Shown here one piece after another: positions 1 to 64,000 of a stretch of DNA of 64,000 nucleotides. Source of the stretch: Hymenobacter sedentarius (GTDB lineage Bacteria > Bacteroidota > Bacteroidia > Cytophagales > Hymenobacteraceae); assembly GCF_001507645.1 (NCBI RefSeq), contig NZ_CP013909.1:1054001-1118000 (forward strand), in the 5' to 3' direction. How positions within the stretch are numbered: position 1 is the first letter of the stretch; the number at the start of each line of letters is the position of its first letter. The notes under the pieces were generated by a model, which saw only the letters and a program-made list of their open reading frames with translations, did not search any database and was not told the origin of the DNA. The position numbers were made by a program, and so were the translations under genes.

Positions 1-378
1 GCTAGCGAGCCAGCGGCGAGGCAATACAGAATGCTATTTTTCATTGTCCGTCGTTAGGGGTTGGGCAAAAATTCCGGGTTCCTGTTCAGGGGAGGAAAAG
101 CCGGGCTAAGGGGTTTCTTAGGCGATAGGCAAGGCTGGGGGTAGCCGAGTGATAAGTGAGAGAAAAGACTTGGTATCTGGTAATTCATATTTCTTATGAA
201 TTCCGACGTTGGGTAAAGCTAGCCCTAACTTCTGGTAAACTCAGCATTTTTGCGCGGAAAAAACCAAATATTCTTCTTTAAAACCAATTTAATCATAGTA
301 AAATAGCTTATTCTATGACAACCGTATTGCCCCTACCCTCGTATCAGCCTGCCCGCAATATTTCTGTACCTTGCCCCC
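1..378. other. Non-coding leader region
   Basis: I see no convincing gene in this stretch. It is more AT-rich than its surroundings between about 180 and 320, with a small palindrome (AATTCATA / TATGAATT near 185-205). The last bases before the first gene contain TACCTTGC (about 366-373), which resembles the Bacteroidota -7 element TAnnTTTG and may serve the gene starting at 379. Confidence 0.4.
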
Positions 379-741
379 ATGCAGCCCATCCGAACCTGGA
401 CTAACTCCCCCCTTGCCCGGATTGCCCGCGCCGTGCTGCGCAGCCAGCGCGTGGCCATGGTCATTGGCCAGACGGTGCACCTGAGCGGCGCCAACCGCGA
501 GCAGTTCCTCGCCGACGCCGAATGGGTTGCCCACGAGCTGGTGCACGTGCGCCAATACCGGGAACATGGCCTGGTGCGCTTTCTTTGGAAATACCTGGTC
601 GAGTCGGCCCGCGTGGGCTACTACCACAACAAGTACGAGGTGGAAGCCCGCGAAGAAGCCCGGCGCGTGGTGCTGGCCGACCCACTCCATACCCTACGCC
701 CGCTGCCCAAGCATTCGCAGCCCAGGCCCGCCCAGAGCTAG
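379..741 (+). CDS. DUF4157-like zinc metallopeptidase-fold protein
   Basis: A 120-residue protein with a clear HExxH motif (HELVH, residues 52-56) followed by RQYREHG. This is the pattern of DUF4157-type proteins, short zinc-peptidase-like domains often found in Bacteroidota and sometimes attached to toxins. There is no signal peptide and no second domain, so the protein is a stand-alone cytoplasmic or peripheral domain. A later acidic stretch (YEVEAREEARR) may supply a third metal ligand, but I cannot assign it. The gene is alone, with a strong hairpin terminator just downstream. Proteolytic activity is inferred only from the motif. Confidence 0.75.
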   Translation: MQPIRTWTNSPLARIARAVLRSQRVAMVIGQTVHLSGANREQFLADAEWVAHELVHVRQYREHGLVRFLWKYLVESARVGYYHNKYEVEAREEARRVVLADPLHTLRPLPKHSQPRPAQS

Positions 742-1109
742 CCCAGTGCCCTGCCCCGCAAACGGCCCGCCTCCCTACCGAGGCGGGCCGTTTGCTTATA
801 GCACCCGAAATTTCAGAGCCCTTATACAGCCCCGGAAGTGGCGGCAGGAAGCTGCTCGCCGCGGCCCTACGCCGGCCCAACATAGCCGCCCGCGCGGGCC
901 AACGGGGCTATGGAGACAAGGGCGTTAAGCCCAAGAAGCAACGAGCTTCCGCCTGCAAAGCAGCCAAGTATAGAATTATGGTTAAGTTTTAAATTATTGA
1001 GTACTAGTGCAACATAAGCCAGAAAACTTACGAATAAAAGCCCGCGCCGCCCTTCTGCGGCGCACCCATTTTCTCCTTCCTTTTCACCTATTATTTAGTT
1101 ACTTTCACT
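742..1109. other. Intergenic region with terminator and promoter for the next gene
   Basis: It holds the terminator at 758-800. After that, reading frames overlap in all directions but show only biased composition, so I reject them as genes. The last 150 bases are AT-richer and probably carry the promoter of the Ser/Gly-rich gene at 1110. Confidence 0.4.
758..800 (+). terminator. Rho-independent terminator
   Basis: Perfect 15-bp stem (758-772 and 781-795, GCAAACGGCCCGCCT) with an 8-base loop. It is followed by a short T/A-rich stretch and lies 16 bases after the stop of the gene at 379-741. Confidence 0.75.
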
Positions 1110-2033
1110 ATGGATAACCAACAAAACCAATCGGGCTCCCCCATGCCTGGTGACGACGTTCGAAACCAAAACGCAGGTAATACGACAGGTAGCGCAGGCG
1201 CCGATGCTACCGGAACCGGCGCCAGCGGTTCGCGCAAATCGAGTTCGGCCCGCGGCGCCTCGGCCCAAGGCAGCACGGGCGGTCAGGCCGGCGACCAGCG
1301 CAACCAAGAAAGCGGTGCCCAGGGCGAAGGCCAGCAGGGCGATAAAATGCTCAACTCGGTGCTGGAAAGCGGCAAAAAATGGATTGAGGATTCGGGCGTG
1401 CTCAACAGCGTGAACCAGCTTCCTCAGAGCGTAAAAGAATGGGGCTCGCGGGCCGCCACCCGCGTCGGCGACCTGACCACGACCCAGAAAATTGTGGGCG
1501 GGGCCCTGCTGGCCGTGGGCCTTGGGTACTTGGCCACGCGCAAAGGCAAATCCGGCACCTCGGAATCGCGCTACGACCGCCAGAGCAGCGGCAGCTACGG
1601 CCGCCGCTCCAGCTACGGCTACCAGGCGCCCGATGCGTCCAACAGCCGCCGCACCACGGTGGGCAGCGGCCGTTCCGATAGCGGCTCGGCTTATGGCAAC
1701 AGCGGCGCGGGCTATGGCAGCAGCGGCAACTACAACAGCAGCAGCAGCTACGGTTCGGGGGCTAGCTCCAGCAGCAGCGACCGCGGCAGCAGCAACTACG
1801 GCTCAAACAGCGACCACGGCAGCAGCTACGGCTCCAGCAGCGACCGTGGTGGTAACCTCGGCTCTAATAGCGACCGTGGCAACAACTACAGCTCCAGTGG
1901 CAGCACCACGGGCAGCAGTGGCGCAAGCAGCGGTGCCGGCTTTGGCTCCTCGTCTTCGGGCGGCGACTTTGGCTCGCGCACTTCCGAAAGCAGCTACCGT
2001 ACCAAACACGAAGACTTCCGCAGCATCGAATAG
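1110..2033 (+). CDS. Ser/Gly/Tyr-rich low-complexity protein with one membrane segment
   Basis: 307 residues. The first 70 or so are polar and rich in Gln, Gly and Ala. A middle region (about 75-125) looks helical and amphipathic (SVLESGKKWIEDSGVL). A single hydrophobic segment follows (about 128-145, KIVGGALLAVGLGYLATRK), and the second half is a disordered Ser/Gly/Tyr/Asn tract with repeats such as SSDRGS and NSDRGN. No enzymatic motif is visible. The layout suggests a membrane-anchored stress or surface protein with a long disordered tail, but the function is unknown. It is a single gene ending at a strong hairpin terminator. Confidence 0.75.
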   Translation: MDNQQNQSGSPMPGDDVRNQNAGNTTGSAGADATGTGASGSRKSSSARGASAQGSTGGQAGDQRNQESGAQGEGQQGDKMLNSVLESGKKWIEDSGVLNSVNQLPQSVKEWGSRAATRVGDLTTTQKIVGGALLAVGLGYLATRKGKSGTSESRYDRQSSGSYGRRSSYGYQAPDASNSRRTTVGSGRSDSGSAYGNSGAGYGSSGNYNSSSSYGSGASSSSSDRGSSNYGSNSDHGSSYGSSSDRGGNLGSNSDRGNNYSSSGSTTGSSGASSGAGFGSSSSGGDFGSRTSESSYRTKHEDFRSIE

Positions 2034-2061
2034 GCCCAGTGCCTAAGGCACGAGGTCCATC

Positions 2062-2100
2062 AAAAAGCCCCGCTTCAGCTTGAAGCGGGGCTTTTTGTTT
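2062..2100. terminator. Bidirectional terminator
   Basis: Perfect 16-bp stem (2062-2077 / 2081-2096) with a 3-base loop and A/T runs on both sides (AAAAAGCCCC...GGGGCTTTTT). It separates the convergent Ser/Gly-rich gene (plus) and the AraC regulator (minus). Confidence 0.9.
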
Positions 2101-2116
2101 AGGCAACAGTGGTGTG

Positions 2117-3043
2117 CTAGATGTTCATGGCCGACTCGCGGCGGCGCATCTTGCCGGCCGGAATGCCGAACATCATCTTAAAGCGGCGGCAGAAGTACGC
2201 GGTGTCTTTGTAGCCCACTTCCTTGCCGATGTCGCGGATGCTCTTTTTGGTGGTGCGCAGCAGGAACACGGCGCGCTCCATGCGCTGGTATTCGATGTAG
2301 TCCTGCGGGTTGATGTTGGTCAGCATCTTGAAGTACTGGCCCACATAGTCTTCGCTCACGTTGGCCACGCCGCTCAGCACCTTATTGCTCAGGTCGCCGC
2401 CCAGGTTCTCCTTGATGTAGTTGAACAGGTCGATGAGGCGCGGGTCCTTGAAGTAGGTGCTGTTGGTGGCCAGCTGCTCCACAAACATGTTGTTGCGCAG
2501 CACGTAGCGCACCACTTCCACCACGATGTTCTCGGTGTAGATGTTGATGAGGCGCTCGCGGCCGGGCAGATCCTGCATGCTTTCCTCTACCACCTTAATC
2601 ACCAGGTTGGCGAGCTTGGGCTGGCCGCTGATGAGGAAGGCCGGCACGTCGAGCGAGGCGAAGAAGTTCACCGAGTCAAACACCTTGGCTTCGAAGCTTA
2701 CAAAGCTGTGACTTTCGTCGGCGTCGCCAATCAGGTCGAGGTTGTCGTTGGAATGGAAGAACTTATCCTTGTTGGTGATGAGGTCGTCGTTGGTGATAAC
2801 CCGGTTCTTCTGGTCGACGCCGTAGCTCACGCGGGTGGGGCGGCCGCCGGGGATGAAGAGCATTTCGCCTTCCTCCACTACCGTTTCCTCGTCGCCAAAG
2901 GTGATGTGGCCCTTGTGCAAGAGAATAAGGTTGTTGCCGACGTCATAGGAATTCTTTACCGTGAAGGGCTGGTGCAAAACCAGATTTTTGGCCTTGATGT
3001 AGCGGACGCCTAGCGACTCAATGACTTTATTGTAATCTTCCAT
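2117..3043 (-). CDS. AraC family transcriptional regulator
   Basis: 308 residues. The N-terminal 180 or so look like a sensing domain (cupin-like strands around ILLHKGHITFGDEE). The C-terminal 100 form the double helix-turn-helix of AraC proteins: first HTH near SNKVLSGVANVSEDYVGQYFK, second in the signature SIRDIGKEVGYKDTAYFCRRFK followed by the terminal FGIPAGKMR. It should bind DNA and activate or repress a nearby metabolic gene; the acyl-CoA dehydrogenase gene lies just upstream on the same strand. The effector is not predictable from sequence. The start at 3043 gives a normal N-terminus. Confidence 0.9.
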   Translation of the reverse strand: MEDYNKVIESLGVRYIKAKNLVLHQPFTVKNSYDVGNNLILLHKGHITFGDEETVVEEGEMLFIPGGRPTRVSYGVDQKNRVITNDDLITNKDKFFHSNDNLDLIGDADESHSFVSFEAKVFDSVNFFASLDVPAFLISGQPKLANLVIKVVEESMQDLPGRERLINIYTENIVVEVVRYVLRNNMFVEQLATNSTYFKDPRLIDLFNYIKENLGGDLSNKVLSGVANVSEDYVGQYFKMLTNINPQDYIEYQRMERAVFLLRTTKKSIRDIGKEVGYKDTAYFCRRFKMMFGIPAGKMRRRESAMNI

Positions 3044-3139
3044 AATTCGAACTGCCGAAAGGGCCTGTTGGAGGGTGCGGGTTGGGTAACTGGGTGGCTA
3101 CCGCAGTGCAATATAACAGGTTGAAATTCACAAAAACTA

Positions 3140-3168
3140 AAAACCCAGCCAAATAGTGGCTGGGTTTT
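3140..3168 (-). terminator. Terminator of the acyl-CoA dehydrogenase gene
   Basis: 12-bp stem AAAACCCAGCCA / TGGCTGGGTTTT with a 5-base loop. It lies between the end of the acyl-CoA dehydrogenase gene and the AraC gene and implies the two are transcribed separately. Confidence 0.8.
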
Positions 3169-3202
3169 GTGCAATGAATCTGAATTTTAGGCAATTCGGC
3201 CC

Positions 3203-4363
3203 TTACTTGAGGATTTCCCGCGAAATCACAATTTTCTGAATTTCGGAAGTCCCCTCGTAAATCTGGGTAATCTTGGCGTCGCGCATGAAGCGCTCCACGT
3301 GGTATTCTTTCACAAAGCCGTAGCCACCATGAATCTGCACGGCTTCTACTGCCGAGTCCATCGCCACCTTGGAAGCAAAGAGCTTGGCCATGGCGCCCGA
3401 CTTGGCGTAGTCGGCCCCGCTGTCCTTGTCGGCCGCGGCCTGCAGGCACAGCAGCCGCGCCGCGTCGACGTTGGTGGCCATGTCGGCCAGCTTGAACTGA
3501 ATGGCCTGGTGCTTGGCAATTTCGACCCCGAAGGCCTTGCGCTCCTTGGCGTACTTCAGGCTCAGCTCCAGCGAGCCGGAGGCAATGCCCAGGGCCTGCG
3601 CCGCAATGCCAATGCGGCCACCGGCCAGCACCTGCATGGCAAACTTGAAGCCGAAGCCGTCGGCGCCGATGCGGTTCTCCTTGGGCACCTTCACGTCGGT
3701 GAACATTAGCGAGCAGGTGTCGGAGCCCCGGATGCCGAGTTTATTCTCCTTGGGGCCCTGGATGAAGCCGGGCATGTCCTTGTCGACAATCAGCACGTTG
3801 ATGCCGCGCGACTTCAGCTCGGGGTTGGTTTGGGCGATAACCAAGTACACCGAGGCGGTGGTGCCGTTGGTAATCCAGTTCTTGGTGCCGTTGAGCAGGT
3901 AGTGGTCGCCTTTGTCTTCGGCGGTGGTGCGCTGGCTGGTGGCATCGGAGCCGGCTTCGGGCTCGCTCAGGGCGAAGGCGCCGATGATTTCGCCCGAGCA
4001 CAGGCGCGGCAGGTACTTCTGCTTCTGCTCTTCGGTGCCGTACTTTTCCAGGCCCCAGCACACCAGCGAGTTGTTCACGCTCATGATAACCGAGCAGGAA
4101 GCATCCACCTTGCTGATTTCTTCCATGGCCAGCACGTAGCTCACGGTGTCGAGGCCGCTGCCGCCGTAGTCGGGGCTTACCATCATGCCCATGAACCCCA
4201 GCTCGCCCATTTTCTTGATTTGCTCAGTGGGAAATTTCTGGTGCTCGTCGCGCTCAATGACCCCGGCCCACAGCTCGCTTTGGGCAAAATCACGGGCGGC
4301 GTCGCGCACGGCCAGCTGCTCTTCGGTCAGCTGGTAAATGTTGGTGGAAGTAGCGGTTTGCAT
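3203..4363 (-). CDS. Acyl-CoA dehydrogenase
   Basis: 386 residues from the chosen start (MQTATSTN). An upstream in-frame ATG at 4450 would add 29 residues unlike the family, and the promoter-like element at 4394-4401 lies between the two. The three-domain fold is recognisable: N-terminal helices (LTEEQLAVRDAARDFA), the FAD/substrate-binding strand region (AFALSEPEAGSDA), and the C-terminal helical domain with QIHGGYGF and RDAKITQIYEGTSEIQ. The Glu in YEGTSE is the catalytic base position of short-chain enzymes. It oxidises acyl-CoA to enoyl-CoA in fatty acid or branched-chain amino acid breakdown, passing electrons to ETF. Substrate chain length cannot be fixed here. Confidence 0.95.
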   Translation of the reverse strand: MQTATSTNIYQLTEEQLAVRDAARDFAQSELWAGVIERDEHQKFPTEQIKKMGELGFMGMMVSPDYGGSGLDTVSYVLAMEEISKVDASCSVIMSVNNSLVCWGLEKYGTEEQKQKYLPRLCSGEIIGAFALSEPEAGSDATSQRTTAEDKGDHYLLNGTKNWITNGTTASVYLVIAQTNPELKSRGINVLIVDKDMPGFIQGPKENKLGIRGSDTCSLMFTDVKVPKENRIGADGFGFKFAMQVLAGGRIGIAAQALGIASGSLELSLKYAKERKAFGVEIAKHQAIQFKLADMATNVDAARLLCLQAAADKDSGADYAKSGAMAKLFASKVAMDSAVEAVQIHGGYGFVKEYHVERFMRDAKITQIYEGTSEIQKIVISREILK

Positions 4364-4393
4364 GTACGGGGTGGGAATATGGCGTTGAAAGAA

Positions 4394-4401
4394 CAAAAGT
4401 A
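4394..4401 (-). promoter_or_regulatory. Bacteroidota -7 element (TACTTTTG)
   Basis: Minus-strand TACTTTTG 31 bases before the acyl-CoA dehydrogenase start matches the TAnnTTTG consensus. No convincing TTTG -33 box was seen. Confidence 0.55.
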
Positions 4402-4584
4402 CGCCCATAGCGCGGGGCGGACAAGGTGCACCATTCTGGCATTCTTGCACTACCCAACAATCTGAAAGCTAAAACCCTTACTCACCGTCGCCCTGCTGGG
4501 AAAAGAAAAACGCGGCCTGCCCGCCGCGGCGGTTTGGATGCTTTAGCTCGATAATGCCGCGCCAAGCACGACTTTTATTACTTC

Positions 4585-4947
4585 ATGACGCTACGCCTCC
4601 TCAGCTGCTACGCGCTGGCCCTGCTTTTTGTGCTGGCCGGCACCTGGCATTTTGTGCACCCCGCTACGTATCTGGCCATTATGCCGCCGCAGCTGCCCCA
4701 TTCGCTAGCGCTGGTGTACGTGAGCGGCATTTTCGAAGTCCTGGGCGGGGTAGGCCTGCTGCTCCACCGCACCCGACGCCTGGCGGGCTGGGGCCTGCTG
4801 GCGCTGCTGGTAGCCGTGTTTCCGGCCAACCTCTACATGGCCCTGATTCACGAGCAGCTCGGCATTTCGAGTTGGGTGGCCTGGGGCCGGCTGCCCCTGC
4901 AGCTTCCGCTGATGTGGTGGGTTTGGCGGGTAAGCCGCCAACGGTAG
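4585..4947 (+). CDS. DoxX-like integral membrane protein
   Basis: 120 residues with four hydrophobic segments (about 5-22, 40-58, 68-84 and 98-115), small loops and a C-terminal basic tail (RVSRQR). The pattern, including VSGIFEVLGGVGLLL in the second helix, matches DoxX/DoxD-like membrane proteins. Members are found with thiosulfate oxidation or respiratory functions, but small stand-alone forms like this have no established role. It is a single gene facing RecJ convergently. I place it in the inner membrane. Confidence 0.8.
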   Translation: MTLRLLSCYALALLFVLAGTWHFVHPATYLAIMPPQLPHSLALVYVSGIFEVLGGVGLLLHRTRRLAGWGLLALLVAVFPANLYMALIHEQLGISSWVAWGRLPLQLPLMWWVWRVSRQR

Positions 4948-5008
4948 CGGAATTTTCGCCCCGCGATTGAATAGCCGGAAAATCTGAGCTGAACAGGTAC
5001 TACTGGCC

Positions 5009-6748
5009 CTACTCCCAGCGCACGTCCAGCAGCCGCAGCTGCACGCTGCGCTGGCCGCGGTACTCGTTTAGCTCAACGGTATAGCACGCGCTGAACGGCT
5101 GGCCTAGCTCAATTTCCGTCAGGTAGTCGGCCAGGCCGAAACCGATGGCGTCCACGGCCGGCCCCGACGTATCGGCCGAGGCCAGGCGTAGCTTGAGGTG
5201 CCCCTGCCCCACCACCCGGGCGCTATTGGGCACGGCCACCAGCCGCCGCGACGCAAACACGGGATTGGGGTTGCCCGGCCCGAACGGCTCCATGCGGCGC
5301 AGCTCCGAAAAAAACTCTTCGTTGATGCGGCTCAGGGGCAGCGCCGCCGCCACTTCCACCGGCCGCACGAGGTGTTCGGTGGTGAGGGTATCGGCCACCA
5401 CTTCCTCAAACCGCCGCTGGAAAGCCGGCACGTTTTCCACCTTCAACGTGAGGCCGGCCGCGGCGCGGTGCCCACCGAACTGGTCGAGCAGCGGGGCGCA
5501 GGCCTCCAGGGCTTCGTGTACGTCGAACCCCGCCACGGAGCGGGCCGAGCCCGTGGCCTTGCCATCGCGCTGGGTGAGGATGACGGTGGGACGGTAGTAT
5601 TGGTCGAGGCAGCGCGAGGCCACGATGCCCAACACGCCCTGGTGCCAGTCGGACTTGTAAAGCACGGTGGCGCGGGCGTTTTGCAGCGTGGGGCTGCCGG
5701 CAATCATGTCCAGCGCCTCCTGGGTGGTGTGCTGGTCGGAGCCGCGGCGCTGCTGGTTCATCTGGTCCACCACTTCGGCGGTGTAGCGGGCCTCCTGCTG
5801 GTCGGGGGCGAGCAGCATGGCCACGGCGCGGCGCGCATCGCCCATGCGGCCGGCCGCATTAATGCGCGGCGCAAAGCCGAATATCAGGCTGCTGATGCCC
5901 AGCGGGCCCTCGCGCAGCGTGGCCAGCTCGCGCAGGGCCGCCAGCCCTGGCCGCAGCAAGTGGGCGTCTTCGTTGAAGCGCCGCAGGCCGTGGGCGGCCA
6001 GGATGCGGTTTTCGCCGGTGATGGGCACGATGTCGGCCGCAATGCTCACCGTCACCAAATCCAGCAGGTCGTGCAGCCGCGCCTCGGGCAAGCCCAGGCG
6101 TTCGCCCAACGCCTGCATCAGCTTGAAGCCCACCCCACAGCCCGACAGCTCCTTGTACGGATATTCACAGTCGGCCCGCTTGGGGTCGAGCACGGCCACG
6201 GCTGCGGGCAGTTCTTCGCCGGGCAGGTGGTGGTCGCAAATGATGAAGTCAACGCCTTGGCTGGTAGCGTAGGCTACCTGCGCGACGGCTTTGATGCCGC
6301 AGTCCAGCGCAACGATGAGCTGGAAGCCGTTGGCCGCGGCAAAATCAATGGCCTTTTCGGAGATGCCGTAGCCTTCGGTATAGCGGTCCGGGATGTAGTC
6401 GCGCAGCCGCTCCGCGCCAAATAACGGCGTGAGGTAGCTCACCACCGTGGCCACGGAGGTAATGCCGTCCACGTCGTAATCGCCCAATACCAGCACCTTT
6501 TCGCCGGCGTGGTAGGCCTGCGTGAGGCGGGCCACGGCGCGGTCCATGTCACGCATCAGCAGCGGGTTGGGCAGCTGGCGCAGGTCGGGGTGGAAAAAGG
6601 CCGCGGCGGCCTCGGGCGTGTCGATGCCCCGCTGCACCAGCAGAGCCGCTACTTCGGCGGCAATAAATAAGGCCTCGGTGAGGCTGTGGGCCTTATAGCC
6701 ATCCGGTTCGGGGATATAATTCCAGCGCTTACTAGCGGATATGGGCAT
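5009..6748 (-). CDS. recJ: Single-stranded-DNA-specific exonuclease RecJ
   Basis: 579 residues, normal for RecJ. The DHH phosphoesterase core is clear: GDYDVDG at 89-95, DCGIKA near 149 and CDHH at 171-174. The DHHA1 domain carries FGGHRAAAGLTL around residue 425, and a C-terminal OB-like region follows. It degrades single-stranded DNA 5' to 3' using Mn/Mg in recombination (RecF pathway), mismatch and base excision repair. recF is also in this window, 13 kb away, not in an operon with it. A TACTTTTG promoter element lies 24 bases upstream. Confidence 0.96.
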   Translation of the reverse strand: MPISASKRWNYIPEPDGYKAHSLTEALFIAAEVAALLVQRGIDTPEAAAAFFHPDLRQLPNPLLMRDMDRAVARLTQAYHAGEKVLVLGDYDVDGITSVATVVSYLTPLFGAERLRDYIPDRYTEGYGISEKAIDFAAANGFQLIVALDCGIKAVAQVAYATSQGVDFIICDHHLPGEELPAAVAVLDPKRADCEYPYKELSGCGVGFKLMQALGERLGLPEARLHDLLDLVTVSIAADIVPITGENRILAAHGLRRFNEDAHLLRPGLAALRELATLREGPLGISSLIFGFAPRINAAGRMGDARRAVAMLLAPDQQEARYTAEVVDQMNQQRRGSDQHTTQEALDMIAGSPTLQNARATVLYKSDWHQGVLGIVASRCLDQYYRPTVILTQRDGKATGSARSVAGFDVHEALEACAPLLDQFGGHRAAAGLTLKVENVPAFQRRFEEVVADTLTTEHLVRPVEVAAALPLSRINEEFFSELRRMEPFGPGNPNPVFASRRLVAVPNSARVVGQGHLKLRLASADTSGPAVDAIGFGLADYLTEIELGQPFSACYTVELNEYRGQRSVQLRLLDVRWE

Positions 6749-6771
6749 TTGATACGTCGTAGAAATGGCCT

Positions 6772-6779
6772 CAAAAGTA
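6772..6779 (-). promoter_or_regulatory. -7 promoter element of recJ (TACTTTTG)
   Basis: The minus-strand TACTTTTG sits 24 bases before the recJ start. It is back to back with a plus-strand TATCTTTG at 6810-6817, giving a compact divergent promoter region. Confidence 0.55.
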
Positions 6780-6809
6780 CGACCAAACCCCTCCCCGCAC
6801 CCGCCGGCT

Positions 6810-6817
6810 TATCTTTG
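6810..6817 (+). promoter_or_regulatory. -7 promoter element (TATCTTTG)
   Basis: TATCTTTG matches TAnnTTTG and lies 29 bases before the ATG of a 37-codon reading frame, supporting that frame as a real gene. Confidence 0.5.
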
Positions 6818-6845
6818 GCGCCCGGCTTCGCTACTGCCGTGCCCT

Positions 6846-6959
6846 ATGCGTAAGCTGCAAGATTTTTACCGCCAATACCGCCAGTACATCGGCACGGATG
6901 TGCTCATGTATGGGGCCATGATTTTGGCGCTGGCGCTAATGTTCGTGTTTTTCGGGTAA
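6846..6959 (+). CDS. Small single-pass membrane protein (37 residues)
   Basis: A short reading frame, MRKLQDFYRQYRQYIG followed by a hydrophobic helix (about 20-36) and an immediate stop. An upstream in-frame start at 6765 would add residues of random composition, and the promoter element lies after it, so I prefer 6846. The basic N-terminus and terminal helix suggest a cytoplasm-in membrane peptide. No family recognised; function unknown. Confidence 0.55.
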   Translation: MRKLQDFYRQYRQYIGTDVLMYGAMILALALMFVFFG

Positions 6960-6995
6960 AGTATGCGGAGCCTTTGATGGCCTAGAACACGCCGT

Positions 6996-7084
6996 CTGTC
7001 ATGCAGAGCGCAGCGAAGCATCTTATCCCTATGGAACGATTTGTTCTAGCCTGATAAGATGCTTCGCTGCGCTCTGCATGACAG
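6996..7084. repeat. REP-like palindromic repeat, 31-bp perfect inverted arms
   Basis: Arms 6996-7026 and 7054-7084 are perfect reverse complements (core GTCATGCAGAGCGCAGCGAA) around a 27-base loop. The same core recurs at other intergenic sites of this window. It lies between a plus-strand gene and the 3' end of the TPR gene and may also end transcription. Confidence 0.85.
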
Positions 7085-7112
7085 GCGTTTTCATTTAACT
7101 ACACCCCATTAA

Positions 7113-8939
7113 CTATACCCCGTCGCCCCGGAGCTTGCGGAACCGCTTGCGGGCCTCGGCCACGTAGATGCTGCCGGGGTATTTGGTGATAACCTGGTTG
7201 TACAGCTCCTGGGCCTTGGCTTTGTCCTTCACGTCTTCCTCCTGAATGCGGGCCAGCAGGAACAACGCATCGTCGCTGAGCACGTCGTACTTGGGATTGT
7301 TGGTGATGCGCTCCAGCGTGGCAATGGCCCCGGCAAAGTCGCCGGTGCGGCGCTGCAGCTGGGCCTTTAGGTAGTAGGTATCGTCGGAAAGGGAATGGCC
7401 GGGGAACTTCTCCAGCAGCATATCCAGGCCCGCAATAGCCTCCTTCAGCTTATTCTGGAACACCAGTTGCTCCACCGCAGCGTAGGCCTTCAGGCCTAGG
7501 TCTAGCGTGTCCTCCACGGTGTTGTCCTGAATCAGCAGCGAGAGCTGCATGGCGTCGTTGGCAATTTCGCGGGTGGTAGCTTCCTTCAGAATGTCGAGGT
7601 GGCTTTGCGCGAGCTTGAAGTCGCCGGCGTAGTAGCTCAGGCGGGCATTGCGCAGCTTGGCTTCGTAGCCCAACGGCGAGTCCTTGTGTGATTTCTCCAC
7701 CTGCGAATACAGCAGCGTGGCTTCCCAGGGCTCGCCCTTCAGCAAATACAAGTCGCCCTGGGTCACTTTGGCTTCGTCCACTACCTCGTCGCTCGCGCGG
7801 GGCATGTCTATCACCTCCTGCAGCAGGCTCATGGCCTTGGCGCGGTCGTTGAGCTGAAAGGCATACAAGTTAGCCAGGTTGCGCAGCACGGGGGCTGTGT
7901 CGGGCGTGCGGCCCAACTCGGCCAGCAGTTGCTCGTAGTCGCCGACGAGGGCACGCACTTTCGCCTCATCTACGGGGTAGGTGTCGCGCACCTGGGCCTC
8001 GCGGGCCTGCAGCAGCCGCTGCCGGGCCACGTTGCCATACGGGCCGCTGCGGTACTCCTTGGCCACGTAGGCATAGCCGTCGATGGCGCTTTCGTAGTCT
8101 TTGTTTTGCTGGGCAATGGCCGCCAGCTCCATTACGCGGCTGCCTTCGGTGCGGGCGCGCCGGTCGAGGGCCCGGGCCTGCACCAGCGCCCCCGTAAAAT
8201 CGTGGCGCTGCACCTGCAGCCACAGCAGCAGCTCGCTGTAGGCCGCCTGCTCGGGGTGCTCCTGCGTGGCCGCCAGCAGGAGCTTTTCCAGCGCATCAAA
8301 GTCTTTTTCTTCGTGCAGGGCGTTTTGCAGCATGTTGCGCACAAAGGGCAGCTGCTTTTCGTCCTGGGCTACCAGGCGCAGCGTCTCGGCCAGCACCTGG
8401 GGCTGGTTCTGGCTTTGGGTATACAGCTGGATAAGCTGCGGGGCGTATTCGGTGTCGTTTTTGGCCAGCGACCGGCCGCGCAGGTAGGTACGCTCGGCCC
8501 ACTCGGGTAGTTCCCGGCGGCCAAACTCCGTGGCCACGGCCAGCACCTGCGCCGGCGTGAGCTGGCTGAGCACCTTTTGCCACTGCTTCTCGGCCGCGGG
8601 CGCATCGCCGGCCGCGGCGTACACCGCCCCCAGTGCCACGCCCGTGGTAGCGTCTTCGGGGTGCAGCTTCACAGCTTTGCGGGCCAGCTTTTCGGCTTCT
8701 TTATAGCGCTTCAGTGCCTGCAAGGAAGCCAGGTACACCGGGAATACGGCGGGGCTGGTTTGCTCCTCAGCCGAGAGCTTCTCATACAGAAACACCACCT
8801 TTTCGTGCTCGCCACGGCGGGCGTAGTCCTCGGCTAGCGCGGCCCCGCTCACCGGCGCCCACGGCTTGGAGGGCTCTTGGGCCAGCGCCGGAATGGCCAG
8901 AAGGAAAGCGGCGGCTACAACGAGAGAATGCGGACGCAT
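7113..8939 (-). CDS. Secreted tetratricopeptide repeat protein
   Basis: 608 residues from the chosen ATG (MRPHSLVVAAAFLLAIPALAQ), which opens with a signal peptide cut after ALAQ. A longer frame exists to 9098, but its extra 53 residues run through the ppiD terminator and look non-coding. Most of the protein is TPR-like helical pairs (AEKLARKAVKLHPEDATTGVALGAVYAAAGD; KAQELYNQVITKYPGSIYVAEARKRF). Such proteins are exported scaffolds in the periplasm or on the outer membrane of Bacteroidota. No partner is evident. The terminator at 9063-9096 separates it from ppiD, so it probably has its own promoter. Confidence 0.85.
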   Translation of the reverse strand: MRPHSLVVAAAFLLAIPALAQEPSKPWAPVSGAALAEDYARRGEHEKVVFLYEKLSAEEQTSPAVFPVYLASLQALKRYKEAEKLARKAVKLHPEDATTGVALGAVYAAAGDAPAAEKQWQKVLSQLTPAQVLAVATEFGRRELPEWAERTYLRGRSLAKNDTEYAPQLIQLYTQSQNQPQVLAETLRLVAQDEKQLPFVRNMLQNALHEEKDFDALEKLLLAATQEHPEQAAYSELLLWLQVQRHDFTGALVQARALDRRARTEGSRVMELAAIAQQNKDYESAIDGYAYVAKEYRSGPYGNVARQRLLQAREAQVRDTYPVDEAKVRALVGDYEQLLAELGRTPDTAPVLRNLANLYAFQLNDRAKAMSLLQEVIDMPRASDEVVDEAKVTQGDLYLLKGEPWEATLLYSQVEKSHKDSPLGYEAKLRNARLSYYAGDFKLAQSHLDILKEATTREIANDAMQLSLLIQDNTVEDTLDLGLKAYAAVEQLVFQNKLKEAIAGLDMLLEKFPGHSLSDDTYYLKAQLQRRTGDFAGAIATLERITNNPKYDVLSDDALFLLARIQEEDVKDKAKAQELYNQVITKYPGSIYVAEARKRFRKLRGDGV

Positions 8940-9062
8940 GAGTTCAGGAGCAGTTTCACGCAGAAGTGGCAGAAGGCCCGGTTTGGGACGCTTCGTGTCA
9001 ACGCAAAACCTCAGGGGATGGTGCGTTTGGTTGCAGGGCATTTGCAGCGGGCCCCAAAAAAC

Positions 9063-9096
9063 AAAAAGGGCCGCTCCCGAAGGTACGGCCCTTTTC
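9063..9096 (-). terminator. Terminator of the ppiD gene
   Basis: Stem AAAAGGGCCG / CGGCCCTTTT with a 12-base loop, just after the ppiD stop and before the TPR gene. Confidence 0.8.
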
Positions 9097-9115
9097 AAAT
9101 TTGTGGATTGACGTC

Positions 9116-11242
9116 CTAGAAAAACTTCGTGCGGCTGTCTTTCACGTTGGCGTGGGCCTTGATGGCCTCGTAAATCTTGCCGTCCTGCTGCTGGGCACGC
9201 TGCTGCGCCAGCTGCTGCTGCACGGCTTTCAGGTTGGTGTTGGGCGTGGCGGGTGGGGTCACGCTCACCGGCTCAACTACCAGCACGCCCTGCTCGCCCT
9301 GGATGGGGGCCGACTTCTGGCCGGGCTTCAAGGCAAACGCTTTGCCCACCGCCAAGGGCTCGAAGCCCACGTTGGTAAGGTTGCCCTGGCCCAGCACTAC
9401 GTCGGCGGCGGTGCCGACCTGGGCCGTGGGGCCGTACTTGGAGGCCATTTCCTCCAGCGTACCCGCCTTCGGCAGCTTGGCCATGATTTGCTTGGCCTTC
9501 TCTTCGTTGCGCACCAGCGCCGAAAGCTCGGGCTTCAGGTTGGTTACCGTGGCGGTGCCTTTGGCGCGCTCGTCGGTGAGGGCGGCAATCACGTACTGGT
9601 CGCCCATCTCGTATACTTCCGAGATGTCGCCCACTTTGGTTTCGGCGCCGTTCTGGTTGAAGCCGAAGGCCCAACGCACCAGCTCACGCGCGTTCTGCAG
9701 GTTGTTGACGGTGCGGGCGCTGCGGTCCAGGTTTTTGGCCTCCTGCTTTACCAGGGTCTTGTCCTTGGTCACGAGCTTGCGGAAGCTCTCCAGGTCGGTG
9801 GCTTCGCCTTTCAGCTGCTGCGCCTTGGCGTAAGCGGCTTCGCGGGTGGCATCGCTGGGGGTAATGCTCTTCTTCACCTCAGCCACCTGATAGGTTTGCT
9901 TGGTGGGAGCCGCCGTGATTTTGATTACGTGGTAGCCAAACGAGGTTTCCACCACGTTGGGGAGCAGGCCGGGAGCGGTGGCGCCGAAAATAGCTTTTTC
10001 GAACTCGGGCACCATGCGGCCCTGGCCAAACCAGCCCAAGTCGCCGCCCTGCTCCTTGGTGCCGTCGGTTCCGAACTGACGGGCCATGGCGGCGAAGTCG
10101 GCGCCGGCTTTGATTTTCTTGAGGATGTCCTGGGCCTTGGCTTTCGCGGCGGCTTTGGCTTCGGGCGTGGTGCCTTCGGGCTTGATGAGGATGTGGCTGG
10201 CGCGGGCCGCGGCCTGCTTGCCGGTGCCCACCCCGGTTACCTTATACAGCGAGTACGTGCCGTTTTCAGCGTAAGGGCCATACACTTTGCCTTGGGCCAG
10301 GGGCAGCTGCTTGCGCAGTTGCTCGGGCAGGTCGGCGGGGCTGCGGAACGCCTTGTTGTAGGGCTGCTCCGAATTCTGCATCACAAACAGCGAGTCGACC
10401 GGGGCCGAGGCAAACTGCGTGGCCAACTCCGCAATCGAAGTCTTTACGGAAGCGCTGTCCTCTTTCGAGGGCACCACCGGGATGGTGATGTACTCCACCG
10501 AGCGGCCGTCTTCTACTTTGTACTTGCTCTGGTTCTTGTCGAGGTAAGCCTGGAGCTGAGCGTCGGTCACTTTCACGGCCGAGTCGGAAATGCTGGCGTA
10601 GGGCACGAACAGGTACTTCACCATGGCCTTGGTGCCTTGCGAAGTGTCGTAGCGCTTGGCTTCGGCGGTGGTCACGTACACCGAGTTTTTCAGCAGGGCG
10701 TTGTACTTGTTGGCCAGGCGCTCGGCGGGGAGGTTGGCTTCGAAGTTGTGCCAAGCGGCCTGGTTTTCGGGAGGCAGCTTATCGAGGTTTTTCAGGTACT
10801 CAATCAGGCGGGCTTTGTCGAACTGACCCGTTTTCTGGTCGGTAAAGGCCTGCTTGATGCCGTTGTTGATGTTGTCGCCCTGCACCATGTCCACCAGTTC
10901 GTCGTCCGATACGGTCAGGCCCAATTTCTCCCACTCGGGCTGGAAAGCCAGGCGGTAAATGGTCTGGTTCCAGGCCTGGTCGCGCAGGTAGCCGAGGGCT
11001 TGCTCGTCGGGCTGGCGCTGCTGCTGTGCGATAAACGCTTGCTTGGCTTGCTCGAGGGCGTTGTTGTAATCGGCCAGCTCCACTTTTTGGCCAGCCACCT
11101 CGCCTACTACTTGGTCGTTGCGGTTGAAAAGCCGGTTTTTGCCGCCTACCAGGTCGCCGCCCACAATAAAGAGCAGCATGCCGACGGCCACAAGGCCTAC
11201 CGCTACGCCTGATTTTTCTCGAATCGTGTTAATTAAAGCCAT
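9116..11242 (-). CDS. ppiD: Peptidylprolyl isomerase, PpiD/SurA type
   Basis: 708 residues. One N-terminal membrane helix (about 12-32, GVAVGLVAVGMLLFIVGGDL) anchors a large periplasmic part. A SurA_N-like helical region follows. A parvulin domain lies around 340-460 (ASHILIKPEGTTPE, FAAMARQFGTDGTKEQGGDLGWF, TSFGYHVIKI), then a second, weaker parvulin-like or C-terminal domain. PpiD acts at the Sec exit as a chaperone for outer membrane and secreted proteins. It lies in the conserved coaX - OMP - lptC - ppiD neighbourhood of Bacteroidota, which links it to envelope biogenesis. The start MALINTIREKSG is typical. Confidence 0.93.
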   Translation of the reverse strand: MALINTIREKSGVAVGLVAVGMLLFIVGGDLVGGKNRLFNRNDQVVGEVAGQKVELADYNNALEQAKQAFIAQQQRQPDEQALGYLRDQAWNQTIYRLAFQPEWEKLGLTVSDDELVDMVQGDNINNGIKQAFTDQKTGQFDKARLIEYLKNLDKLPPENQAAWHNFEANLPAERLANKYNALLKNSVYVTTAEAKRYDTSQGTKAMVKYLFVPYASISDSAVKVTDAQLQAYLDKNQSKYKVEDGRSVEYITIPVVPSKEDSASVKTSIAELATQFASAPVDSLFVMQNSEQPYNKAFRSPADLPEQLRKQLPLAQGKVYGPYAENGTYSLYKVTGVGTGKQAAARASHILIKPEGTTPEAKAAAKAKAQDILKKIKAGADFAAMARQFGTDGTKEQGGDLGWFGQGRMVPEFEKAIFGATAPGLLPNVVETSFGYHVIKITAAPTKQTYQVAEVKKSITPSDATREAAYAKAQQLKGEATDLESFRKLVTKDKTLVKQEAKNLDRSARTVNNLQNARELVRWAFGFNQNGAETKVGDISEVYEMGDQYVIAALTDERAKGTATVTNLKPELSALVRNEEKAKQIMAKLPKAGTLEEMASKYGPTAQVGTAADVVLGQGNLTNVGFEPLAVGKAFALKPGQKSAPIQGEQGVLVVEPVSVTPPATPNTNLKAVQQQLAQQRAQQQDGKIYEAIKAHANVKDSRTKFF

Positions 11243-11419
11243 TTACTTGTCAAAAGAATCGAAGTCTTGAGTGGGTCAAAAGAGGCGCAAAATAACCAGA
11301 ATTTGGCCGGCTATCAAAGTTTTACCTGATTTTAAGTCCCGAAGCGCCGCGGTTAAAACCTCCCGGTTGTGAATTAGCCCAACGCTAGGCCCGCGGCCAG
11401 TGCCAAGGGGGCGCCGGCG

Positions 11420-11683
11420 CTACCGGCGTTTTTTGGTCGATTTGGCGGGGGTTTTGGCCCGGGCTTGCTTGGCCAGCCGGGCTTCTTCCTCGGCTACTTT
11501 GGCCGCCACCCGCTCCTGCTGCCGCCAATAGAGCAGGGGCATCCAGCAGAGCATCGACACCATGAAAATCCAGTAGTTGGCCGCCAGGTCGTTGAACAGT
11601 ATCGTCTGGTAGATGCCGATAACCAGCGCCACCACGCCCACGGCGAAAAGGACGGTGCGCAGAAGGGATTTGTCGAAAGTCAT
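11420..11683 (-). CDS. Small two-helix membrane protein with basic tail
   Basis: 87 residues: two transmembrane helices (about 8-26 and 36-52, LLRTVLFAVGVVALVIGIYQ and YWIFMVSMLCWMPLLYW) and a charged, Lys/Ala-rich tail (RLAKQARAKTPAKSTKKRR). It sits between lptC and ppiD in an envelope-biogenesis cluster on the same strand, probably in that operon. No named family recognised. The basic tail may contact lipids or nucleic acid, but that is guesswork. Confidence 0.75.
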   Translation of the reverse strand: MTFDKSLLRTVLFAVGVVALVIGIYQTILFNDLAANYWIFMVSMLCWMPLLYWRQQERVAAKVAEEEARLAKQARAKTPAKSTKKRR

Positions 11684-11751
11684 GGGAGAAATGGTAAAGG
11701 TGGGCTACCTGGCAAACCCAAATCCTAGGCCTTGGGTGCCGACGCGGGGCC

Positions 11752-12357
11752 CTACTGCGGGGCCGAGTTAGCTTGCGGAGGGGCCGTAACGGCCGGAGCC
11801 GGCGCCACCGCGGGCGCCGCAAACACGCCTTCCGGCCGCAGAATCCGGTATCGGGAGAAGTTCTGGTTTGCCGTCAGGCCGTAGCCCGTCAGGTATTCCG
11901 TGGGCGTGGTTACCTTCACAAACATGGTGGAGTCGGTGTAAATCAGCGCCTTGTTTTTATCATAAAACAGCTCCTCCGTGTTCATGCGCTGTTCTTGCGG
12001 CACGTTCACGACCTCCACGGCGCCGCGCATGATGTAGAGGTTCTTGGCCTTGTCAACTTTGCCGTACTTGGCCGTTAGGGTGTTTATCACCCGCTTCAGG
12101 CCATCGGATGAATAAAACGTGACCGTCATTCCCTTGGGGTAGAGAATGTCGCCGTTCTCAAATTGCTGCTCCAGCGGCGCGGTGAGCTGAAACTTGAGCT
12201 TGGCCGAGTCGCTGACCAGTGTCAGCACGTTGGTGGTTTCCATCAGCGGGCCGGTGTACACCAGCCGGGGGCCCGTGGCAGCCTTCTTGTCGCAACCCAC
12301 CAAGCCCAACAGGGCGAGCAGTATCGCGCTTCCCGCCGCGTGCCTGAGTCCGTACAA
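11752..12357 (-). CDS. lptC: LPS export protein LptC (lipoprotein form)
   Basis: 201 residues. An N-terminal lipobox (LLALLGLVGC, Cys 22) indicates a lipoprotein rather than the transmembrane anchor of E. coli LptC. The body has the beta-jellyroll pattern of LptC/OstA (KLKFQLTAPLEQQFENGDILYPKGM, GAVEVVNVPQEQRMNTEELFYDKNKALIYTDS). It takes LPS from LptBFG and hands it to LptA. No ATG or GTG gives the lipobox; TTG at 12357 is the only suitable start, nine codons after the stop of the upstream gene and in the same frame. That suggests translational coupling. The C-terminus is Pro/Ala-rich. Confidence 0.88.
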   Translation of the reverse strand: MYGLRHAAGSAILLALLGLVGCDKKAATGPRLVYTGPLMETTNVLTLVSDSAKLKFQLTAPLEQQFENGDILYPKGMTVTFYSSDGLKRVINTLTAKYGKVDKAKNLYIMRGAVEVVNVPQEQRMNTEELFYDKNKALIYTDSTMFVKVTTPTEYLTGYGLTANQNFSRYRILRPEGVFAAPAVAPAPAVTAPPQANSAPQ

Positions 12358-12384
12358 TTCGATGAAACCGTTAATAGCCGTGAG

Positions 12385-13722
12385 TTATTGCAAGCGCCGC
12401 TTGATAAACCAGCGGTTGTTGAGCGTGATGCCCAACTGCCCGCGGATGTAGCTTTCCTGCACGTTGCTGGTGCCTGCGCTCGCGTTGAGAATGTCGGTGT
12501 TGCCGCGCACGCCGTACGTGAAGCCCAGGCTGAACGTAGTGGCTTCCAGCGGCGTGGCCGTGGGCAGCGGGAACGCAAAACCCCAGCTCACGGCGCGGTC
12601 ATACAGCATCTTGCCGCCCGGCTGGTACGGAAGCTGCGCCATGCTCAGGCCGGCGCGGTACGTTACGCGGCGGAAGTAATGGTCAACCGACGCCGGCTCC
12701 GGCGTCAGCTCACCGCCGAGGCCCACGCGCACCGTGTTGTTCAGGGGCGTGCCTTTGTCGCCGAAGCTGGTAAACTTCGACCACTGCTGCTGCGACGCAT
12801 CGGCGTTGATGCTCCAGTTCTTGTCGTTGTCGAAGCTGATACCTACCTGCGCCAGGGTGGGCACGTAGGTGCTGCCGCGCACGTCGCTTACGGGCGTTGC
12901 CGTGCCAATAAGCGTTCCGTCGAGGTTTTCCTGCTCCTGGGTTTTCACTTGTTGTCCGTTCAGGTTGTGCCCGAAGCTGTACACGCCGGCCAGGTTCATG
13001 CTCAGGTCTTTGCCCACCTTCTGGCGGTAGTGCGCCCCGGCTCGGAAAGCGAAGTCCGAGTAGCGAGTATGGGTCCGGCTCACCGAATTCACCAGCTGGT
13101 CAGTGCTATTGGCAATCTGGATGGTGGTGCCGGTGGTCTCGTCCACCACGCCAAACATGTAGGAAGCCGTCAGGCCCACCGTAAATGCCTTGGTGATGCG
13201 GAAACCCTGGCCGAAATAGGCCTCCGAGACCCCGCCCTTTCCCTTGTACTGCTTCAGCACCTGGGTAAGCACCGGCGTGCCCGCTACTTCCTGGATGGTG
13301 TTCGACTCGTAATCGACGGCGCTTACCGGCTTCAGGCCCACGGCCGCGCCCCACTTGCTGCTTAGGGGCACCGATAAGGCAAAGTAGCCCAGGTTGGCGC
13401 TGCCGCTGCGGCTGGAGGAACTGGCGTTTTTCACGGTCTTGTACTGCCCGTTGTAGCCTGCCTCAAACGTGGTACGGCCCGTGTAGTACAGCAAGGCCGG
13501 ATTCAATTCATTCACATTGACGGCATTAGGCGCTGCCAGTCCTGCGCCGCCCATGCCCATCTGGCGTACGCCGCCGGTGTTGGCGTTGAACTCGCCCAGT
13601 CCGATGCGGGAGTACGGCGAGTTGCCCAGGCCCTGCGCTTGCGCGCTTCCAGCTCCCAACACCGCCACGCCGGCCAGCACCAGACCCAAACGCAGGCGCA
13701 CCATCTCTTTATTTGACAACAT
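12385..13722 (-). CDS. Outer membrane beta-barrel protein, FadL/OmpP1-like
   Basis: 445 residues with a signal peptide (about 1-29, ending GSAQAQ). It opens with NSPYSRIGLGEF and the motif MGMGGAGLAAPNAVNVNELNPA, like the hatch region of FadL/OmpP1-type barrels, then alternating amphipathic strands to the end. Such proteins move hydrophobic molecules across the outer membrane. In Bacteroidota this gene typically lies between coaX and lptC, as here. It overlaps coaX by 14 bases (translational coupling) and is followed by lptC after 27 bases. The substrate is unknown. Confidence 0.85.
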   Translation of the reverse strand: MLSNKEMVRLRLGLVLAGVAVLGAGSAQAQGLGNSPYSRIGLGEFNANTGGVRQMGMGGAGLAAPNAVNVNELNPALLYYTGRTTFEAGYNGQYKTVKNASSSSRSGSANLGYFALSVPLSSKWGAAVGLKPVSAVDYESNTIQEVAGTPVLTQVLKQYKGKGGVSEAYFGQGFRITKAFTVGLTASYMFGVVDETTGTTIQIANSTDQLVNSVSRTHTRYSDFAFRAGAHYRQKVGKDLSMNLAGVYSFGHNLNGQQVKTQEQENLDGTLIGTATPVSDVRGSTYVPTLAQVGISFDNDKNWSINADASQQQWSKFTSFGDKGTPLNNTVRVGLGGELTPEPASVDHYFRRVTYRAGLSMAQLPYQPGGKMLYDRAVSWGFAFPLPTATPLEATTFSLGFTYGVRGNTDILNASAGTSNVQESYIRGQLGITLNNRWFIKRRLQ

Positions 13723-14449
13723 GATAAGCTAAAATCCGATTAAGGCCGAGCAGCACCAGCTCAGGCACAACAAAGATACGAGCCGGGAGCCGGGCCGCCA
13801 GAAAAGCCGCGTCGCCCCCCGTGAGCAGCACCCCCAGCCCCGGGTAGCGCTGCTGATACTGAGCCACGAAGCCCATGATTTCGGCCACGGTGCCGTTCAC
13901 CACGCCACTCAGCAGGCTCCCTGTAGTGGAGTCGCCCGTGAGCGGAATCGTTGCATCGGGCACCGGCAGCTCCAGCAGCGGCAGCCGTCCCGTGAATGCG
14001 TGCAAGGCCCGAAACCGCATGCCCAAGCCCGGCCCAATGCTGCCGCCGTGGTAGGTGCCATCGGCCGTTACCAGGTCGCATTTCAGGGCCGTGCCCGCAT
14101 CGACGATAAGCGTGGGCTGCCCCGGCCGCAGCCCGGCCGCGCCCACTGCCGCCGCCAGCCGGTCGGCGCCCAGCGTGTGCGGGGTGGCATAAGCGTTGCG
14201 CAACGGTATGGCCGTGGTGGCCGGCGAAAAAGTCAGCAGTTCGCCCGGCACCAGCGCCCGCAGCTCGTCGGTCCGCAGCGCCGCATCTTCGGCCACGGAG
14301 GCGACAATGACGTGCTGCGGCTGCCACTGCGTTACCATTTCCCGCACCTGCCCCGCCGTGAGACCAGTAGCCATTTCCCGCAAAGTTGAGCCATCAAAGC
14401 AGCCGGCTTTCACCGCGGTATTGCCAATGTCGAGCGCGAGGGTATGCAT
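13709..14449 (-). CDS. coaX: Type III pantothenate kinase CoaX
   Basis: 246 residues, normal length. The ASKHA-fold signatures are visible: LALDIGNTAVKAGCF at the N-terminus (phosphate loop), GADRLAAAVGA in the middle and LIVDAGTALKCDLV with the catalytic-type Asp. It phosphorylates pantothenate, the first step of coenzyme A synthesis, and this type needs a monovalent cation and is insensitive to CoA. First gene of the operon coaX - OMP - lptC - small membrane protein - ppiD. The start MHTLALDIGNT is typical. Confidence 0.95.
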   Translation of the reverse strand: MHTLALDIGNTAVKAGCFDGSTLREMATGLTAGQVREMVTQWQPQHVIVASVAEDAALRTDELRALVPGELLTFSPATTAIPLRNAYATPHTLGADRLAAAVGAAGLRPGQPTLIVDAGTALKCDLVTADGTYHGGSIGPGLGMRFRALHAFTGRLPLLELPVPDATIPLTGDSTTGSLLSGVVNGTVAEIMGFVAQYQQRYPGLGVLLTGGDAAFLAARLPARIFVVPELVLLGLNRILAYHVVK

Positions 14450-14474
14450 TTAATAAATTGAGCTACTACAAAAC

Positions 14475-14571
14475 AGAACGTCATGTTGAGCTGGCCGAAG
14501 CATCTTGCCCGCGGTAGTAATCAAATTACTTCCCCGGTAAAGATGCCTCGGCCAGCTCAGCATGACGTTCT
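14475..14571. repeat. REP-like palindromic repeat
   Basis: Arms 14475-14506 and 14540-14571 are 32 bases with two mismatches (core GTCATGTTGAGCTGGCCGAA). It belongs to the same family as the element at 6996 but has a different stem middle. It lies between coaX and the pseudouridine synthase gene. Confidence 0.8.
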
Positions 14572-14599
14572 AGTTCCAGTCAAAAAGCCTGTTCGCTGA

Positions 14600-16609
14600 T
14601 TACAAGAAGTACTTCAAGCGAATAACTTCCTGCTCGCTCAGGAAGCGCCACTTGCCGCGGGGCAGGTCCTTCTTTGTGAGGCCGGCGTACTGCACGCGGT
14701 CCAGGGCTACCACTTCGTAGCCGAGGTGCTCGAAGATGCGGCGCACAATGCGATTCCGCCCAATGTGGATTTCGATGCCTACAAAGTGCGGGTTGCCGGC
14801 CACTACGGCCACGTCGTCCACTACGGCTTTGCCGTCTTCCAGCTCCACGCCTTCGGCAATCTTGCGCAGGTCGTCTTCGGCCAGGGGCTGGCTTAGCTCA
14901 ACCTGGTAAATTTTCTTGTTTTTGTGCGAGGGGTGCGACAGCTTCTGGGCTACTTCGCCGTCGTTGGTGAAGAGTAGCAGGCCCGTGGTGTTGCGGTCGA
15001 GCCGGCCCACCGGGAAAATCCGCTCTTTCGAGGCGCTGGCCACCAGCTCCATCACCGTGCGGCGGCCTTCGGGGTCCTCCGTGGTCGTGATAAAGTCCTT
15101 GGGCTTGTTGAGCAGCACGTACACCGACTTCTCGCGGTTGAGGTTAGTCTTGCCATACTGCACGGTGTCGGTGGGCTGCACTTTGTAGCCCATCTCCGTT
15201 ACCACTTCGCCGTTCACCTTGATTTCGCCGGCGGCAATCAGCGCGTCGGCCTCGCGGCGCGAGCAGATGCCGGCGTTGGCGATGTAGCGGTTCAGGCGCA
15301 GCTCGTCGGTGCCGAAGTCTTCGTCCTCTTCCCGGCGGCGCTTGTTGCCGCGGGTTTTGTCGTTTTCGTAGTGCTTGAGGTTCTTGTAGTCGGGCGCCTC
15401 GCCGGGCCGCTCGCCGTAGCGGGGCTTGTCGGCGCGGTTGTCCTGCACCACCGGGCGGGCAGCACGGGGCTTGTCGATGCTGGCACCGTAGCCGGTACCC
15501 GAGCGGCGCACGCTGCGCTCCTGCGCTTTCAGGGCCTCGCGGCGCTCGGCAAAGCTGCCGGGCGCGGGCGTCCACTTCTCCGTGCTGCGCTTCTCGTAGC
15601 CGCCGGGGCGCTCCCCCGTGCTGCGGCTGGCGCCGAAGGTGGCGTTCTCCCGCTTGCCAAAAGCACCGGGCGTGAACTTCCGGCCGAAGGCAGCTTCATC
15701 ACCCCGACGGTCGGCATCGCTGCCGCCGGCGAAGTCACCCCGCGGGCCACGCTCCTCGCGGGCCTGCGGCGGGTTGGCTTCGAACGGCCGCGCCGACCGA
15801 ATGGGCCGGTTGGGTCCGCGCTCCTCGCTGCGCTGGAAATCTTCCGGCTCGCGGGGCGTGCTGCGGCCAAAGCTGCCGCCGCTGCGGGGTGCGCTGGATT
15901 CGTTTGGCTCGTTGGGGTTTTGCTTCTGGAACTTGCGGTTACGCTCGCCGGGCAAGCCACGGGGCACGGCCTTCTCGCCTTCGCGGCGGTAGGGCTGGCC
16001 GTTCCAGTTCTCCTTGGGCTGATACTCGCGGATGGGACGCGCCGGGGCCGAAGCCGGGCCATGCTGCTCGCCGCGGTCGCTGCCGAAGCTGCCGCGCTCA
16101 CTGCGCTCGGGACGCGGCTCGGCGGTACGGCCGTAGCTGGTGCCAGTGCGCTGCTCCTTGCCTAAGCGAGGACGCTCGCTGCGCTCGGACCGGTCGCCGC
16201 CGGGGCGGAAGCCGCCTTGCTCGCGCTGGCCGTATTCTTTGTTACCGAAGCTCTTGCCGCCAAAGCCTTTGTTAAAGCCACCCTCACGGTTGCCGCCACC
16301 GGCGCCGTAGGTGCGCTTCTCGCCATCGCCAAAGCTACGGCCGCCACCAAAGGCCCCATTGGAAGGGCGGCCAAAGGCACCGTTGGTAGCTGGGCGCCCA
16401 AATGCGCCATTGGTAGCAGGCCGGCCATTGCCAGGCCGGGCCGAAGAGTAGCCGCCGCGGTCGCCGCCACGGTCACGGTCGCCGCCGCGGCCGGCCGGCC
16501 CACCGGCGTTCGAACGCTCGCTCTTGCCACCGCCGAAACCGCCCGGGCCCCCTGCATTGCGGCCGCCGCGACGGTCCGCTTTATCGTCTGAAAAATGTTT
16601 TTTGCCCAT
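14600..16609 (-). CDS. RluB/RsuA-family rRNA pseudouridine synthase with long RG-rich N-terminus
   Basis: 669 residues. The last 240 or so are a standard pseudouridine synthase: an S4 RNA-binding domain (ELRLNRYIANAGICSRREAD, near 430) and a catalytic domain with the signature GRLDRNTTGLLLFTNDG, whose Asp is the nucleophile. The first 420 residues are disordered and dominated by Arg, Gly, Ser and Glu (GDRDRGGDRGG, repeated PATNGAFGR). It converts a uridine of 23S (or 16S) rRNA to pseudouridine; the exact site cannot be told. The tail probably adds RNA binding. Single gene; its C-terminal end lies close to the repeat at 14475-14571. Confidence 0.9.
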   Translation of the reverse strand: MGKKHFSDDKADRRGGRNAGGPGGFGGGKSERSNAGGPAGRGGDRDRGGDRGGYSSARPGNGRPATNGAFGRPATNGAFGRPSNGAFGGGRSFGDGEKRTYGAGGGNREGGFNKGFGGKSFGNKEYGQREQGGFRPGGDRSERSERPRLGKEQRTGTSYGRTAEPRPERSERGSFGSDRGEQHGPASAPARPIREYQPKENWNGQPYRREGEKAVPRGLPGERNRKFQKQNPNEPNESSAPRSGGSFGRSTPREPEDFQRSEERGPNRPIRSARPFEANPPQAREERGPRGDFAGGSDADRRGDEAAFGRKFTPGAFGKRENATFGASRSTGERPGGYEKRSTEKWTPAPGSFAERREALKAQERSVRRSGTGYGASIDKPRAARPVVQDNRADKPRYGERPGEAPDYKNLKHYENDKTRGNKRRREEDEDFGTDELRLNRYIANAGICSRREADALIAAGEIKVNGEVVTEMGYKVQPTDTVQYGKTNLNREKSVYVLLNKPKDFITTTEDPEGRRTVMELVASASKERIFPVGRLDRNTTGLLLFTNDGEVAQKLSHPSHKNKKIYQVELSQPLAEDDLRKIAEGVELEDGKAVVDDVAVVAGNPHFVGIEIHIGRNRIVRRIFEHLGYEVVALDRVQYAGLTKKDLPRGKWRFLSEQEVIRLKYFL

Positions 16610-16731
16610 GGGGAAAAGTTGCTTGCCGTATCGCTACGGTATGATAAAAAACGTGGTGGTCAGTGCTCAGTTCCTGGCTACCGACCTACTAAGCGCCCGG
16701 CGTCCGAAATGATTCACTTAAGGTAAAAGCA

Positions 16732-16785
16732 AAAGCCCGAACCTGCCAGCCGGCCGCCGCAGCGCCGGCCCACAGGTTCGGGCCT
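16732..16785 (-). terminator. Terminator of the DksA-like gene
   Basis: Outer arms AGCCCGAACCTG / CAGGTTCGGGCC (11 of 12 pairs) enclose an inner GC-rich hairpin. T-rich sequence (TTTTGCTTTT) follows on the minus strand, 17 bases past the stop at 16802. Confidence 0.75.
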
Positions 16786-16801
16786 CGGGCCATTGTGCGA
16801 A

Positions 16802-17185
16802 CTAGTCGCGGCGCGCCATTTTGGCTTCGATGGAGTGCTGGGTGTGCGGTACGGCCCGCAGGCGCTCCTTCGGAATCAGTTTGCCCGTGCCGATGCACAC
16901 GCCGTAGGTGCCGTTTTTGATACGAACCTGGGCGTTTTCGAGCTGTTGGATGAACTTCATCTGGCGCGAAGCCAGCTGGTTCATGCTTTCTTTCTCGGCC
17001 GTTTCGGCGCCGTCTTCCAGGACCTTGGCCGAAGAAGCAGTGGTATCGGTGCCGGTGTCGTTGCTCCGGTTCAGGGTTTCTTTAATGAATGACAACTCCT
17101 TACGGGCCGCCGTCAGTTTTTCCTGAATAATCTGGTCGAACTCATTCAAGTCTTCCCGGGAATAGCGAATGTTGTCGTCGTTCAT
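16802..17185 (-). CDS. DksA/TraR-family protein with degenerate zinc finger
   Basis: 127 residues. The N-terminal two thirds form a long helical hairpin (DLNEFDQIIQEKLTAARKELSFIKE ... MNQLASRQMKFIQQLENAQVRIKNGTYGVC), as in DksA/TraR proteins. The C-terminus has the family pattern YGVCIGTGKLIPKERLRAVPHTQ, but only one of the four zinc-binding cysteines remains (GTG and HTQ replace others), so zinc binding is unlikely. Family members bind RNA polymerase in its secondary channel and modify stringent-response transcription; here this is inferred. Many Bacteroidota have such Cys-poor forms. A TAACTTTG element lies about 150 bases upstream (17336-17343). Confidence 0.85.
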   Translation of the reverse strand: MNDDNIRYSREDLNEFDQIIQEKLTAARKELSFIKETLNRSNDTGTDTTASSAKVLEDGAETAEKESMNQLASRQMKFIQQLENAQVRIKNGTYGVCIGTGKLIPKERLRAVPHTQHSIEAKMARRD

Positions 17186-17335
17186 CGAAGGTGGTAAAAA
17201 AGAAATATGGGAGAGGTTGGGTCGTCACCGCTAGGCAACTCTCCGGCAACACCACCGGATACTAAATGGTTTGCCCGAGTCTAAGTGGACTTATTGCCAC
17301 AAGCTGAAGCGGTTGAATGCTTGATTTTGCGGGCT

Positions 17336-17343
17336 CAAAGTTA
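17336..17343 (-). promoter_or_regulatory. -7 promoter element (TAACTTTG)
   Basis: Minus-strand TAACTTTG, about 150 bases before the DksA-like start, matches TAnnTTTG. The implied leader of about 150 bases has no recognised riboswitch. Confidence 0.4.
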
Positions 17344-17373
17344 CGTAGCGCGGCGAGCTTTCCTCTTGTTCTG

Positions 17374-17850
17374 CTAAAAACCTAACATTTGGATAGCAGC
17401 CACAGCGGCTTCCACGCCCTTATTGCCGTGCTTGCCGCTGGCCCGGTCCCAGGCCTGCTCCAACGTATTGGTCGTGACTAGGCCAAAAATGACCGGCTTG
17501 TTGAACTTCAGGCCCACCTGGGTGATGCCTTGGGCTACGGCGTGGCAGATGTAGTCGTCGTGCTTGGTTTCGCCCCGAATCACCACCCCCAGGCAAATGA
17601 CGGCGTCCATCTCGTCGTGTTGGGCCAGAAACTGCGCGCCTAGCGTGAGCTCGAAGCTGCCCGGCACGGTGTTGCGGTAGATATTTTCCGCTTTGGCCCC
17701 GTGCTTGAGCAAGGTATCGTACGCCCCGGCGCTGAGCACGTCGGTGATTTCGCGGTTCCACTCGGCCACCACCAGCCCAAAGCGCTTTTCGCTGATATCG
17801 GTAAAATTGGAAGCGTCATAGTCGCTGAGGTTTTGCAAAGCAGTAGCCAT
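17374..17850 (-). CDS. ribH: 6,7-dimethyl-8-ribityllumazine synthase
   Basis: 158 residues, the usual length. Recognisable active-site parts: VVAEWNREITD near the N-terminus, PGSFELTLGAQFL in the middle, and GVVIRGETKHDDYICHAVAQGI, which contains the conserved catalytic histidine. It condenses the ribitylamino-uracil with dihydroxybutanone phosphate in the penultimate step of riboflavin synthesis. No other rib gene and no FMN riboswitch-like leader was seen nearby. It follows the TPR gene at 18023 on the same strand but is separated by a terminator. Confidence 0.96.
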   Translation of the reverse strand: MATALQNLSDYDASNFTDISEKRFGLVVAEWNREITDVLSAGAYDTLLKHGAKAENIYRNTVPGSFELTLGAQFLAQHDEMDAVICLGVVIRGETKHDDYICHAVAQGITQVGLKFNKPVIFGLVTTNTLEQAWDRASGKHGNKGVEAAVAAIQMLGF

Positions 17851-17958
17851 GTCAGGGGGTAGTCAGGGTTAGAAATAAAAATCGAGGTTGAGCCAACGGC
17901 GGTTTCGGTGGGCAGCCTCCTTAAGAGGAAGCTGGGAATAAGGTTTGCGCTGCGAGCT

Positions 17959-17995
17959 AAAAAAATTGCGCTTCCCCACTGCTGAGGAAGCGCAA
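17959..17995 (-). terminator. Terminator of the membrane TPR gene
   Basis: 10-bp stem TTGCGCTTCC / GGAAGCGCAA with a 10-base loop. A T7 run follows on the minus strand. Confidence 0.85.
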
Positions 17996-18022
17996 CAACA
18001 TTCGGTCAAAGCGCCTTGTGGA

Positions 18023-18790
18023 TTACTTCTCCAGTTTGGCTTTGTACTGGCGGGCTTCGGCTACTTCCTGGGCCGTGGGGTACTCGTTGATGATGCGGTC
18101 ATAGGCCTTGATGGCGCCTTCGGTATCGCCGGCGACTTCGCGGGCCGTGGCTTCCTTCAGCAGATAGCCGGGCGAGAAGTATTCGTTGGCGTTGTGGACG
18201 GCGGCTTTGGCGTAGAGGTCGGCCGCTTCCTTGGGCTTGTTCATCTCCATCTGGGCATCGCCCATCAGCGCGTAGGCGCGGCTCTGCACCAGGTAGTCGT
18301 CCGAGCTGAAGTCCTCCAAATAGTCGAGGGCTTCCTTGTACTTGCTTTGCTTCAGGGCTGCTACCCCGGCGTAGAAGTTGGCGAGGTTGCCGGCTTTGGT
18401 GTTGCCATACTCATTGGCCACAGTGGTCAGGCCGGGGGCTTTGCCGTCGCCCTTCACGGCTTTGTTCAGCGAGTCAGCCTCCCAGTAGTTCACGGCGCGG
18501 AACATGCTGGCCTGGGCCTTTGCATCCTGCGAATTGCGCCAGGTGTAAAAGCCAAAAGCTCCTACCACGGCCAGCACCACCAGCGCCAGCAAGCCCAACA
18601 ACAGGTTGCGGTTGTTGCGCACGAAATTCTCCGACTCTACCAGTCGGGCGGCCAACGCGTCCGGGTCTTCCAGCAGCGGATTCTCAGACGGCAGGTTTTC
18701 GGCGGGCGCCAACGGGTCGGCCGGAACGTTCTGGGTGGTTTGCCCCTGACGGGCCTGCTGGCTCTTGCCAGTGTAAGGAATCTTCGACAT
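18023..18790 (-). CDS. Membrane-anchored TPR protein (YfgM-like)
   Basis: 255 residues from the ATG chosen (MSKIPYTGKSQ); a longer frame to 18826 adds 12 residues of no family likeness. One transmembrane helix (about 65-88, LLGLLALVVLAVVGAFGFYTW) follows a polar cytoplasmic segment. The periplasmic part holds TPR-like helices (NLANFYAGVAALKQSKYKEALDYLEDF, AYALMGDAQMEMNKPKEAADLYAKAA). The layout resembles YfgM, which works with PpiD and the Sec translocon. It precedes ribH and follows pdhA on the same strand; the relation to either is not obvious. Confidence 0.85.
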   Translation of the reverse strand: MSKIPYTGKSQQARQGQTTQNVPADPLAPAENLPSENPLLEDPDALAARLVESENFVRNNRNLLLGLLALVVLAVVGAFGFYTWRNSQDAKAQASMFRAVNYWEADSLNKAVKGDGKAPGLTTVANEYGNTKAGNLANFYAGVAALKQSKYKEALDYLEDFSSDDYLVQSRAYALMGDAQMEMNKPKEAADLYAKAAVHNANEYFSPGYLLKEATAREVAGDTEGAIKAYDRIINEYPTAQEVAEARQYKAKLEK

Positions 18791-18853
18791 TACGGAGAGA
18801 GTTTCAACAACAAGGCCTGCAAGCAAGCCGGATGGCCGGGTGGGCCGGTTTGA

Positions 18854-20020
18854 TTAGTCGTGAATATAGGGGTAGTCGGCCTGTACGTACACGTCCTTGT
18901 ACAATTCGTCGGGCGTGGGGTAAGGCGAGGTCTCGGCAAATTCTACCGACTCGGCCACCTTGGCCTTGATGCGCTCATCAATGGCTTCGAGGTCGGCCTC
19001 TGTTGCCATGTTGTTCGTGAGGATGGTGTGGCGCACGCTTTCGATGGCGTCGCGGTGTCGGTAGTCTTCCAGCTCCTCTTTGGTGCGGTACTTGGCCGGG
19101 TCACTCATGGAGTGACCTTTGTAGCGGTAGGTTTTAAACTCCAGCAAGGTGGGGCCATCGCCTTTGCGGGCGCGCTCGGCGGCGCGGGCTACGGCTTCGT
19201 GAATATCCTCCACGCGCATGCCGTTCACCGGCTCCGACGGCATGTCGTAGCTCAGGCCAATCTTGTAGAGGTCGGTCACGTTCGACGTCCGGGCCACCGA
19301 GGTACCCATGGCGTAGCCATTGTTCTCAATCACGAAGATGACCGGCAGCTTCCACAGCATGGCCATGTTGAAGGCCTCGTGCAGGGCGCCCTGGCGCACG
19401 GCGCCGTCGCCCATGTAGCAGATGCAAAGCTTGCCCGTCTTGTTGTATTTCTCGGCAAAGGCAATGCCGGCGCCCATGGGCACCTGCCCGCCCACGATGC
19501 CGTGGCCGCCCATGAAACCAACCGCTTTGTCGAACATGTGCATTGAGCCGCCTTTGCCTTTTGAGCACCCGGTGGCTTTGGCAAATAGCTCGGCCATGAT
19601 GGCATTGGGCGAGGTACCCAGCGCCAGGGGGTGGGCGTGGTCACGGTACGCCGTGATGTACTTATCGCCTACCTCCAACGCCGATACTGCCCCGGCTACG
19701 CAAGCCTCCTGGCCAATGTAGAGGTGGCAGAACCCTTTAATCTTTTGCTGGCCGTAGAGCTGCCCGGCCTTGTCCTCAAACTTGCGCATGAGCTGCATTT
19801 GCTCGTACCAGCGCAGATACGTCTCCTTGGGGAAGGAAGCGGCAGCGTTTGCTTCTCTGGAAAGGTCCGTCCCGGAGGCGGCCATGGTGGGCGCATCGGT
19901 ACCAGGCATTACGGGGTCTGGTTGGATACTGGTGGACGCGGCTTTGCCTTTTCCTTTGGCTACTGAGCCATTGGTTGCCGTCGATTTATTAGAAGCAGCT
20001 TTTACTTTCGTATCCGCCAT
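18854..20020 (-). CDS. pdhA: Pyruvate dehydrogenase E1 component, alpha subunit
   Basis: 388 residues. After a disordered 55-residue N-terminus (Lys, Ser, Thr-rich) the thiamine-diphosphate enzyme begins (YLRWYEQMQLMRKFEDKAGQLYGQQKIKGFCHLYIGQEA). The TPP-binding motif is GDGAVRQGALHEAFNMAMLW ... ENN, and phosphorylation-loop-like residues follow (YRYKGHSMSDPAKYR). It decarboxylates pyruvate and forms acetyl-lipoyl with the beta subunit and E2, which are not adjacent here. It is divergent from recF, with 68 bases between starts. Confidence 0.95.
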   Translation of the reverse strand: MADTKVKAASNKSTATNGSVAKGKGKAASTSIQPDPVMPGTDAPTMAASGTDLSREANAAASFPKETYLRWYEQMQLMRKFEDKAGQLYGQQKIKGFCHLYIGQEACVAGAVSALEVGDKYITAYRDHAHPLALGTSPNAIMAELFAKATGCSKGKGGSMHMFDKAVGFMGGHGIVGGQVPMGAGIAFAEKYNKTGKLCICYMGDGAVRQGALHEAFNMAMLWKLPVIFVIENNGYAMGTSVARTSNVTDLYKIGLSYDMPSEPVNGMRVEDIHEAVARAAERARKGDGPTLLEFKTYRYKGHSMSDPAKYRTKEELEDYRHRDAIESVRHTILTNNMATEADLEAIDERIKAKVAESVEFAETSPYPTPDELYKDVYVQADYPYIHD

Positions 20021-20088
20021 AGCAGTTTAAGGAAAATTTCGCGTTGGGAGGGCGAAATTACGTAAAAGTGCTGGCAATACCGAACCTT

Positions 20089-21204
20089 ATGACCCTCGAC
20101 TCCCTCCAGCTGCTTTTTTTTAAAAATTACGACGACGCTTCCCTGCGTTTATCCCCCGGCCTCAACTGCTTTATTGGCGATAACGGCAGTGGAAAAACCA
20201 ATTTGCTGGATGCCATTCACTATTTGTCGCTCACCAAGAGTGCTATTACGGCATCAGACGCCCTTTGCATAAAGCAAGGCGCTGATTTCTTTGTAGTTAA
20301 GGGGAATTTTTCTTCCGAAAGGGCTCCCGAACACGAAACCATCCAGGTTAGCCTGCGGGCAGGTCAAAAAAAGACCCTCACCCACAACAAGCAGCCTTAT
20401 GAACGCATGGCCGACCACATCGGTCGGTACCCCGCCGTGCTTATCTCCCCCTACGACACCGACCTCATTCGGCAGGGCAGCGAAGACCGCCGCAAGTATT
20501 TCGATAGCTTGATGGCTCAACTCGACCACGAGTTTCTGGAGCTACTCATTGCTTACAATGCCTTGCTCCGCCAACGCAATGCGGTGCTCAAGCAAGGCGG
20601 CGACCGTCCCTCGCACGGTTTCGACCGCGACTACCTGCTGGCATTGGATGAGCAGCTGGCCCCGATTGGGCAGCAGCTCACCTCCCTCCGCGAGGCGTTC
20701 CTGGCCGAGTACGTGCCCATCTTTCAGCGCCACTATCGGCAGCTTGCCGATGGCCGCGAAGTTGTGACCCTAACCTATAAGAGCCAATTACTCGGCGCTG
20801 ACTTTGCCCAATTGCTGCGAAGCAACGAGCGGCGCGACTTTGCCCTGCAGCGCAGTACCACCGGCTCGCACCGCGACGACTTCGTCTTTCTTATGGACGA
20901 ACTGGCGGTGAAAAGCCACGCGTCGCAAGGGCAGCAGAAGTCCTTTGCCATTGCTCTTAAGCTGGCTCAATTTGAAATGCTCGCGGCCAGGCAGCACCAC
21001 AAGCCCCTGCTTCTCCTCGACGACATCTTCGACCGCCTCGACGACAAACGCATTGCCCGCCTACTTGAGCTGGTAGCCGACGAGACTTTTGGCCAGGTTT
21101 TTCTGACCGACACCAACCTGGAACGGACCGACCAAGCCCTTGCTCGGGTCTCTATTCCCATCCTCCGCTTTCGGGTGCATGACGGTACGGTAGCGCCCGT
21201 TTAG
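20089..21204 (+). CDS. recF: DNA replication and repair protein RecF
   Basis: 371 residues from the ATG in MTLDSLQLLFFKNYD; the longer frame at 20044 runs back over the divergent promoter. Walker A is GDNGSGKTN (30-38) in the typical N-terminus (L..FKNY..). The signature region (GSHRDDFVFLMD, SHASQGQQKSFAIALKLAQ) and Walker B (PLLLLDDIFDRLDDKR) complete the SMC-like ATPase. It loads RecA at gaps with RecO and RecR. RecF often lies near dnaA/dnaN at the origin; here dnaA and dnaN are absent. The DUF721 gene follows. Confidence 0.95.
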   Translation: MTLDSLQLLFFKNYDDASLRLSPGLNCFIGDNGSGKTNLLDAIHYLSLTKSAITASDALCIKQGADFFVVKGNFSSERAPEHETIQVSLRAGQKKTLTHNKQPYERMADHIGRYPAVLISPYDTDLIRQGSEDRRKYFDSLMAQLDHEFLELLIAYNALLRQRNAVLKQGGDRPSHGFDRDYLLALDEQLAPIGQQLTSLREAFLAEYVPIFQRHYRQLADGREVVTLTYKSQLLGADFAQLLRSNERRDFALQRSTTGSHRDDFVFLMDELAVKSHASQGQQKSFAIALKLAQFEMLAARQHHKPLLLLDDIFDRLDDKRIARLLELVADETFGQVFLTDTNLERTDQALARVSIPILRFRVHDGTVAPV

Positions 21205-21218
21205 AGCCGGTTAAGCGC

Positions 21219-21226
21219 TACCTTTG
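21219..21226 (+). promoter_or_regulatory. -7 promoter element (TACCTTTG)
   Basis: TACCTTTG matches TAnnTTTG and lies 52 bases before the GTG start of the DUF721 gene, just after recF. It suggests an additional promoter. Confidence 0.45.
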
Positions 21227-21277
21227 TGGCCCCAAAACAGGAGCAGCGTTGCCCTTTTTGTTTGCCTGCCTTGCCTT

Positions 21278-21586
21278 GTGAAAAAGCACTCATCCCCTTC
21301 TCGCTTCGGTGACATCTCCCTCAAGGAAGGCCTCGAGGCATTAGTTCGGGCGTACCGCCTCCAGGGCAAGCTCAACGAGGTAACGGTGGTATCGAGCTGG
21401 GAGCGGGTCATGGGAAAAGCCGTAGCGCTGAAGACCCAGGAGGTGTACGTCAACAAAGGCCGCCTCTTTGTCCGTCTTAGCTCCGCCCCCCTCAAGCATG
21501 AGCTGCTTATGGCGAAGACCCGGGTTGCCGAGCTCATCAATGCCGAAGTGGGAGAAACCGTCGTCACGGAAGTCATTTTCCTGTAG
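21278..21586 (+). CDS. DUF721 (DciA-like) protein
   Basis: 102 residues from GTG at 21278 (VKKHSSPSRFGDISLKEGLEAL). An earlier TTG at 21224 gives 18 residues of no likeness. The pattern SLKEGLEALVRAYRLQGKLNEVTVVSSWERVMGKAVALKTQEVYVNKGRLFVRLSS... is that of DUF721, related to DciA, the helicase loader or operator found in bacteria without DnaC/DnaI. It follows recF immediately (74 bases), which agrees with a role in DNA replication; that is inference from family and context. Confidence 0.85.
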   Translation: MKKHSSPSRFGDISLKEGLEALVRAYRLQGKLNEVTVVSSWERVMGKAVALKTQEVYVNKGRLFVRLSSAPLKHELLMAKTRVAELINAEVGETVVTEVIFL

Positions 21587-21921
21587 CCACTTTTCCCAGC
21601 CCTCCTTCTCGGTCACCGATACTCGCCGGATTTGAGTCTGGCTAAAGCTCACAGTTTGTCTCTGCTGAGGGTGTCTCTATGGCCCAACATCGACAGTTGA
21701 TTTCTGGGACTTAGGAGGAGCTATAGTGCCACGCATGCCTTGATAATCGGCAAGCTATTTAGGCATTCAACAGTAAGGAGGAGCAGACATATCGGGTCTG
21801 GCGCTACGCTTACTCTTGGCCCCAAACCAAGGCCAGCCTCTGCCTGTAAATCACGCCCGACCTTTCATTAAAGCGGGCCCATGTCAGCATTCTGTTACAG
21901 CCGCTCCCCTACCCCTTCGCG
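21587..21921. other. Non-coding stretch
   Basis: No gene or known RNA recognised. The reading frames are short and unlike any family. Moderate base composition, without the high GC of neighbouring genes. It leads into the parS-like palindrome and HTH gene. Confidence 0.35.
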
Positions 21922-21953
21922 GACAAAAATGTTTCACGTGGAACATTTTTGTC
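21922..21953. promoter_or_regulatory. parS-like ParB-binding site in a 32-bp palindrome
   Basis: The 16-mer TGTTTCACGTGGAACA at 21930-21945 fits the parS consensus (TGTTnCACGTGAAACA read on the other strand). It lies at the centre of a longer palindrome (GACAAAAATGTTTCAC / GTGGAACATTTTTGTC) with one central mismatch. The right arm reaches into the stop codon of the HTH gene. It could act as ParB site and 3' hairpin at once. Confidence 0.8.
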
Positions 21954-22338
21954 ACTTCGGCCCATACACTTTTAGCAATAGCTCATTGTAGGCCTCCAAA
22001 AGGGCAATGTACTTAGACTGGAGTATTAAAAGCTGCCGGGAAGGGTCAACGTCAGGGCTTTGCGACTGTGTTACACGAGGTGTAACAACAGGTGTTACAA
22101 CAGGACGAGGCGCAGATGTTACAAATGGTAAAGACGATTGTTGTACAGCTGTAAAGTCAATTGAAAAGTCATGATTGATAATTTCACCCACCTTCTTTAC
22201 GAAGTTGTAATCAATAGTGTCTTCTTTGAATTTACGGTAAATAGTAGGACGTGTAATACCCAGTTCGTCCACGATACGGGTGATGGAAATACCGCTGTTT
22301 TTGATAGCTTCTTGCAGGATTTCGCCTTGATGTGGCAT
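21952..22338 (-). CDS. Small helix-turn-helix DNA-binding protein
   Basis: 128 residues: HTH at about 15-40 (SGISITRIVDELGITRPTIYRKF), a charged middle, a Pro/Val/Thr-rich linker (PRPVVTPVVTPRVTQ) and a C-terminal helix with coiled-coil character (LLILQSKYIALLEAYNELLLKVYG), probably for dimerisation. The HTH resembles those of small Bacteroidota regulators of unknown role. The gene and its upstream region are AT-rich compared with neighbours and hold at least seven TGTTACA/TGTAACA motifs, suggesting autoregulation. It ends in the parS palindrome. No family name assigned. Confidence 0.8.
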   Translation of the reverse strand: MPHQGEILQEAIKNSGISITRIVDELGITRPTIYRKFKEDTIDYNFVKKVGEIINHDFSIDFTAVQQSSLPFVTSAPRPVVTPVVTPRVTQSQSPDVDPSRQLLILQSKYIALLEAYNELLLKVYGPK

Positions 22339-22346
22339 AATTAGAG

Positions 22347-22530
22347 TGTTACGTAACGCTTATGCAAATATGTTATAAGAAGGTGGATAATACAAATATG
22401 TTCGAACAATAAAATTACAATTTACGTGTAGCAATACAGGATACAAAAGAACACATTTCGTAACAATTACAATTAAACACTGTATCAACAACGTGTTACA
22501 ATGCCTTACTGTAACACAGATGTAACACAA
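22347..22530. promoter_or_regulatory. AT-rich upstream region with TGTTACA-type motifs
   Basis: Exact TGTTACA or TGTAACA at 22494, 22510 and 22521, the palindrome GTTACGTAAC at 22348-22357 and the palindrome TGTTCGAACA at 22399-22408, all upstream of the HTH gene. Four more copies lie inside the gene (22069, 22081, 22093, 22117). They are likely binding sites of the HTH protein or another regulator. Confidence 0.5.
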
Positions 22531-22600
22531 TGGCATCCGGCATAAAAGTGGCCATGACGTTGCCTAGCCCACATATTGCCTTGCCCGCATACCGCTTGTA

Positions 22601-23476
22601 CTACCAGACCTCCCGTGAAAGAATAGAGAGCAGCCGGTCGGGATAATCCGTGGTCATGCCGTCGACGCCAAGTGCTAGGAGCCGTTGCATGTCCGCCGGT
22701 TCATTTACAGTCCAAGGCACCAAGCGCAGGCCGGGGAAATCTGTTCGCAAAGCCCGGACAGCCTTTTCCGTGACAGAATGAAAATCGGGTCCAAACGTGG
22801 TAGGTGTAAACCCTAAGTTGTCAATGCTGGAAGACCACGGCAGGTTCTCCTCAACCAAAAGGCAGGTAGCCAAATTGGGCTGAAGTTGGTGGGCCAATTG
22901 GAGAATGCGCACGTCAAAGCTGAGCAACGTAGTGCGTGCCAACACCTGCGCCGCGCTGAGCTCGGCCAGGACCAAGGACAGGAATTCGGCTGGCTCGGGA
23001 TGAAAGATATTGTCTCCCTCGGGACTGCTTTTAATTTCAACGGAGTAGCCAAGCGGTGGATGCTCTAGCTGCTGTGAAGCGGCTTCCAGAGTGGCAAGCG
23101 CTTCGCTTAGCAGGGGTTTGTATGCGGGCGACGAAACTTGCTCAGGAAAGCCCGGGTGCCGGAGCAGGCCGCAGTCACAACGGCGGATTTCGACATAGGA
23201 CATTTGATATATATTGAACTGCTCCCTATCGTTTGAGCAGATGCGCTCGCCATTGGGGTCGAGGCAAATCTGGGAGTTGAGCCAGGGCTCGTGCGATACC
23301 ACTACCTGCCTATCGGCGGAGATGACAACGTCCAGCTCAATAACGTCGACGCCCAGCGACAATGCGTGAAGAAAGGCACCCAGTGTGTTCTCGGGCCGTA
23401 GCCCACGACAGCCCCGATGCCCGTGTACCTCCGGGCCGCGAGCGGTGAAAGGAGGCGTTGAAAGTAGAGTAGGCAT
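22601..23476 (-). CDS. Glycerophosphodiester phosphodiesterase
   Basis: 291 residues, GDPD family TIM barrel. HGHRGCRGLRPENT at 18-31 holds the catalytic His and the Glu-Asn pair; ELDVVISADRQVVVSHEP around 50-68 supplies the metal ligands and second His. The C-terminal VPWTVNEPADMQRLLALGVDGMTTDYPDRL is typical. It hydrolyses glycerophosphodiesters to glycerol-3-phosphate and an alcohol. No signal peptide, so probably cytoplasmic. Single gene, divergent from the DUF2939 gene. Confidence 0.93.
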   Translation of the reverse strand: MPTLLSTPPFTARGPEVHGHRGCRGLRPENTLGAFLHALSLGVDVIELDVVISADRQVVVSHEPWLNSQICLDPNGERICSNDREQFNIYQMSYVEIRRCDCGLLRHPGFPEQVSSPAYKPLLSEALATLEAASQQLEHPPLGYSVEIKSSPEGDNIFHPEPAEFLSLVLAELSAAQVLARTTLLSFDVRILQLAHQLQPNLATCLLVEENLPWSSSIDNLGFTPTTFGPDFHSVTEKAVRALRTDFPGLRLVPWTVNEPADMQRLLALGVDGMTTDYPDRLLSILSREVW

Positions 23477-23609
23477 ATGCCAGCAGATGCGAAAGAGGTG
23501 AATGGGAAAGAAGGTTGAGCCGGATGGTAGTGGCTCAATTGAAAGCTTGGTGGTGAGCAGGGCTTAGAAGCCCCGTAGCGCAGGCCAAAGCTGAACGGCA
23601 GGTTTAGGG

Positions 23610-23617
23610 TACTTTTG
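23610..23617 (+). promoter_or_regulatory. -7 promoter element (TACTTTTG)
   Basis: Perfect TAnnTTTG 26 bases before the DUF2939 gene. Confidence 0.6.
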
Positions 23618-23643
23618 CGGCTCATCACTATTGCTTACGCTTC

Positions 23644-24267
23644 ATGAAAAAACTGCTGTTACTTGTATTGCTGCTGGCCCTGGGCGCTGGCGGGTACTAT
23701 TTCTACCGGAGCCTTAAGAATGGCCCCAAAGGAGCACTGGTATCCGCGGCAGCTGCCGTACAGACCCACGACATGGCAACATTCGAGAAGTACGTAGACG
23801 TGAACAGTGTGACCACCCATCTGGTGGATGATGTAGCCCAACAAGGCTCTATGCTGGCTTCGCTGGTACCCGGCGGGGGCTTGCTCATGGGGGGAGCCTT
23901 GCGCATGATTAAGCCGGCCTTGGCCAGTGCGGCGCATCAGGAAGTGCAGCGCTATGTGGAAACGGGCTCGCTGGAGGCAGCCGCCGCAGCTGCTCCTAAG
24001 CGCTTGGTGAACCTGTCATTGACCGGATTGGCCAGTAGGGTTGTGAGCCCGGATAGTGAGTTCAAAGGCATCAAGTACACCCGCGAAGAAGGCGATAATG
24101 CCTTCGTTGGGCTGGAGGTGACGCAGCCTAGGTACGATACCACCATGGTGGTAGAAGTGAAGCTGCGCCGCCAAGGCGACCACTGGCAGATGACGCAAAT
24201 CACGAACAGCGGGGAGCTGCTACGCGGCGCCGCACAGTTGGAAAAGAAGCGGCTGCTGAACCCATAA
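23644..24267 (+). CDS. DUF2939 domain protein
   Basis: 207 residues. An N-terminal signal anchor (about 3-20, LLLLVLLLALGAGGYYFY) is followed by the DUF2939 pattern (GPKGALVSAAAAVQTHDMATFEKYVDVNSVTTHLVDDV), a hydrophobic Gly-rich helix (LVPGGGLLMGGALRM) and a beta-rich end in which a phosphate-free lipocalin-like fold is possible. Family function is unknown; members are membrane-anchored periplasmic proteins. Its own promoter element lies upstream and a bidirectional terminator downstream. Confidence 0.82.
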   Translation: MKKLLLLVLLLALGAGGYYFYRSLKNGPKGALVSAAAAVQTHDMATFEKYVDVNSVTTHLVDDVAQQGSMLASLVPGGGLLMGGALRMIKPALASAAHQEVQRYVETGSLEAAAAAAPKRLVNLSLTGLASRVVSPDSEFKGIKYTREEGDNAFVGLEVTQPRYDTTMVVEVKLRRQGDHWQMTQITNSGELLRGAAQLEKKRLLNP

Positions 24268-24297
24268 GGTCCCTCGCCGATAGGGGGTGATAAACGT

Positions 24298-24342
24298 CAA
24301 AAAAAGAAAAGGCCCGTCGCAGATTTGCGACGGGCCTTTTCC
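24298..24342. terminator. Bidirectional terminator
   Basis: Stem AAAAGGCCCGTCGCA / TGCGACGGGCCTTTT with a 4-base loop between convergent genes. Confidence 0.9.
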
Positions 24343-24364
24343 GTTAGATGGGCTGCTGGGAAGG

Positions 24365-24655
24365 CTATACCACCCCGGTATTGGACTTGCCACGACCGGC
24401 AAACATGAAGTAGATGATGAGGCCGATGAAGGGGAAAAAGAAAATCACCGCGGCCCACAGAAGCTTCTTGCCGATGGTCCAGGGCTGGCGGAACACATCA
24501 AACATGGCAAAAAGATCGAGCGCAAGAAGGACGTAGCCCCAGGTGCTCAAGCTGCCATTAGCATCGAAGCGGCTGCACGAGGTGGCAAGCATCATCAGGG
24601 GAAGCGCTAAGGCCGCAAAAGGCAAACGGGAAGCGAAATGGCGAAGGGTGTGCAT
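24365..24655 (-). CDS. PLDc_N domain membrane protein
   Basis: 96 residues. A signal-like N-terminus has a possible lipobox (LATSC), then two transmembrane helices. The motif LFAMFDVFRQPWTIGKKLLWAAVIFFFPFIGLIIYFMFAGR is the PLDc_N domain, which precedes cardiolipin synthase catalytic domains but also occurs alone, as here. Stand-alone forms may act in immunity or membrane functions, but the role is not known. Faces the DUF2939 gene. Confidence 0.85.
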   Translation of the reverse strand: MHTLRHFASRLPFAALALPLMMLATSCSRFDANGSLSTWGYVLLALDLFAMFDVFRQPWTIGKKLLWAAVIFFFPFIGLIIYFMFAGRGKSNTGVV

Positions 24656-24755
24656 GGAAAAGAAAGGAAAGTGAAAGAATAAACTATGCTCCCTTTACGC
24701 AATGCTTGCTAAATAGATTATACCAGATTTACTTTCAATTATAAATTGTTGATTA

Positions 24756-25406
24756 TCAGAATTTTGATTGAATAAACAAGCTTATCTGGCTAATGAAAGC
24801 TGGCCCCGCGAATGGCATCAGGGCCAGCAGGAGGACCACGCCGTAGAGCGCGCCATAGAAGTGGGCGTCGTGGTTGATGTTGTCGGCCCGGCGCCGGCCC
24901 ATGTACCAGGAGTAAGCCAGGTAAAGGACACCGAAGACGAAAGGCTGAATGGGGAAAGGAATGGGGAAAATGATGATGCCGCCCCCGTTGTTGTTCACCG
25001 GAAAAAGCAGGATGCTGGCAAACAGCACCGACGACACCCCGCCCGAGGCGCCCAGGCTGCGGTAGCCCCGGTTGTCGCGGTGCTGGAAGTACGTGGGCAG
25101 GTCGGAGAGAATGATGCCACCCAGGTACAAGAGAAGAAACAAGCCGATACCGGGACCTGGGCCGTACCCTTCTACCAGCGTCCGGAGCACTACCGGGCCG
25201 AAGGAGTAGAAGGCAAACATGTTGAACAAAAGGTGGGCCCAGTCGGCGTGCAGAAAGCCGGAAGTGAGCAGGCGGTACCACTGCCCGCCGGAGCGGGCCA
25301 TGCGGTACGGCTCCATTATCCAGGCGTTCATCAGTTCGTCCTTCGACCAGGCGTAGGCGGAGATGGCGACCGTGAGGCCGATGAGAATCAGAATGGGATT
25401 GAACAC
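24756..25406 (-). CDS. Rhomboid-family intramembrane serine protease
   Basis: 216 residues with six transmembrane helices. The catalytic Ser lies in GASGGVSS (about residues 118-125) and a His in the last helix (NHDAHFYGALYG); the L1-type WAHLLFNMFAFYSFGP supports the family. It cleaves membrane proteins within the bilayer. The first helix (NPILILIGLTVAISAYAW) is typical of Bacteroidota members. It ends close to the AT-rich gap before the PLDc_N gene and follows the polyprenyl synthase gene after only 6 bases, so both are probably co-transcribed. Confidence 0.92.
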   Translation of the reverse strand: MFNPILILIGLTVAISAYAWSKDELMNAWIMEPYRMARSGGQWYRLLTSGFLHADWAHLLFNMFAFYSFGPVVLRTLVEGYGPGPGIGLFLLLYLGGIILSDLPTYFQHRDNRGYRSLGASGGVSSVLFASILLFPVNNNGGGIIIFPIPFPIQPFVFGVLYLAYSWYMGRRRADNINHDAHFYGALYGVVLLLALMPFAGPAFISQISLFIQSKF

Positions 25407-25412
25407 GGCGGG

Positions 25413-26384
25413 TTAGTTTTCGCGGTCCATGAGCTGGAGCGCGAGGTGATGCAGGGGCTCCTTGCGCACAGCGGGGGCCGCTACGCGCTCCAAATGCTGG
25501 AGGGCGTCCTGGAAGTAGGTATTGATGAGAGCTTCCGTCTGGGGGCGAATTTCGAGCTCGTCGTAGATGCTGCGCACGGCCAGTACCTTGGCGTCGGCGT
25601 CGGTCACGGGCTGGGCGATGAGCTGGCGCAGGATGGTTTGCTGGGAATCGTTGGCTTGGGCCAGGGCGGTCAGTAGCAGGAAGGTCTTCTTGTCGGAAAC
25701 GATGTCGCCCCCTACCCGCTTGCCGAAGGTGGCGGCGTCCCCGTACACGTCGAGCAGGTCGTCGCGCAGTTGGAAGGCTAGCCCAATGTCGGTGCCGAAC
25801 TGGCGGAGGTGGTCGGCATCTTCTTCGGTGGCACCGCTGAGGCGGGCGCCCAGCTCCAGGCAGAAGCCCAGGAGTACGGCCGTTTTCAGCCGAATCATGT
25901 CCAGGTATTGGGCAATGCTCACCTGGGGCTCGGTCTCGAAGTTCATGTCCCACTGCTGGCCTTCGCAGACCTCGGCGGCCGTCTGGCCGAAGCGCCGCAG
26001 GATGGTGGGGAGTTGCTCAGCGGGCACGTCTAGAAACAGCTCGTAGGCCCGTACCAGCATTACGTCGCCGGAGAGGATGGCCACGTTCGGGTTCCACTTT
26101 TCGTGCACTGTGGCCTGGCCGCGGCGCAGCGGAGCCTGGTCCATGAGGTCGTCGTGGAGCAGGGTGAAGTTGTGGAAGACTTCGGTGGCCAGCGCGGGCT
26201 TGAGGATGGGCGTCAGCTCGTCGGTGAAAAGGTGGGCACCGAGCAGTGTGAGCAGCGGCCGAATGCGCTTGCCGCCCAAGCCCATGATGTAGCGGATGGG
26301 GGCGTACAGCGTATCGGGCTGCTCGCCATAATTGAGCTGAGCGAGGGCAGCAGTGATTTGAGCGGGGAAGTCAGCAGGGGTCAT
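25413..26384 (-). CDS. Polyprenyl diphosphate synthase (trans-isoprenyl)
   Basis: 323 residues. First Asp-rich motif: LLHDDLMDQAPLRRG (DDxxD); second: FQLRDDLLDVYGD. GGKRIRPLLTLLG near the N-terminus binds the substrate diphosphate. It extends isopentenyl diphosphate chains (farnesyl, geranylgeranyl or longer); chain length cannot be read from sequence with confidence. It feeds quinones, carotenoids or lipid carriers. It is upstream of the rhomboid gene and preceded by a palindromic repeat at 26445-26578. Confidence 0.95.
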   Translation of the reverse strand: MTPADFPAQITAALAQLNYGEQPDTLYAPIRYIMGLGGKRIRPLLTLLGAHLFTDELTPILKPALATEVFHNFTLLHDDLMDQAPLRRGQATVHEKWNPNVAILSGDVMLVRAYELFLDVPAEQLPTILRRFGQTAAEVCEGQQWDMNFETEPQVSIAQYLDMIRLKTAVLLGFCLELGARLSGATEEDADHLRQFGTDIGLAFQLRDDLLDVYGDAATFGKRVGGDIVSDKKTFLLLTALAQANDSQQTILRQLIAQPVTDADAKVLAVRSIYDELEIRPQTEALINTYFQDALQHLERVAAPAVRKEPLHHLALQLMDREN

Positions 26385-26444
26385 ATTGCGTGCAAAGAAC
26401 GGGGGCGGCTGGCATCTTCTTGGTCATTGGCATCTGCCCCTACG

Positions 26445-26578
26445 CCTGTCATCCTGAACGCAGCGAAGCGGAGTGAAGGACCTAAGGAGAGAAGAACAGC
26501 TGGCAGTAGATGAATACTGCTAACCGTTCAGCTTCCAAAAGGTCCTTCACTCCGCTTCGCTGCGTTCAGGATGACAGG
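26445..26578. repeat. REP-like palindromic repeat, 39-bp perfect arms
   Basis: Arms 26445-26483 and 26540-26578 are exact reverse complements (core GTCATCCTGAACGCAGCGAA) around 56 bases of loop. This is a variant of the family at 6996, using CATCCTGAACG in place of CATGCTGAGCG. Confidence 0.85.
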
Positions 26579-26600
26579 TGGGGGCAGATGCTTTAAGGTA

Positions 26601-29078
26601 CTACCGGCGCTTGTTGCCTTTGTGGGCACCTTTGGCCATGCCGCCGCTGCTATGGTCACGGTAACCGCGGGGGGCTCCGCCGCCACGGGTCTTGCGCTCC
26701 TCAGCTTCGCGCTTTTTTACGTGGTCGGGGCGGTTATCGACTAGTTCAAAGTCAATGGTGCGGTCGAGCAGGTTGGCGGATTTTACCACCACTTCCATCA
26801 CGTCGCCGAACTGGATGATGCGCTTGGTCTTCTGGCCCACGATGCGGTAGTTATCCTTGTCGAGTTCGAAGAAGTCGCCGGGAATGTCGCTCAGGCGAAC
26901 CATGCCTTCGCACTTGTTCTCCTCAATTTCGATGTACATGCCCCGCTCGGTGAGGCCCGATACGACGCCTTTGAAGGTGTTGCCAATTTCGTCGGCCATG
27001 AACTCCACCTGCTTGAACTTGATGCTGGCGCGCTCGGCGTTGGCCGCTAGTTTTTCGCGGGCCGAGGAGTGCTTGCACTCTTCTTCCACGGGGTCGACGG
27101 CCACGTTCTTACCGCCGAGCAGGTAGTGCTCGAGCAGGCGGTGGGCCATCATGTCGGGGTAGCGGCGGATGGGCGAGGTGAAGTGCGAGTAGTGGTCGAA
27201 GGCCAGGCCGAAGTGACCCAGCGGCTCGGTGCTGTAGATGGCCTTGGCCATGGTCCGGATGGCCAAACCTTGGAGCACGTTCTGTTCGGGCTTGCCCACC
27301 ACTTCCGAGCTCAGGTTGTTGAGCTCGGTGCTCACCTTTTTGGGGTTGTCGAGCTTGAGCTGGTAGCCGAACTTCTGGGCGAAGAGGGCGAAGGTTTGCA
27401 GGCGTTCGGGTTCGGGGGCGTCGTGGGTGCGGTACACCATGGTGAAGCGCGGCTTGGTCTTTTTGAGGTTGAACACGAACTCGGCCACCTTGCGGTTAGC
27501 GAGCAGCATGAACTCCTCAATCATCTTGTGCGCGTCCTTGCGCTCCTTCACATACACGCCGAGGGGCTTGCCTTGCTCGTCGAGACGGAACTTCACTTCC
27601 TGGGTTTCGAAGGTAATGGCACCTTGCTTGAAGCGCTGGGCGCAGATTTTATGCGCCATGTCGTTGAGCACATTTATCTCCTCGGCGTGGTCGCCGGCTT
27701 TGCTCTCGATGCGCTCCTGGGCCTCCTCGTAGGAGAAGCGGCGGTCGGAGTGAATGATAGTTTTGCCGAACCACGACTCGTAGAGCTTGCCGTTTTCGTC
27801 CAGCTCAAAGACAGCCGAAAAAGTCAGCTTGTCCTCATGCGGGCGCAGCGAGCAGAGGCCGTTGCTCAGGCGCTCGGGCAGCATGGGAATCACGCGGTCC
27901 ACCAGGTACACCGAGGTGGCGCGGTGCTTGCCCTCGCGCTCCAGCTCGGTGCCGGGGCGCACGTAGTGGGTCACGTCGGCGATGTGCACGCCTACTTCCC
28001 AGTGGCCGTTCTCCAGCTTCTGAATGCTCAGGGCATCGTCGAAGTCCTTGGCGTCGGCCGGGTCGATGGTGAAGGTGGTGATGTTGCGGAAGTCGCGGCG
28101 GCGGGCAATTTCCTCTTCGGAGATAAACTCGCTGATGCCTTCCGATTCGGTTTCTACTTCTTCGGGGAATTCGAAGGGCAAGCCGAACTCGGCCATGATG
28201 GCGTTAATCTCGGCTTCGTTGCCGCCGGCGGCGCCGAAGTTGCGGACGACCTCGCCCACCGGCTGGCGGCCGCTGTCTTCCGGAAACTCGTTGATGCGCA
28301 CCAGCACCTTGTCGCCGTCGCGGGCGTCGTGCAGCAAGTGCGGGGGCACAAACACGTCGAAGTACACCTTGCGGTTGTCGGCCTTCACGAAGCCGAGCGT
28401 GCCCTGCACCTGCAGGCGCCCCACGATTTCGGGACGCACGCGCTTGAGCACTTCTACCACGTCGCCCACCGGGCGGCCGTCGCGGGAGCTGCGCAGGCGC
28501 ACCCGCACCACGTCGCCCTGCAGCGCAAACTTGAGCTGGTCGGTGAAGACGCGGATGTCGTCGGCGTTGCCGGTGCCTTCGGGTACCACAAAGGCGAAGT
28601 TGGGCGTGGCCAAATCCACGGTGCCGATAACCGTGTTGGTATCGCGCTTCGGGCGGGAGTCGTCGCCCACGTAGTCGAAGCCAGCCCCGCGGCGGCGGTG
28701 CACCACGGGGTTCTGGCCAAACTCGGCAGCGGCAAAACGCTCTACGTCCGGGCTTGTCGGCGGCTGGGCTTTTTTAGTCGATTTGCGGGCATTAGACGGC
28801 ATCAGCGCGGCTGCCACGGCTTCCGTATCGGCCAGGCGGTATTCGTCGTTCTGAAGCAGCGTAATGAGCCCGTTTTTGCGCAGCACCTTGATGTGGGCAA
28901 AGATTTCTTCGCGCTGGCCCTTGGTCGTGACGCCGAGGCGGCGCGACAGCTGCCGGTAGGCAAGGACTTTGGTGGGGTTGTCGGTAAAAGCACTAAGCAC
29001 TTGGGCTTGCGTGATGGGCGCGGGTTCGGGCTTTTCGCGCTTGGCGCGGGGAGCCCGGGGAGTTTCGGGGGTATTCAT
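26601..29078 (-). CDS. rnr: Ribonuclease R
   Basis: 825 residues from MNTPETPRAPRAKRE. A frame to 29279 exists but its extra 67 residues run through repeat-like sequence. Order: N-terminal HTH (PITQAQVLSAFTDNPTKVLAYRQLSRRL), cold-shock domains (about 170-330), RNB catalytic domain with the metal ligands TIDPADAKDFDDALS, S1 domain (NTFKGVVSGLTERGMYIEIEENKCEGMV), and a basic C-terminus. It is a 3'-5' exoribonuclease that degrades structured RNA and rRNA. Single gene, with repeats at both ends. Confidence 0.96.
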   Translation of the reverse strand: MNTPETPRAPRAKREKPEPAPITQAQVLSAFTDNPTKVLAYRQLSRRLGVTTKGQREEIFAHIKVLRKNGLITLLQNDEYRLADTEAVAAALMPSNARKSTKKAQPPTSPDVERFAAAEFGQNPVVHRRRGAGFDYVGDDSRPKRDTNTVIGTVDLATPNFAFVVPEGTGNADDIRVFTDQLKFALQGDVVRVRLRSSRDGRPVGDVVEVLKRVRPEIVGRLQVQGTLGFVKADNRKVYFDVFVPPHLLHDARDGDKVLVRINEFPEDSGRQPVGEVVRNFGAAGGNEAEINAIMAEFGLPFEFPEEVETESEGISEFISEEEIARRRDFRNITTFTIDPADAKDFDDALSIQKLENGHWEVGVHIADVTHYVRPGTELEREGKHRATSVYLVDRVIPMLPERLSNGLCSLRPHEDKLTFSAVFELDENGKLYESWFGKTIIHSDRRFSYEEAQERIESKAGDHAEEINVLNDMAHKICAQRFKQGAITFETQEVKFRLDEQGKPLGVYVKERKDAHKMIEEFMLLANRKVAEFVFNLKKTKPRFTMVYRTHDAPEPERLQTFALFAQKFGYQLKLDNPKKVSTELNNLSSEVVGKPEQNVLQGLAIRTMAKAIYSTEPLGHFGLAFDHYSHFTSPIRRYPDMMAHRLLEHYLLGGKNVAVDPVEEECKHSSAREKLAANAERASIKFKQVEFMADEIGNTFKGVVSGLTERGMYIEIEENKCEGMVRLSDIPGDFFELDKDNYRIVGQKTKRIIQFGDVMEVVVKSANLLDRTIDFELVDNRPDHVKKREAEERKTRGGGAPRGYRDHSSGGMAKGAHKGNKRR

Positions 29079-29187
29079 GTAAAAGAGTTGGCCGCCGAAA
29101 AGTTGATTGGTCGCAGGCGGCGAGAGCGGAAAAATGGTTGGCCGAAGTAATCGGCACGGTAAGTAAAACGCGGCCGGGGCCGCTAGG

Positions 29188-29318
29188 TTGTAGCGCGGAC
29201 TTTTAGTCCGCGCAGGATATCGCAACAAGCCGTTTGAACACGGGCTGCCCACAGCAGACTCTGTGGTGTGGCGCCGCAAGGTATTTGGTCGGGCGCGGAC
29301 TAAAAGTCCGCGCTACAA
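29188..29318. repeat. Palindromic repeat pair, second family
   Basis: 26-bp units 29188-29213 and 29293-29318 are exact reverse complements. Each contains its own palindrome (GCGCGGAC / GTCCGCGC around TTTTA). It is unlike the CATGCTGAGC family. It lies between the start of rnr and the end of the ABC gene and may serve as a terminator for the latter. Confidence 0.8.
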
Positions 29319-31223
29319 TTACGCCCGGCTGGCCACGGCGGCTTCGATGTCCGCCAAACTATCCTTCGGGATGGCGGCCAGCAGGCCTTGGGTGTATTCG
29401 TGCTGCGGCGCAGCATAGATGGCCGCCGCCGGGCCGCTCTCCACGATGCGGCCCTGGTGCATGACCAGCAGCCGGTCGCTCATAAACCGGGCCACGGATA
29501 GGTCGTGCGTGATGAACAAATAGGTGATGCCGAACTCGCGTTTGAGGTCGTTGAGCAGGTTGAGGACCTGCGCCTGCACCGAGACGTCGAGGGCCGAAAC
29601 CGACTCGTCGCAAACAATAAGCTTGGGCTGCAAAGCCAGCGCCCGGGCAATGCAGATGCGCTGCCGCTGCCCACCGCTGAACTCGTGCGGGTAGCGCTGG
29701 AAATGCTCCTCGCGCAGCCCCACGGTGCGCAGCAGCTCCATCACTTTCGCCTTTTGCTGCTGGCGGGTGCCGCCCACGTTGTGCACGCGCATCGGCTCCC
29801 AAATGGCCTCGCCCACCGTCAACATGGGATTGAGGGCGGCGTACGGGTCCTGGAATACCAGCTGCAAATCGCGCCGACGGCGGCGCAAGTCACCGCTCGA
29901 CAGCTTCGCCAAATCGGTTCCTTCGAACAGGATGCTGCCCGCCGTTGGTTCCGTGAGGCGGAGCAGCGCCCGGCCCAGGGTGGTTTTGCCGCAGCCCGAC
30001 TCCCCTACCAGCCCAATGGTCTCGCCGGGGTAGAGCGTGAAGCTGACATCGTCCACGGCCCGCACGTAGTCGGTAGCCCGCCGGAAAAAGCCCTTGCGAA
30101 GCGGGAAGTACACCTGGAGGTTTTGAACCTGGAGAAGCGGTTCGGTTGAGCTGGTTGTTGAGGCCACGAGGGGCTCGTTGAAAGGCACCGAAGTAAGCTC
30201 AACGGGGCGTGGAACATCCCTAACTGGGCTATGTTCCACGGGGAACGTTTTGGCGGTTTCGATTTTATCCCGTAACTGCTGTTGCTCCACTTCAGGCGAA
30301 GATTCCACAAGTGCCTCATCTGGCAGCGGAAGCACGGGCGCGGGCTGGGCCAAAAGCTGCCCGCTGGCGTCTTCCCGCATGAAATCGGCCACCACGGGCA
30401 GGCGTTTTTTGCCCACCGAGAGGCGCGGACGGCACGCCAAAAGCCCTTTTGTGTACGGATGTTGGGGATTTGAAAAAATATCCAGCACCCTCCCCTGCTC
30501 CACGACCTTGCCCCGGTACATCACCAAGATGCGGTCGGCGATTTCGGCCACTACGCCGAGGTCGTGGGTGATGAAGAGCACGGCGGTGTTGTGCTGACGG
30601 CGCAGGTCGTCAATCAGGCGTAGCATCCGGGCCTGCACCGTCACGTCGAGGGCGGTCGTGGGCTCGTCAGCAATGAGTAAGGCCGGGCGGCAGGCCATGG
30701 CCATGGCAATCATCACGCGCTGCTTCTGGCCGCCCGAAATCTCGTGCGGGTAGCTGTTGAAGATGGCTTCGGGCCGCGGCAGTTGGGCTTCGGCAAACAG
30801 CTCAATGGTGCGCTGCTTGGCGGCCTTGGGCGTGCAGTCGGTGTGCAGCAGCAGAGCTTCCACCACCTGGCTGCCGCAGGTATACACGGGGTTCAGCGAG
30901 GTCATCGGCTCCTGGAAAATCATCCCAATGTCGTTGCCGCGCACCTGGCGCAGGTCGGTTTCGGAGATTTTCAGCAGGTCGGTATTGCCGAGTTTTTCGG
31001 AAAGAAATACGGTGCTGCCGCTGGAAATGCGGCCGGGCGGCATCGGAATCAGCCCAAGCAGAGCCAGCGAAGTCACTGATTTGCCCGAGCCCGACTCCCC
31101 CACAATGGCCAGCGTTTCGCCACGGTTCAGCTCAAATGACACGTTGTCCACGGCCCGCACGTCGCCGCGGTGGCTGGAGAAGTCAATGGTGAGGTTAGAA
31201 ACGGTGAGGAGGGGGTTGGGCAC
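29319..31223 (-). CDS. Fused oligopeptide/dipeptide ABC transporter ATPase
   Basis: 634 residues with two complete ATPase domains, the DppD- and DppF-like halves in one chain. First: Walker A GESGSGKS (43-50), signature [15 protein letters not shown], Walker [13 protein letters not shown]. Second: Walker [10 protein letters not shown] (near 405), signature [15 protein letters not shown], Walker [13 protein letters not shown]. Each is followed by the oligopeptide transporter tail ([22 protein letters not shown]). It powers uptake of peptides, nickel or glutathione-like substrates; the permease and binding protein are not nearby. Domain linker at about 290-370 is poorly conserved. Confidence 0.94.
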
Positions 31224-31302
31224 AGGAGGGGATTATAGGTAGGAGTTAGGGCAGCTTTGAGCCGATTTAAACAGTTTGAATACGCAAGAACGTCAATACA
31301 CC

Positions 31303-31350
31303 AGAACGTCATGCTGAGCGCAGCCGAAGCATCTCTACCGCTTCGTTGGA
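31303..31350. repeat. REP-like half repeat (CATGCTGAGC family)
   Basis: Single arm (core CATGCTGAGCGCAGCCGAAG, then CATCTCTACCGCTTCGTTGG), adjoining the stop codon of the interrupted GIY-YIG gene. Confidence 0.75.
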
Positions 31351-31500
31351 GTCACCCTTTCCAAGTTCCTAAATCAATGGCCTGCCAAGTCGGATTAAAG
31401 GCTGTAATCAGCGCGTCTTTCTTGCGGCGGGTCCAGCCTTTCAACTGCTTTTCCCGTGCTATGGCTTGCGTGGCGTCGGGTGACATTTCAAAATAAACTA

Positions 31501-32317
31501 GGGAGTGTTTACAGTTAGAGCCAGGTTAAAGCTGCAACTAAGCAGCAAGTAGCAAAGTAGTTGGCGGCGCGTTTGTCGAATCGGGTAGCTACGGCCCGAA
31601 AGCGTTTTAAGCCATTAATAGCCCGTTCGATGTGGTTGCGCTCTTTGTAGCTTTCAGCGTCATGCGCCAACGGGACCGTGCGGTTTTTCTTGCCGGGAAT
31701 CACGGCCGTGGCCCCTGCCTGCTGGATTTGGGCGCGCACGTAGCCCGCGTCGTAGGCCCGGTCGGCCAGCACCGCCTGCCCCGGGCGCAAGTGCTGCACC
31801 AGCAACCCGAGCGCTTGCGGGCAATCCCCCGCGTGGCCCCCGGTCAGGGCCAGGGCGCAAATGCGGCCCTGCGCGTCGCAACTCAGGTGGAGTTTGGTCG
31901 TGAAGCCGCCGCGGCTGCGGCCGAGCGCCTGCCCGCAAGGGCTGTCTTTTTTTTCGCGCCGGCGGCTACCTGGTGCGCCCGTACGGTGGTGGAATCGACC
32001 AGCAGGCGGTGCAAGCCGGCTTCCTGTTGCACTTGGGCCAGCACCCGGGGCCATACCCCGGCTTGCCGCCAGCGGCGAAACCGGGCGTACACCGTGTGCC
32101 AGGGCCCAAACCGCTCGGCCGGCAAATCACGCCACGAGACGCCGCAACGGGCCCGCCAGAGCACGGCTTCCACGAACAAGCGCGTGTCTTTGGCCGTCGT
32201 GCCCGGCGAACTTTCTTGGCCCGGCAGCAACGGCGAAAGCTTCGCCCACTGCGCATCGGTCAATAAACTCCGGTCTTTATTCATGCTCAAAGGTCGACCT
32301 TAACTGTAAACACTCCC
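31501..32317 (-). mobile_element. IS5-family insertion sequence (IS427-like), 817 bp
   Basis: Perfect 17-bp terminal inverted repeats GGGAGTGTTTACAGTTA at 31501-31517 and 32301-32317, flanked by a 2-bp direct repeat TA (31499-31500 and 32318-32319). It carries a transposase in two overlapping frames joined by -1 frameshifting, typical of the IS427 subgroup. It has inserted in the GIY-YIG gene. Confidence 0.93.
31515..32290 (-). CDS. IS5-family transposase, two frames joined by -1 frameshift
   Basis: Frame A (31883-32290, 135 residues) starts MNKDRSLLTDAQWAKLSPLL and has the first catalytic Asp in LLVDSTTVRAHQ. Frame B (ending at 31515) carries SRGGFTTKLHLSCDAQGR, the second Asp in LADRAYDAGYV and the Glu in YKERNHIERAINGLKRFR. 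The join lies at eight As (minus strand, 31954-31947) where A AAA AAG is a classic -1 slippery heptamer. The fused product is about 258 residues, a complete DDE transposase. Without frameshifting, only the N-terminal part is made, probably a regulator. Confidence 0.9.
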
Positions 32318-32477
32318 TAGCAAATCAGCCTGATACCGCCCGGTGAATTTCCCTGCATCCCCTCGACCGCTGCTGTGCTCATAAAGCCGTCTCGTGAGGT
32401 CGTTAGTGACGCCGATGTACAAAACAGTTTGTGTTTGATTCGTCAGGATGTAGACGTACATATGAGAGGTTTCAGGC

Positions 32478-32854
32478 CATCATGCTGAGCGCAGTCGAAG
32501 CATCTCTAACGCTTCATTGAATCATAAGCGTAGGCTTTACTGGTTGCTATAGAAGCTGCAAAAGCTTGTACATCAAAAGCCAAACTACTAAAGCCCCAGA
32601 ATATGCTTGAAATTTGCTTCCAATCGATTTACTAGCGACAAAAGAAGCCGAGAAAAACAGAACTGCGCTCAATAAAGCGAAAAGAATGCCGCCTGTTCCG
32701 TCATTTACATCATTGACCAGAAGCCCTAGAATTATACCTGTTGTCAAAAATAAGCCTCTAACAAGCCGGCTCTTTTCGTTATCAGTCATCAGTTCGATAA
32801 GATTTGCAACGAAGCAGTAGAGATGCTTCGACTGCGCTCAGCATGACGTTCTGG
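32478..32854. repeat. Inverted pair of REP-like arms around an 80-codon gene
   Basis: Arms of the CATGCTGAGC family at 32478-32520 and 32807-32854 (inverted, with few mismatches) enclose the gene at 32547-32789. In other copies the two arms are 25-60 bases apart; here they are 287 apart. Confidence 0.7.
32547..32789 (-). CDS. Small three-helix membrane protein
   Basis: 80 residues, MTDNEKSRLVRGLFLTTGIILG, with three hydrophobic segments (about 12-25, 33-50, 62-79). Lower GC than its neighbours and enclosed by repeat arms, so probably acquired. No family recognised; a membrane location is likely. It is the only gene between the GIY-YIG remnant and lspA. Confidence 0.6.
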   Translation of the reverse strand: MTDNEKSRLVRGLFLTTGIILGLLVNDVNDGTGGILFALLSAVLFFSASFVASKSIGSKFQAYSGALVVWLLMYKLLQLL

Positions 32855-32880
32855 TTGAAGCGTCGAACGGATTGTTGAAA

Positions 32881-33552
32881 TCAAGCCAGGTTCTCAGAGT
32901 CAGGAGCTACCAAGGGAGCACGTTCCCTAGCAACAGCTTGGTTCTCCTCTTGCTGATGGAAAAAACGGCTCTGATTGAGCAGAATCAAGGCCACGCCTAC
33001 GAAAATGGAGGAATCAGCAATGTTGAAGATGGGCCAGAGCGACACGTACTTCCCTCCTAGCAGCGGCCAGCTTTGGGGCAAAAAGCCTTCGTAGATGTCC
33101 ACGTACAGCATGTCAACAACCTGGCCGTAGAACCAACGCGTGGGCGAGGCAAAGGGGGCGTTGTTGTAGATGATGCCGTAGAAAACCGAGTCTATCAGGT
33201 TGCCTACAGCGCCGCCCAGAATCAGGGCCATGCAAGCGATGTAGCCGCCCGAAGCCCGCTGGCGGCACAGGCGAATAATGTAGTAGCTCAAGCCAAACAC
33301 GGCCACCAAGCGAAAAGCAGTGAGCGCCAGCTTGCCGTAGGGCGCCGGCAGTTCGGCCCCGAAAGCCATGCCCGGATTCAGCGTGTAATGAAGCTTAAAC
33401 CAGTTGCCAAATACCGGAATTTCCCCTGCCATGCCGGGCTGCATGTAGGTATGCACGGCCCACTTCGAGAGCTGGTCGATGACAATAATGAGCAGAGCCA
33501 GCAGGAAGAATTTAGCGGCGGATTGCTGGCGATTGGTGAGGGTTGGGTGCAT
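32881..33552 (-). CDS. lspA: Lipoprotein signal peptidase LspA
   Basis: 223 residues, longer than the usual 160-170 through a C-terminal polar tail. Four transmembrane helices. The two catalytic Asp lie in GGAVGNLIDSVFYG and FNIADSSIFVG, and DQLSKWAVHTYM is the conserved first-helix end. It removes the signal peptide of prolipoproteins after diacylglycerol transfer. The many lipoproteins here (GldJ, LptC, the Ig-like protein) are substrates. It is downstream of ileS, a pairing common in bacteria, on the same strand with a 167-base gap. Confidence 0.95.
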   Translation of the reverse strand: MHPTLTNRQQSAAKFFLLALLIIVIDQLSKWAVHTYMQPGMAGEIPVFGNWFKLHYTLNPGMAFGAELPAPYGKLALTAFRLVAVFGLSYYIIRLCRQRASGGYIACMALILGGAVGNLIDSVFYGIIYNNAPFASPTRWFYGQVVDMLYVDIYEGFLPQSWPLLGGKYVSLWPIFNIADSSIFVGVALILLNQSRFFHQQEENQAVARERAPLVAPDSENLA

Positions 33553-33719
33553 TCAGACGGTGCCAAAAGTGGCGAGAGCGACGGCCTGTTTTATTACCGT
33601 CTTTTTATACCTTTTATAACTGACTGTCTGGGCTTTTGAGCCGATAAAGACGAGCTTATTAAGTGTTTGTGCGACCGAGGACTCGCCGGGGTTTTATAGC
33701 CCCGGTGAGTCATTCAGCA

Positions 33720-36700
33720 TCAAGCAGTTGCAACCTCCAAATGCACGGGCACGGAGTAGTCATCAAATTCGAGCACGGAGCCGCCGTTCACGTCGGCCGC
33801 AAACGTTAGCGCCAAGGCCTGCGTTTCGGTGCGGATGTATTCGCCAAACGCGGCCACGGCGGCCGTGAGCTCAGGCTGCTGGTCTGCCAAAGTGACGCGG
33901 ATTTTGTCCTGCACTTCCAGGCCCGAGTCTTTGCGCAGATTCTGCAGGCGGTTCACCAGCTCGCGGGCGAGGCCTTCCTGGCGCAGCTCGTCGGTCAGGG
34001 TCACGTCGAGGGCCACGGTGAGGGGGCCGTCGGTGGCCACGAGCCAGCCGGGCAGGTCGTCGGTGCGGATTTCCACATCGTCCGGGGCTAGCGTGATGGG
34101 CTGGCCATCCACTTCCACAGCGAGGCTTCCCTCCTTCTCCAACTTCGAGATTTCGGCTGCCGTCATCTGCTGAATGCGGGCGCCCACGGCCTTCAAACGT
34201 GGCCCATACTGTTGGCCAAGGCGTTTGAAGTTGGGCTTCACCGACTTCACTAGCACGCCGCTTTCGTCGTCGAGGAACTCGATGTGCTTCACGTTGATTT
34301 CGGCGCAAATCAGGTCCTCCACGAGGCCGACTTGCTCCTTGGTTGAGTCGTTCAGCACCGGCACCAGGATGCGTTGCAGGGGCTGCCGCACCTTCAGCAC
34401 CGACTTTTTGCGTAGCGAGTGAGCCAGCGAACTGATGCGTTGGGCCAGCTCCATGCGCTCCTCCAGCTTCGGGTCGATGCGGGCCGTATCGGCTTCCACT
34501 AGCAGCGTCAGATGCACCGATTCCGGGGCCAGGGGCGTGTTTTTGGCTACCGCCTCGGCACGCATGCCGTCGGTCATGTTCTTGTATAGCCACTCGCCGA
34601 AAAACGGCGCGATGGGCGACATGAGTTGAGCTACGACAACCAGGCATTCCTGCAGGGTTTCGTAGGCGGCGCGTTTGTCGTCGGTCAGTTCGCCTTTCCA
34701 GAAACGGCGGCGCGAGAGGCGCACGTACCAGTTCGAGAGCTGGTCGGTCACAAAATCCTGGATGGCGCGGGCGGCCTTCGTGGGGTCGTAGCTATCCAGG
34801 TGGCCGCGCACTTCCACAATCAGCGACTGCAACTTGCTCAGAATCCAGCGGTCCAGCTCGCTCAGCTCCGAGAGCGGAATGCGGTTGAATTCGCTAGTCT
34901 GGAACTCGTCCAGATTCGCGTAAAGCGCATAGAACGAGTACGTATTGAACAGCGTGCCGAAGAACCGGCGCTGCACTTCGGTCACGCCAGCGGGGTCAAA
35001 CTTAAGGTTGTCCCACGGTGGCGCGTTGGCGATGAGGTACCAGCGGGTGGCATCAGGGCCGAACTGCTTGATGGTGGCAAACGGGTCCACGGCGTTGCCG
35101 AGGCGCTTGCTCATCTTCTGGCCGTCCTTGGCCAGCACGAGGCCATTGGCGATGACGTTTTTGAAGGCCACAGAGTCTTCCAGCATCACGGCCAGGGCGT
35201 GCAGCGTGAAGAACCAGCCGCGGGTTTGGTCCACGCCTTCGGCAATGAAATCGGCAGGGAAGTTCTTCTGGAATTTCTCGGCGTTTTCGATGGGGTAATG
35301 CCACTGCGCGTAGGGCATGGCGCCGGAGTCGAACCACACGTCGATGAGGTCAGCCTCGCGGTACATGGGCAGGCCGGTGGGGCTCACGAGGAATATATCG
35401 TCCACGTAGGGCCGGTGCAGGTCCACTTTTTCGCCGTTGGCGTAGGGGTTGTGGGTCATGACTTCGGCCGCGACGGCCTTGTCAATCTCCGTTTTCAGCT
35501 GCTCGATGCTGCCGATGCACAGCTCCTCGGTGCCGTCCTGCGTGCGCCAGATGGGCAGCGGCGTGCCCCAGTAGCGCGAGCGGCTTAAGTTCCAGTCTAC
35601 CAAGTTCTCCAGCCAGTTGCCGAAGCGGCCGGTGCCGGTGCTTTCGGGCTTCCAGTTGATGGTTTTGTTGAGCTCGATGAGCCGGTCCTTCACCGCCGTG
35701 GTCTTGATAAACCAGGAGTCGAGCGGGTAGTAGAGCACGGGCTTGTCGGTGCGCCAGCAGTGTGGGTAGGTGTGCTCGTACTTCTCCACTTTGAAGGCCG
35801 TGCCGTCGCCCTTCATCTTGATGACGATGCTCTCGTCCAGCGTCTTGTAGTCGGCGCCGGACTCATCATGTCCATCATAGTTCTTCACCCAACGGCCGCC
35901 AAACTCGCCCATTTGGGGCACGTAGCGGCCCGTCCGGTCCACGATGGGGCCGAGCGTACCTTCAGCATCCGGCACCATCAGCGCCGGGATGTCCGCCAGC
36001 TGCGCGGCCCGGAAGTCATCGGCACCAAACGTGGGCGAGATGTGCACGATGCCGGTACCGTCCTCCGTGGTGACGAAGTCGCCGTTGATGACGCGGAAAG
36101 CCCGCTCCTCGCCCTCAAACGGCGTGAAATCGAAAAGGCGTTCGTACTTGATGTCGATGAGGTCGGCGCCCGTAAAGCCACCTAGTACGCGCCAGGGCAG
36201 TACCTTATGGTCGCCTTCGGCATAGCCTTCTAGCGGCGCTGCGGCACCTTTTTCGTTGAAGTAACGGCTCACCAACGCCTTGGCCAGCACCACATGGATG
36301 GGCTCGTAGGTGTAGGGGTTGAAGGTGCGAATCAGCTGGTAGGGGATGTTCTTGCCCACCGCCAAGCCAGTGTTGGCCGGCAGGGTCCAGGGCGTGGTCG
36401 TCCAGGCCAGGATGAACACCTTAGCATCATCACCAGCTAGGGCAAACAGCTTCTCCGCAACCGGACCGGGCTTCACCTTGAACTGCGCCACCACGGTCGT
36501 GTCTTTCACGTCGCGATAAGTGCCAGGCTGGTTCAACTCGTGCGAGCTGAGGCCGGTGCCGGCGGCCGGCGAATACGGCTGGATGGTGTAGCCCTTGTAT
36601 AGCAAGCCCTTGTCATAAAGCTTCTTGAGCAGCGCCCAGCAGCTTTCGATGTACTCCGGCTCGAAGGTTACATACGGGTCGTCGAGGTCGACCCAGTACC

Positions 36701-37118
36701 CCATTTTCTCGGTCAGGTCGTCCCACTGCGCCTTGAAGCGCATGACGGTTTCCTTGCAGCGCTGGTTGTACTCCTCAACGCTGATTTTCTTGCCGATGTC
36801 CTCCTTGGTAATGCCGAGCTCCTTCTCCACCTGCAGCTCAATGGGCAGGCCGTGGGTGTCCCAGCCACCTTTGCGCGACACCTGCTTGCCCTGCAGCGTC
36901 TGGTAGCGGCAGAAAATGTCCTTCACCGTACGGGCCATCACGTGGTGGATGCCGGGGGCGCCGTTGGCGGAAGGCGGTCCTTCGTAAAACACGAACGTGG
37001 GCTGACCTTCGCGGCTGCTCACGCTCTTTTCAAAGATGCCGTGCTCCTTCCACCAGGCGAGGATGTCCTCGCCCACCTGGCCGTAATTGAGCGGCTGCTT
37101 GTATTCGGGGTATTTCAT
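33720..37118 (-). CDS. ileS: Isoleucyl-tRNA synthetase
   Basis: 1132 residues from MKYPEYKQPLNYGQV; a frame to 37142 adds eight residues. Class I synthetase: the HIGH-equivalent is GAPGIHHV (54-60), the KMSKR loop is DGQKMSKRLGN, and the editing domain lies between (TTTPWTLPANTGLAVG). The GIHH form and the length point to the eukaryote-like (type 2) IleS, which tends to resist mupirocin; that last point is family knowledge, not tested here. It charges tRNA-Ile. Preceded by a palindromic repeat. Confidence 0.97.
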   Translation of the reverse strand: MKYPEYKQPLNYGQVGEDILAWWKEHGIFEKSVSSREGQPTFVFYEGPPSANGAPGIHHVMARTVKDIFCRYQTLQGKQVSRKGGWDTHGLPIELQVEKELGITKEDIGKKISVEEYNQRCKETVMRFKAQWDDLTEKMGYWVDLDDPYVTFEPEYIESCWALLKKLYDKGLLYKGYTIQPYSPAAGTGLSSHELNQPGTYRDVKDTTVVAQFKVKPGPVAEKLFALAGDDAKVFILAWTTTPWTLPANTGLAVGKNIPYQLIRTFNPYTYEPIHVVLAKALVSRYFNEKGAAAPLEGYAEGDHKVLPWRVLGGFTGADLIDIKYERLFDFTPFEGEERAFRVINGDFVTTEDGTGIVHISPTFGADDFRAAQLADIPALMVPDAEGTLGPIVDRTGRYVPQMGEFGGRWVKNYDGHDESGADYKTLDESIVIKMKGDGTAFKVEKYEHTYPHCWRTDKPVLYYPLDSWFIKTTAVKDRLIELNKTINWKPESTGTGRFGNWLENLVDWNLSRSRYWGTPLPIWRTQDGTEELCIGSIEQLKTEIDKAVAAEVMTHNPYANGEKVDLHRPYVDDIFLVSPTGLPMYREADLIDVWFDSGAMPYAQWHYPIENAEKFQKNFPADFIAEGVDQTRGWFFTLHALAVMLEDSVAFKNVIANGLVLAKDGQKMSKRLGNAVDPFATIKQFGPDATRWYLIANAPPWDNLKFDPAGVTEVQRRFFGTLFNTYSFYALYANLDEFQTSEFNRIPLSELSELDRWILSKLQSLIVEVRGHLDSYDPTKAARAIQDFVTDQLSNWYVRLSRRRFWKGELTDDKRAAYETLQECLVVVAQLMSPIAPFFGEWLYKNMTDGMRAEAVAKNTPLAPESVHLTLLVEADTARIDPKLEERMELAQRISSLAHSLRKKSVLKVRQPLQRILVPVLNDSTKEQVGLVEDLICAEINVKHIEFLDDESGVLVKSVKPNFKRLGQQYGPRLKAVGARIQQMTAAEISKLEKEGSLAVEVDGQPITLAPDDVEIRTDDLPGWLVATDGPLTVALDVTLTDELRQEGLARELVNRLQNLRKDSGLEVQDKIRVTLADQQPELTAAVAAFGEYIRTETQALALTFAADVNGGSVLEFDDYSVPVHLEVATA

Positions 37119-37148
37119 GTAGTGAGTCTGTCTTTCAATCATTCAGCT

Positions 37149-37245
37149 CGTCATGCTGAGCGCAGCCGAAGCATCTCTACCTCGGAAGTAATCAATGCTA
37201 GCTCAACGAAGCGGTAGAGATGCTTCCGCTGCGCTCAGCATGACG
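37149..37245. repeat. REP-like palindromic repeat
   Basis: Arms 37149-37181 and 37213-37245, 33 bases with one mismatch (core CGTCATGCTGAGCGCAGCCG). Between ileS and the RND transporter. Confidence 0.85.
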
Positions 37246-37277
37246 TTCTTTATTTTTCTTCAGGTAATCCGAGTGTC

Positions 37278-39722
37278 TTAAATCTCATAAGTACCAACGT
37301 CGCTTTCTTTTTTCATTCGGGCCAAATTCAGCTCGGCATCATCGTCTTCTTCGTGATACGACTCGTCGTAATGACGAATCAAAGCATTGTTATCAATCAA
37401 ATTGCCTTTGCCGTGGTCGAACGTAATGAGCATGGCGGGCAGCAAAATCAGGTTGGAAAAGTTGGTGATTAACAACGAAGCCGACATTAACAATCCCAAG
37501 GCCTTGGTGCCACCGAATTCGCTGAAGGCGAAAATGCTGAAACCGACGAACAGCACGATGCTGGTGTAAATCATGCTCGTGCCGGCCTCGCTCAGCGTAA
37601 CCGATACGGCTTCGCGCACGCGCTGGCCATTCAGGGCCATTTCCTGGCGGAATTTGGCCAGCAGGTGAATGGAGTTGTCGCCGTCGATGCCCAGTGCAAT
37701 CACGAAAATCAGGGCCGTGCTGGGCTTGAGCGGAATATTGAAAAAGCCCATAATGCCGGCCGTCAACACCAGCGTCACAGCATTCGGAATGAGGGCAAAC
37801 AGGACCGTTTTGAACGAGCGGAAGAGGATGAGCACCACCAAACCCACCAGCCCAAAGGCCAGCAGCAAGCTTTCGCGCAGGGTGTGAATGATGTACTCGT
37901 TGCCCTTGGTGAAGATGATGGTGGTGCCAGTGGGCCGAATGTCCATGCCCGAACCGGTGAAAATGCGGTTCATCTCGGGCAGGATGCGCTTGTTCATCAG
38001 CGAATCGAGGTTCTGCGAGCCGATGTCGGCGATTTTCAGACTGATGCGAGCGCGCTGCCCGGTGCTGTCGGCGAAGGAGCGCAAAAGCTTGCTGTTCATG
38101 CCCGCTTCGTTGCCGGCGCCCCGGGAATTGGCCAGGGCGCTCAAGATGAAGGTGCGCTCGGAGTTATCGGGCAGGCGGAAAAACTTCGGGTCGCCGTTGT
38201 AGAAGGCTTGGGTGCTGGCCTTGAGGAAGGTGACGAGGCTGACGGGCGGTGACAGCTCCGGTTGGGTGCGCAGAAACTTCTCGAACTGGTCGATTTTCTC
38301 CAGGTTCTTGAGCTTGAGCAGGCCGCGCTTTTTGTGGGTGTCGACCTCAAATTCCAGCGGCATCACACCGTTGAAATGGCTTTCGAAAAAGGCCAAATCG
38401 GCGTTTACGGAGCTTTTCTTGGGCAAGTCGTCGACCATGTAGGAGACCGATTCGATGCGCGAAATGCCGAAGGCGGCGCCGGCTACCATCACCATAGCGG
38501 CCACGTACACGGTGGGCCGGCGGTCGAGCACGAGGTGGTCGAAGAACTCCAGCAGCTTGGTGAGCGGCTTGGCATCGAGGTGCTCGAGCTGCTTGGGGGT
38601 GGGCGGCGGCAACATGCTGAACACGGCCGGAATCAGAATGAAACTGATGATAAAAGCCGCGAAAATGTTGATGGTGGCTACCAGCCCAAACTGGTAGAGA
38701 ATGGCAATATCGGTGAAGGCAAACACGATGAAGCCCACGGCCGTGGTCGTGTTGTTCATCAAAGTCACGAGGCCGATTTTGCGGATGACCCGCGTCATGG
38801 CCAGCATCTGGTTGCCCGATTTTCGGTAGTCGTAGTGGTAGCGCGAGAGCAGGTAGGTGCAGTTCGGGATGCCGATAACGACGATAATGCTCGGAATCAG
38901 GCCCGTGAGCAGGTTGATTTTGAAGCCCAGTAGCACAATAGACCCGATGCACCAGATAACCGTGACGCCCACCACAATGAGCGGAAACACCACTGCCGAC
39001 CATGTCCGGAAGAACACCAGCAGCGTGAGCCCAGTCACGGCCATGGCCAGGATGGTGAAGAACTTCATTTCCGACGCCACCTTGCTCGTCATGGTGGAGC
39101 GCACGTAGGGCAGGCCAGCGTAGTGCAGCTTGATTTTGGTTTTCTGCTCAAACTGCTTGGTGAAGCCCAAAATGTTGTTCATCACCGCCTGCCGGCGCGA
39201 CGAATTCAGGTACTTCGGGTCCATGGTCAGGGCCAGCAGCGTAGCCCCGGTGGTGGGGCTGATGAGTTGGCCCTTGTAGAACTCCACGCTATTGACGACC
39301 CGCATTAGGCTGTCCAATTCGGCTTGGCTGCGGGGAGCATTTTTAAAAATAGGCGTGGCCTTGAAGCTATTAGCAGCCGTATCCTTACTGATGTTGAGCA
39401 GTTTGCTCACGCTGAGCACGCCGTTCACGCCCTCTACTTTGGCGAGGGTATCGGTAAGCTGGCGCAGCTCGTTGAAATTGCCGAGCTTGTACACGGAGCT
39501 GTCTTGCAAGCCCACCACCAGCACATTGCCGTCTTCGCCAAAGGTCTTCTTAAAGTCCTGGAAATAAATCATGTCCGGGTCGTTAGGACTCACGACTTGG
39601 GCAAAGTCGTAGGTCATCTCCACGTCCTTGGCTTTCCAGGCCATGAACACGGTGATAACGGCCAACACCGCAATCAGCGAAAGACGAAACCGAATAATGA
39701 AATAGGCGAGGTGCTCCCACAT
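37278..39722 (-). CDS. RND/MMPL-family transporter
   Basis: 814 residues, from MWEHLAYFIIRFR (an earlier TTG at 39734 is less likely). Two repeats of a first helix, a periplasmic loop and five more helices give 12 transmembrane segments. Clusters such as VVVIGIPNCTYLLSRYHYDY and FVIALGIDGDNSIHLLAKFRQEM hold the Asp of the MMPL/RND proton relay. Such exporters carry lipids, hopanoids or drugs; the substrate cannot be told. The length and absence of an adjacent membrane-fusion protein argue for the MMPL/HpnN type rather than tripartite AcrB. A TAACTTTG element is upstream. Confidence 0.9.
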   Translation of the reverse strand: MWEHLAYFIIRFRLSLIAVLAVITVFMAWKAKDVEMTYDFAQVVSPNDPDMIYFQDFKKTFGEDGNVLVVGLQDSSVYKLGNFNELRQLTDTLAKVEGVNGVLSVSKLLNISKDTAANSFKATPIFKNAPRSQAELDSLMRVVNSVEFYKGQLISPTTGATLLALTMDPKYLNSSRRQAVMNNILGFTKQFEQKTKIKLHYAGLPYVRSTMTSKVASEMKFFTILAMAVTGLTLLVFFRTWSAVVFPLIVVGVTVIWCIGSIVLLGFKINLLTGLIPSIIVVIGIPNCTYLLSRYHYDYRKSGNQMLAMTRVIRKIGLVTLMNNTTTAVGFIVFAFTDIAILYQFGLVATINIFAAFIISFILIPAVFSMLPPPTPKQLEHLDAKPLTKLLEFFDHLVLDRRPTVYVAAMVMVAGAAFGISRIESVSYMVDDLPKKSSVNADLAFFESHFNGVMPLEFEVDTHKKRGLLKLKNLEKIDQFEKFLRTQPELSPPVSLVTFLKASTQAFYNGDPKFFRLPDNSERTFILSALANSRGAGNEAGMNSKLLRSFADSTGQRARISLKIADIGSQNLDSLMNKRILPEMNRIFTGSGMDIRPTGTTIIFTKGNEYIIHTLRESLLLAFGLVGLVVLILFRSFKTVLFALIPNAVTLVLTAGIMGFFNIPLKPSTALIFVIALGIDGDNSIHLLAKFRQEMALNGQRVREAVSVTLSEAGTSMIYTSIVLFVGFSIFAFSEFGGTKALGLLMSASLLITNFSNLILLPAMLITFDHGKGNLIDNNALIRHYDESYHEEDDDAELNLARMKKESDVGTYEI

Positions 39723-39739
39723 AAAACCCTGCAAAAAGG

Positions 39740-39747
39740 CAAAGTTA
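39740..39747 (-). promoter_or_regulatory. -7 promoter element (TAACTTTG)
   Basis: Minus-strand TAACTTTG 17 bases before the transporter start. Confidence 0.5.
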
Positions 39748-39827
39748 CGTAAGCGTAGCGCGGGGTAACCTCACCTATGGCCGTGGCCCAAATACAGGGC
39801 AGCCGACCAAGCTAAATTGAGCTAACT

Positions 39828-39863
39828 AAAAAGCCCCGACTCAGCTCAGAGTCGGGGCTTTTT
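39828..39863 (-). terminator. Terminator of glyS
   Basis: 15-bp perfect stem AAAAAGCCCCGACTC / GAGTCGGGGCTTTTT with a 6-base loop, downstream of glyS. Confidence 0.9.
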
Positions 39864-39898
39864 GGTTGAGTTGAGCTGATTTTGACAGCAAGCAGCTC

Positions 39899-41401
39899 CT
39901 ACAGCTGCTCGAAGATGCGGCGGAAGCTCACGGCCTCGCCGATGTAGCTGCGCAGCTCCGAAATCGGCATGCGGGTTTGCTCGCGGGAGTCGCGGTGGCG
40001 CACGGTCACGGTGTCGTCTTCCAGGGTCTGACCGTCGACCACGATGCAGAAGGGCGTGCCGATGAGGTCCTGGCGGGTGTAGCGCTTGCCAATGGCGTCG
40101 CGCTCTTCCAGCACCAAACGGAAGTCGTACTTCAGCGAATCGAAGATTTCCTGGGCCTTCTCGGGCATGCCGTCTTTGCGGACCAGCGGGAAAATGGCGG
40201 CTTTCACCGGGGCCACAGCTGGGTGCAGCTTCAGAAAGGTGCGGGTTTTGGTCTGTTGGGCGTCGCCCTCCCCTTCGGTGATGGTTTCTTCGGCGAAGGC
40301 CTGGCACATGGTGGCCAGAAACAGGCGGTCGGCGCCCACGGAGGTTTCCACTACGTAGGGCACGTAGTTGCCGTAGGGTTTGCCGGTGGCGGGGTCCACA
40401 TCGGCGTCGAAGTACTGCTGCTTTTTGCGGCTCAGGGCTTGGTGCTGGGTCAGGTCAAAGTCGGAACGGGAGTGAATGCCTTCGATTTCCTTGAAGCCGA
40501 AGGGGAATTCGTACTCGATGTCGACGGCGGCCTTGGCGTAGTGGGCCAGCTTGTCGTGGTCGTGGAAGCGCAGCTTGTCGGCGGGCAGGCCGATGGCCTC
40601 GTGGAAGCGGCGACGGGCGGCCTTCCAGGTGTCGTACCACTCGCCTTCGGTGCCGGGGCGAACGAAGAATTGCATCTCCATCTGCTCAAATTCCCGCATG
40701 CGGAAGATGAACTGGCGGGCCACAATCTCGTTCCGGAAGGCCTTGCCGATTTGGGCAATACCGAAGGGAATCTTCATGCGGGCCGACTTCTGCACGTTCA
40801 GGAAGTTCACGAAGATGCCCTGCGCGGTTTCGGGGCGCAGGTACACGGGCGGCGCGTCCGAGTCCACGGCTGAGCCCTGAGTCGAGAACATCAGGTTGAA
40901 CTGGCGCACCTCGGTCCAGTTGCCGGTTTTGGAAACGGGGCAGAGAATTTTCTCGTCGATGATGAGCTGGCGCACGCCGGCCAGGTCGTTTTCGGTGAGC
41001 AGGCGGCCCATTTCGGCCGTGAGGGCTGCGCCGCGGGCGGGGTCGCCGGCGTTTTCGTACTCGGCTGCTTTTTCTTCGAGCAGCACGTCGGCGCGGTAGC
41101 GCTTCTTGCTGTCGAGGTTATCCACCATGGGGTCGTTGAAACCGTCGATGTGACCGCTGGCTTTCCAGGTCTGGGGCGCCATAAAAATGGCCGCGTCGAT
41201 GCCCACCACGTCGTGGTGCAGCTGCGTCATGGCCTCCCACCACAGGCGCTTGAGGTTGTTTTTCAGTTCCACGCCGTTGGGGCCGTAGTCGTACACGGCG
41301 GCCAGGCCGTCGTAGATTTCCGATGACTGAAATACGAAGCCGTATTCCTTGGCGTGGGCCACAATATCCTTGAGTTGGGTGGTTTCGAGTGCTGGATTCA
41401 T
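39899..41401 (-). CDS. glyS: Glycyl-tRNA synthetase
   Basis: 500 residues, the single-chain (alpha2) glycyl-tRNA synthetase. Class II motifs: motif 1 region GLAAVYDYGPNGVELKNNLKRLWWEAM, motif 2 IAQIGKAFRNEI..QFIFRMREFEQMEMQFF, and motif 3 SVGADRLFLATM. The anticodon-binding domain follows (LHPAVAPVKAAIFPLVRK ... TPFCIVVDGQTLEDDTVTVRHRDSREQ). It charges tRNA-Gly. A -7-like element at 41407-41414 lies only a few bases before the start, suggesting a very short leader. Confidence 0.97.
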   Translation of the reverse strand: MNPALETTQLKDIVAHAKEYGFVFQSSEIYDGLAAVYDYGPNGVELKNNLKRLWWEAMTQLHHDVVGIDAAIFMAPQTWKASGHIDGFNDPMVDNLDSKKRYRADVLLEEKAAEYENAGDPARGAALTAEMGRLLTENDLAGVRQLIIDEKILCPVSKTGNWTEVRQFNLMFSTQGSAVDSDAPPVYLRPETAQGIFVNFLNVQKSARMKIPFGIAQIGKAFRNEIVARQFIFRMREFEQMEMQFFVRPGTEGEWYDTWKAARRRFHEAIGLPADKLRFHDHDKLAHYAKAAVDIEYEFPFGFKEIEGIHSRSDFDLTQHQALSRKKQQYFDADVDPATGKPYGNYVPYVVETSVGADRLFLATMCQAFAEETITEGEGDAQQTKTRTFLKLHPAVAPVKAAIFPLVRKDGMPEKAQEIFDSLKYDFRLVLEERDAIGKRYTRQDLIGTPFCIVVDGQTLEDDTVTVRHRDSREQTRMPISELRSYIGEAVSFRRIFEQL

Positions 41402-41406
41402 GCGTG

Positions 41407-41414
41407 CAAAAGTA
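41407..41414 (-). promoter_or_regulatory. -7 promoter element (TACTTTTG) close to the glyS start
   Basis: TACTTTTG on the minus strand 5 bases before the ATG; implies an almost leaderless mRNA, if used. Confidence 0.45.
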
Positions 41415-41528
41415 GGCCGATGTGGCGCAAGCTAAAACTTGTGCGTAGAAGGCTCCTATGTCGAGCTAATTGCCACTCCCCTGCTTCGCGTCACAATTCG
41501 GTAACATAGCCGGGCCAAGGCTCCTCCC

Positions 41529-41536
41529 TACCTTTG
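41529..41536 (+). promoter_or_regulatory. -7 promoter element (TACCTTTG)
   Basis: TACCTTTG 39 bases before the phosphate transporter start. Confidence 0.5.
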
Positions 41537-41575
41537 GCCCATGATTCACCTTAATTACCCACCAATTCTCTGTTT

Positions 41576-42979
41576 ATGTTTGGTTTAGAACCTCACGTGC
41601 TGCTGCTTCTCGGCGTGTGTTTACTGGCTGCCTGCGCGTTCGAGTTCGTCAATGGTTTCCACGACACTGCCAACGCCGTGGCCACCGTTATTTACACCAA
41701 CACGCTCCGGCCTTGGGTGGCCGTGGTGTGGTCGGCGTTCTGGAACTTCATCGGCGTATTTGCCGGCGGCATCGGCGTGGCCATGGGCATTGTGTATTTG
41801 CTACCGGTCGAGAGCCTGGTGGATGCCAACGTGTACCACGGCATTGCCATGGTGGGCGCCCTTATCCTGGGCGCCATCATCTGGAACGTGGGCACCTGGT
41901 ACTACGGCATTCCGGCGTCGAGTTCCCATGCCCTTATCGGCTCCATTCTGGGCGTGGGCATTGCGTATTCGCTGCTGCCCGAGTCGCGGGGCACGGCCGT
42001 GAACTGGGCCAAAGCCGGCGAAACGGGCATTGCCCTGCTGGCAGGGCCCTTGCTGGGCTTCGCGCTCACCATCGGCATGATGTTCCTGTTCAAGCGCTTT
42101 GTGCCCAGCAAGGCCATTTTCAAGGAGCCGCACAAGCGCAAGCCCCCACCCCTGTGGATTCGGCTGCTGCTGATTGTGACGTGTACGCTGGTGAGCTTTT
42201 TCCACGGCTCCAACGACGGCCAGAAGGGCGTGGGCCTCATCATGCTGATTCTCATCGGCATCGTGCCCTTCCGCTTTGCCCTCGACGAATCCAAGAATCC
42301 CTTGGATCTGCGCGACTCCCTGGGCAAGGTCGAGTACGTGATAAATCGCGTGAACCGGCAGGAATTGAGCCCCAGCGACCAGAAGAGACTGGGCGAGATG
42401 CAGGCCCAAACCGCCGACCTCGACCGCATCTTTGCCGGCATCACCAACGTGAAGGAACTGCCCCAAAAAACGCGCTTCGAAATCCGCCGCGACGTGCTGC
42501 TGCTGGCCAACCGTGCCAAAAAGCTGCTCGCTTCGCCCAGCATTAGCCTCAGCACCCAGGACCGCGACATCTACGACGCGGCCACTAAGGAGATGAAAAC
42601 GTTCACGGACTATGCCCCCTGGTGGGTGCTGCTCATGGTGAGCCTTTCCCTGGCCATTGGCACCATGATAGGCTGGCAGCGCATCGTGAAAACCATTGGC
42701 GAGCGCATCGGCAAGGAGCACCTGAGCTACGCCCAGGGCGCCTCTTCCGAGCTGGTGGCAGCCGCCATGATTGGGGTGAGCACGCAGTTTGGCCTGCCGG
42801 CTTCCACCACGCACGTGCTCACCTCGTCCATCGCGGGCTCCATGGTGGCCAGCCGCGGCGTGAAAAACATCAACCCCGGCATGGTCCGCACCATTGCCCT
42901 GGCCTGGGTGCTCACCTTGCCCGTCACCATGGTGCTTTCGGGGGTGCTGTTCCTGCTGTTCCGCGCGATGCTGGGCTAA
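41576..42979 (+). CDS. Inorganic phosphate transporter, PiT family
   Basis: 467 residues. The two inverted family signatures are NGFHDTANAVAT (26-37) and HGSNDGQKGVG (near 215), with about ten transmembrane helices. Between them is a long cytoplasmic loop with a helical, charged segment (about 240-340). It takes up phosphate using the proton gradient. Often the partner of a PhoU-like regulator, which is not present here. A strong terminator lies downstream. Confidence 0.95.
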   Translation: MFGLEPHVLLLLGVCLLAACAFEFVNGFHDTANAVATVIYTNTLRPWVAVVWSAFWNFIGVFAGGIGVAMGIVYLLPVESLVDANVYHGIAMVGALILGAIIWNVGTWYYGIPASSSHALIGSILGVGIAYSLLPESRGTAVNWAKAGETGIALLAGPLLGFALTIGMMFLFKRFVPSKAIFKEPHKRKPPPLWIRLLLIVTCTLVSFFHGSNDGQKGVGLIMLILIGIVPFRFALDESKNPLDLRDSLGKVEYVINRVNRQELSPSDQKRLGEMQAQTADLDRIFAGITNVKELPQKTRFEIRRDVLLLANRAKKLLASPSISLSTQDRDIYDAATKEMKTFTDYAPWWVLLMVSLSLAIGTMIGWQRIVKTIGERIGKEHLSYAQGASSELVAAAMIGVSTQFGLPASTTHVLTSSIAGSMVASRGVKNINPGMVRTIALAWVLTLPVTMVLSGVLFLLFRAMLG

Positions 42980-43001
42980 GAAGCTCGGCCGATAAAAACA
43001 C

Positions 43002-43035
43002 AAAAAAGGCTGCCTCTTAAGGGGCAGCCTTTTTT
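43002..43035 (+). terminator. Terminator of the phosphate transporter gene
   Basis: 13-bp stem AAAAAAGGCTGCC / GGCAGCCTTTTTT with an 8-base loop. Confidence 0.88.
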
Positions 43036-43113
43036 CGTGCTCGGGTAATTAGCAAAATCTACGGTTGCTAGTAAAACGACCAAAACGGGGGATAACCCGG
43101 CTGTTTTCACTAG

Positions 43114-43160
43114 CTTGTCCACTTATCCACATCGAAATACCGTCGAAATGTGGATAAGTC
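43114..43160. promoter_or_regulatory. Inverted pair of perfect DnaA boxes
   Basis: TTATCCACA at 43123-43131 and its reverse complement TGTGGATAA at 43149-43157, inside a 12-bp perfect inverted repeat (ACTTATCCACAT / ATGTGGATAAGT). A weaker TTGTCCACT lies just left. It stands about 1.2 kb left of the main box cluster and could be an accessory part of the origin, or a DnaA-controlled operator, since it lies a few bases past the stop codon of the minus-strand gene. Confidence 0.75.
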
Positions 43161-43164
43161 GGAT

Positions 43165-43650
43165 TTATTTGGGCCACTGCACCTCCATGTCGTCGTTGAT
43201 GAAGACGCCGAAATTCACGAATTGCAGCTCGCCTTCCTCAAAATATAAGTCAATCATTGACTTCTCGTAGGACAGGCGCACCGCTCCTTCTTCCATGGTT
43301 TCGAGCTCGGGCGTGGGCTGGTTGTGGGCCTGCATCAGCGCCTTTATCTGGTCGACGCTTTGGCCGTAGATGGCTTCGCCGAAGAGGCGCATGTTGGGAT
43401 TGTCGGTTTCGATGCAGCTCAGGCGGAAGTCGTCTTCGCGGTCGAAGTACAGCGAGAGCAGGTAGTCGTCTTCGTGGTAGTTCCAGGCCTGGTGCTCGAA
43501 GTCGTCGTCGTCGTCCGATTCTTCAATTTCTTCCGGCTCGCCCACGAGGGTGCGCACCTCGTCCATGGTGGCACCAAAGCGCAAGGGGCCCATGCCGGTG
43601 CCCAGAATAATTTCATTTTCCTCGATGCTAGAGGGTTGGTTGGTGTTCAT
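43165..43650 (-). CDS. Acidic protein of unknown function
   Basis: 161 residues, strongly acidic (a run DDDDDFEHQ near 48-56 and many Glu). It has the pattern IILGTGMGPLRFGATMDEVRTLVGEPEEIEE, which resembles small alpha/beta proteins with a repeated 'LGMTMDEV' motif (BLIP-like or immunity-like folds), and a second similar unit (FGEAIYGQSVDQIKALMQAHN). No signal peptide. No function assigned. It sits between the paired DnaA boxes and the DUF4385 gene; a TACCTTTG element (43676-43683) lies 26 bases before its start. Confidence 0.75.
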   Translation of the reverse strand: MNTNQPSSIEENEIILGTGMGPLRFGATMDEVRTLVGEPEEIEESDDDDDFEHQAWNYHEDDYLLSLYFDREDDFRLSCIETDNPNMRLFGEAIYGQSVDQIKALMQAHNQPTPELETMEEGAVRLSYEKSMIDLYFEEGELQFVNFGVFINDDMEVQWPK

Positions 43651-43675
43651 GGGATTGGGGTGAAAGGGTAGTAAG

Positions 43676-43683
43676 CAAAGGTA
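43676..43683 (-). promoter_or_regulatory. -7 promoter element (TACCTTTG)
   Basis: Minus-strand TACCTTTG 26 bases before the acidic-protein gene. Confidence 0.5.
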
Positions 43684-43779
43684 GGCAGCGGGGCTAGTTG
43701 TCAGTTATTCGGGGTCAGTTGTCCGGTGCGGGTCCGATTGCCACACCTGGTACCTGGCCACGAACAACGGCAACTGGCC

Positions 43780-44274
43780 CTACTTCCCGTATTTCTCTAT
43801 AAAGGTTTCTTTCTGCCGCAGGTACTCGGGGTGCGCTTTGGCCTGGTCCCACTTGCGCTTGAAGATGGCGGCGGCTTCCACCTTGTTCTCGTCGGGGTGG
43901 GTGGTGCGGGGCAGTTCGGCCCGGCCGTGGGCCCCGCTTTGGCCCTTCTTGTCGTCGGGCACGGGACCGGCGTACTTCTTGCCGCCGCGGTGGTTGGCGT
44001 AGCGCCGGGCCCGCGTAAAGCCCATCTGAATGAATTTCCGAGCCATGTCGGCCCCCACGAAATCCTGTGCTTTCAAATAAGCCTCAAATAGCCCGTAAAT
44101 GGTCTCCGACGACTCGGTGGCTGCCGCCGCGTCTTTGAAGCGCCAGTGGGGCAGGATTTCGCCCTTGTAGGGCTGTACCAGCAGCACGCCCTGCTCGCCC
44201 CGGCCCACGCGGTACAGCTCGGGGTGCTGCCGGAAATCAACAGTCTGGAAATCGAGGGTGTAATCGAACGGCAT
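43780..44274 (-). CDS. DUF4385 protein
   Basis: 164 residues matching DUF4385: DYTLDFQTVDFRQHPELYRVGRGEQGVLLVQPYKGEILPHWRFKD, then KAQDFVGADMARKFIQMGFTRARRYANHRGGKKY. The C-terminal half is charged and ends FIEKYGK. The family is widespread in bacteria and of unknown function. No signal peptide. It reads away from the DnaA-box region, with its start 70 bases from the first box-like site, so its promoter may lie within the origin. Both this and the acidic-protein gene are on the minus strand. Confidence 0.88.
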   Translation of the reverse strand: MPFDYTLDFQTVDFRQHPELYRVGRGEQGVLLVQPYKGEILPHWRFKDAAAATESSETIYGLFEAYLKAQDFVGADMARKFIQMGFTRARRYANHRGGKKYAGPVPDDKKGQSGAHGRAELPRTTHPDENKVEAAAIFKRKWDQAKAHPEYLRQKETFIEKYGK

Positions 44275-44339
44275 CCGGCGCTATACGCAAACCAAGCCGC
44301 TGCGGGATACACCCCGGGTTTCTATTCAGCCCAACTCGA

Positions 44340-45180
44340 GTGGGTACCCTAGCGCAATGTGGAATACCTCGGTGGATAGGTGGATAAGTTCAGCTCCACT
44401 TCTGAATGCGCTCGGCAAGGACCTCTTCTACGGAAGGCCGAAGTGGAAGCTGTGCCCTTTCAACAGAAGCGGGCAGTGATTGTGGGAAACGGGCCGCACC
44501 ACTTTTCGGGCCTGGCTTTTCGGCGCGCGGTTGAGCCGGACAAACGCCTCAGCCCATCGAGCCGCTTTGCGCAACAAATTTTCTGAGCTGAAAAGCAAGC
44601 TTCCCAAATCAGGGCCCAAACCCTTTCAACCGGGGCTTGAGGTCAAAACCCTTCATTCGGGTTTTCCCCAATCTTAATTTTTTATTAAATCTTTTTTCTA
44701 AAAAACCTTCTTTGTTTCCACTCATTAGGTCGGTTGATAAGTGGATAAGCTCGAGCGGTTATCCCCAGCGTGGAAAACGTGGGGGTAAGCATGGCCTTAT
44801 CCACGCACTATCCACCGCCATTGTGGAAAACAAAATACTGTTAATCATAATATTATCTCCTTTTTCAACATCGGCTAGTGCTTTCCACATTTTCCCTGTC
44901 CCCACGAAAATGGGCATGTGGGAAGCCTGTCTGGCGTGGAAAAGTTATCCACGGTTATCCCCGCTCCTTCCGCCCTGTGCAGGGATGTAAACCACCAAAA
45001 AAACTTGTACCCTACTTATCCCCGTTCAGCTTTCCACTATCCCCGAGGTTATCCCCGAAATTACCCCCAGAGCGAAATGAATGTGGAAAAGCCGGTGGAA
45101 AAGCGGTGGAATACCCTTCAAAAAGCCTTTCAGTAACTGGAATAAGCGAATAGTTATCCACGAATGTGGATAAAAGGGGC
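44340..45180. other. oriC: Probable chromosomal replication origin (oriC)
   Basis: Non-coding, with about 20 DnaA-box-like nonamers. The perfect box TGTGGATAA is at 45165. One-base variants: GGTGGATAA 44380, AGTGGATAA 44740, TTATCCACG 44797, 44945 and 45154, TTATCCCCA 44759, TGTGGAAAA 44822 and 45082. Others: CTATCCACC 44808, CTTTCCACA 44881, TTATCCCCG 44955, 45016 and 45049, CTATCCCCG 45037, CGTGGAAAA 44769 and 44935, GGTGGAAAA 45094. AT-rich blocks at about 44672-44720 and 44826-44880 are candidate unwinding elements. No gene was found inside. Confidence 0.88.
44672..44720. other. AT-rich candidate DNA unwinding element
   Basis: A T/A-only-dominated block (TTAATTTTTTATTAAATC, then TTTTTTCTAAAAAA) in a GC-rich genome, directly beside box-like sites on one side. 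A second block, rich in AATA, lies at 44826-44880. Both fit a duplex unwinding element; which one opens cannot be told. Confidence 0.6.
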
Positions 45181-45420
45181 TCTTTAGGCGCATTGCGCCG
45201 TCCTAAGTCGAACCCAAGTCAAGTGCTATGAAGGCTAGCCCCAGAAGGGCTGAAATGTAAAAATTCAGAGCCAGGCCACCCTCGGTCGGGCAGCGCTATT
45301 CGTCGGGTAGGCGGGCATGCCGGGCTGGGTCCAGTGGCATACCGAACGACAGAATTCGAATACTCCGCTTTAGCAATGTACACCCCAGAGCACAGAAAGT
45401 GCCTCTGCCGGTGGCTAATA
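45181..45420. other. Non-coding stretch with degenerate repeat
   Basis: No gene recognised. A motif around 45232-45256 (GCTAGCCCCAGAAGGGCTGA) resembles a short palindromic repeat seen in many Bacteroidota intergenic regions; the inner palindrome AGCCCCAGAAGGGCT is imperfect. It ends at the 3' end of the Ig-like lipoprotein gene. Confidence 0.35.
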
Positions 45421-47055
45421 CTAAAACTTGAGGGGCTCCACCAGGTCGAATCCGGCCCGCACCTGCTGGGGGTTGGGGTCCAGGTACACCGGCTCGGGCG
45501 GGAGCAGCAGGTTCGGGTCGCCGTTACGCCAGTGGCCATCGCCGTCGCTGTCAATCAGCACGCGTAGGTGGTAAACGCCGGGGGGCACGTCCGTAAACAG
45601 GTAGCTTCCCTTGGGCGAGGCCAGGCTGGCCACCACCTGCAGCTTATCGTCGAGCAACTGCAGCTCAAAGTTTTTCTCCTTGGTGGTAATCGGGCCCGAC
45701 AGGCTATTCGACACGTCCTGCTCGCTGATGCCGAGGCGCAACGGCCGCAACCGCAAGGCCTGCCCCGTAATGGCCGTGATGGCCGTGCTGTCGAGTACAA
45801 TGTCGAGCCGCGCGTGGGCCCTGCTATTGAACCGCACAATAAGGGCCGTGCGGTCGGGGCTGAGGGTGCCATCGGCCGGCAGGCGCAGGGGCCGGCGCTT
45901 CGCTGAATCCTCGACCAGCGTGCCGAACGGCCGGCCCGTGGCCACGCGCACCGGTACGGCAAACAGGAACTTGACCTGGCCCTTGGGGAATACCGTGCGC
46001 GGGCTGCCATCCACCGTGTACAAGCTCGGGGGCGGGATTTTTTTGCCATTGGTGGGGGCGGCCGGAAACTTCACCTGCAGCGTGTCGTGCCCCACGTTGC
46101 CGGTGCTGTCGGCCGTGGTGAGCAGGTAGCGCCCATCCCCTACCTCCGGGGTTTTGAAGAGCACCACCGTGCGGCCCCGGTCGGTGAGCAGCAGCGCCTC
46201 GGCCACGGCGGGCGGGGCCTGAGTTGAGCCAACTGGCGCCAGAGCCGCCGACCGCAGGCCTTCATTGAAACTCAGGCGCAGTTGCGTGGGGCTGGCCTGC
46301 CGGGTAGTCAGCAGCGGCGGGCGCCGGTCAGGCTGGGTGAGGACGAGCGCCACCGGCGCGCCCGTGCTGCCGGTAATGGTGATGGGCGCGGGCAGGTAGG
46401 CAATTTTCTCGCCTTCGTCGTAGCGGCCGTTGGTGTTTTTGTCCACCAGGGCGTAGATTTTGTAGGGCCCGGCTTTGAGGAAGCTGAAATTGAATTTGCC
46501 TTCCTTATCAGTGAGCACGGTGTAGTAGGGCCGGCCGCGCTTCACACCGGCGGTATCGGCCTGGCGGTAGAGGCCCACGCTGGCCTCGGCTATGGGTTTG
46601 GCCGTCAGCACGTCGGTGACGGTGCCGCTCACCTTGCCCGAATCCAGCACGGCGCCCGTGCTGAAGTTGAGGGCCGCGTTGGTGGCGGGCAGGCCCTCGG
46701 TAATGTCGACCACGCCGCTCCGGAAATTGAAGCTGTAAGTGGTGTTGGCGTCGAGCGGCTTGTCAAAAAGCAGGGTGATGGAGTTCCGCTCCTCGCGCAG
46801 CTTGTAGGGGTTGTCGGGTGGCAGCTGCGGGGTAATGAGCAGGTTTTTGCTCAAGTCCTTGGTGACGACGGGCTCCGAAAACACCAGGCGCACGAACTGC
46901 TGCTTCACGTTGCGGGCGGCGCTATCCGGCGAGCTGCTGATGCGGCGCGGCGGGGTGCGGTCGCGCGGGCCGCCCTGGGGCGGGGCCACGGCAGCGCAGC
47001 TTTCGAGCAAGGCAACCATTGCCAGCAAAGCCAGCAGTTCAGCGCGAACGGACAT
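45421..47055 (-). CDS. Ig-like domain lipoprotein
   Basis: 544 residues from MSVRAELLALLAMVALLESC, which ends in a lipobox (LLESC, Cys 20); a longer frame to 47109 adds 18 residues. An SbsA-type Ig domain (FVRLVFSEPVVTKDLSKNLL, residues about 55-140) is followed by a CarboxypepD_reg-like segment (VSGTVTDVLTAKPIAEASVGLY), further Ig-like strands, and a terminal SpaA-like piece (GVYHLRVLIDSDGDGHW). Probably a surface or outer-membrane lipoprotein; the substrate is unknown. It transcribes towards oriC. Confidence 0.85.
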   Translation of the reverse strand: MSVRAELLALLAMVALLESCAAVAPPQGGPRDRTPPRRISSSPDSAARNVKQQFVRLVFSEPVVTKDLSKNLLITPQLPPDNPYKLREERNSITLLFDKPLDANTTYSFNFRSGVVDITEGLPATNAALNFSTGAVLDSGKVSGTVTDVLTAKPIAEASVGLYRQADTAGVKRGRPYYTVLTDKEGKFNFSFLKAGPYKIYALVDKNTNGRYDEGEKIAYLPAPITITGSTGAPVALVLTQPDRRPPLLTTRQASPTQLRLSFNEGLRSAALAPVGSTQAPPAVAEALLLTDRGRTVVLFKTPEVGDGRYLLTTADSTGNVGHDTLQVKFPAAPTNGKKIPPPSLYTVDGSPRTVFPKGQVKFLFAVPVRVATGRPFGTLVEDSAKRRPLRLPADGTLSPDRTALIVRFNSRAHARLDIVLDSTAITAITGQALRLRPLRLGISEQDVSNSLSGPITTKEKNFELQLLDDKLQVVASLASPKGSYLFTDVPPGVYHLRVLIDSDGDGHWRNGDPNLLLPPEPVYLDPNPQQVRAGFDLVEPLKF

Positions 47056-47318
47056 TATACAACAACGTGGTGAGAGTAAGCACAACAATAGCCGCCCGCT
47101 ATGCCGCATAGAAGAAACCAGCGCAGCAGCACCCGACTCGGCAGTAACGACGGCAACGCGCCGAACGGTATCTGGTGCAAAGGTGGGCGAAGGAGTTTAA
47201 ACCGAATCCAGCCCAAGGCAGGCGATGGGAAGCGCGGGCGGCAGCAGTGCCAGGAAATCCAGGCCAGCCGCTGCTAACAGTCGGCTTCGGCCGAGCTTCT
47301 CCCCGTCGGCCGGCTGCC

Positions 47319-48224
47319 TTAGGCCGCCGGAGTGCGCCGCCCGGCCACGTACAGCAAGCTGGAGTATTGCCCCTCGTGCTGCTCGGCGTACTGGTTGGAC
47401 TTGTAGCCGGCCTTCAGCACCGTGAGGATGCCGCCGGCGCGCTCTTCCTTGTGCTTCTCGCTGAGCATGCTCACGTAGTAGGCGTCGAGCGGCATGGGCA
47501 GCGTTTCGCGGATGGTCAGCTTGTGCTTTTTGAGCAGCTGGGCCATGGTTTTGGGCGCGAAATGGTACAGGTGCCGGGGCACGTCGTAGGCGGCCCACAG
47601 CTCGCGGTAGTGCTGCGCATCGAGGCTTTCCACGTTGGGCACGGCTATTAGCAGCACGCCATCGGGCTTGAGCAGGGCCGTGAGTTGAGCCAAAGTTTCG
47701 TTGAGCGCATGCACGTGTTCGAGCACGTGCCAGAGGGTAATGGCATCGAACGTGCCGGGCTCGAGCGCGCCCAGGCCGCCTTGGCCAATGAGCTGGCCCA
47801 GGCGCTGGCTGGCTTCTTCCCGGGCGCGGGCATTGGGCTCCAGGCCGGCTACTTTCCAGCCCGCCGCCTTGGCCGCGGCCAGAAAATGGCCCGTGCCGCA
47901 GCCGTAATCGAGCAGCTTGCCGCGGCGGGGCGCAAACTTGCTGAGCAGCCCCACCTTGCGGCGCATCGTGAAAAACCGGGCCACCTTGTAGGCCTTGTTC
48001 ACGAGGCCGGCCGCGCCGCTGTTGTGCGAAACGTAGTCATCGGACTCATAGTACCGCCCAATGTCTGCCTCGTTGGGCCGGGGGTTGGTGAACTGGAAGC
48101 CGCAGCCCTCGCACTGCACAATGGCAAAGCTTTCGTGGCTCACCGTGCGGTCTTCCACCACCAGCTTGTTGCGAAACTCGGTTTTGCCGCACACCGGGCA
48201 GCTTTCTAATCGTTCGTAGGACAC
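47319..48224 (-). CDS. Zinc-ribbon SAM-dependent methyltransferase
   Basis: 301 residues. Zinc-ribbon at the N-terminus with Cys pairs CPVC (9-12) and CEGC (38-41), then a class I methyltransferase with motif I LLDYGCGTGHFLA (about 105) and the acidic post-motif E in GLEPN. FDAITLWHVLEHVHALNETL is the post-II motif. This architecture (Zn-ribbon plus Methyltransf_23) is common in sugar or small-molecule methyltransferases; substrate unknown. Neighbours give no pathway context. No signal peptide. Confidence 0.9.
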   Translation of the reverse strand: MSYERLESCPVCGKTEFRNKLVVEDRTVSHESFAIVQCEGCGFQFTNPRPNEADIGRYYESDDYVSHNSGAAGLVNKAYKVARFFTMRRKVGLLSKFAPRRGKLLDYGCGTGHFLAAAKAAGWKVAGLEPNARAREEASQRLGQLIGQGGLGALEPGTFDAITLWHVLEHVHALNETLAQLTALLKPDGVLLIAVPNVESLDAQHYRELWAAYDVPRHLYHFAPKTMAQLLKKHKLTIRETLPMPLDAYYVSMLSEKHKEERAGGILTVLKAGYKSNQYAEQHEGQYSSLLYVAGRRTPAA

Positions 48225-48389
48225 GGATACTTCTAAAGGGCAAAAGCTGGCCAGTTATAGGACGGCGCAGCAACTTTTATAGCCCAGCAAAGTTCGCAAG
48301 ATTTTGGCGGCAATGGAGCCGGCGGTTTTTTGGCCAAGAAAGCCGTCCATGCGAGCGCAGCGAAGCACACCGTTTGTGCAATTAAACCA

Positions 48390-48428
48390 ATCGGCTGTCA
48401 TGCTGACGCAGGAAGCATGACAGCCGAT
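48390..48428 (-). terminator. Hairpin at the 3' end of mnmG, with degenerate REP sequence to its left
   Basis: 15-bp perfect stem ATCGGCTGTCATGCT / AGCATGACAGCCGAT with a 9-base loop, 20 bases past the mnmG stop. Left of it (48350-48380) is a decayed copy of the REP core (CATGCGAGCGCAGCGAAGCA). Confidence 0.6.
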
Positions 48429-48447
48429 TATATTTGATTAACGCCTT

Positions 48448-50316
48448 TTAGCGCCCCAGGTACACCATCAGCACCGATACATCGGCCGGCGAAATGCCGC
48501 TGATGCGCGAGGCCTGCCCAATGGTTTCGGGCTGAATCTTGAGCAGTTTCTCCCGGGCCTCGTGGCTGAGCGCCGGCATGGCCCGGTAGTCGAGCCGGCC
48601 CTGGATTACGAAGTTTTCCAGCTCCTGCTGGCGGGCGGCTTGCTGGTGCTCCTTTGCCAGGTAGGTTTCGTACTTAATGTTGATGATGGCCTGCTCCAGG
48701 GCTTCTTCATCAAACGCTGCGAGGGCCATATCCAGCGCGGGCAGGGCCCGGCGCAGGTCAGCCAGCTCCAGGTTGGGCCGGCGCAGAAGGTTCACCGCGC
48801 GGGTCTTCTCGTGGATTTCGGCCGAGCCTAGCTCAACCAGCATAGGATTCGCCTCAGCCGCTTCGATGCCGAACTTCTGCAGTAGCTCGGCTACTTCAGC
48901 CGTCTGCGCTTCCTTCATCCGCACCCGTTCCAGCCGCTCGTCCGAGGCCAGACCCAACTCGTGGCCCAGGGGGGTGAGGCGCAAGTCGGCATTGTCCTGG
49001 CGCAGCAGAATGCGGTGCTCGGCGCGGCTCGTGAACATGCGGTAGGGCTCGTCGGTGCCTTTGTTTACTAGGTCGTCGATGAGCACGCCGATGTAGGCTT
49101 CGCTCCTTTTCAGGACGAAGGGCGCCTTGCCGTGCACTTTGTTGTGGGCGTTGATGCCGGCCATCAGGCCCTGGCAGGCGGCTTCTTCGTAGCCCGTGGT
49201 GCCGTTGATTTGGCCCGCGAAATATAGGTTCTGCACGCGCTTGGTTTCCAAGGTCAGCCCAAGCTGGGTGGGCGGGAAAAAGTCGTACTCGATGGCATAG
49301 CCCGGGCGGAACATCTTGGCGTTTTCGAAGCCCGCGATTTCGCGCAGGGCGCGGTATTGCACGTCTTCGGGCAGCGAGCTCGAAAAGCCATTGATGTAGC
49401 ACTCCACGGTGCTCCAGCCCTCGGGCTCCACAAAAATCTGGTGCCGGTCTTTGTCGGCGAAGCGGTTGATTTTGTCTTCTACCGACGGGCAGTAGCGCGG
49501 CCCCAGGCCCTTGATGCGGCCCTGGAACATGGGCGACTTCTCGAAGCCCTCGCGCAGGATGTCGTGCACCCGCTCGTTGGTGTAGGTGATGTAGCAGGGC
49601 CGCTGCTGCGTGAGCCGCGGCGTGTCGATGTAAGAAAACTTGCTGGGCACGTCGTCGCCGCCCTGCACCTCCATTTTGGAGTAGTCAAGGCTGCGGCCGT
49701 CCACGCGGGGCGGGGTGCCGGTTTTCATGCGCCCGGCTTCAAAGCCCAGCTCCAGCAGCTGCTCGGTGATGCCGCGGCTGCCTTTTTCGGCCGCCCGGCC
49801 GCCCCCGAAATTCTTCTCGCCGATGTGGATGAGGCCGTTCAGGAAGGTGCCGTTGGTAAGCACCACCGACTTGCCCCGGAACTCGATGCCGAGCTGGGTT
49901 TTCACGCCCACCACGGCGTCGTCTTCCACCACGAGGCCGGTCACGGCTTCCTGCCAGAAGTCCACGTTTTTGATGCCTTCCAGGGTCAGGCGCCAAGCTT
50001 CGGCGAAGCGCATCCGGTCGCTCTGGGCGCGGGGGCTCCACATGGCGGGGCCCTTGGAGCGGTTCAGCATCCGGAACTGAATCATGGTCTGGTCGGTGAT
50101 GATGCCCGACTGGCCGCCCAGCGCGTCGATTTCGCGCACAATCTGGCCCTTGGCTACGCCGCCCATGGCCGGGTTGCACGACATCTGGGCGATGGTGTTC
50201 ATGTTCATCGTCACCAGCAGCACCTTCGAGCCGAGGTTGGCGGCCGCGGCCGCGGCTTCGCAGCCGGCATGGCCCGCGCCCACTACAATGACGTCGTAAT
50301 CTTCTTGCTGAAACAT
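48448..50316 (-). CDS. mnmG: tRNA uridine-5-carboxymethylaminomethyl modification enzyme MnmG (GidA)
   Basis: 622 residues, normal. FAD-binding GxGxxG is [12 protein letters not shown] (11-22). Characteristic blocks are [26 protein letters not shown] (near 40-65, with the conserved Cys), [25 protein letters not shown] and the C-terminal HTH-like [27 protein letters not shown]. With MnmE it makes cmnm5U34 in tRNAs. mnmG (gidA, 'glucose-inhibited division') often lies near oriC; it does so here, 3.3 kb from the box cluster. A TAATTTTG element is at 50451-50458. Confidence 0.97.
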
Positions 50317-50450
50317 AGGCGCGCGAGGTCTCGCGAAGTTTTAAATGGAAGGCTCGCCAAGGCGATAAAGGCTGTAACCAAGCTTTGCGCAACTTGATTT
50401 CAACTTTGCTGAGCTTAGCGCGAAAAAAGCCAGCCCGGCTTTGCGAGTTG

Positions 50451-50458
50451 CAAAATTA
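50451..50458 (-). promoter_or_regulatory. -7 promoter element (TAATTTTG) for mnmG
   Basis: Minus-strand TAATTTTG matches TAnnTTTG, 135 bases before the mnmG start and just past the parS hairpin. Confidence 0.45.
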
Positions 50459-50468
50459 CGAAATCAAA

Positions 50469-50506
50469 AACCCGCAGCCAGTTTCACGTGAAACGAGTTG
50501 CGGGTT
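50469..50506. promoter_or_regulatory. parS-like site nested in a terminator hairpin
   Basis: The core GTTTCACGTGAAAC (50481-50494) is a perfect 14-bp match to the centre of the parS consensus. It is enclosed symmetrically by AACCCGCA / TGCGGGTT, so the whole 38 bp can form a hairpin (16 of 19 pairs). On the minus strand the sequence continues GCGGGTTTTTGATTT, a T-rich tail, so it also looks like the terminator of the gene at 50536. Confidence 0.82.
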
Positions 50507-50535
50507 CAAAAATTCGGGTTAAAGCACAGCCGTAG

Positions 50536-51282
50536 TTACTCGGCCGGGCCGGTTAGCTTTTCGGCAAGTTCGCGCAAGCCCTCGGGGAGCCAGTCGGCCA
50601 GCAGCTCAACGGAGTGGGCAGTTACGGCTGCGCGGGAGTACGTTTGCCACCGGCCCCTGACGCTGTCGAATACTTCGGTGGCCGCCGCGCTCAGCGACAG
50701 CTTGTAGTCGAATTTCGGGTAGTCGTGTACCACGTAGCCGGGGTAGTAATAATCCAGGTCCAAGCGGCGGGCATAGTCGGTTTTTAGCAGCAGCAGGTAC
50801 TTGCCCAGGCTGTGCTGCCGGTACGCGGGGTCGTAGAAATTCAGGATGCCGGCCACGCTGCGGTCGCCGCGGTCGAAGATGCCGGCGGCCACGAGGCGGT
50901 GGCCGTCGCGCAGCTCAATAATGTACGTGTTGAACACGTTGTGCTCGGCCCCACCCAGCAGCACGGCCTCCACGGTGGGCGAGGCATCGAAGGTGATGGC
51001 GCTGCGGTAGCGGCCGTACAGTTCTTCGTGCTCCGAAGTGAGCCGGAACGGCTGGATGGTGGCCGCAAAGCGGGCATTGCGCCGAAGCAGGCGGCGCTGT
51101 TCTGGGCCCCATTCCACGCGGGGCAGCACCACGCGCAGCCAGTGGGCAGTGTAGAGGCGGCCATCAAAAGGCACAAACTGGCAGGTGAATAAGTCCTGCT
51201 GCATGCGGTAGTAGCCCTGGCCCAGGTAAAAATCCAAGGCTTCGCCCCGAATAATGGGCAACCCAGAAGAAGAGGCGGACAT
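50536..51282 (-). CDS. ATE1-like (arginyl-tRNA-protein transferase C-terminal fold) protein
   Basis: 248 residues from MSASSSGLPIIRGE. The C-terminal motif LDLDYYYPGYVVHDYPKFDYKLSL is that of arginyl/leucyl-tRNA-protein transferases (GNAT-like fold), where YYYPGYxxxxxPKxxYK contacts the substrate. AGILNFYDPAYRQHSLGKYLLLLK is the preceding GNAT-like strand-helix. The N-terminal cysteine domain of full ATE proteins is missing, so N-end rule activity is only a possibility. Its end is marked by the parS hairpin. Confidence 0.8.
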   Translation of the reverse strand: MSASSSGLPIIRGEALDFYLGQGYYRMQQDLFTCQFVPFDGRLYTAHWLRVVLPRVEWGPEQRRLLRRNARFAATIQPFRLTSEHEELYGRYRSAITFDASPTVEAVLLGGAEHNVFNTYIIELRDGHRLVAAGIFDRGDRSVAGILNFYDPAYRQHSLGKYLLLLKTDYARRLDLDYYYPGYVVHDYPKFDYKLSLSAAATEVFDSVRGRWQTYSRAAVTAHSVELLADWLPEGLRELAEKLTGPAE

Positions 51283-51389
51283 AAAACGGGGCAAAAAGGG
51301 GACGCAGGTATTGCGGCCAACCAGGCTGGGATATGCCAACGCCCACTAAAAGCGGGCGTCGGGTAGTCCTAGAAAAAGCAGAACAAGAC

Positions 51390-51887
51390 CTAGAAAGTTC
51401 GCAGCGACAAGCAGTGGTCTTCCTTGGCCCGCATGGCCGTTTGGCTCAGCAGGTCTTTGTCGTGGTAGCCCAGCAGGTGCAGCACGCCGTGAATCATCAC
51501 GCGGTGCAACTCGTCGCGGAAGCTCACGCCCAGGTCCTGGGCGTTTTCGCGCACCCGCTCCACGCTGATGAAGATGTCGCCCTCAATGATGTCGGCGTCG
51601 TCGGAGTTGTCGAACGTGATGACGTCGGTGAGGGTGTCGTGGTCGAGGTACTCGACGTTGAGCTGGTGCAGGTAGTCGTCGGAGCAGAAGATGTAGGTGA
51701 GCTGCACAATGCGGTGCTCGTGCACGGCCGCCACCCGCTCAATCCACTCCACGAGGCTTTCAGCGTCCGAAAGCTCAAACTCGGGCACGTCCTCCACCAT
51801 GAATTCGATGCCCGGGGCTTCGTGGTGCAGCTCGCCGGGGGGGAAATTATCGTGGTGGGGAGGCCCCACCGGCGGGTGACTAATCAT
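51390..51887 (-). CDS. ybeY: rRNA maturation endoribonuclease YbeY
   Basis: 165 residues. Zinc-binding motif HGVLHLLGYHDKD (His 133, 137 and 142) is diagnostic. YbeY processes rRNA ends and takes part in ribosome quality control. The first 29 residues (Pro/His-rich) are extra; MVEDVPEF at residue 30 (51800) could be the true start, giving 136 residues, nearer the usual length. The stop of the RsbW-like gene lies 6 bases upstream of the longer start, so they are probably co-transcribed. Confidence 0.94.
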   Translation of the reverse strand: MISHPPVGPPHHDNFPPGELHHEAPGIEFMVEDVPEFELSDAESLVEWIERVAAVHEHRIVQLTYIFCSDDYLHQLNVEYLDHDTLTDVITFDNSDDADIIEGDIFISVERVRENAQDLGVSFRDELHRVMIHGVLHLLGYHDKDLLSQTAMRAKEDHCLSLRTF

Positions 51888-51893
51888 GCGACG

Positions 51894-52340
51894 TTAAGCA
51901 GCGAGATGGTCGGCAGTGGGGGTTTCGTCGACGGGCGCCGAGGTGAGCTGGAACGTGAGCTGCACGCGGCGGCCTTCTTTGCTGAACTCCACTTCATCGG
52001 CCAGGTGGCGGATGAGGAAGATGCCGCGGCCCCCTGGGTTTTCCAGGTTTTCGGGCGCGGTAGGGTCGTCGAGGTTGTCGTAATTAAAACCGGCGCCTTC
52101 GTCTTCAATTTCGAATTTGAGCAGCTGCGGCTCCACGAACAGCGACAGATAGACGTTTTTGTCTTTATCGAATTTGTTGCCGTGGCGGATGGCGTTGTTC
52201 ACCGCTTCGGTCACGGCCACCATGATGTTGCCGTAGATATCGTCCTCAATCTGAAAGGTATCCTTGGAATTATCGATAAAACTCTCCACCACGCGGATGT
52301 TTTCGACGAGCGACGGAATCTGAATTTTTACCTGCTTCAT
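51894..52340 (-). CDS. RsbW-like anti-sigma serine kinase/ATP-binding protein
   Basis: 148 residues, HATPase_c fold: N box AVNNAIRHGNKFDKDK, G1 box DEGAGFNYDNLDDP, G2 box NPGGRGIFLIRHLADEV. It resembles RsbW/SpoIIAB, which phosphorylate an antagonist and bind a sigma factor in partner switching. Neither an antagonist (STAS) nor a sigma factor gene is adjacent. It precedes ybeY in a two-gene unit. TATTTTTG at 52382-52389 is a -7 candidate. Function is family-based inference. Confidence 0.9.
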   Translation of the reverse strand: MKQVKIQIPSLVENIRVVESFIDNSKDTFQIEDDIYGNIMVAVTEAVNNAIRHGNKFDKDKNVYLSLFVEPQLLKFEIEDEGAGFNYDNLDDPTAPENLENPGGRGIFLIRHLADEVEFSKEGRRVQLTFQLTSAPVDETPTADHLAA

Positions 52341-52498
52341 AAGGCGGTTTGAAAGGAAGAGCGGCAGCGAGTTCGGGGCGGCAAAAATAGTCTTTTAACG
52401 GCAAAGCGCCACAAGAATTTATCTCACCGGCCGAAGCTCAGTTTCGGCAGAACACCAACTGGTTAACGAAACGACCATCGGCTTGCTAGGAGCCACCA

Positions 52499-55400
52499 TT
52501 ATTTGATTTTCTGAAAATACTCGCCCACTTCGCGTTGGTAATACGGAGTGAGGTTCGGAGGAGTACTACGTAGCAACTCGGTTTGGCGTTCCTTATTCGC
52601 CTTGTATTTGTCGAAGGCCGGCGGAAAAACCGGCGGCTTGGCCTGCGCGGCCTGGGCCTCGCGCTTGGTGTCCTGGTCGCGCTCACGGGCCGATTTCTCG
52701 ACTTCGAGCAGGCGGGTCAGGATTTGCTGCTGGCGCATGATGGTTTCTTCGGTCAGGCGCTTATTTACGAGGTCGGTTTCGGTTTGCTCCATCATTTTCT
52801 TGATGTCGCCGGTGCCGCCTCCGCCTTGGTCGCCCTTGCCGTCTTTGCCGTTGGCACCGCCTTCTTTTCCCTCCTTGCCGCCCTCTTTGCCGTCTTTGCC
52901 TTCGCCGGCTTGCGAGCCGCCGGGCTTGCCGCCCTGCTGCATCTTATCGAGTTGTTGCATGGCCTGGCGCAGCATCTGCTGCTGCCCGGCCAGCTTGGCC
53001 AGCTCTTCCGACATCTGCCGGCCGCTCTTGCCACTCTGCGAGAGCTTCTGAATCTGCTCGTTGAGCTGCTGCTGCATCTTGCCCATGCTGCCGGGGCCGG
53101 GCTTGCTGCCCTGGCCCTGCCCTTTGCCCTTGCCCTTTTTCTTGCCGGGCTTGCCCTGGCCGTCCTGGGGCTGGCCTTTGCCGGCCTGCTGCTCCTGCTG
53201 CATCTGGTCGAGGGAGCCTTGCAGCATCAGGGCCAGGTTGTTCATGCTGGTCATGGCCTGCTGCTGGGTAGCGGTGGCCCGGGCGGGGTCGCGCTGCTGG
53301 ATGTGGGTGAGTGACTCGTCCATGCGGCCGTTCATCTCGCCCACTTCGCGGGTCACGAAGCTCTGAATTTTGGGCTCTTTTTTGGCCAACGCATAGAGCG
53401 AATCCTGGATAACCTTGGCGTCGTCGCGCAGCTTGCGCTGCGTCTGGCCGAGCTGCACAAAGCGCGGGTCGCTCTGGTCCACTTTGCGGAAATCCTTCAT
53501 CAGGTTTTCCTGGTCGAAGCTCAGCGTGAGCAGGTTTTCAAGGATGTCGCGCAGGTCGTCGATGTTCTGCTGGGCTTGGTCGCTTTCTTCCTCGCTCATC
53601 TGGTCGCGCATCTTTTTGGCCATCTGCTTCATGCGCTGGGCGGCGCTTTTCTGCTTGGCGGCGGCCTTCTGGTTCTGGTTTTTGCCGAGCTGCTGCTGGC
53701 TCTCCTGCATGTCCTGGTCGGTCTGCTCCTGCTCGGGCTTCTGCTCGTCCATGCCGTTCTGGTCGCCGAGCTCCTTGTCCATTTGCTTGAGCTCCTGCAG
53801 CTCCTTTTTCAGGTCTTCAAACTCCTGCTGGTTCTGGGCCTGCTCCTTCTTGAGCTGTTCCTGCTTGGCTTTTTGCTCCTGGTTCGAGGCTTTGTTATCG
53901 GGGTTATCCTTGTCGTTCTGCTGGGTTTTTTCGGCCAGCTTTTCCTCCTGCTTGGCTAGCTCGTCCAACTTGTTGGCCGTTTCTTCGGCCTTCTGCTCCA
54001 GCTGCATCTGCTTGAACATCTCGAGGGCCCGGTCCAGCTCTTTCTGCAGGGTGTCTTCCTTGTTTTCGAGCTGCTGCAGTAGCTTTTGCATCTCGGCGTC
54101 GGGCTGCTTCTGCTGTTCCAGCAGCTTCTTGAGCTGGTCGTAGAGCTTCTTGGTTTCGGGGTCAAGCAGGTCGGCCATCAGCTTTTTTAGCTCCTCGGCC
54201 TTCTTGGCCAGCTCCTCGCTCTTGGGGTTGAGCTGGTCCTGCTTCTGCTGCAGCTGGTCAAACATCTTCTGCATCTGCTCCATCTGTTGGTTCATCTGCT
54301 GCTTTTGGTCGAGCATGTTTTCCAGCTGCTTGCGGTCCTGGAAGCTCAGGTCGCGCTTGGTCTTGAGCTTGTCCTGGGCCTTGGCCAGCTCGCGTTCCAG
54401 CTTTTCGCTCTGCTTGGCAGCTTGGCTCATCTCGCTGGCCACCGATTGGGCCTGGGCGGTGAGCTCCTGGCGCATTTCGCGCCGGCCGGGCAGCCGGAAC
54501 TCGGCCGGCCGGGTGCGCGTGGCCTTGGGGCCGTGCACGCCGTCGTTGTCCCAGGCTTCCACGTAGTATTCGAGGTGGTCGCCGGGCTGCAGGTTCAGCG
54601 GGTTCAGGTTCCAGGTGTAGGCGTAGGTGCCGGCGCTGCCGGTGGGCAGGCTCAGCGGGCGCGAGGCATAGTTGCCGGCCGCCCGGGCATTGCCCCCGCG
54701 CAGCAGGCGGTAGTGCAGCTCCAGCCGCGTCAGGCCATAGTCGTCGCGCACGGTGCCGCCCAGCGCCAGGTAGCGCCGTGTCACGGTGTCCGGAAAGGCC
54801 TCCAGCGTGAGCGTAGGCGCTTGGTCGGGCACGGCCGTGAGCTGGTAGGAAATGGGGTCGCGGTTGAGGCTGGCCGGGTTTTTCAGGCGCAGCAGGTAGG
54901 GCTGCGAGCGCTGTACCCGCCGGGTGGCTACGAAGGTGCCATCGTCGCCGCTGGCCATCAGCGTCTCGTCCGGATTTTGGAATACCAGGGCCAGCTCATC
55001 GGTAGCGGCCGTGGCAAACTGCCACTGCACCGTGCTGCCCTCGGGCACCGTCAGGTTGCCGCCGTTCTCAATGGTTTCGGGCGCTTTGCCGGTATAGTCC
55101 GGGTACGTGATGTTGACCTTGAAATCGCGCAGGTTGGGCCGTTCCAGTACGGTGAGCTGGTACTCGGGCGAGTTGAAGCCAGCTCCCTTGAGCTGAAACG
55201 TGACGTCGCCCTGCGGCTGCTCAAACGTGTAGCGGAACTGGTCACCGTGGCCGGCTACCTTGCTCAGGCGCCGTTCGCCGTCGTTGTAGTTAATACTCAC
55301 CTCGGCCGGCAGGGCTGCGCCCGCCACGCCCACATCCAGCGTAAAATCTTCGCCCCGAAAAGCCGTCAGCTTGGGGTTTTTAATCAAAAACTGAAACGGC

Positions 55401-56017
55401 GCCGGCGGCGAATACGCCCGCTTGTAGTGCCAGATGCGCTCCGTGCCCTGCACCAAAAAGCTGGGGTAAAAAGCCAACAGCGCCAGCAATACCGCTACCG
55501 GCACGGCGGCGTACTTCCACAGCGGCCGGGTTTGCTGCTTGATGTCGATGCCTTCGGCGAAGGAGAACTGGCCCAACTGCGCCGCCCGCTGCTCCAGGCT
55601 GGCCGCAATCAGGGCATTGTCGCGGGCTTGGCCCTGCAGCTGCAGAGCGTTCAACAGCCGGTCTTGGACCTCCGGGAACAACTCCCCTACCCTACGGGCG
55701 GCTTGCTCGTCGCTCAGCATCCGGCGCAGGTGGGTGAGGGCGGCCAGCGGCTGCCATATCCAGCGCATGAAGCTGTAGCCCACCAAAGCCAGGAATCCGA
55801 ACAGCAGCCCCGCCCGCACCACCGTGGGCAGGTAGAGAAAGTATTCGAGCACGTTGAATACGACAAACAGCGTGAGCAGCAGCCCACCGGCCACCAGCAG
55901 GCCGCGCACCAGCAGGTTGAGGTAAAACTTGCGCTTGAAAGCTTCCAGCTCCGCCCGCACCCGCGCCAGGGCAGGGTACTCGGCCGCTGCAGCGCCGCGC
56001 TCCATCAGCATCGCCAT
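52499..56017 (-). CDS. DUF4175 family membrane protein
   Basis: 1172 residues from the ATG at 56017 (MAMLMERG). A frame to 56158 begins inside the inverted repeat. Two or three N-terminal transmembrane helices (about 32-50, 58-75, 170-190) lead into a beta-rich periplasmic region (about 210-550, LERPNLRDFKVNITYPDYTGKAPETIENGG), then a very long Gln/Lys/Glu-rich coiled coil (about 580-900) and a Gly/Lys-rich tail (KPGKKKGKGKGQGQG). DUF4175 proteins are found across Bacteroidota and Alphaproteobacteria without a known role. The helical middle suggests a long scaffold. Confidence 0.88.
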   Translation of the reverse strand: MAMLMERGAAAAEYPALARVRAELEAFKRKFYLNLLVRGLLVAGGLLLTLFVVFNVLEYFLYLPTVVRAGLLFGFLALVGYSFMRWIWQPLAALTHLRRMLSDEQAARRVGELFPEVQDRLLNALQLQGQARDNALIAASLEQRAAQLGQFSFAEGIDIKQQTRPLWKYAAVPVAVLLALLAFYPSFLVQGTERIWHYKRAYSPPAPFQFLIKNPKLTAFRGEDFTLDVGVAGAALPAEVSINYNDGERRLSKVAGHGDQFRYTFEQPQGDVTFQLKGAGFNSPEYQLTVLERPNLRDFKVNITYPDYTGKAPETIENGGNLTVPEGSTVQWQFATAATDELALVFQNPDETLMASGDDGTFVATRRVQRSQPYLLRLKNPASLNRDPISYQLTAVPDQAPTLTLEAFPDTVTRRYLALGGTVRDDYGLTRLELHYRLLRGGNARAAGNYASRPLSLPTGSAGTYAYTWNLNPLNLQPGDHLEYYVEAWDNDGVHGPKATRTRPAEFRLPGRREMRQELTAQAQSVASEMSQAAKQSEKLERELAKAQDKLKTKRDLSFQDRKQLENMLDQKQQMNQQMEQMQKMFDQLQQKQDQLNPKSEELAKKAEELKKLMADLLDPETKKLYDQLKKLLEQQKQPDAEMQKLLQQLENKEDTLQKELDRALEMFKQMQLEQKAEETANKLDELAKQEEKLAEKTQQNDKDNPDNKASNQEQKAKQEQLKKEQAQNQQEFEDLKKELQELKQMDKELGDQNGMDEQKPEQEQTDQDMQESQQQLGKNQNQKAAAKQKSAAQRMKQMAKKMRDQMSEEESDQAQQNIDDLRDILENLLTLSFDQENLMKDFRKVDQSDPRFVQLGQTQRKLRDDAKVIQDSLYALAKKEPKIQSFVTREVGEMNGRMDESLTHIQQRDPARATATQQQAMTSMNNLALMLQGSLDQMQQEQQAGKGQPQDGQGKPGKKKGKGKGQGQGSKPGPGSMGKMQQQLNEQIQKLSQSGKSGRQMSEELAKLAGQQQMLRQAMQQLDKMQQGGKPGGSQAGEGKDGKEGGKEGKEGGANGKDGKGDQGGGGTGDIKKMMEQTETDLVNKRLTEETIMRQQQILTRLLEVEKSARERDQDTKREAQAAQAKPPVFPPAFDKYKANKERQTELLRSTPPNLTPYYQREVGEYFQKIK

Positions 56018-56069
56018 AAATAAGGTCTTATTCAGGAAAGATACATCAAGATAGGGTGCTTGGTTCGGG

Positions 56070-56174
56070 GCGGTGAAATGGTGGGGTGCGAAATGGTGAG
56101 TTTGACGTGCTAACCGCGCCGACTGCGCAAGCAGAACATCAAACTCACTATTTCGCACCCCACCATTTCACCGC
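56070..56174. repeat. Long inverted repeat, third family
   Basis: 36-bp arms 56070-56105 and 56139-56174 with one mismatch (GCGGTGAAATGGTGGGGTGC...) around a 33-base loop. The right arm contains the stop codon of the exonuclease III gene. It can end transcription of that gene and lies before the DUF4175 gene. Confidence 0.82.
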
Positions 56175-56935
56175 ACTTCCACCCAAGCTGGGCAGTGGTC
56201 GGAATGCACCACGTCGGGCAACAGACCCGCGCCGGTCAGGCGGGGTTGCAGGGCGCCATCTGCCAGCCAGTGGTCAAGGCGCCAGCCTACGTTGCGCTGG
56301 CGCGAGCCGGCCCGGTAGCTCCACCAGGAGTAGTGGCCCACGGCTTCGCCGTGGTGGTGCCGGAAGGTATCCACATACCCGTCGGCCAGGAAGTCCTTGA
56401 ACCACTGCCGCTCCTCGGGCGTGTAGCCGGGGCTGTTCTGGTTGGCCTTGGGGTTGTGCAGGTCGATGGCCGTCTGGCAGCAGTTGAAGTCGCCGCCAAT
56501 GAGCAGCGGCGGCACCTGTTCAGCGCGCAATCCTTCCACATACTTTCGGAAGAAGTGCAGCCACTCCACCTTAAAGGCCTGCCGCTCCGGCCCGCTGGTG
56601 CCCGAGGGCATGTATGTGTTCAGCACCGACACATTGCTGAAATCCAGCCGTAGCACGCGGCCTTCGTCGTCGTAGCAGCTTTGGCCGCAGCCGTGCACCA
56701 CGGCAGTTGGCTCAATTTTCGTGAACGTGGCCACGCCGCTGTAGCCGGGCTTCTGAGCCGGGTGCAGGTAGGCGCGGTAGCCCAACGCTTCAAAGCCCGA
56801 GACGTCCATGGGCTCGCGGCCGGCCTTTATTTCCTGCAGGCACAGCACGTCGGGCGCGGCATCGGCTACCCAGTCCAGTAAGCCCTTGCTCAGGGCCGAG
56901 CGCAGGCCGTTGACGTTGTAAGAAATAACTTTCAT
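56168..56935 (-). CDS. xth: Exodeoxyribonuclease III (AP endonuclease)
   Basis: 255 residues, normal length. Motifs: MKVISYNVNGLRSA (Asn), LCLQEIKA (metal Glu), GGDFNCCQTAIDL (Asp/Asn), and the last His in HSDHCPAWVEV. It cuts DNA at abasic sites and removes 3' blocking groups; the ExoA/Xth class. No signal peptide. It shares its 3' end with the inverted repeat, which may act as terminator, and a REP-like repeat lies upstream. Confidence 0.95.
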   Translation of the reverse strand: MKVISYNVNGLRSALSKGLLDWVADAAPDVLCLQEIKAGREPMDVSGFEALGYRAYLHPAQKPGYSGVATFTKIEPTAVVHGCGQSCYDDEGRVLRLDFSNVSVLNTYMPSGTSGPERQAFKVEWLHFFRKYVEGLRAEQVPPLLIGGDFNCCQTAIDLHNPKANQNSPGYTPEERQWFKDFLADGYVDTFRHHHGEAVGHYSWWSYRAGSRQRNVGWRLDHWLADGALQPRLTGAGLLPDVVHSDHCPAWVEVR

Positions 56936-56959
56936 GGGTTGGTTATTCTAAAAAAGAAC

Positions 56960-57047
56960 GTCATGCTGAGCTTGTCGAAGCATCTCTACCGCGCTACTAA
57001 TTAAGTTTAGTATTGCAGTAAAGATGCTTCGACAAGCGCAGCATGAC
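56960..57047. repeat. REP-like palindromic repeat
   Basis: Arms 56960-56985 and 57022-57047 (core GTCATGCTGAGCTTGTCGAA; one mismatch). Between xth and the gene at 57060. Confidence 0.8.
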
Positions 57048-57059
57048 TGCCTAATTGCC

Positions 57060-57443
57060 TCACAGACTATCGCCGGGGTCCAGCATGAAATACTCCAGCA
57101 CATGCCACTTGAGCATGCGCTCCTGCTCCTTCAGGTTGGCGAAGGGCACGGGGCGCAGCAGCTTGTAGTGGGGCCAGCCGTCTTCGTCCACGCGCTCCAG
57201 CTCGTAGTGGCCGCTGAGGCTGAAGAGCCGACAGGTGGCGATGTGCATTAGGTCCTGCTTTTGCTCTTTGGTGAACGTGGTGATGCCCTGGTTCAGCTCC
57301 TGGATGCCGATGAGCAGCAGCAGGGCGTTCAGGTCGGGCCGCTTGCCGAAGCGGGCCTCCATTTCGTGCATCAGGGTTTCCCAACGCGCCTCAAAATCGG
57401 CTTCGGCTTCGGGGTGTTCGGCGGGGTTCAGGTCCTCGCTCAT
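57060..57443 (-). CDS. Conserved protein of unknown function
   Basis: 127 residues, acidic N-terminus (MSEDLNPAEHPEAEADFEARW), then a helical region (LNALLLLIGIQELNQGITTFTKEQKQDLMHIATCRLF) and the end VDEDGWPHYKLLRPVPF..LKEQERMLKWHVLEYF. I recognise it as a Bacteroidota-type conserved hypothetical, not a named family. Its start overlaps the stop of the AhpD-like gene by 4 bases (ATGA), so the two are translationally coupled and may act together. Confidence 0.78.
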   Translation of the reverse strand: MSEDLNPAEHPEAEADFEARWETLMHEMEARFGKRPDLNALLLLIGIQELNQGITTFTKEQKQDLMHIATCRLFSLSGHYELERVDEDGWPHYKLLRPVPFANLKEQERMLKWHVLEYFMLDPGDSL

Positions 57444-57820
57444 GCGGCGTGCTCGGCGTGGGGTGGTGCGGGCGTCACGGCCTCCGTTTTCAGGATTTCC
57501 CAGTACTCCACCGCGCGGCGGAAGTGCGGAATCACGATGCTGCCGCCGATGATGTTGGCAATGGCGAATACCTCGTAAATCTCCTCATCGGTCAGCTTCT
57601 CCTCGAAGCACTTGCCAAGGTGGTATTTGATGCAGTCGTCGCAGCGCAGCACCATGGAGCAGGCCAGGCCGAGCATTTCCTTGGTTTTGACGTCGATGGC
57701 GCCGGGCGCGTACGTGTTGGTGTCGAGGTTGAAAAACCGCTTGATGACCTTGTTGTCGGCCGCCATGATGGTTTCGTTCATCCGCTGGCGGTACTCGTTG
57801 AATTCGGTTACTTGGGACAT
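57440..57820 (-). CDS. Carboxymuconolactone decarboxylase/AhpD-like protein
   Basis: 126 residues from MSQVTEFNEYRQRMNE; a longer frame to 57871 runs into the repeat. The family signature is MVLRCDDCIKYHLGKCFEEKLTDEEIYEVFAIANIIGG, with the CxxC..H redox motif. AhpD-type proteins reduce alkylhydroperoxidases; the close relatives in Bacteroidota are of unspecified function. It is the first gene of a two-gene unit, with the 127-residue gene following. Confidence 0.92.
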   Translation of the reverse strand: MSQVTEFNEYRQRMNETIMAADNKVIKRFFNLDTNTYAPGAIDVKTKEMLGLACSMVLRCDDCIKYHLGKCFEEKLTDEEIYEVFAIANIIGGSIVIPHFRRAVEYWEILKTEAVTPAPPHAEHAA

Positions 57821-57847
57821 TATGGGTTGGTATGAATTAGAGAGAAC

Positions 57848-57932
57848 GTCATGCAGAGCGCAGCGAAGCATCTTATCAAGCTAGCACGACTCGTTCAACG
57901 GTGAGAAGATGCTTCGCTGCGCTCTGCATGAC
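57848..57932. repeat. REP-like palindromic repeat, 27-bp perfect arms
   Basis: Arms 57848-57874 and 57906-57932 (core GTCATGCAGAGCGCAGCGAA), the same variant as the element at 6996. A further single arm (57957-57985) follows. Confidence 0.85.
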
Positions 57933-57956
57933 AGCCGATTGAGTTACTACCCCAAG

Positions 57957-57985
57957 CAAGATGCTTCGCAGGGGCTGCATGACGA
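57957..57985. repeat. Single degenerate REP-like arm
   Basis: GCAAGATGCTTCGCAGGGGC then TGCATGACG: one half of the family sequence with the middle changed, 24 bases after the complete repeat. Confidence 0.6.
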
Positions 57986-58053
57986 CCTAGTGTGGCAAGC
58001 TGTACATTGCTCCTTCAAAATTACTTCCCAAAACTTCGCCCTTCCTTTCTACC

Positions 58054-58755
58054 ATGCTGCATTCCTTCTGGGGCGATTTTGTCGGGCTCATTTTCCCGCG
58101 CCTCTGCCTGGCTTGCCGTGAGCCCCTGGTGTCCGGCGAAAACCATCTCTGTACCGGCTGCCGGGCCGAATTGCCCTACACCGACTTCCACCTGCTGCCC
58201 CCGGAGCAAAATCCGATTGGGCGGCGGTTCTGGGGCAAGCTGCCAGTGCGCCATGCGTTGAGCTACCTACGTTTCGTGCGCCACGGCCGGGTCCAAAGCC
58301 TGCTGCACGAGCTCAAGTACCAAGGCCAGCGCGACGTGGGCACCGCCTTGGGCCAGCTCTACGGTGCCGAGTTGCATGATGCGGGCCTCGCGGCCGATTT
58401 TGACCTCATCGTGCCCGTGCCGCTGCACCCGCGCAAGCTGGCCAAGCGCGGCTATAACCAAGCCGCGGCGTTTGCCAGCGGCCTCTCGGAGGGTCTGCAA
58501 CTGCCCTGGAGCGCCACGGCCCTGCGCCGCACCACCCACACCAGCACCCAGACCCGAAAGAACCGGGACGAGCGCTGGGAAAACGTAGCCACCGTATTCG
58601 AGGTCGAAAGCCCGTTGGCTATCGTGGGGCAGCGTGTCCTTGTCGTCGACGATGTGCTGACCACCGGGGCCACGCTCGAAGCTTGCGGTGCGGCGCTCCT
58701 GGCGGCCGGTGCCGCCGAGGTCAGCATCGCCACCATTGCCTACGCCGACCGGTAG
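58054..58755 (+). CDS. ComF-family amidophosphoribosyltransferase-like protein
   Basis: 233 residues. N-terminal zinc-finger-like cysteines (CLACREPL..CTGC) are followed by LRFVRHGRVQSLLHELKYQGQRDVG and a type I PRTase domain with the PRPP loop LVVDDVLTTGATLEACGAAL. This is the ComF architecture. In competent bacteria ComF takes part in DNA uptake; in others the role is unclear. It is convergent with gldJ; both end at one terminator. Confidence 0.93.
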   Translation: MLHSFWGDFVGLIFPRLCLACREPLVSGENHLCTGCRAELPYTDFHLLPPEQNPIGRRFWGKLPVRHALSYLRFVRHGRVQSLLHELKYQGQRDVGTALGQLYGAELHDAGLAADFDLIVPVPLHPRKLAKRGYNQAAAFASGLSEGLQLPWSATALRRTTHTSTQTRKNRDERWENVATVFEVESPLAIVGQRVLVVDDVLTTGATLEACGAALLAAGAAEVSIATIAYADR

Positions 58756-58785
58756 CCGCATCGAAACACAGTAACTAAAAGCCAC

Positions 58786-58822
58786 AAAAAAAGGGCCGTT
58801 CCTGATTCAGGAACGGCCTTTT
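58786..58822. terminator. Bidirectional terminator between comF and gldJ
   Basis: Stem GGCCGTTCCTG / CAGGAACGGCC with a 3-base loop, A-run on the left and T-run on the right. Confidence 0.9.
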
Positions 58823-58841
58823 CAAAATTGAGCTAGTCGAA

Positions 58842-60104
58842 TTACTTGTTCGAGCCGGCGTTAATCATTGCGCAACGGAAACCGATGGTTGCCGTGGCCG
58901 AATCCTCGGCCATGAAGCGACGGGTGCCGGGCGAGAGCCAGTAGGCTACATCGCGCCACGAACCGCCTTTGTAGACACGCACGTGGTCGTCAATCAGCGA
59001 CTGGTAGCCTTTCTTGTCGTACTTGTCGGCGGGGTCAGCCACGCCGTTGCGACGGAAGGGGTTCAAGTCTTCTACGTCCTGGTACGAGAGGGGGCGGTAC
59101 ACGTCCTGCACCCACTCGTTCACGTTGCCGGCCATGTTGTAGAGGCCGTAGTCGTTGGGCGGGTACGAGTAGATGTACTCGGTAATCATGGCGCCGTCGT
59201 TCAGGCTGCCGGCGATGCCGGCGTAGTCGCCACGGCCCCGCTTGAAGTTAGCCAGGAACTGGCCCATCTTCTTGCCGTAGGCATTGCGGGTGGTTTTGCC
59301 ATCCCAGGGGTAAATGCGCTTCTCCTCCTGGTTTTCGTTGCCGGTTTCCTGGGTGCCGATGAGGGCCTGAGCGGCGTATTCCCACTCGGCCTCGGTGGGG
59401 AGGCGGTAGTTGGGCAGTACGTTGCCTTTCTCAATGGATACGTTGTTGGTGCTGGCCGTAGCGCCGGCGGTGCCTTCAGCACCTTCGGCTGCTTTGTCCT
59501 TCTTGCGGCTGAACAAACCGCCCTTTTTCTTGGCGGGCTTGCCGTCGTCGCCCTCGCCAGCCAGGCGCTGGTTTACCTGGGCCGTGCGCCAGGTGCAATA
59601 ATCGTCGGCCTGCAGCCAGCTCACGCCCACCACGGGGAAGTAGCGGAAGCCGGGGTAACGCAGGTAGTAGGTTACGTAGGGGTCGTTGAACGACAGGTCC
59701 CGGGCCCACACGGTGGTGTCGGGCAGGGCCGAACGATAAAACTCTTCCGCGGAGTCGGTGCGGATGAAGTGCAAATATTCAAGCCAGTGAATGTTGGCCA
59801 CCTCGGCTTCGTCCATGTAGAACGAGGCGATGGTCACCGTGCGCTCGATGTTGTCGTGCGTCATGGTCACATCTTCCGACTGCGAGCCCAGCACCGTACG
59901 ACCGCCTTCGATGAAAATCAGGCCCGGACCTTCGGGGATTTTCTTGAAGTTGGCCACCGCCATTCCCTTCTCGGTGTTGTATTCAATACCCGTAGTAGAG
60001 GAATATTTACCTGGCTTTGAGGCAGTGGGCGGCCCACCTTTGCCACAGCTGGCTAAGGTCACAAGGCCCACTACGGCCAAGCGTAGATAATTGGTTAATT
60101 TCAT
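58842..60104 (-). CDS. gldJ: Gliding motility lipoprotein GldJ
   Basis: 420 residues. Signal peptide with lipobox (LVTLASC, Cys 20). Sulfatase-modifying (FGE-like) domain: GPGLIFIEGGRTVLGSQSEDV, FYMDEAEVANIHWLEYLHF, NYRLPTEAEWEYAA, YNMAGNVNEWVQDVYRP and RVYKGGSWRDVAYWLSPGTRRF. The block SALPDTTVWARDL followed by YLRYPGFRYFPVVGVSW is the GldJ pattern (not GldK). It stabilises other gliding/T9SS components. It is about 140 residues shorter than Flavobacterium GldJ and has a Lys-rich insert (AKKKGGLFSRKKDKA). A porP/sprF-like gene lies upstream on the same strand. Confidence 0.88.
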   Translation of the reverse strand: MKLTNYLRLAVVGLVTLASCGKGGPPTASKPGKYSSTTGIEYNTEKGMAVANFKKIPEGPGLIFIEGGRTVLGSQSEDVTMTHDNIERTVTIASFYMDEAEVANIHWLEYLHFIRTDSAEEFYRSALPDTTVWARDLSFNDPYVTYYLRYPGFRYFPVVGVSWLQADDYCTWRTAQVNQRLAGEGDDGKPAKKKGGLFSRKKDKAAEGAEGTAGATASTNNVSIEKGNVLPNYRLPTEAEWEYAAQALIGTQETGNENQEEKRIYPWDGKTTRNAYGKKMGQFLANFKRGRGDYAGIAGSLNDGAMITEYIYSYPPNDYGLYNMAGNVNEWVQDVYRPLSYQDVEDLNPFRRNGVADPADKYDKKGYQSLIDDHVRVYKGGSWRDVAYWLSPGTRRFMAEDSATATIGFRCAMINAGSNK

Positions 60105-60173
60105 AACAAAGTTAAAATGGGTATGAGGGAGGAAGGTTTAGCAAGGGCAATTAGGACACAATAGTACAAAAAA

Positions 60174-61220
60174 TTAGAATGCGGGGCAAGGGGCTATCGG
60201 GTAAACGCGTCTTTTTAGGCGACGATGCGCGTTTTCTAGTCGGTCAAACGCCCGCAAGGCCACTGTTATTTCGTGGGCGCCGCCCAAATCGGCGCTCAGC
60301 CGGCTCAGCCCCACGTCGTAGCTGTAGCCCACGCGCAGCTCTCCCGCTTGGATACCTGCGACAATGGCGAGGACGTGCTGAGTACCAACGCTGCCAGGTG
60401 AAAAAATATTGCGGTACACCGCCCCCAGCGTCACGGGCGAAGCCGTGAGGTACACGCCGGTTTCGGTGCGCTGTGACCCGCCCTGCCGGCTGTAGGCGGC
60501 TACAGGCGTGTAGCTCACTTCGCGCACTGCTACGCCGGTAGCTGGCTTGACGATAAAGAATTTATAACCGCCCGAAACGCTGAGCAAGATGGGGAGTTGG
60601 CTTTGCTTCTGGAATCCCAGGTTGGGCTGGTTGAGGTGCTGGCCGGCCAGGCTGAGCCAGCCCTGCTCCGTGTAAAGCACAGCTCCGGTACCCAGGCTCA
60701 GGTAGTTGACGGGGAAAAAATTCAACGCTTCGGCCGTAGGCCCTACTACCGTGCCATCTTCCGTAATCTGGTCGCCGAACACGAAATTATCATATCCGAC
60801 GCGCTGGCGGCCGTAACTGGCCCGCACCCCGCCGCTGAGGGCTAGGTGCTCGTTGAGCCGGGTGTGGTAGGCGTAGAGCCCACCGATTTCCAGGCGGGTG
60901 TAGCCCACCGAACCGGTGCGGTCCTGGTTGATGAGCAGGCCCAGGGCGTGGTGCTGGCCGGGCGTGTCGAGGCGCCAATCGGCCCCGGCCTGGGCACTCA
61001 CAAAGGAGCCGGCCAGCGTGGGGAACTGATTGCGGTAGCTCAGCGTGACGCTGTAATCGTCGACTAAGCCCGTGAACGCCGGATTGGTGTGCAGGCGCGT
61101 GGCAAACGACTGCGAGAAAAAAACGTCTTGTCCACGCACGCCCCCCGCGGCGCCGAGCAGCACCGCGGCCGCAAGGCCGAGGCGCATTCTCAGGAGCAAC
61201 GGGAGGCAAAACGCTGGCAT
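60174..61220 (-). CDS. Type IX secretion membrane protein, PorP/SprF family
   Basis: 348 residues from MPAFCLPLLLRMRLG; the start may instead be at 61187 (MRLGLAAAVLLGAAGG) or 61232. A signal peptide ends near GVRGQDV. The opening FFSQSFATRLHTNPAFTGLVDDYSVTLSYRNQFP is the PorP/SprF signature, followed by outer-membrane beta strands (GGVRASYGRQRVGYDNFVFGDQ, LSLAGQHLNQPNLGF). Members anchor or assist proteins exported by the type IX system. It lies upstream of gldJ with 69 bases between, probably one transcript, although gldKLMN are not here. Confidence 0.9.
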   Translation of the reverse strand: MPAFCLPLLLRMRLGLAAAVLLGAAGGVRGQDVFFSQSFATRLHTNPAFTGLVDDYSVTLSYRNQFPTLAGSFVSAQAGADWRLDTPGQHHALGLLINQDRTGSVGYTRLEIGGLYAYHTRLNEHLALSGGVRASYGRQRVGYDNFVFGDQITEDGTVVGPTAEALNFFPVNYLSLGTGAVLYTEQGWLSLAGQHLNQPNLGFQKQSQLPILLSVSGGYKFFIVKPATGVAVREVSYTPVAAYSRQGGSQRTETGVYLTASPVTLGAVYRNIFSPGSVGTQHVLAIVAGIQAGELRVGYSYDVGLSRLSADLGGAHEITVALRAFDRLENAHRRLKRRVYPIAPCPAF

Positions 61221-61600
61221 AGTGAGCGGCATAACGCGGCCGAAGCGCGGATTGGTACGGCCGGGCACGCGAATGTACGGCCACATACAACGAGGCTAAG
61301 ACAAACAGTTCCTTGGGTTTCCAGCACCTTCGGGCGCCGGCCGCGGTTCATAAGCGGGCCATAGTTGTGAGGATTGGCGCAATACCGGAACCGTAGCCGC
61401 CTGCGGCCTCCGGGCGCCGGGGCAGCGTAATATTGCATATATGCCATAATCTGTACCGTGCTGCCCGCGTTTACTCGGGCTGAACTCCCAGGGCATTGGT
61501 TTTGGGAGAATGGTTTTTGGCCTGATTTTGACCGGGATGCTAGACAAACGCGGCTGCCCGGTCGGTTTACTTTGTTTCGATTATCTTATTACCCCCTGCT
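61221..61600. other. Divergent intergenic region
   Basis: Between porP/sprF-like (minus) and the AsmA gene (plus). No gene or RNA recognised. GC-rich on the left. The stretch near 61560-61600 becomes T-rich before the AsmA gene, with TTTACTTTG (61565-61573), a poor match to the -7 element. Confidence 0.35.
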
Positions 61601-64000
61601 ATGCGGAAGATTCTGATAGGTATTGCTGTGTTTCTGGTGGTGCTGGTGGCCGCGGCGGCCCTGGCGCCGGTGCTCTTTAAGGGCAAGCTGCGGGCGCTGG
61701 CCGACAAGCAAATTGCCCAGCGCGTGCGGGCCAACGTGCAGTACGACCCCGCCAACATTGACGTGACCCTGCTCCATTCGTTCCCGGACATGACGGTGAA
61801 CATCCGCGACCTGCGGGTAATTGGGCTGGATTCGTTCAGCCGCGACACCCTCGCCTACCTGCCCAACCTGCGCGTGGGCCTCGACGTGATGAGCGTGGTG
61901 CGCGGCGGCCAAGTCGACATCAAATCCATTGAAATGGACCGGCCGGACCTGAGCTTGCGCCGGCTGAAAAGCGGCCTGGCCAACTGGGATGTCATTATTT
62001 CGGATTCGGCCGCCGCAGCCAAGGGCCAGGATACCAGCCAGGTGCACTTGGCCATCAAAGGCTGGGACCTGACCGACGGGCGCCTGCGCTACGAAGACCT
62101 CAGCCTGCCCTTCTCCATGCAGGCCCGGGGCGTGAACCACAGCGGCAGCGGCGATTTTGCGAGCAACGTGTTCGACATGAAGTCGCAGACCACGGCCACC
62201 GACCTCGACATGACCTACAACGGCGTGGCCTACGTAACCGACAAGCAGCTCAACGCCGACGTGACGATGAACATGGACTTGAACAAAAACCTTTACACGT
62301 TCAAGGACAACAAAATCAAGCTCAACGACTTCCCGTTCAGCTTTGCCGGCGCCATTGGCCTGCCCAACGACAAGGACATTACCTATGACCTGACCTTCAA
62401 GGCGCTGGAAACGGATTTCAAAACCCTGCTGAGTCTGGTGCCGGGCGCGTACACCGACAAGTTCAAAAACATCGAAACCAGCGGCAAGGTGGCCTTTGAC
62501 GGCTACTACAAGGGCACCCAAAACGACCTGCACATGCCCGGCTACGGCGTGAGCCTGGCCGTAACCAACGGGCAGTTCAAGTACCCCGACTTGCCCCAGG
62601 CTGCCCGCAACATCAACCTGAAAATGCAGGTCGACAACCCCTCGGGCTTCACCAACAACGTGAAGGTGAACGTGCCGCAGTTCCACCTGGACCTAGGACC
62701 CAACCCCGTGGATGGCAACGTGACCATCGACGGGCTGGCGCCGATGCGGGTAGACGGCCGCGTTAAGGCCAACGTGAACCTGGCCGAAGCCATGAAAGTG
62801 TACCCGGTGAAGGACCTAGCCATGCGCGGGCAGCTGTATATAGACGGCACGGCCCGGGGCATTTATTCCAAAAACCAGATGCCAGTGGTGAACGCGACCA
62901 TCCGGCTCACCAATGGCTTTGTGAAATCGGCCAAGTTCCCGGCCCCGATTGAGAACATCAACCTGAGCGGAACGGTGGTGAATACCACAGGCCAGGTCAA
63001 CGACACGCAAATCAACCTGCCGCAGTTTAAGATGGTACTGGAGGGCGAGCCGCTGGAAGGCCGCCTCACGGCCCACAACATCGACAAGCCGGTGTTTGAC
63101 ACCAACGTGCGCGGCACGGTGGACCTAACCAAAATCACCAAGATTTTCCCGCTGCAGGGCATGACCGTGACCGGCCGCGTGGCCGGCAACATCGCCGCCA
63201 AAGGCAACATGGCCGACGTGGAAGCCGGCCGTTACCAGAACGTGGTGGCCAGCGGCACGGTGCGCGCCAACAACGTAACCTACAAGAGCAAGGACCTGCC
63301 CCAAGGTGTAAAAATCAGCAGCGGCACGGCCACCTTCAATAACAACCAGATTGCGCTGCAAAGCGTGAACGGTATGGCCGGCAGTTCCGACTTTACCGCC
63401 TCCGGCACAATCAGCAACTACCTGGGCTACCTCTTTACGCCGGGCCAGCCCCTGCGCGGCAACCTGACGGTGAACTCGCGCAACTTCAACGTGAACGAGT
63501 GGATGGTGGACGAGGTATCGGCCAAGCCCGTGGCCACCGGCGGCCGGCCCCCGGCCAAGGCCCAGGGCGTGCTGCAGATTCCCAAATACTTTGACCTGGT
63601 GCTGAACAGCCACGTCGACAACGTGACCTACGACAACCTGAAGCTGACCAACGCCCAGGGCGCCGTGACGGTGCGCGACCAGACGGCCACGCTCAAAAAC
63701 ATGACCTTCAACTCGCTGGGCGCCACCTTTGGCACCACCGGCAGCTACAGCAGCAGGAACCTAGCCCACCCCAAGTTCGACTTTGGGCTGAAAATCAACG
63801 ACCTCAACATTCAGAATGCCTTCTCGGCGTTTACCACGCTCAAGAAGCTGGTGCCGCTGGCCGGGCAGGTAGAGGGCGTGTTTGGCACCAATTTCAGCGT
63901 GAGCGGCGAGATGGGCGCCGACATGCTGCCCAACCTCGCGACGCTGACCGGCAAGGGCGTGGTGGACGTGGTGAAGGCGGCCATCAACCAGTCGGAGGTG
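61601..64000 (+). CDS. AsmA-family protein (3' end beyond the window)
   Basis: 800 codons are visible, with no stop. An N-terminal anchor helix (about 3-22, MRKILIGIAVFLVVLVAAA) is followed by the long periplasmic region typical of AsmA/TamB-like proteins: beta-rich repeats such as VQYDPANIDVTLLHSFPDMTV, LDVMSVVRGGQVDIKSIEMDRPDLSLRRLKSGLANWDVI and VNVPQFHLDLGPNPVDGNVTIDG. AsmA-like proteins help move lipids between the membranes. The gene is open-ended, so a length cannot be given. It is divergent from the porP/sprF-like gene. Confidence 0.9.
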   Translation, partial: MRKILIGIAVFLVVLVAAAALAPVLFKGKLRALADKQIAQRVRANVQYDPANIDVTLLHSFPDMTVNIRDLRVIGLDSFSRDTLAYLPNLRVGLDVMSVVRGGQVDIKSIEMDRPDLSLRRLKSGLANWDVIISDSAAAAKGQDTSQVHLAIKGWDLTDGRLRYEDLSLPFSMQARGVNHSGSGDFASNVFDMKSQTTATDLDMTYNGVAYVTDKQLNADVTMNMDLNKNLYTFKDNKIKLNDFPFSFAGAIGLPNDKDITYDLTFKALETDFKTLLSLVPGAYTDKFKNIETSGKVAFDGYYKGTQNDLHMPGYGVSLAVTNGQFKYPDLPQAARNINLKMQVDNPSGFTNNVKVNVPQFHLDLGPNPVDGNVTIDGLAPMRVDGRVKANVNLAEAMKVYPVKDLAMRGQLYIDGTARGIYSKNQMPVVNATIRLTNGFVKSAKFPAPIENINLSGTVVNTTGQVNDTQINLPQFKMVLEGEPLEGRLTAHNIDKPVFDTNVRGTVDLTKITKIFPLQGMTVTGRVAGNIAAKGNMADVEAGRYQNVVASGTVRANNVTYKSKDLPQGVKISSGTATFNNNQIALQSVNGMAGSSDFTASGTISNYLGYLFTPGQPLRGNLTVNSRNFNVNEWMVDEVSAKPVATGGRPPAKAQGVLQIPKYFDLVLNSHVDNVTYDNLKLTNAQGAVTVRDQTATLKNMTFNSLGATFGTTGSYSSRNLAHPKFDFGLKINDLNIQNAFSAFTTLKKLVPLAGQVEGVFGTNFSVSGEMGADMLPNLATLTGKGVVDVVKAAINQSEV

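Follow-up and report, generated by a model that had tools for sequence, protein, structure and literature searches.

A predicted chromosomal replication origin near mnmG and remote from dnaA in Hymenobacter sedentarius

Introduction

The oriC of Escherichia coli is found in the gene order gidA/mnmG-oriC-mioC and contains TTATCCACA DnaA boxes and an AT-rich unwinding element located beside TTATTAGG and the first box. Bipartite origins, such as those of B. subtilis and H. pylori (oriC1/oriC2), have two groups of boxes with coding sequence between them. A frequent neighbour of oriC in bacteria is the gene dnaA (PMC10225481). Origins adjoining mnmG have been predicted in the Flavobacteriaceae, specifically in Mariniflexile litorale (PMC11278836) and Algorimicrobium (PMC12843772), the former explicitly away from dnaA and consistent with the GC skew (PMC11278836). 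The basal origin unwinding system is made up of DnaA-boxes and DnaA-trios, and the search for it calls for three or more NAN repeats no farther than 16 bp from a DnaA box (PMC8287927). A published oriC of Hymenobacter was not found in the literature searched (subscription papers and the DoriC tables lay outside the search, and a listing there is possible).

Here we describe a predicted origin in a window of 64 kb, i.e., the whole stretch of DNA analysed, which covers positions 1,054,001-1,118,000 of the single 4,868,852-base contig (the 4.87 Mb chromosome) of Hymenobacter sedentarius. Coordinates of features refer to the window (Table 1) and those in Mb to the chromosome.

Results

A dense cluster of DnaA boxes near mnmG

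The intergenic stretch between the DUF4385 gene and the Big_5 lipoprotein gene carries, within 44340-45180, one perfect match to TTATCCACA; the number of matches rises to 9 when one mismatch is allowed and to 25 when two are. The level expected by chance was obtained from 1000 dinucleotide shuffles of the same region, which averaged 0.01, 0.17 and 2.17 matches, respectively, and never exceeded 1, 4 and 9. The original prediction had placed an oriC here with a box density beyond chance, and this agrees with the 9 boxes observed against 0.17 expected. The individual sites that it named (TGTGGATAA at 45165; TTATCCACG at 44797, 44945 and 45154) were all recovered, and its two AT-rich blocks are real, the GC content of the genome being about 61%. 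The neighbours it had claimed (DUF4385, an Ig-like lipoprotein and mnmG at 3.3 kb) are borne out by coordinates and profile matches. Its extent has to be qualified: the cluster does occupy 44340-45180, but the conserved core is narrower and the part from 44340 to 44640 is hardly conserved. The best matches of mnmG come from Hymenobacter (99% to H. sp. BT770), and the gene is separated from the predicted origin by the lipoprotein gene and a methyltransferase gene. Neither Rfam families nor tRNAs were found in the 64-kb window.

Table 1. Coordinates of the predicted origin, its elements and its neighbours in the window.
Feature	Position	Strand	Remarks
parS-like palindrome TGTTTCACGTGGAACA	21930-21945		About 22 kb left of the predicted origin; 1 mismatch
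Second box group: TTGTCCACT, perfect TTATCCACA, perfect TGTGGATAA	43115-43157		Between phosphate transporter and 161-aa ORF
DUF4385 gene	43780-44274	-	Flanks predicted origin; PF14328, E 2.9e-67
Main DnaA-box cluster (predicted oriC)	44340-45180		9 boxes at <=1 mismatch vs 0.17 in shuffles
Conserved core, about 515 bp	44660-45173		75-84% identity in eight related species; flanks unalignable
AT-rich block, likely main unwinding element (DUE)	44672-44720		18% GC; conserved
TCATTAGG, short GC tract, tandem boxes GGTTGATAA + AGTGGATAA	44722-44748	+	DnaA-trio-like 3'-GAT-TAC-5' adjoining tandem boxes
DnaA box TTATCCACG	44797-44805	+	Conserved in most relatives
Second AT-rich block, inside box cluster	44826-44880		29% GC; conservation below that of the first block
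Tandem DnaA boxes TTATCCACG + TTATCCCCG	44945-44963	+	Retained in nearly all aligned relatives
Facing boxes TTATCCACG + TGTGGATAA	45154-45173		TGTGGATAA is the sole perfect box of the main cluster
Big_5/Ig-like lipoprotein gene	45421-47109	-	Flanks predicted origin; PF13205; same neighbour in Cytophagales loci
mnmG, conserved origin neighbour	48448-50316	-	TIGR00136, 839 bits
parS-like palindrome AGTTTCACGTGAAACG	50480-50495		Upstream of mnmG; one of the genome's two at <=2 mismatches

Anatomy of the predicted origin

From left to right, the core consists of the AT-rich block, TCATTAGG, a GC tract, tandem boxes, further boxes lying on either strand and finally a facing pair. The most AT-rich 50-mers of the first block are equalled at just two other places in the window, and this conserved block, placed beside the boxes, is the likely main unwinding element of the predicted oriC. 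The tandem boxes next to it (GGTTGATAA-AGTGGATAA) occupy 44732-44748, and the element that includes them has TTATCCACTTATCAACCGACCTAATGA on the opposite strand. A strict pattern of this arrangement matched about 25 of 73 loci, from Hymenobacter, Rufibacter, Adhaeribacter and Pontibacter. In the 3' to 5' direction, moving outward from the boxes, the triplets are GAT, TAC and then TCA, which amounts to only two DnaA-trios of the NAN form.

Two more perfect boxes, at 43123 and 43149, lie outside the main cluster and face each other within the second box group. The gap between the phosphate transporter and the 161-aa ORF contains at least two boxes in all 31 Hymenobacter/Solirubrum loci, and zero or one in Rufibacter and Adhaeribacter. 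A bipartite origin of Hymenobacter, in which this small strong group (43115-43157), specific to the lineage among the loci compared, and the main cluster (44379-45173) would act together while flanking two genes unrelated to dnaA, is an idea that we put forward tentatively, as somewhat doubtful.

Conservation in related genomes

The original prediction had pointed to related genomes as a place to look for conservation of the boxes, and there they are conserved. We have compared 80 loci around mnmG relatives. Of the 67 that exceed 20 kb in length, 65 have the 800 bp richest in box-like sites located 2.0-4.6 kb past mnmG. The gene order methyltransferase, lipoprotein, cluster, 161-aa ORF and glyS is shared by Hymenobacter and Rufibacter and kept in Pontibacter, with more DNA in between. 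Close relatives align over approximately the conserved core (44660-45173) and hardly beyond. De novo, the enriched word was TTATCCAC in Hymenobacter, and AAAAGTGGA with related GTGGA words in Pontibacter. In one locus (L100, Hymenobacter rubripertinctus) the lipoprotein gene is followed by neither box cluster, DUF4385 nor transporter, with no run of N; this perhaps reflects a rearrangement or a misassembly at the origin.

GC skew and gene strand along the chromosome

The genome was sampled in 80 evenly spaced 20-kb stretches (about one third of its length) plus some further ones. In the 80 stretches, the raw cumulative GC skew was lowest between the 1.035 and 1.095 Mb bins and highest at 3.53 Mb, the position of the cluster being 1.099 Mb and that of its exact antipode 3.533 Mb. 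The cumulative minimum that the original prediction had expected at the site is thus present in these sampled stretches, as a weak signal confounded by gene direction (correlation between GC skew and gene direction, -0.67). When gene direction was used as a covariate, a scan of antipodal axes over 244 positions gave the greatest effect at 1.10 Mb (t=5.0 with the terminus set at the dif-like site described below). A free two-breakpoint fit placed the origin at about 1.42 Mb, with a somewhat better fit than that of the window (SS 0.0393 vs 0.0442), and therefore skew by itself could not decide the origin. The skew at fourfold sites, with a minimum at 1.34 Mb, was too noisy and was set aside. For a second species, BT18, of which just 20 stretches were sampled, the best axis after covariate correction fell at 2.84-3.04 Mb, away from the cluster of that genome at 2.455 Mb.

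Genes right of the site are mostly on the minus strand, and this had been held against an origin here. The objection carries little weight because the genome has no leading-strand bias to violate: the leading-strand share of the sampled coding sequence is 50.4%. Gene strand bias was also dropped as evidence for the origin (genome-wide leading fraction 0.50). Genes located up to about 500 kb from the predicted origin, in both directions, are mildly head-on (leading fraction 0.38-0.43).

A dif-like site opposite the cluster and parS-like sites around it

The top dif-like match in the genome, the 21-mer TTATAATTTATATTATGTTAA at 3,517,485-3,517,505 on the minus strand (locus L184), lies about 16 kb away from the point exactly opposite the cluster. 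Of the 61 Hymenobacter genomes sampled, 60 have this 21-mer or a near copy of it. Its distance to mnmG is about half the genome in single-contig relatives (2.48 of 5.0 Mb in G014, 2.50 of 5.1 in G034, 3.08 of 6.1 Mb in G054 and 2.32 of 4.4 Mb in G022, sizes rounded). The whole genome contains two parS-like sites at up to two mismatches, both inside the window and, as had been predicted, on both sides of the cluster (at 21930 and 50480). A reversed control pattern gave equally many chance sites, so it is the shared position of the parS-like sites that counts. In Rufibacter and Pontibacter (loci L118-L148, at approximately 9955-9974), mnmG is preceded at a distance of about 40 bp by a perfect parS, TGTTTCACGTGAAACA; in Hymenobacter this parS is degenerate or absent.

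The skew extremes, the dif-like and parS-like sites, the orientation of the rRNA operons (see below) and the conservation beside mnmG all agree with the oriC reading. On these comparative grounds we consider that the stretch is very probably the chromosomal replication origin (oriC) of Hymenobacter, with a probability of roughly 0.95.

Alternative readings

A cluster of boxes may bind DnaA and yet not fire, and this cluster is far from dnaA, which is found at 2.476 Mb, 1.37 Mb away, as the original prediction had anticipated in placing the site away from that gene. A cluster that titrates DnaA or has a regulatory role (datA/DARS-like), the true oriC being located elsewhere, would have these features, but we regard it as very improbable. 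More than three boxes (at up to one mismatch) per 800 bp appeared solely in the cluster-bearing stretch among the 80 sampled 20-kb stretches, the others having at most three, so that a second cluster was not found in the sample. Along the same lines, TTATCCMCR sites cluster here alone among the matches listed (up to 3.8 Mb), and the skew axis, the dif-like site and the parS-like sites all indicate this cluster.

The axis could also be reversed, the window being the terminus and the origin lying near 3.53 Mb, as might be thought from the tendency of genes around the window to be head-on to forks leaving it. However, forks from the cluster run codirectionally with all three rRNA operons (388,756, minus strand; 1,390,213 and 2,784,403, plus strand) and with rpoB and rplB (both on the plus strand, 1.91-1.93 Mb), all of which would become head-on. 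The usual sign of the skew would flip; the origin would carry the dif-like site, and the terminus the parS-like sites and the DnaA boxes, which makes this reading extremely improbable.

An origin at dnaA (2.476 Mb) would follow the pattern of many bacteria, in which this gene often adjoins oriC (PMC10225481). Hardly any credit can be given to it here, since no box cluster was found beside it (one box at up to one mismatch in the 3.5 kb around the gene), the axis there has almost zero covariate-corrected skew effect, and dnaA is unlinked to the conserved mnmG-dif axis in relatives (in each of the 10 checked, the two genes are about 1-2 Mb apart).

Discussion

A way to picture how the predicted oriC might work is to start from its initiator. 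Domains I, III and IV of DnaA match those of solved structures of this protein, and its canonical domain IV retains the box-reading motif GGRDHTTV in the helix-turn-helix. The protein, encoded 1.37 Mb away, would bind the many strong and weak boxes through this domain and, starting at the tandem boxes (44732-44748), oligomerise over the GC tract and the DnaA-trio-like TCATTAGG into the AT-rich block. The block at 44672-44720 would then melt and receive the replicative helicase, and upon firing two forks would depart to meet near the dif-like site at 3.5175 Mb. The parS-like sites near the origin may let ParB segregate it.

The analysis supplies a precise, testable origin for Hymenobacter, together with dif-like and parS-like sites for the same chromosomes. 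The conserved order parS-mnmG-methyltransferase-lipoprotein-oriC-161-aa ORF-glyS lets oriC be placed in related Cytophagales, whose genome records, if rotated to dnaA, would begin at the wrong place.

Among the known systems, the oriC of E. coli resembles the predicted origin in the neighbouring mnmG, the TTATCCACA boxes and the AT-rich element, which adjoins a box and a TTATTAGG-like element. The Hymenobacter origin is longer and has more boxes, and in this lineage mnmG is transcribed toward the origin, with two other genes in between. The layout resembles the bipartite origins of B. subtilis and H. pylori in having coding sequence between two groups of boxes, but here the genes in between are the 161-aa ORF and DUF4385, not dnaA. 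The likeness to the basal unwinding system lies in the tandem boxes (of which the less perfect is closer to the unwinding element), the short GC tract and the 3'-GAT-TAC-5' sequence; the difference, in that the Hymenobacter window has just two clear trios whereas at least three are demanded (PMC8287927). The Flavobacteriaceae origins are also predicted beside mnmG, but they belong to another class and are Ori-Finder predictions, while for Hymenobacter we describe the box anatomy, the neighbours and the conservation across Cytophagales; unlike in those predictions, lipoprotein and methyltransferase genes stand between mnmG and the origin. Since origins linked to mnmG and remote from dnaA had already been predicted in Flavobacteriaceae, the kind is known, and the Hymenobacter site is almost certainly a sound annotation of a known arrangement and no new kind of system. 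What may be new is the detailed anatomy of a Hymenobacter origin and its possible bipartite layout.

Follow-up and report, generated by a model that had tools for sequence, protein, structure and literature searches.

The universal chromosomal parS site of ParABS systems, as in B. subtilis, Caulobacter, and P. aeruginosa, has a 14-bp palindromic core that acts as a loading site for ParB, and par operons usually lie within the origin domain (PMC7022226). The P. aeruginosa ParB is described as repressing the promoters that adjoin the intergenic sites parS3 and parS4 (PMC5521831). In Neisseriaceae, inverted pairs of the DNA uptake sequence are associated with terminators, where a DNA signal belonging to another process doubles as the terminator stem (PMC3630211). 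Here, we describe a parS core in Hymenobacter sedentarius, named parS2, that lies at the tip of a hairpin at a gene end. We consider it likely, based on sequence comparisons, that parS2 is an auxiliary parS overlapping the Rho-independent terminator of an ATE-like gene, and that the two signals are independent rather than parts of a coupled switch.

The window, i.e., the whole stretch of 64,000 nucleotides that was analyzed, corresponds to positions 1,054,001-1,118,000 of a 4.87-Mb single-contig genome, and its relevant features are listed in Table 1. A sequence-only reading of this DNA had placed a match to the universal parS core at the exact center of a 38-bp hairpin, past the ATE-like gene and ahead of mnmG, with a T-rich tail behind it on the minus strand. 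This description was borne out. The core GTTTCACGTGAAAC matches perfectly and sits midway between the hairpin arms, 12 nt from each end of the 38-bp repeat; the 8-nt arms AACCCGCA (50469-50476) and TGCGGGTT (50499-50506) are perfect complements; the T-rich tail is present in the sequence (TTTTTGATTT with the final TT of the stem included); and the neighboring genes are identified by their PF04377 and PF01134 matches. The spacers between arms and core (4+4 nt, GCCA/GAGT) pair in part, and pairing amounts to 84% over 19-nt arms. The minus-strand RNA folds with -20.9 kcal/mol (z -4.8), a value that 0/200 shuffles equaled. The plus strand folds too (-23.0) but without such a tail, so the structure is terminator-like in the minus-strand direction only. 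A stable GC-rich outer stem of eight pairs and a T-rich tract are thus found on the coding strand past a stop codon, with 29 nt between the stop of the ATE_C-domain gene and the hairpin, as in an intrinsic terminator. It should be noted that the hairpin was absent from a simple terminator scan, which looked for stems with a 3-8 nt loop and an immediate T run; its stem has inner mismatches. Between the hairpin and mnmG, TAATTTTG starts 22 bp after the parS2 core, and we take it to fit the Bacteroidota -7 element consensus, TAnnTTTG.

Table 1 Features of the parS2 and parS1 loci, with positions counted from the first nucleotide of the window
Feature	Position	Strand	Evidence	Assignment
parS2, universal parS core GTTTCACGTGAAAC	50481..50494	.	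0 mismatches	Predicted ParB loading site
38-nt hairpin with parS2 at its tip, arms AACCCGCA / TGCGGGTT	50469..50506	-	Inverted repeat, fold, compensatory changes	Predicted intrinsic terminator of the ATE-like gene
T-rich tail, minus-strand TTTGATTT, continuing the TT of the stem	50461..50468	-	Sequence; TTTTTGATT intact in 11/16 carriers	Predicted terminator tail
TAATTTTG	50451..50458	-	Sequence; kept in relatives with and without parS2	Bacteroidota-type -7 element, likely mnmG promoter
mnmG (gidA)	48448..50316	-	PF01134, E 2.3e-164	Gene after the hairpin
ATE_C-domain gene	50536..51282	-	PF04377, E 7.5e-21	Aminoacyl-tRNA-protein transferase-like gene, before the hairpin
parS1, GTTTCACGTGGAAC	21931..21944	.	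Sequence match, genus comparison, neighbor domains	Genus-wide site type, downstream of recF and dciA
32-bp inverted repeat GACAAAAAT-parS1-ATTTTTGTC	21922..21953	.	Plus-strand fold -17.0, z -3.1; arms covary	

At the base composition of this genome, approximately 0.008 exact copies of the parS core are expected by chance in 4.87 Mb. Only two exact GTTYCACGTGRAAC sites were found, parS1 and parS2, both within the window and 28.5 kb apart. The GTTYCACGTGRAAC core was present in 61/61 of the first-sampled genomes of the genus, and the reversed pattern, used as a control, gave 0 matches in this genome and 5 across 61 genomes. One-mismatch matches to GTTYCACGTGRAAC were no commoner genome-wide than the control; therefore, a third candidate in the window, GTTCCACGGGGAAC (30233-30246), which is one mismatch from GTTYCACGTGRAAC and lies within a 637-codon minus-strand open frame, was taken as a chance match. 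The idea that GTTTCNNNNGAAAC is a common hairpin tip was also rejected, as it is not over-represented in the genome (5 places versus 5 for the control). No Rfam family scored above the gathering score in the regions searched.

A single ParB is encoded in this genome, with ParB_N, HTH_ParB, and ParB_C domains, and a ParA-like reading frame was recognized by eye directly upstream of parB. Both parB (G000:C1:2637007, L005) and dnaA (2476253, L006) are outside the origin domain, ~1.53 Mb and ~1.4 Mb, respectively, from the parS sites. Alignment to solved ParB chains, together with spacing, gave R-Y-K-G at the four specificity positions, Spo0J R149 presumably being the equivalent arginine in this mapping. 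Among ParB orthologues, the R and G at the outer two of these four positions are conserved (PMC7383237), and the ParB of this genome is predicted to be able to read parS. A Noc-type site in place of parS was rejected, since the ParB carries parS-type residues and the TATTCCCGGGAAAC-like string of genome G046 is within coding sequence. Sites of the family usually have an outer T/A pair that parS2 is missing, and the affinity of parS2 for ParB may therefore be lower.

The other site, parS1, is found in a convergent gap, with recF-like and dciA genes upstream of it and a small HTH gene after it. Samples of GC skew from 20 places were negative at 0-0.99 Mb and positive at 1.215 Mb, with weak and irregular skew elsewhere in the genome; within the window, the skew climbs from ~22 kb. 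This change of sign and the rise within the window indicate that the replication origin is probably close to parS1. Judged by this weak skew, sampled at 20 places, and by the 28.5 kb that separate it from parS1 with its recF and dciA neighbors, parS2 lies in the probable origin region.

Across the genus, parS1 is the center of an inverted repeat of ~30 bp that is longer in some genomes. Its arms covary, with 468/522 cells pairing over 58 distinct sites, compared to a mean of 448 and a maximum of 460 in 2000 shuffles that do not control for relatedness. In this genome, the stop codon of the minus-strand HTH gene (21952-22338) falls within one arm, so a terminator reading is weaker for the parS1 repeat than for parS2. 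Such arms were not seen at the sampled parS sites of the family's other genera or of the other families of the class (Bacteroidia). A broader generalization is that ParB loading sites in this genus are set into the middle of long gene-end inverted repeats (parS1 genus-wide, parS2 in the terminator of one clade), that the arms work for the centromere, for instance by shielding the loading site from passing RNA polymerase, and that mutation of a terminator tip can give rise to new parS sites; we regard this as speculative and rather unlikely. As to the number of sites, most genomes of the genus have a single core, and most of the sampled Bacteroidia have at least two parS cores, often 0.1-2 kb apart. 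A centromere-like tandem array was also observed at L246 (G230:C24), where ~99-bp units each carry a parS core, with 7 in a row and 12 sites in the genome.

The exact sequence GTTTCACGTGAAAC was found in 17/120 genomes of the genus. In 16 of them, this genome and 15 close relatives, it is parS2, located 127-367 bp upstream of mnmG, a location that is identical in all 16 carriers; in the 17th (G088), it is parS1 itself that has the symmetric form. The carriers cluster on the mnmG tree (5 or 8 state changes versus ~14-15 for shuffled labels), which is compatible with one gain of parS2 followed by several losses, the basal branches of this tree being weakly supported. Related hairpin tips that are not parS occur in G012, G032, G062, and G077. 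As the base of the tree is poorly resolved, it does not give the direction of change, parS from tip or tip from parS.

Other elements were observed upstream of mnmG. Outside the parS2 clade (for example, L055, L052, and L197), this region contains a conserved short unit in which TATCTTTG is followed by a GCGCACGTTTTGAGCGTGTTGCG-like stretch and that by a hairpin with a T run. This unit may be an mnmG leader or a small RNA; an Rfam search of it at L055 and L052 gave no family above the gathering score. REP-like inverted repeats are found between the ATE-like gene and mnmG in G029, G044, and G048 (L045, L044, and L050), where parS2 is lost or decayed.

The 16 carriers were aligned with four relatives that have a recognizable site, three of which are decayed and were excluded from the counts, leaving 17 genomes whose core has no more than one mismatch. 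In these 17 genomes, parsimony gave 1 change in the 14 positions of the core, compared to 38 in 16 positions of the outer arms, 19 in 8 inner bases, 20 in 5 positions of the T tail, and 95 in 22 positions of the upstream flank. The parS2 core is thus conserved beyond its surroundings, with the caveat that carriers were picked by an exact core match, so that core identity among them is partly forced by the sampling. The argument rests on close relatives, which have an exact core, a core one mismatch off (G070), a clearly decayed one with four mismatches (G080, G048, and G066), or no trace of it at the locus (G046, G072, G044, G029, G097, and G108), with none at two or three mismatches. In the stem, over the 17 sequences, 86.5% of cells pair and five pairs have changed on both sides. 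The covariation score was equaled by 6/500 shuffles, which ignore relatedness, and slid versions scored far lower. Examples of compensatory changes are AATCCGCA/TGCGGATT in G025 and ACA/TGT in G064, versus GCA/TGC in others.

These data bear on one alternative, in which the tip of a terminator happens to read as parS and ParB has no role. Hairpin tips are palindromic anyway, and terminators near the locus in G032, G062, and G077 have GTTTC/GAAAC at the tip around a loop that is not parS, as this alternative would have it. However, so few exact copies are expected per genome, the site is near the origin, and the core is both far more conserved than the stem and retained where the hairpin has been lost. 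We therefore consider a chance resemblance highly improbable.

The core and the terminator have been lost separately among the relatives. The core, at least 6 of the 8 outer pairs, and the T tail occur together in 11/16 carriers. In G049, G019, G024, and G083, the exact core is found with only 3 to 4 of the 8 pairs and no intact T tail, and in G065 most of the stem is kept with the exact core and the T tail is broken. The core is thus without a terminator in four or five of the 16 carriers, the fifth being G065, to which this applies in part. Conversely, all 8 pairs and the T tail persist in G080, where ATTTCCTCTGAAAC replaces parS, and G070 keeps the stem and T tail with a core one mismatch off. 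G046 and G072 have lost the intergenic region, and the stop codon of the ATE-like gene now lies within the TAATTTTG box; in several relatives both core and terminator are gone.

The sequence-only reading had proposed that the two elements could be coupled and had asked whether stem and core are kept together in related genomes. Joint keeping in 11/16 carriers agrees with that proposal, and the separation in G049, G019, G024, G083, G065, and G080 does not. In such a coupled device, ParB at the hairpin would change termination of the ATE-like transcript, with read-through into mnmG, or the terminator would protect the ParB loading site from RNA polymerase. That each element can be lost alone argues against an obligatory device, although a benefit of coupling that is conditional would fit the carriers that keep both. 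It would likewise fit that parS1, too, is centered in an inverted repeat with covarying arms where a gene ends, and that arms around parS thus recur in the genus; the parS1 arms, however, have another sequence and extend into a stop codon, where a terminator would be badly placed, and no such arms are found at class-wide parS sites. As close relatives hold each element without the other, the coupling claim is unsupported, and we judge a coupled device improbable.

The position of TAATTTTG raises another possibility, namely that ParB at parS2 mainly represses mnmG. The distance from the core to TAATTTTG is 21-22 bp in 15/16 carriers, including those that have lost the stem and T tail, and repression of adjoining promoters by ParB at parS3 and parS4, as described for P. 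aeruginosa (PMC5521831), makes such a role conceivable. However, a scarcity of indels may be all that keeps the distance constant, relatives that lack parS2 retain the -7 element, and no -33 element is evident. Promoter control as the main function of parS2 thus seems quite improbable.

An auxiliary parS overlapping an independent terminator accounts for these observations as follows. ParB would load at parS2 as at parS1, so that the origin domain would hold a second loading site at a distance of 28.5 kb from the first. The hairpin with parS2 at its tip would end the ATE-like transcript independently of ParB. Because the parS core is a palindrome, it can form the upper part of a terminator stem at little cost, and the overlap would be cheap for both signals. 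The core, on the one hand, and the outer stem and T tail, on the other, would be kept by separate selection. The comparisons show the sequence and its genomic position, the conservation of the core, the covariation of the stem, and the loss of either element alone; we infer ParB binding, termination, and, for this strain, the absence of coupling. ParB located 22 bp upstream of TAATTTTG might also damp mnmG transcription, a plausible side effect that we offer as a conjecture.

Among titles and abstracts of the open-access literature, a coverage that makes for weak evidence, no report of a parS nested in a terminator was recognized, and none named Hymenobacter together with parS. As far as searched, this arrangement is new. 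A centromere site and a terminator, signals unrelated to each other, would share one palindrome, and relatives have lost each half separately. Such relatives offer natural comparisons, already at hand, with which to ask if being transcribed matters to a ParB loading site. They belong to a genus in which a longer inverted repeat with covarying arms surrounds the main parS, a feature unseen at the other sampled parS sites of Bacteroidia.

In comparison with known systems, parS2 resembles the universal chromosomal parS in its exact 14-bp palindromic core, its location near the probable origin, and the presence of a canonical ParB with parS-type specificity residues. It differs in that this putative ParB site is at the tip of a gene-end hairpin and is without the outer T/A pair that the 16-bp form has. 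As in the case of P. aeruginosa parS3 and parS4, it is an intergenic parS near a promoter and close to the origin; repression of the adjacent promoter is shown there and conjectured here, and a terminator hairpin is not mentioned in the available part of that report (PMC5521831). The hairpin is like known intrinsic terminators in its GC-rich outer stem, T-rich tail, placement 29 nt after the stop, and compensatory changes, whereas its upper stem is a fixed parS sequence and the predicted terminator is dispensable in several relatives. The association of uptake sequences with terminators in Neisseriaceae (PMC3630211) is the nearest precedent for this architecture, by analogy, since a DNA signal of another process doubles as a terminator stem in both. 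The Neisseriaceae pairs are many per genome and belong to a different process, whereas there is one segregation site of this kind per genome here.
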